This document shows positions 1 through 10,072 of a stretch of 10,072 nt of DNA, piece after piece. Each line of letters starts with the position of its first letter. The stretch's first letter is position 1. The notes below the pieces were generated by a model. That model searched no databases. It saw only the letters and a list, made by a program, of their open reading frames with translations, and was not told the origin of the DNA. Made by a program: the position numbers and the translations under genes. Source of the DNA: Verrucomicrobiota bacterium (GTDB lineage Bacteria > Verrucomicrobiota > Verrucomicrobiia > Opitutales > Opitutaceae); contig JAUPWC010000153.1 of NCBI GenBank assembly GCA_030916665.1, positions 1-10,072 of the forward strand, given 5' to 3'.

Positions 1-807
1 GCAGCGGAACACCGCGCCGGTGTCGGGCACGTGGATGGTGGCGCCCTCCTTGTTGGTCACGGCGCTGCCGCGGTCGCCGATGGAGAAATAGATGCGGCCG
101 TCGGGCCCGAGGGTCAGGCCGTGGAGATCGTGGCCGGTGTAGTTGAAGCGCACGCCGAATCCACGCAGCACTTCCTCCCGCTTCTCGGCCCGGTCTTTGC
201 CGGTGAGTTTCCAGAGCGAGGGGATGTTGGTGAACCAGACGTCGCCGCGGTAGGGCAGCACGCCGGAAGCCACGCCGTCCAGCGGGCCGCGGAAATCCTC
301 GGCGTATACCGAGGACTTGTCGGCCTTGCCGTCACCGTCGGTGTCCTCGAGGAGGCGCACGCGCTCCGACTCCTTGGAGAGTTCCTTCACTCCTTCCTTG
401 CCGAAGTTGCGCTCGATGGAGGCGAGCCAGTCCTTTTGGTCGCGGTTGGCGAGGTCGTCCTCGAGCATCCACATGTAGCCGCGGATATCCAGCGTGCTGG
501 AGCCGTAGCGGTAGGTCTCGGACACGAAGATGCGGCCCTGCTCGTCGAGCGCGAAGGCCACGGGATTGGCCAGCATGGGCTCGGCGGCCCAGAGGTGGGC
601 GGTGAGGCCGGCGGGGAGTTTCATGCGCCCGAGGGCGGCGCGGCCCTCATCGGAGGCCGGGTCGATCACCGCGGTGGTGAGGCGTTCGTCGTCGCTCAGC
701 TTGCCGCGGGCGACGGCGGGGCCAGTGTTTTCGGCGGCGGTGAGCGCAAGAATGGACGTAAGGACAGCGAGGGCGCTGGCCGCGTAGCGGGAATGGCGGG
801 GCAACAT
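1..807 (-). CDS. PVC-type 'membrane-bound dehydrogenase' family protein, N-terminal part (cut by window edge)
   Basis: The reading frame runs from ATG at 807 down to base 1 without a stop, giving 269 residues of an incomplete protein. Residues 1-25 form a signal peptide: basic start, then a hydrophobic run ending LALTAAEN. From about residue 60 the sequence matches the N-terminal beta-propeller-like domain of the Pirellula/Verrucomicrobium putative membrane-bound dehydrogenase family. Seen motifs are HLWAAEPMLANPVAFALDEQ (71-90), GRIFVSETYR (91-100), a Ca-binding-like EDTDGDGKAD loop (154-163), LDGVASGVLP (177-185) and HDLHGLTLGPDGRIYFSIGD (226-245). Family members usually continue with HEAT-like repeats and a C-terminal cytochrome c heme site; those parts would lie left of the window. 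It is secreted, and a role in oxidising sugars or other substrates is only inferred. It diverges from the gene at 912. The ATG at 807 is chosen because it places the signal peptide at the start; no clear Shine-Dalgarno precedes it. Confidence 0.88.
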   Translation of the reverse strand, partial: MLPRHSRYAASALAVLTSILALTAAENTGPAVARGKLSDDERLTTAVIDPASDEGRAALGRMKLPAGLTAHLWAAEPMLANPVAFALDEQGRIFVSETYRYGSSTLDIRGYMWMLEDDLANRDQKDWLASIERNFGKEGVKELSKESERVRLLEDTDGDGKADKSSVYAEDFRGPLDGVASGVLPYRGDVWFTNIPSLWKLTGKDRAEKREEVLRGFGVRFNYTGHDLHGLTLGPDGRIYFSIGDRGSAVTNKEGATIHVPDTGAVFRC

Positions 808-837
808 GCGTGTGAGACGGTAGGGTTCCGGCCGCCG

Positions 838-906
838 ATGGCAAGGAGGTGCATGGCTTTTTGTGCAACTTGCGCTTGCCGGACCTGCGGCGCCTTGCCG
901 GGATGA
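838..906 (+). promoter_or_regulatory. Possible Cys-rich leader ORF with strong ribosome-binding site upstream of the dehydrogenase
   Basis: The best Shine-Dalgarno-like sequence noticed in the window, AAGGAGGT at 843-850, lies just before an ATG at 853. That ATG opens a 17-codon frame, MAFCATCACRTCGALPG, with four cysteines; an in-frame ATG at 838 would lengthen it to 22 codons. Its TGA (904-906) overlaps an ATG at 903 that is in frame with the downstream dehydrogenase, an ATGA arrangement typical of translational coupling. The spacing from the ribosome-binding site to ATG 853 is short (about 3 bases), and the frame continues a long antisense shadow ORF. It may therefore be chance. Confidence 0.25.
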
Positions 907-911
907 GGGGC

Positions 912-1889
912 ATGAGCCTGACCGTCTGGACCAACCACGTTTTTCGTCCCGAAGCGCTGCCGGTTTTCGAGTCCCAGCTGCACGCCGCCGGCCACCGGCT
1001 GATCGTGTCGCCCAAGGCCTCGCCCATGGTGCTGGCCGCCGGGGCCGACGACCCCACGCTCGCGGAGGCCGACGTGGCCTTCGGCCAGCCCGATGTGGCG
1101 CAGACCATGGCGTGTCCGCGCCTGAAGTTCGTGGAGCTCAGCTCGGCCGGCTACACGCGCTACGACCGCTCCGACTTTCGTGCCGCGATGCAAGCCCGCG
1201 GCATGCCGGTGACCAACGCCTCGCAGGTTTTCGCCGATCCCTGCGCGCAGCATGTGCTCGGACAGATGCTGGCGCTTGAGCGCAACCTGCTCGTGCAGTT
1301 CCGCAACCAGCAGGGTCCGCGCGAGTGGCGCTACCTGGACGACCGCTTCACCAACGGCACGCTCACACGTCGCTCCGTGCTGTTGCTCGGCTACGGCAGC
1401 ATCGGCCGGCGGCTGGCGGAATTGCTCAAGCCTTTCGGCACGAAGGTGTCCGCCTACCGCCGCAACCCGCGCGGCGACGAGGGCGTGCCCGTCGTGGGCG
1501 AAGCCGGCTTGCCCGCGGCGCTGGCCGCGGCCGACCATGTGGTGAACATCCTGCCCGATTCGCCGGCCACGACCGGCTGGATGACCGCCGAGTGCTTCGC
1601 GCAGATGAAACCGGGCGCGCGTTTCTACAACATCGGGCGAGGCACCACGGTGGATCAGGCGGCGCTGATGGCGGCGCTCGAATCGGGGCACCTCGGCGCC
1701 GCCTATCTCGACGTGATGGACCCCGAGCCGCTGCCCCCGGCGCATCCGCTCTGGGCCGCGAAAAATTGTTTCATCACCTGCCACATCGGCGGCGGCACCC
1801 GCGATCAGGACGAAAACCTCGCGCGGCACTTCCTGGCGAATCTTGAGGCCTTCACCCGCGGCGCGTCGCTGGTGGACCGGATCATCTGA
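912..1889 (+). CDS. D-isomer-specific 2-hydroxyacid dehydrogenase
   Basis: This is a 325-residue cytoplasmic NAD(P)-dependent oxidoreductase that would interconvert a 2-oxoacid and its D-2-hydroxyacid; the substrate cannot be read from the sequence. Both family domains are present. The Rossmann nucleotide loop GYGSIG is at 160-165. The catalytic triad is visible as Arg243 (NIGRGTT), Glu272 (DVMDPEPLP) and His291 (TCHIGGG). Length and order fit the family (GyaR/Ghr/phosphoglycerate dehydrogenase-like). ATG 912 is preferred because the first beta strand (SLTVWTN) begins there; ATG 903 is an alternative that adds MRG, and a GTG at 849 would add an unlikely 21-residue extension. GAGGGG lies very close upstream of 912. 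The gene is on the same strand as the following bufferin-like cluster, but the 156-base gap and a candidate promoter suggest it is a separate unit. Confidence 0.92.
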   Translation: MSLTVWTNHVFRPEALPVFESQLHAAGHRLIVSPKASPMVLAAGADDPTLAEADVAFGQPDVAQTMACPRLKFVELSSAGYTRYDRSDFRAAMQARGMPVTNASQVFADPCAQHVLGQMLALERNLLVQFRNQQGPREWRYLDDRFTNGTLTRRSVLLLGYGSIGRRLAELLKPFGTKVSAYRRNPRGDEGVPVVGEAGLPAALAAADHVVNILPDSPATTGWMTAECFAQMKPGARFYNIGRGTTVDQAALMAALESGHLGAAYLDVMDPEPLPPAHPLWAAKNCFITCHIGGGTRDQDENLARHFLANLEAFTRGASLVDRII

Positions 1890-1936
1890 GCTTTTTTGAT
1901 TTGGCGTCCGGATCAACGCCTCGGGCGCAAATTACG

Positions 1937-1965
1937 GGAATACCTCCGCACCTTCCGCGCTCTGA
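1937..1965 (+). promoter_or_regulatory. Candidate ECF sigma-type promoter for the precursor peptide cluster
   Basis: GGAATAC (1937-1943) and TCTGA (1961-1965) are separated by 17 bases, and the pair lies about 80 bases upstream of the precursor ATG. This resembles the GGAAC / N16-17 / TCTGA form recognised by sigmaE-like ECF factors. Some known bufferin operons are controlled by ECF sigma factors, which makes the match plausible. It is one short match in a 156-base gap and no sigma or anti-sigma gene is in the window. Confidence 0.35.
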
Positions 1966-2045
1966 TTAGTCCAATCCTTTCTTGCCGCCCGTTGGCATGG
2001 TGCCGTCGCGGTGGCCTTGAAACCCAAACCCAATCCATGATCCCC

Positions 2046-2393
2046 ATGAACAAGTCCACGCGACTCATCATCACCGCGGCCGCCATCGCCGGCCTCTACG
2101 CCGGTTCGCTCGCCGTCAAAGCCCATGCCGCCGAATCCGGCAGCGCCGCCCCCGCCGGCGAAAAGGCCAAGGATGCCTGCAAGGGAAAAGACGGCTGCAA
2201 GGCCAAGAAGGACAAGGAAGCCTGCAAGGGTAAGGACGGTTGCAAAGCCAAGGAGGGCAAGGAGGCTTGCAAGGCGAAGGACGGCTGCAAGGGCAAGGAC
2301 ACCTGCAAGTCCGCCGACGGCAAGGACACCTGCAAGGCGAAGGAAGCCTGCAAGAGCAAGGATGGCTGCAAGGCGGCCGACAAGAAGGGCTGA
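2046..2393 (+). CDS. Secreted Cys/Lys-rich repeat peptide, candidate bufferin-type RiPP precursor
   Basis: The product is 115 residues. Residues 1-28 are a Sec signal peptide (MNKSTR, hydrophobic core, cleavage expected after AHA). The rest is low-complexity: from residue 44 onward only A, C, D, E, G, K, S and T occur. Ten cysteines (45, 51, 60, 66, 75, 81, 87, 96, 102, 108) are each followed by Lys, in a motif [KE/D][A/G/T]CK; the commonest forms are KDGCK and KEACK. The mature part has no His, Met or aromatic residue. The next genes encode an MNIO (DUF692) enzyme and a DUF2063 protein, the pair that modifies cysteines in bufferins and in Haemophilus HvfA, whose EGKCG repeats this recalls. 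I infer a modified periplasmic metal-binding (probably copper) peptide. It is not the DUF2282 bufferin type. An in-frame ATG at 2037 would add MIP; 2046 gives the more usual MNKSTR start. Confidence 0.82.
   Translation: MNKSTRLIITAAAIAGLYAGSLAVKAHAAESGSAAPAGEKAKDACKGKDGCKAKKDKEACKGKDGCKAKEGKEACKAKDGCKGKDTCKSADGKDTCKAKEACKSKDGCKAADKKG
2175..2390 (+). repeat. Tandem repeats inside the precursor gene (15-codon unit, one 12-codon variant)
   Basis: Residues 44-115 divide into blocks of 15, 15, 12, 15 and 15 codons, each starting [A/T]CK. The first two 45-base copies (2175-2219 and 2220-2264) encode ACKGKDGCKAKKDKE and ACKGKDGCKAKEGKE and remain similar at the DNA level, with mostly third-position differences. 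Later blocks are more diverged. The pattern suggests growth of the core by in-frame duplication. Confidence 0.75.
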
Positions 2394-2459
2394 GCGCGCG
2401 GCTGGCACGATTTCGCGCCCGCTTCCCGGAGATCGCGTCCGACGCCCGGTCTCTGTTTG

Positions 2460-2538
2460 TTGTAGGGCGGGGTTCGGAGACCCCGCCCGACAATCAGCCT
2501 GTCAGAAACTCGACGGCGGTCATAGACCGCCGCTACAA
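2460..2538. repeat. REP-like palindromic element with two hairpins and TTGTAG/CTACAA ends
   Basis: The element starts TTGTAG (2460-2465) and ends CTACAA (2533-2538). The first hairpin has a perfect 9-bp stem, 2465-2473 against 2480-2488 (gggcggggt / accccgccc), extended outward by TTGT/ACAA across one mismatch. The second has a perfect 8-bp stem, 2514-2521 against 2525-2532 (cggcggtc / gaccgccg). Two hairpins between short inverted ends resemble REP/BIME elements mobilised by RAYT transposases. It fills the gap between the precursor and bufB and ends 20 bases before the bufB start codon. In mRNA the first stem could slow decay or weaken read-through. Confidence 0.75.
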
Positions 2539-2558
2539 TTCTCCCGCCTTTCCTGTTC

Positions 2559-3443
2559 ATGCCCGCCAATCCTTACAACGGCTTCACCGACTACGGCATC
2601 GGCCTCGGGCTGCGCGTGCCGCACTACGACCACATCCTGTCGGAGAAGCCGACGGTGGACTGGTTCGAAATCATCTCGGAGACTTTTATGGTGGACGGCG
2701 GACGGCCGCTTGAGGTGCTCGATCGCATCCTCGCGCAATACCGTGTCGTCCAGCACGGCGTGTCGCTCTACTTTGGCTCGGCCGACGATCCTGATCGCGC
2801 GCACCTGAAGAAGCTCAAGGCCCTCACGAAGCGCACGAAGACACCGTGGCTCTCCGACCACCTCTGCTGGGGCAGCGTGGACGGCACTTATTCGCACGAT
2901 CTGCTGCCGATGCCCTACACCTTTGCGGCGGCAAAACGCACGGCGGAGAAAATCCGCATGGTGCGCGACTACCTCGAGCTGCCCATCGCGGTCGAGAATG
3001 TCAGTTCCTACACCGAGTTCCATGTCTCCGAGATGACCGAGTGGGAGTTTCTCGCCGAGGTCGTCGAACTGGCCGACTGCGGAATCCTGCTCGACGTGAA
3101 CAATATCTACGTCTCATCGAAGAACCACGGCTTCGACCCCTACGACTACGTCAACAACGTCCCGCACCATCGCGTCGCACAGATGCACATCGCCGGGCAC
3201 ACGAAGTTTGAGAAATACATTCTCGATACGCACGACCATCCCGTGCTCGATCCCGTGTGGAAGCTTTACGCCCACGCCATCAAACTCTGCGGCGTGACCG
3301 CCACGCTGCTCGAGTGGGACGACAAGATCCCCTCTTTTCAGGAAGTCCACGACGAGGCCCTCAAGGCCAACCAGTTCATTACGGAAGCGCGTGAAGCGAA
3401 AATCCCCGCGCCGAAGAAAACCAGCCGCGTTCGCGTGCGTTGA
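2559..3443 (+). CDS. bufB: DUF692/MNIO multinuclear iron oxidase, bufferin maturase (BufB-like)
   Basis: This 294-residue TIM-barrel protein belongs to the multinuclear non-heme iron-dependent oxidative enzymes (MNIO, formerly DUF692), relatives of MbnB, HvfB and BufB. These act in the cytoplasm and oxidatively rearrange cysteines of a precursor peptide before export. Metal-site motifs appear in family order: GIGLGLR (13-19), WFEIISE (35-41), HGVSL (66-70), SDHLCW (99-104), HDLLP (113-117), VENVSSY (145-151), LLDVNNIYVSSKNH (177-190), HIAGH (210-214), DTHDHPV (223-229) and LLEWDD (250-255). Conserved His, Asp, Asn and Glu ligands in these motifs appear intact, so the enzyme looks active. A short basic tail (KKTSRVRVR) ends the protein. 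It lies 165 bases after the precursor and is followed by bufC after a repeat. ATG 2559 has no Shine-Dalgarno; the conserved start GFTDYGIGLGLR fits it. Confidence 0.95.
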   Translation: MPANPYNGFTDYGIGLGLRVPHYDHILSEKPTVDWFEIISETFMVDGGRPLEVLDRILAQYRVVQHGVSLYFGSADDPDRAHLKKLKALTKRTKTPWLSDHLCWGSVDGTYSHDLLPMPYTFAAAKRTAEKIRMVRDYLELPIAVENVSSYTEFHVSEMTEWEFLAEVVELADCGILLDVNNIYVSSKNHGFDPYDYVNNVPHHRVAQMHIAGHTKFEKYILDTHDHPVLDPVWKLYAHAIKLCGVTATLLEWDDKIPSFQEVHDEALKANQFITEAREAKIPAPKKTSRVRVR

Positions 3444-3472
3444 CGCCGTGGAGAACCAAGGCATTTCCATTA

Positions 3473-3560
3473 CCTGTCATTCTGAGCGGAGCGAAGAATC
3501 CAGAATGGCGTTCGCCAGCGTGCATGCTGCTGGATCCTTCGCTCCGCTCAGGATGACAGG
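3473..3560. repeat. Large inverted repeat, 31-bp arms, of the 'GTCATTCTGAGCGGAGCGAAG' class
   Basis: The left arm (3473-3503) and right arm (3530-3560) are reverse complements at 29 of 31 positions, separated by 26 bases that contain a smaller ggcg-tt-cgcc hairpin. The arm core GTCATTCTGAGCGGAGCGAA is, from general knowledge, a dispersed intergenic repeat in many bacterial phyla. The right arm ends 8 bases before the bufC ATG, so the hairpin occupies almost the whole 125-base bufB-bufC gap and would border the bufC ribosome-binding region in the mRNA. Confidence 0.85.
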
Positions 3561-3568
3561 CTGCTGAT

Positions 3569-4516
3569 ATGGCTGCTAAATCGAAAGACTCGAAGGCTGC
3601 GGTCACAAAGGCCCCCGCGCGCGTTGACTCCACGCGTGCGCTCGCCGCGCTGCAGCGCGCGATGTGGGGCCTCGTGTCGCAGCCGCTCACGGCGGCCAAC
3701 CGCATGAAGCCGCGCACGCGCGACGGCCGTTCGACCGCCGCGGCCGCCGCGGAGATCGCGAAGCCCAACGACCGGCTCACGTCCTTCGAGCGCCTCGAGA
3801 TCTACAACCGCATGTATTGGTTCCGGGTGCTCGACAGCCTCTACGAGGATTGCCCGGGCCTGCGCGCCGTGCTCGGCGACGCAAAGTTTATGCGGATGGC
3901 CGAGGCCTACCTGCAGAAATATCCCTCCCGCTCCTTCACGCTCCGCAACCTGCCGTCGCGGCTGGAGAAATTTCTGCGCGAGGAACCCAAGTGGACCAGG
4001 CCGCACACCGCGCTCTGCCTCGATCTCGTCCGCTTCGAGTGGGCGCAGGTGGAGGTTTACGACGGCGGGGCCAAGCCGCTCTTCCGGGTCGAGGACCTCG
4101 CCGGCATCAATCCGGCCAAGGTTCGGCTCGCGCTTCAGCCTTATCTCCAGCTTCTCCAGCTCGATTACCCGGTGGACGACTTCCTCATCGCCATCAAAAA
4201 ACGCGAAGCGCTCCTGCGCGGCGACGCCAGCAACGCCCCGACACGCGTGCGCACGTCCAAGGCCAGCAAGGTGCCGCTGCCGAGACGCGAAAAGTGCGCG
4301 GTCGCCGTGCACCGCATGGACGGACGGATCTACTTCAAACGCCTCGAACCCGCCGCGTGCAAGGTGCTGCTCGCCATCCGCGCGGGCAAACCGCTGGCGC
4401 AGGCCCTCGCCGCCGGTCTCCCGCGCGCGAAATCGAAGCAGCTCGAGTGGGCCGGCAAGGTCCAGAGCTGGTTCTGCACCTGGATGCAGCTGGGGTGGTT
4501 CTGCCGTCGGGAATAA
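3569..4516 (+). CDS. bufC: DUF2063 family protein, MNIO partner (BufC/HvfC-like)
   Basis: This 315-residue cytoplasmic protein carries the DUF2063 'putative DNA-binding' domain. Despite that name, the family is the partner of MNIO enzymes in bufferin and HvfA systems and is thought to present the precursor to the enzyme. An Ala/Lys-rich stretch (1-20) comes first. Family landmarks are then RLEIYNRMYWFRVLDSLYED (75-94) followed by CPGL, and YPSRSFTLRNLPSRLEKFL (about 122-140). A basic linker (TRVRTSKASKVPLPRRE) leads to a compact C-terminal domain (about 255-315) with VHRMDGRIYFKRL and a helix-rich end. This may be a winged-helix or RRE-like peptide-binding module; that is inference. It follows bufB and precedes the DoxX gene by 26 bases, supporting one operon. 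The start has only a weak ribosome-binding site, and the upstream palindrome leaves little room for one. Confidence 0.9.
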   Translation: MAAKSKDSKAAVTKAPARVDSTRALAALQRAMWGLVSQPLTAANRMKPRTRDGRSTAAAAAEIAKPNDRLTSFERLEIYNRMYWFRVLDSLYEDCPGLRAVLGDAKFMRMAEAYLQKYPSRSFTLRNLPSRLEKFLREEPKWTRPHTALCLDLVRFEWAQVEVYDGGAKPLFRVEDLAGINPAKVRLALQPYLQLLQLDYPVDDFLIAIKKREALLRGDASNAPTRVRTSKASKVPLPRREKCAVAVHRMDGRIYFKRLEPAACKVLLAIRAGKPLAQALAAGLPRAKSKQLEWAGKVQSWFCTWMQLGWFCRRE

Positions 4517-4542
4517 TCGTCCGGCCGGTTCCTCCCACGGCC

Positions 4543-5004
4543 ATGCAAGTCCGCCTCCTGCTCGCCAAGCTCGATTCCGTCGCCGCGTTGCTGCAATCGC
4601 CGCTGCTCCTCGCCATCCGCCTTTTCTGGGGCTGGCAGTTTGCCCAGACCGGCTGGGGCAAGCTCATGAACCTCGACCGCACCGCGGGCTTCTTCGCCTC
4701 GCTCGACATCCCGCTGCCCAAGCTGAACGCGATCCTGGCCGGTGGCACGGAGTGTGTCGGCGGCATCCTGCTCGCGCTCGGGCTGTTCGCGCGTCCGGCG
4801 GCGGTGCCGCTGATCTTCACCATGCTCGTGGCCTACGGGACGGCGGATCGCGACGCGCTCCAGGCGATTTTCACCGATCCCGATCAATTCGCCGGCGCCG
4901 CACCGTTCCTGTTTCTGCTGGCGTCGCTCCTCGTGCTGGCCTTCGGCCCGGGGAAACTTTCGCTGGACGCGTTGCTGGGCAGGGGTGGACGCGCGGCGAA
5001 GTGA
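4543..5004 (+). CDS. DoxX family inner-membrane protein, cluster accessory
   Basis: The 153-residue protein has four hydrophobic segments at about 15-37, 62-82, 86-100 and 118-136. DoxX signatures are LLLAIRLFWGWQFAQTGWGK (21-40), the FFASLDIPLPKLNAILAGGTE region (50-70) with its conserved acidic residue, and the closing FGPGKLSLDALL (134-145). DoxX proteins occur often as the fourth gene of bufferin/HvfA clusters, with no firmly defined biochemical role; involvement in membrane redox or in handling the modified peptide is conceivable. It starts 26 bases after bufC, with no terminator between, so co-transcription is likely. It is the last plus-strand gene of the cluster; the next gene runs toward it and stops 6 bases away. 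The ATG at 4543 gives a normal family length. Confidence 0.9.
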   Translation: MQVRLLLAKLDSVAALLQSPLLLAIRLFWGWQFAQTGWGKLMNLDRTAGFFASLDIPLPKLNAILAGGTECVGGILLALGLFARPAAVPLIFTMLVAYGTADRDALQAIFTDPDQFAGAAPFLFLLASLLVLAFGPGKLSLDALLGRGGRAAK

Positions 5005-5013
5005 ACCGGTTCA
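5002..5013. other. 12-bp perfect palindrome formed by two converging stop codons
   Basis: TGAACCGGTTCA reads the same on both strands. Its first three bases are the TGA of the DoxX gene and its last three, read on the minus strand, are the TGA of the RDD gene. No T-run or longer stem flanks it, so it is not a recognisable intrinsic terminator. Confidence 0.9.
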
Positions 5014-5742
5014 GGGTTTCGCCACCTTAACCACCTTCGTGCCGGCGATGAGATCGTGCAAGCAGCGGCGCTCTTGCGAAAAGATGAAGCAGGCATCGGC
5101 GATCCAGAAGGCGAAGCCGATCCACGGCAGCATCTGGATGATGCCGGGCACCAGGTTGCGCAGCAGCCAGCCATGCACGAAACCGGCCTGGCTGCCTTCG
5201 GGGTAGCGCACGACGCGGATGCCGAGCATGCGTTTGCCGATGGTCTGGCCGCGCGTGCTGAGCATGACGATCTGAATGACCAGCAGCGTGAGGCCGCCGA
5301 GGGCCAGCACCGCAAGGCCCATGAGCAGCGTGCCGGCCTGAAGCGCGCTGAAATCGGGCTCCTGTCCGCGCATCGCGGAGAGAAACACGCTGAAGAATGC
5401 CGGACCGAGGATGAGGAAGCCCGGCACCGCGACGATCACGCTGAGCAGGTAATCAATCAGGAAGGCGCCCAGCCGCACGCCGCGGTCGGCGAGTTCGGGC
5501 TCGTCTGCGGCGGGAATGGTCACCGCCGGGGCGGCGGTCGCGACCGGAGTCTCGGCCGCCAGGGGCGGAGGCGTTGCGGCAGGATTGAACTCCACGAAAT
5601 CGCCCAGCGTCTGCCACTCGGCGTCACCGGCGCGCCGGGCCTTGGTGGCGAGATTCGCGCGGCCGCCGGCGATCCATTCAGCAATCTTGGTGGCGGTGAC
5701 CGGCCCGTATTCTTTTCCGTCGGCTCCGAGGATGGTGAACAT
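5011..5742 (-). CDS. GYF_2 (DUF4339) plus RDD domain membrane protein
   Basis: The 243-residue protein begins with a GYF_2-type domain (1-52): MFTILGADGKEYGPVTATKI, then a conserved AEWIAGGRAN stretch and AEWQTLGDFVEF. An Ala/Pro-rich linker (53-80) follows, then an RDD membrane domain. RDD marks are RGVRLGAFLIDYLL (87-100), with the Arg and Asp that name the family, TRGQTIGKRMLGIRVV (163-178) and RRCLHDLIAGTKVV (225-238). Hydrophobic segments lie near 92-122, 138-161 and 200-221. RDD proteins are inner-membrane proteins of mostly unknown function, some linked to ion antiport; the GYF_2 part probably binds peptides in the cytoplasm. ATG 5742 is chosen because the GYF_2 domain starts there; longer upstream starts only add a Pro/Arg-rich shadow. 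It converges on the DoxX gene with 6 bases between the stop codons. Confidence 0.9.
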   Translation of the reverse strand: MFTILGADGKEYGPVTATKIAEWIAGGRANLATKARRAGDAEWQTLGDFVEFNPAATPPPLAAETPVATAAPAVTIPAADEPELADRGVRLGAFLIDYLLSVIVAVPGFLILGPAFFSVFLSAMRGQEPDFSALQAGTLLMGLAVLALGGLTLLVIQIVMLSTRGQTIGKRMLGIRVVRYPEGSQAGFVHGWLLRNLVPGIIQMLPWIGFAFWIADACFIFSQERRCLHDLIAGTKVVKVAKP

Positions 5743-5811
5743 GATGGCGCAGTGTGCGCCGATGCGCGGGCGGGTCAATGGCGGGGTGGGGCGGCAAGAT
5801 CGCGTTCCAGG

Positions 5812-5865
5812 TGCAGGGGCGCGCCTTGTGCGCGCCCGAGGGGGTGGACGAGCCACGCCCCTGCA
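5812..5865. repeat. REP-like element with two hairpins and TGCAGGGG/CCCCTGCA ends
   Basis: The 158-base gap between rsgA and the RDD gene holds a palindromic unit. Outer arms are 5812-5819 (tgcagggg) and 5858-5865 (cccctgca). One inner hairpin is perfect, 5817-5824 against 5830-5837 (gggcgcgc / gcgcgccc). A second pairs 5840-5847 with 5854-5861 around one mismatch. On the minus strand it starts TTGCAGGGGCG, similar in plan to the TTGTAGGGCG element at 2460-2538. The rest of the gap shows nothing recognisable. Confidence 0.6.
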
Positions 5866-5900
5866 AGGAAAACAGCCGGCGCTCTGAGCGGGCTCCAACG

Positions 5901-6980
5901 CTACTCCTCGCCCGTCTTCTCATGCACGCGCTGGCGCAGCTGCTTGGTGATTTTCTTGAGGTCCTTCTTCTGCAGCTGGCGGGCCTCGGGATTCACGCGG
6001 CGCACTTCGTAAGCGGCGGCGCGTTGCAGGCGCTGCCAGGCGGTCCAGCGCGCGGGGTCGAGCGAGCCGTCGGCCAGGGCGGCCTGCACCGCGCAGCCGG
6101 GCTCGGCGCCGTGCGCGCAGTCGCGGAATTTGCACCGGACGGTGACGGACGTGACGTCGCCGAAGGCCGCGTCGATGCTGGCGGCGGCGTCCCAGGGCTG
6201 GAGTTCGCGCATGCCCGGGGTGTCGATCACGATGACGCCCGACGGCGCGACGATGAGTTCGCGCTGCGTCGTGGTGTGGCGGCCCTTGTTGTCGGCCTCG
6301 CGCACTTCCTGGGTGTCCTGCAGGCGTTCGCCGACAAGGCGGTTGATGAGGGTGGATTTGCCGACGCCGGACGAACCGAGCAAGGCGATGGTGCGCCCGG
6401 GTTGGACCCACGGGGCGAGGGCCTTGAGGCCGCGGCGGGTCTGCGCGCTGACGACATGGACCGGCACGCCGCGGCCGGTGATCCCAAGTTCGGCGAGCAG
6501 GGCGGCGGTGTCGTCGTTGAGATCGGCCTTGTTGAGAAGGATGACCGGTTCCGCGCCGCTGGCCCAGGCGGCGGCGAGGTAGCGTTCCATGCGGTGGAGG
6601 TTGTAGTTGCCGTCGAGACCGGCGACGAGGAACACGGTATCGACGTTGGCGGCCACGACCTGCTCGATGGAGTGTTCGCCGGCGGCCTTGCGGGAAAACT
6701 TCGTGCGGCGCGGCAGCACGGCGTGGATGATCGCGCGGGTCTCGTCGCCCGGCTGCGGGGTGACCGCGACCCAGTCGCCGATGGCGGGGTAGTCGGCGGC
6801 GGCGCGGTGGTCGCGCGCGAATTTGCCCGCGCATTCGCCGAGGCGCGCGCCCTCCGCCCCGGTGACCTCGAAGAAACCCTTCAGCTCGAGCGTGACGCGC
6901 GCGGGCACGCAGCCCGCCGTGGCGTGCGGGGCAAAGGCGGCGGCAAAGCGGTCGTTCCAGCCGAGCTGTTCGAGGGTCAC
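5901..6980 (-). CDS. rsgA: Ribosome small-subunit-dependent GTPase A
   Basis: RsgA (YjeQ) is a circularly permuted GTPase that helps late maturation of the 30S ribosomal subunit. The permuted motif order is visible: G4 NKAD (150-153), G5 SAQT (178-181), G1 GSSGVGKS (202-209), G2 in GRHTTT (233-238), G3 DTPGM (253-257). The C-terminal zinc site has Cys283, Cys288, His290 and Cys296 (CKFRDCAHGAEPGC). An OB-fold region with DYPAIGDWVAV lies at 63-73. The basic C-terminal tail (LQKKDLKKITKQLRQRVHEK) suits rRNA contact. Starting at GTG 6980 gives 359 residues, a normal length, and begins VTLEQLGWND, the usual N-terminal motif. TTG at 7016 would add 12 Pro-rich residues and is less likely. It is on the same strand as the downstream RDD gene, with a palindromic element between, and diverges from the TonB-like gene. 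Confidence 0.95.
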   Translation of the reverse strand: MTLEQLGWNDRFAAAFAPHATAGCVPARVTLELKGFFEVTGAEGARLGECAGKFARDHRAAADYPAIGDWVAVTPQPGDETRAIIHAVLPRRTKFSRKAAGEHSIEQVVAANVDTVFLVAGLDGNYNLHRMERYLAAAWASGAEPVILLNKADLNDDTAALLAELGITGRGVPVHVVSAQTRRGLKALAPWVQPGRTIALLGSSGVGKSTLINRLVGERLQDTQEVREADNKGRHTTTQRELIVAPSGVIVIDTPGMRELQPWDAAASIDAAFGDVTSVTVRCKFRDCAHGAEPGCAVQAALADGSLDPARWTAWQRLQRAAAYEVRRVNPEARQLQKKDLKKITKQLRQRVHEKTGEE

Positions 6981-7112
6981 GCGGGCAGGCTGGCAGGGCC
7001 GGCCGGGCCGGGGCAACGCTGACTTTGCGGTCCCCGCCCGGCCTCAAGCCGCAAGCTGTGCGGCACTTAAGGCAACGGATGCGAAGGCAAATTTGACACG
7101 GTGCCGTATGTT

Positions 7113-7922
7113 ATGGGCATGCCCAAGATGTCCCACGCCATTGAGGGTTGGACACGTCACCCCCAGCCCGCCCACCCCATCGAATACCTCGCTGGTCGCC
7201 GTCGTGCGATCGCCGACCAACCCGGTCTGTGGAAATACCAGACCTTGGACCGCTCCCGATGGGTGGTCGTGGCGGCGGTGTTCGCCTCGGTCGGACTTCA
7301 CGTCTTCGCGCTGCTCGGCTTCAACCACCGGCCGCCGCCCCCGAAGGCCGTGCTGGTGGACGACGGGCCGTTAATCCAGATGGTCATGCCCGACCTGAAG
7401 GACGACGAGGAGGAGCCGATCGAGTCGCTCGACGACGGCGAGGCGAACGAGACTCCGGCCATCGCGGTGCCGATGCTGGCCGACATCCCGACCATCGTGC
7501 CGGTGAGCGCCTTCGTGCAGCCGCTCGACTTCACGCCGGCGATCACCGTCGATCCCAACGCGGTCCGCATGTCCGCGATCCCCGTGAACATCGCGCGCGG
7601 CAGCGCCCAGGCCGAGAAGATCGGCAAGATCTTCGACGTCTCCCAGCTTGACCGCCAGCCGCAGGCCCTCTTCCAGCCCGCCCCGCAGTTCCCCGCGGAG
7701 CTGCGCAGCACCTTCGTCGAGGCCGACGTCACGCTCGAGTTCATCATCAACACGAAGGGTGAGGTCCTCATGCCGCGTGCCATCGCGAGCCCGGCCCGGC
7801 GTTTCGAGGAGGCGGCGATCACCGGTGTGCTGAAATGGAAGTTCAAACCCGGCCAACGCGGCGGCCGGCCTGTCAACACCCGCACGCAGATCACGATCAA
7901 GTTCCGGGTGACGGACGGCTGA
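7113..7922 (+). CDS. TonB family energy-transducing protein
   Basis: The 269-residue protein has TonB layout. A cytoplasmic N-terminus of about 49 residues is followed by one membrane anchor (about 50-70, RWVVVAAVFASVGLHVFALL), then a short Pro run (RPPPPK), an acidic stretch (DLKDDEEEPIESLDDGEANE, 96-115), a Pro-containing linker, and a C-terminal TonB domain (about 190-267). The domain shows PQFPAELRSTFVEADVTLEF, NTKGEVLMPRAIAS and VLKWKFKPGQRGGRPV. Such proteins couple the inner-membrane proton motive force to outer-membrane transporters. No exbB, exbD or TonB-dependent receptor lies beside it. The cytoplasmic part is longer than in classical TonB. The start is uncertain: GTG 7101 and ATGs at 7113, 7119 and 7128 are all in frame with no clear Shine-Dalgarno; 7113 is taken as the first ATG. 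Confidence 0.85.
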   Translation: MGMPKMSHAIEGWTRHPQPAHPIEYLAGRRRAIADQPGLWKYQTLDRSRWVVVAAVFASVGLHVFALLGFNHRPPPPKAVLVDDGPLIQMVMPDLKDDEEEPIESLDDGEANETPAIAVPMLADIPTIVPVSAFVQPLDFTPAITVDPNAVRMSAIPVNIARGSAQAEKIGKIFDVSQLDRQPQALFQPAPQFPAELRSTFVEADVTLEFIINTKGEVLMPRAIASPARRFEEAAITGVLKWKFKPGQRGGRPVNTRTQITIKFRVTDG

Positions 7923-7968
7923 GCGGCAACCTGCCGTCCGGTCCCTGACGGCCCAGCGCCGGGAAAGA

Positions 7969-7998
7969 TTTGGGCGCGGCGGAAACGCCTCGCCCAAA
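7969..7998 (+). other. Strong RNA hairpin with GAAA tetraloop between the TonB-like and kinase genes
   Basis: An 8-bp stem, 7969-7976 against 7991-7998 (tttgggcg / cgcccaaa), a C/T mismatch, then a 4-bp stem closed by a GAAA loop (7982-7985). An outer pair, aacctgc (7929-7935) with gcaggtt (8002-8008), encloses it, followed by TTTT at 8007-8010. A separate 8-bp stem (7912-7919 / 7933-7940) spans the TonB stop codon. It may be the terminator of the TonB-like gene or a structured leader of the kinase mRNA; the T-run is short. The rest of the 159-base gap shows nothing recognisable. Confidence 0.45.
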
Positions 7999-8081
7999 CC
8001 CGCAGGTTTTGTCACGTTGCCCCGGGTCGAGAACGTTGTCGCCGGCGAGTGGGTGGCGGCACCGGTCTTGGCCCGTATCCC

Positions 8082-9803
8082 ATGCCGTCCTCCGCCCAGT
8101 CCCGCCTCACCCTGCGCCGTGTCCTGCTGGTCGGCGACAGGAAGGAGCGTGTCGGAAACCTGCAGGCGTTGCTGGAGGGTGATGGCCTGATTGTGACGCG
8201 GGTTCGCCACGGGGTCGAGGCTCTGGCCCATGCCCGAGCCTCGCCGCCGGATGTCGTGGTGGCGGATCTCTTGCTTTCCCTCATGGAGGGGCATGCCTTG
8301 CTGCGGCAATGGAAGGATGACCCCCAGCTGGGCCGGCTGCCCTTTGTCGTTTATACCGCCGCGCCCGTCGGGCCCGAGGACGAGCCCTACGTGCTCAGTC
8401 TGGGGGCCGACGCGTTTCTGCCGGGCCTGGCGGGCCCCGCGACATTGCTGGCCCGTTTGCGCGAAGTGCCCTCCGGGCTTCAAGTGGACGCGCCACTTCA
8501 ATCGCGACGCCCTGAGGCCGGCTTGCACAAGGCTTACGATGAAATCCGTCTCCACCAATTGGAGGAGCGGCTGCGCATTCTGGAACAGGCAAACCAGGCG
8601 TTGCGGACGGAGATCGCCGCGCGCCGGCAACGGGACCAGCAGACCATCCGCAACCAGCGGCTGGAAAGCATCGGCACTTTGGCCGGCGGCATCGCCCACG
8701 ATCTCAACAACCAGCTGACCCCGGTGTTGATGGGCGTGGGATTGCTCAAGCTTGGGCCGGTGGACGAAGGCACCGTCCGGGTGCTCGACACGATGGAGCG
8801 CAGCGCCCGTCGTGGCGCGGAGCTGCTGCGGCAGGTGCTTTCCTTTGCCCGTGGGGTTGCCGGTGAGCGCGTGGTGGTCAATCCCGCCTTGGTGATGCGC
8901 GAGATCGAGGCCGTGGTGCGTCACTCCTTCCCGCGCGAAATCACTTTGGAGGTGCGGATCGCCAAGGAGCTCGGGACGGTGCTCGGGGACCCTTCGCAAC
9001 TCCATCAGGTGCTGCTCCATCTGTGCCTGAATGCCCGCGATGCCATGCCCGGTGGCGGCCTCCTTTCCCTGGGGGTGAGCAATGCCGAATTGACGGCGGA
9101 CGCTGTCGCTCTGCCGCAGGGAGCCGCTCCCGGACGCCATGTGGTGCTTGAGGTCACCGACTCCGGCTGCGGCATCTCGGGTGAGAACCTCAATCGCATT
9201 TTCGATCCGTTCTTCACCACCAAGGAGGCGGGCAAGGGCGCCGGTCTCGGGCTATCCACGAGCCTTGGCATCGCGCGCAGTCACGGCGGTTTTCTCACCG
9301 TGCAAAGCGAGCTTGGGCGGGGCAGCACGTTCCGGCTGCATCTCCCCGCGCGGAGGGATGTTCCCGCGCAGGTGACCCCCGCGGTGGAGGTGCGCGAATT
9401 GCCCCGGGGACACGGTGAACAGGTGCTGGTCGTGGATGATGACACCAACGTCCTCGGGATCACCCGGAACACACTCGAGGCCTTCGGCTATCGTGTGCTC
9501 ACGGCCGTCGATGGAGTGCAGGCCCTCGCGCTTTACTCGGCCAACCGGCAGGATGTCGCCCTCGTGCTGACTGACCTCATGATGCCCGTCATGAACGGCA
9601 TGGCGCTCGCCGTGGCGCTGCGACGGATCAATCCCGACGTGCTCGTCATCGGCACGAGCGGGCATGAGCCTTATGTCAGCGCCACCCGCAGCCCCATCGC
9701 CGGGCTGGACCATTTCCTGGCCAAGCCCAGTTCGGCTGAAGCCCTGCTGCTCTTGTTCGAGCAAGTGCTGGCGCCGGTGCGCAAGGCAAGGGCTCAGGGC
9801 TGA
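8082..9803 (+). CDS. Hybrid sensor histidine kinase, REC-HisKA-HATPase-REC
   Basis: The 573-residue soluble kinase has no membrane segment. Domain order: an N-terminal receiver (about 12-125), a coiled coil (about 147-200, LEERLRILEQANQALRTEIA), HisKA with His206 in GGIAHDLNNQLTP, an HATPase domain with N-box Asn317 (LNARDAMPGGG), G1 Asp360 (DSGCGI) and G2 GLGLS (388-392), and a C-terminal receiver (about 449-565). The C-terminal receiver is complete: acidic cluster Asp452-454, phospho-acceptor Asp498 (TDLMMP), Thr525/Ser526 and Lys548 (AKP). The first receiver keeps Asp62 and Thr92 but has GD instead of DD at 18-19, and Pro-Gly (114-115) where Lys-Pro is expected. It probably receives signals through the first receiver rather than through a sensor domain. 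ATG 8082 is chosen because the receiver strand begins soon after; GTG 8049 is possible. No partner regulator is adjacent. Confidence 0.93.
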   Translation: MPSSAQSRLTLRRVLLVGDRKERVGNLQALLEGDGLIVTRVRHGVEALAHARASPPDVVVADLLLSLMEGHALLRQWKDDPQLGRLPFVVYTAAPVGPEDEPYVLSLGADAFLPGLAGPATLLARLREVPSGLQVDAPLQSRRPEAGLHKAYDEIRLHQLEERLRILEQANQALRTEIAARRQRDQQTIRNQRLESIGTLAGGIAHDLNNQLTPVLMGVGLLKLGPVDEGTVRVLDTMERSARRGAELLRQVLSFARGVAGERVVVNPALVMREIEAVVRHSFPREITLEVRIAKELGTVLGDPSQLHQVLLHLCLNARDAMPGGGLLSLGVSNAELTADAVALPQGAAPGRHVVLEVTDSGCGISGENLNRIFDPFFTTKEAGKGAGLGLSTSLGIARSHGGFLTVQSELGRGSTFRLHLPARRDVPAQVTPAVEVRELPRGHGEQVLVVDDDTNVLGITRNTLEAFGYRVLTAVDGVQALALYSANRQDVALVLTDLMMPVMNGMALAVALRRINPDVLVIGTSGHEPYVSATRSPIAGLDHFLAKPSSAEALLLLFEQVLAPVRKARAQG

Positions 9804-10072
9804 GCTGGCGCTGATTCCGCGCGCGGGCGCCAGAACAGCGCGGTGTGGCCGACGGCTCCGACGCAGAGGCACGCCGCCGCGGCGGCGATCTGGTCGCACA
9901 GCGCGGCGCGTTCGTGGCGGTCCTGGCCGCCGGTGAAACGCAGTTTCACGAGGTCGTGCGAGACGAACTGGCGGTTGAGTTCCGTGAGAAAAGCCGGCGA
10001 TACGCCGTCTTTGCCGAGCCACGCGCCGTCGGGCAGCGTCTGGCCGCGGCCGCGGAGCTTGGTCTTTTCGGC
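9794..10072 (-). CDS. yhbY: CRM-domain (CRS1-YhbY) RNA-binding protein, cut by window edge
   Basis: The frame is open from base 10072 down to TGA at 9796-9794, giving 92 residues whose start lies right of the window. It reads KLRGRGQTLPDGAWLGKDGV, then SPAFLTELNRQFVSHDLVKL, RFTGGQDRHERAALCDQI, and finally VGAVGHTALFWRP. This is the CRM fold: the L(R/K)G.(A/G)Q.L start, the GxxG RNA-binding loop (GKDG), the 'hELVKv' strand and the closing 'vG.tallyR' strand. YhbY-type proteins bind pre-50S ribosomal particles. A short tail (AESAPAQP) follows the domain. The length matches a free-standing YhbY of about 95-100 residues, so only a few residues are probably missing. Its last 10 bases overlap the end of the kinase gene on the opposite strand. 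Confidence 0.87.
   Translation of the reverse strand, partial: AEKTKLRGRGQTLPDGAWLGKDGVSPAFLTELNRQFVSHDLVKLRFTGGQDRHERAALCDQIAAAAACLCVGAVGHTALFWRPRAESAPAQP

Follow-up and report, generated by a model that had tools for sequence, protein, structure and literature searches.

Genes and Features of the Locus

The window, that is, the whole stretch of 10,072 nt that was analyzed, belongs to a member of the Opitutaceae, in agreement with the verrucomicrobial origin proposed in a first-pass annotation made from the sequence alone. The observation that genes for a precursor peptide, an MNIO, a DUF2063 protein and a DoxX protein lie there in one direction was confirmed (Table 1), and the bufferin-like operon recognized in them was upheld by the gene order, the Pfam matches and an MNIO score above the BufB cut-off. 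The NCBIfam models HvfX (NF050144) and HvfC (NF050145) remained below their cut-offs on the DoxX protein (70.8 bits vs 80) and the DUF2063 protein (49.5 bits vs 142), and no relatives of the DUF2063 protein were found in the PDB at E≤0.1. The long imperfect palindrome behind the MNIO gene matched the own genome in 59 rows, counting both strands.

Table 1. Features of the operon, with positions in the window.
Feature	Position	Strand	Basis or remark
Promoter-like element GGAATA-N17-CTCTGAT, upstream of precursor	1937-1966	+	Motif conserved in relatives
Precursor peptide, 115 aa, 10 Cys	2046-2393	+	ORF list; alternative start ATG 2037
Signal-like N-terminus MNKSTRLIITAAAIAGLYAGSLAVKAHA, conserved AAxAGLxxG; candidate leader	2046-2129	+	Cleavage site placed by eye
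Degenerate form of 6-Cys BufA2 core, at last six Cys	2268-2369	+	Spacing 5-5-8-5-5 vs canonical 5-5-6-5-5
Two short units of dispersed palindromic repeat, between precursor and MNIO	2466-2545	+	54 match rows, own genome
MNIO (BufB-type) maturase, 294 aa	2559-3443	+	MbnB_TglH_ChrH (Pfam), 347.7 bits
MNIO codon 42, Thr replacing Asn	2682-2684	+	Alignment of 133 MNIOs
MNIO Asp254-Asp255, predicted catalytic base and Cys-Lys selectivity residue	3318-3323	+	By alignment
Long imperfect palindrome, between MNIO and DUF2063 gene	3473-3560	+	31-nt arms, 94% complementary
DUF2063 partner protein (PME type 1-like), 315 aa	3569-4516	+	PF09836, 51.1 bits
Promoter-like element GGAATA-N16-CTCCCAC, just 5' of doxX	4510-4538	+	Conserved in genus
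DoxX family membrane protein, 153 aa	4543-5004	+	PF07681, 79.5 bits

The Precursor Peptide

All ten Cys of the precursor lie inside the motif K[DE][AGT]CK, as had been read from the sequence, and follow one another at spacings of 5, 8, 5, 8, 5, 5, 8, 5 and 5, which reproduces the C-x5/8-C pattern described before. The mature part has 87 residues, 26 of them Lys and 10 Cys; when it was shuffled 100,000 times, a maximum of three Cys fell in this motif. The whole peptide contains no KC dipeptide and a Pfam scan at E≤1 gave no DUF2282 match, so that the precursor is neither of the EGKCG type nor a DUF2282 bufferin, as had been claimed. The collagen-like and wall-binding matches obtained in NCBIfam (best E 1.1e-6, 27.9 bits vs 325) were rejected as low complexity.

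The signal-like N-terminus and its conserved motif point to a secreted peptide, as previously assumed: A12, A13, A15, G16, L17 and G20 were invariant among 37 chosen precursors, and A13, G16, L17 and G20 among 29 chosen precursors including Acidobacteriota. Compared with L002, its closest relative, the precursor shows 5 non-synonymous against 17 synonymous changes (dN/dS ~0.07), which indicates purifying selection. One 6-residue unit is different in L003, and judging from these sequences the number of tandem K[DE]xCK units varies by duplication.

The low complexity of the mature part and an AlphaFold model with no fold (mean pLDDT 43.7) would also suit an unmodified, metallothionein-like Lys/Cys chain, with the MNIO acting elsewhere. 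Such a chain is made highly improbable by the conserved motif of the signal segment, by the Lys directly after each Cys (10/10 in L001 and L002, 11/11 in L003) and by the distribution of the genes, since precursor and close MNIO were both found in the same 16/57 genomes (own included). Homologues without MNIO neighbors were hardly seen; the exceptions were G036, with a weak precursor match containing a stop and no MNIO, and G053, with only a remote MNIO. The single MNIO of the own genome is a lower bound because this genome is 85% complete. A 6-Cys relative, L065, was modeled with a mean pLDDT of 51.0, both models being too poor for comparison.

The MNIO Belongs to the BufB Type and Carries Asp255

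The MNIO obtained 336.3 bits under the BufB model NF050167 (cut-off 310) and 244 bits under the HvfB model, below its cut-off of 360. Residues D100, H101, N147, N182, H210, H214, H225 and D254, identical in 93/93 relatives, are what we take to be the active-site motif, with roles assigned partly after the accessible text of PMC13419390. The EWDD of the MNIO aligned pairwise with ERDF of 3bww, and Asp was found at position 254 in 93/93 relatives and at position 255 in 86/93. In some family MNIOs, in-frame TGA flags had suggested selenocysteine; this reading was dropped because the flags proved to be stops at the C-terminus in the seven loci inspected.

According to the accessible text of PMC13097082, Asp replaces Phe in Cys-Lys enzymes at the site of FonB-Phe250, and the characterized MNIO-PME1 cases all install 5-thiooxazole. 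The oxazolone/thioamide groups that the first-pass annotation had cited for HvfA have since been revised to 5-thiooxazole in the same source. Two marks of the Cys-Lys captophorins, a group also characterized by 5-thiooxazole and copper binding, were found here, namely multiple CK beside an MNIO and DUF2063 pair, and Asp at the FonB-Phe250 site.

Descent From the BufA2 Bufferins

On sequence grounds, the precursor is an offshoot of the BufA2/Buf2 "Cys-Lys" lineage, the third known type. This derivation is drawn because the MNIO passes the BufB model, carries Asp for Phe and has relatives in which a BufA2-like precursor with six Cys occupies this place. The first-pass annotation had set the precursor outside the described types and had not considered this one. 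It had also named membership of a described subfamily as the case against its view: the lineage is that of a described family, whereas under the profile of this family, NF050166 (cut-off 60), the precursor scored 14 bits. In a scan of ten relatives, the five core-bearing ones were below that cut-off too (36.7-48.6 bits); the KD-type precursors of L022, L023 and L031 gave 18.8, 20.2 and 18.8 bits, and neither that of L003 nor that of L030 matched at E≤0.1. With ten Cys, the window precursor also departs from the six or twelve conserved Cys of a strict BufA2.

Our own core profile, scored without the HMMER composition correction, found its best stretch in the last six Cys of the precursor (Table 1), over profile positions 1-36 of 37, with 43.2 bits for the mature part; two other overlapping registers reached 31.3 and 37.4 bits. 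When all CK were kept fixed, 0/500 shuffles attained the score of the window precursor, and 0-8/500 attained those of the other six KD-repeat rows. The likeness to the BufA2 core thus exceeds what composition and Cys/Lys placement provide. The precursors beside 93 distinct MNIOs were classed as 6-Cys core (55), core with extension (14), reduced (11), KD repeat (7) and other (2), with four not found. The canonical 6-Cys core was therefore kept in 69/93 related loci, and core-less repeats occurred among Opitutaceae. A repeat-type precursor scoring under the family model is thus tied to the bufferin-2 lineage, of which intermediates survive in relatives.

The BufA2/Buf2 systems (Buf_6/12Cys), or Cys-Lys captophorins (NF050166), share with the window the signal-bearing precursor, the CK motifs, the bufABC-doxX order and an MNIO of the BufB type whose selectivity site is Asp, and near relatives have the 6-Cys core. 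They differ in having 6 or 12 Cys, not ten with the last six at 5-5-8-5-5, and N-x and GG before Cys where the window precursor has K[DE][AGT]. A variable count of short Cys repeats and the MNIO with DUF2063 are common to the EGKCG peptides (HvfA/oxazolin, fontiphorin, gonophorin, bulbicupramide), and DoxX also to HvfA; however, these systems have KC and a Phe after the catalytic Asp, whereas CK and Asp are found here.

The six-Cys clusters of Antarctic soil metagenomes (PMC8692599) likewise have a short Cys precursor, DUF692 and DUF2063 in order, and metal chelation was proposed for them. These are from Gammaproteobacteria (UBA7966), with precursor matches almost exclusively in Proteobacteria, and no core-less repeat is reported in the accessible text. 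A phage-interaction study also mentions DUF692 and Verrucomicrobiota, its accessible part mentioning no such precursors. A whole-word search of main texts, mostly from open journals, for bufferin(s) with Verrucomicrobiota gave nothing, and Verrucomicrobiota are absent from the main texts of PMC12452194 and PMC13097082.

A Promoter-Like Element and a Proposed ECF Sigma Regulon

The element GGAATA-N16/17-CTC was found 5' of the precursor in 30/33 loci assigned to Opitutaceae by title or tree place (L035 doubtful), against 0.045 expected from order-1 resampling; these include the 22 loci whose alignment yielded the motif. It was also present in 28/36 further, new family loci, which are independent of that alignment. 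Both counts exclude L020, L023 and L028, which share contigs with L007, L009 and L013, and L017-L019, with a remote or partial MNIO. Directly 5' of doxX, the element occurred in 12/12 genus loci where doxX was found, L019 included in this count. The pattern GGAATAN{16,17}CTCNNAY matched six times in the own genome, and its reversed control did not match. The start given for the locus in the first-pass annotation, 1937, coincides with the first base of the upstream element.

By eye, the element in the genus also lies 5' of genes for secreted MsrA, secreted MsrB and a DUF1223 protein; Pfam confirmed the DUF1223 protein and, of the others, one MsrA and two MsrB, and MsrA stood behind it at 15/15 fetched sites, picked for a similar spacer. 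It also precedes an ECF sigma gene, which adjoins the operon in several lineages. This ECF was present in 63/73 MNIO genomes of the family vs 63/179 others, and thus missing from 10/73; one genus genome, 99% complete (G009), has the elements and no close ECF match. Outside Opitutaceae, ECF neighbor and motif were linked in 5/7, a count that rests on four lineages because L074 and L096 are near-identical, and that excludes the distant ECF (25-28% identity) of L073, L077 and L099. An anti-sigma-like protein showed weak DUF3379 similarity; two Cys and one His of its C-terminal region recur in at least 85% of the rows aligned.

Similar regulons are described in the accessible texts for two other groups. 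The Caulobacter sigma-F/NrsF regulon (Buf1) likewise places DUF692 operons, doxX and a sulfur-redox enzyme under an autoregulated ECF sigma factor, but with a promoter GTAACC-N16-CGAA and a DUF1109 anti-sigma factor. Neisseria sigma-E (RpoE) governs MsrA/MsrB together with an operon that contains a DoxX-like gene and one for an NGO1945-type partner, and differs in its zinc anti-sigma factor MseR and its -35 sequence, GTAAGGTT. GGAATA with ECF sigma factors has appeared, by titles, for Corynebacterium and Sinorhizobium. A 2025 survey reported no sigma genes in bufferin-2 operons, and our search, with the same scope as above, found no literature on Opitutaceae with an ECF sigma factor; a sigma factor and a promoter are proposed here for such operons.

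The MsrA/MsrB genes behind the element point to oxidative stress as much as to copper. The operon might then answer oxidative stress in the envelope (from hypochlorous acid, sulfur or metal-driven oxidation), with the peptide as a redox sink or a chelator of another metal. The element shared by secreted MsrA, secreted MsrB and the ECF sigma gene, the Cys and His residues of the anti-sigma-like protein, the control of MsrA/MsrB and of its own operon by Neisseria sigma-E (PMC2893595) and the induction of Caulobacter sigma-F genes by dichromate (PMC3511200) are consistent with such a role. Nevertheless, a copper-type CusB/HMBD efflux adaptor starts ~0.5 kb behind one own-genome element site, and copper is bound by Buf1 and EGKCG products in the accessible texts of PMC12452194 and PMC13097082, so that we consider this alternative rather improbable.

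The preferred reading, to which we give a probability of about 75%, is an operon for a copper-buffering RiPP, belonging to the Cys-Lys (bufferin-2) type, which would yield a thiooxazole peptide within an ECF stress regulon. The sigma factor would switch on the operon and, separately, doxX, and the signal segment would serve as leader for the DUF2063/RRE partner, by analogy with HvfA and, from a cited title, with a bufferin. As an iron oxidase whose active-site motifs are conserved, the MNIO would read each Cys and the following Lys through Asp255 and, by family chemistry, convert up to ten Cys to 5-thiooxazoles (-4 Da each). The peptide would then be exported, cleaved and able to bind copper in the periplasm. 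The interpretation of the first-pass annotation as a whole was partly supported.

MNIO Residue 42 and the Repeat-Type Precursors

Residue 42 of the MNIO was Asn in 117/133 and Thr in 16/133 of the aligned enzymes. Eight of the 133 rows lacked a classed precursor, L206 and L256 among these being then judged by eye. In 16/16 cases, the precursor belonging to a Thr42 enzyme was a core-less K[DE]xC repeat, nine of these cases coming from loci unused in finding the rule. Since four core-less K/C-rich loci (L226, L215, L027 and L256) keep Asn42, the link of Thr42 to core-less repeats is one-way. A loose filter on MNIO columns passed ten, residue 42 alone standing at 100% against 0%. A tree test of repeat type against residue 42, with three changes per trait, could not reach significance; independent pairs on supported branches numbered two in one tree and one in a larger tree. 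By eye, pairwise alignments placed Asn at this position also in 3bww, DUF692/TglH (8hci) and MbnB chains.

The presence of Asn42 across these different chemistries, and of Thr42 only in enzymes with core-less repeats, might mean that a different product is made on the repeats, the loss of Asn42 altering either the outcome (another heterocycle or incomplete oxidation) or which Cys are modified. This seems unlikely, as the Thr42 enzymes retain the active-site motif residues and Asp255, and all characterized MNIO-PME1 pairs give 5-thiooxazole (PMC13097082, accessible text).

As the sequences show, tandem K[DE]xCK units have replaced the 6-Cys BufA2 core in this lineage, and Thr42 occurs only in the absence of this core with its N-x-C/GGC sites. 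We tentatively propose, at less than even odds, that maturase and substrate switched together in Opitutaceae, an elastic K[DE]xCK chain taking the place of the 6-Cys substrate and Asn42, which methanobactin and pearlin enzymes also have, becoming Thr in these enzymes alone; that residue 42 is an unrecognized determinant of the Cys-Lys sites accepted or the product made; and that all of it, along with repair by periplasmic MsrA/MsrB, is run by an ECF factor whose gene is often distant and which acts through GGAATA-N16/17-CTC. The FonB residues probed in the selectivity study were, in its accessible text, Arg15, Arg16, Asp249 and Phe250. Position 42 offers a single residue at which the choice of substrate can be tested in this large family of enzymes.

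The operon and its precursor

The operon was found to be of a known type, with an unusual precursor branch. Behind a signal-like N-terminus, the precursor comprised 87 residues, including 26 Lys, 16 Asp/Glu and 10 Cys, and the motif K[DE][AGT]CK surrounded every one of the ten Cys. At the nucleotide level the gene consists of tandem repeats, whose periods range from 12 to 63 bases, with 45 and 63 as the best. Synonymous changes dominated in the comparison with the nearest relative (dS 0.27, dN 0.02), and locus L003 differed from the window precursor by one 6-residue unit. By these two results, the gene is under selection and its number of units changes.

Features of the operon region
Feature	Position	Strand	Remark
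PVC-type haem-binding protein gene, partial	1-807	-	TIGR02604, 99.2 bits (cut-off 122.2)
D-2-hydroxyacid dehydrogenase	849-1889		upstream of the precursor
Precursor	2046-2393		same direction as the MNIO, DUF2063 and DoxX genes
Two short palindromic units	2466-2545		between precursor and MNIO
MNIO	2559-3443		second of four genes in one direction
Long palindrome	3473-3560		31-nt arms, within the operon
DUF2063 protein	3569-4516		third of four genes in one direction
DoxX	4543-5004		last of four genes in one direction

The long palindrome gave 59 match rows in its own genome, both strands counted, and is therefore a member of a dispersed REP-like family. The two short units come from a different dispersed palindromic family, with 54 match rows in this genome. 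In Opitutaceae, 18 loci had the dehydrogenase gene close to the operon; tblastn did not find it in the Acidobacteriota loci.

Family assignment and descent of the repeat

No Pfam family was above cut-off for the precursor, and the BufA2 model of NCBIfam gave 14 bits (cut-off 60). The MNIO exceeded the cut-off of the BufB model (336.3 vs 310) and did not reach that of HvfB (244 vs 360). According to PMC13097082, Lys-Cys enzymes have Phe at the selectivity site and Cys-Lys enzymes such as BufB2 have Asp. The HvfB relative 3bww has Phe after the catalytic Asp, whereas the window MNIO aligns an Asp there, and Asp occupied this position (255) in 86 of 93 relatives.

For relatives in 57 genomes and in GTDB species contigs (the best 80 of at least 559 relatives), the ORF preceding the MNIO was collected as the precursor. 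At 93 distinct MNIO loci, 55 had the canonical core alone (C-x5-C-x5-C-x6-C-x5-C-x5-C), 14 the core with extra units or Cys, 11 a reduced precursor of 3-5 Cys (ten of them Acidobacteriota), seven a core-less K[DE]xC (KD) repeat and two other forms; no upstream precursor was found at the remaining four. All seven KD repeats fell within a single 34-row clade of the MNIO tree, surrounded by cores.

A core profile, built from 43 6-Cys precursors taken as non-Opitutaceae, gave 43.2 bits on the mature part of the window precursor, best over the last six Cys (5-5-8-5-5), and none of 500 shuffles with every CK fixed matched this score. Two overlapping registers also gave 31.3 and 37.4 bits, and the scores of the other six KD rows were reached by 0-8 of 500 shuffles; composition and repetition therefore account for part of the similarity. 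Five core-bearing relatives likewise scored under the BufA2 cut-off, hence this profile is narrow for the branch. Since the window precursor, when tested, neither reached the family profile nor showed the six-Cys pattern, it is called BufA2-derived and is not filed as a BufA2 member. A search of 5.8 billion proteins returned 148 precursor homologues; among the 120 listed, pattern sorting gave 84 core, 29 KD-type and 7 others.

Several other forms were observed. A four-Cys precursor (spacing 5-13-5) in one Acidobacteriota clade of the MNIO tree (L063, L067, L071, L072, L077, L084 and L099) is a reduced bufferin. The L006 precursor has 14 Cys, as one CKGKDGC pair and two consecutive full 6-Cys cores. 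At L066, one MNIO is preceded by a pair of BufA2-like precursors, both of which carry an additional Cys that looks lipoprotein-like by eye. The short proteins P0103 and P0109, with three HACKGKDGCK units and a different signal segment, are perhaps a further independent repeat form. A distant MNIO (L259 in G058, 50% identity) lies near a Cys/Gly-rich ORF of another kind with a twin-arginine-like start.

Residue 42 of the MNIO

A scan of some 290 MNIO columns picked out position 42, with Thr in 7/7 KD-repeat enzymes and Asn in 86/86 others. Because the rule came from such a scan, it was tested on additional genomes of the family; of 252, 73 had an MNIO at E 1e-60. The previously unused loci showed Thr in 8/8 KD-repeat rows and Asn in 26/26 core-bearing rows, and L206, KD-type by eye, was a ninth new Thr case. 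Over all 133 MNIO rows, a large share of them near kin, Asn was found in 117 and Thr in 16, every Thr row being KD-type. The tree required three changes each for repeat type and residue 42, few on well-supported branches. Asn was also present at the aligned position of 3bww, the 8hci chain (TglH) and MbnB.

N-x-C or GGC sites occurred in the mature part of 0/15 Thr rows with a found precursor, and only L027 and L226 lacked both among the corresponding Asn rows. The reduced Acidobacteriota precursors, without the full core, kept N-x-C sites, and their MNIO keeps Asn42. Against a two-way rule, L226, L215, L027 and L256 (the last by eye) are core-less yet have Asn42. Our reading is that core sites would demand Asn42 and that, without them, Thr could become fixed through selection or drift. 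The enzyme correlate is a single residue, 42, and lends itself to a sharp test.

Proposed maturation

Gene order, repeat structure, active-site motifs, the selectivity Asp and the shared promoter element were established at the sequence level. By analogy with established families, the signal segment would act as leader, a role reported for HvfA in PMC13419390 and, for bufferin, in a title cited there. Every Cys would then become a 5-thiooxazole, and the peptide would be exported and bind copper.

A shared promoter-like element and an ECF sigma factor

The element GGAATA-N16/17-CTC was found upstream of the precursor in 30/33 Opitutaceae loci (expected 0.045), 7/55 other loci and 28/36 new loci. 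Extended with CTCNNAY, it gave six matches in the genome holding the window (reversed control, 0). Matches were found in 21/21 genomes of the genus and exceeded the control in 20, the exception being G002 (1 vs 4). The element also lay just 5' of doxX in 12/12 genus loci with doxX found and in 2/18 other Opitutaceae.

Elsewhere, it preceded MsrA at 15/15 fetched sites, chosen for a similar spacer, MsrB at eight sites, and a DUF1223 and other secreted ORFs; among these genes, one MsrA, two MsrB and the DUF1223 protein were checked with Pfam. Several matches, such as L140, L152 and L159, had no evident gene of these kinds behind them, and one inside a long receptor ORF (L103) is implausible. In the genome of the window, one element preceded a small Cys-rich ORF whose start is signal-like, and a CusB/HMBD adaptor followed some 0.5 kb further on. 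Another element stood directly in front of an ECF sigma gene (L104:885-1436).

Among 30 ECF homologues that were fetched, 25 had the element upstream, 23 of them no more than 60 bases away. The ECF gene adjoined the operon in L027, L033 and L039, by coordinates in G024, G066, G154 and a second G069 locus, and, outside Opitutaceae, in L045, L050, L064, L074 and L096; these last five all carried the element upstream of the precursor (Fisher 6e-6). It was present in 63/73 MNIO genomes vs 63/179 others, in counts that ignore kinship. Against this link, G009 has elements and no close ECF match was found there. The genes behind the element are a candidate regulon, and ECF control has precedents in Caulobacter, with sigma-F (PMC3511200), and in Neisseria, with sigma-E (PMC2893595). 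The ECF gene has as its neighbour a gene for an anti-sigma-like protein (26.1 bits vs 100 in NCBIfam); two Cys and one His stand in the C-terminal part of this protein in 85% or more of the aligned rows.
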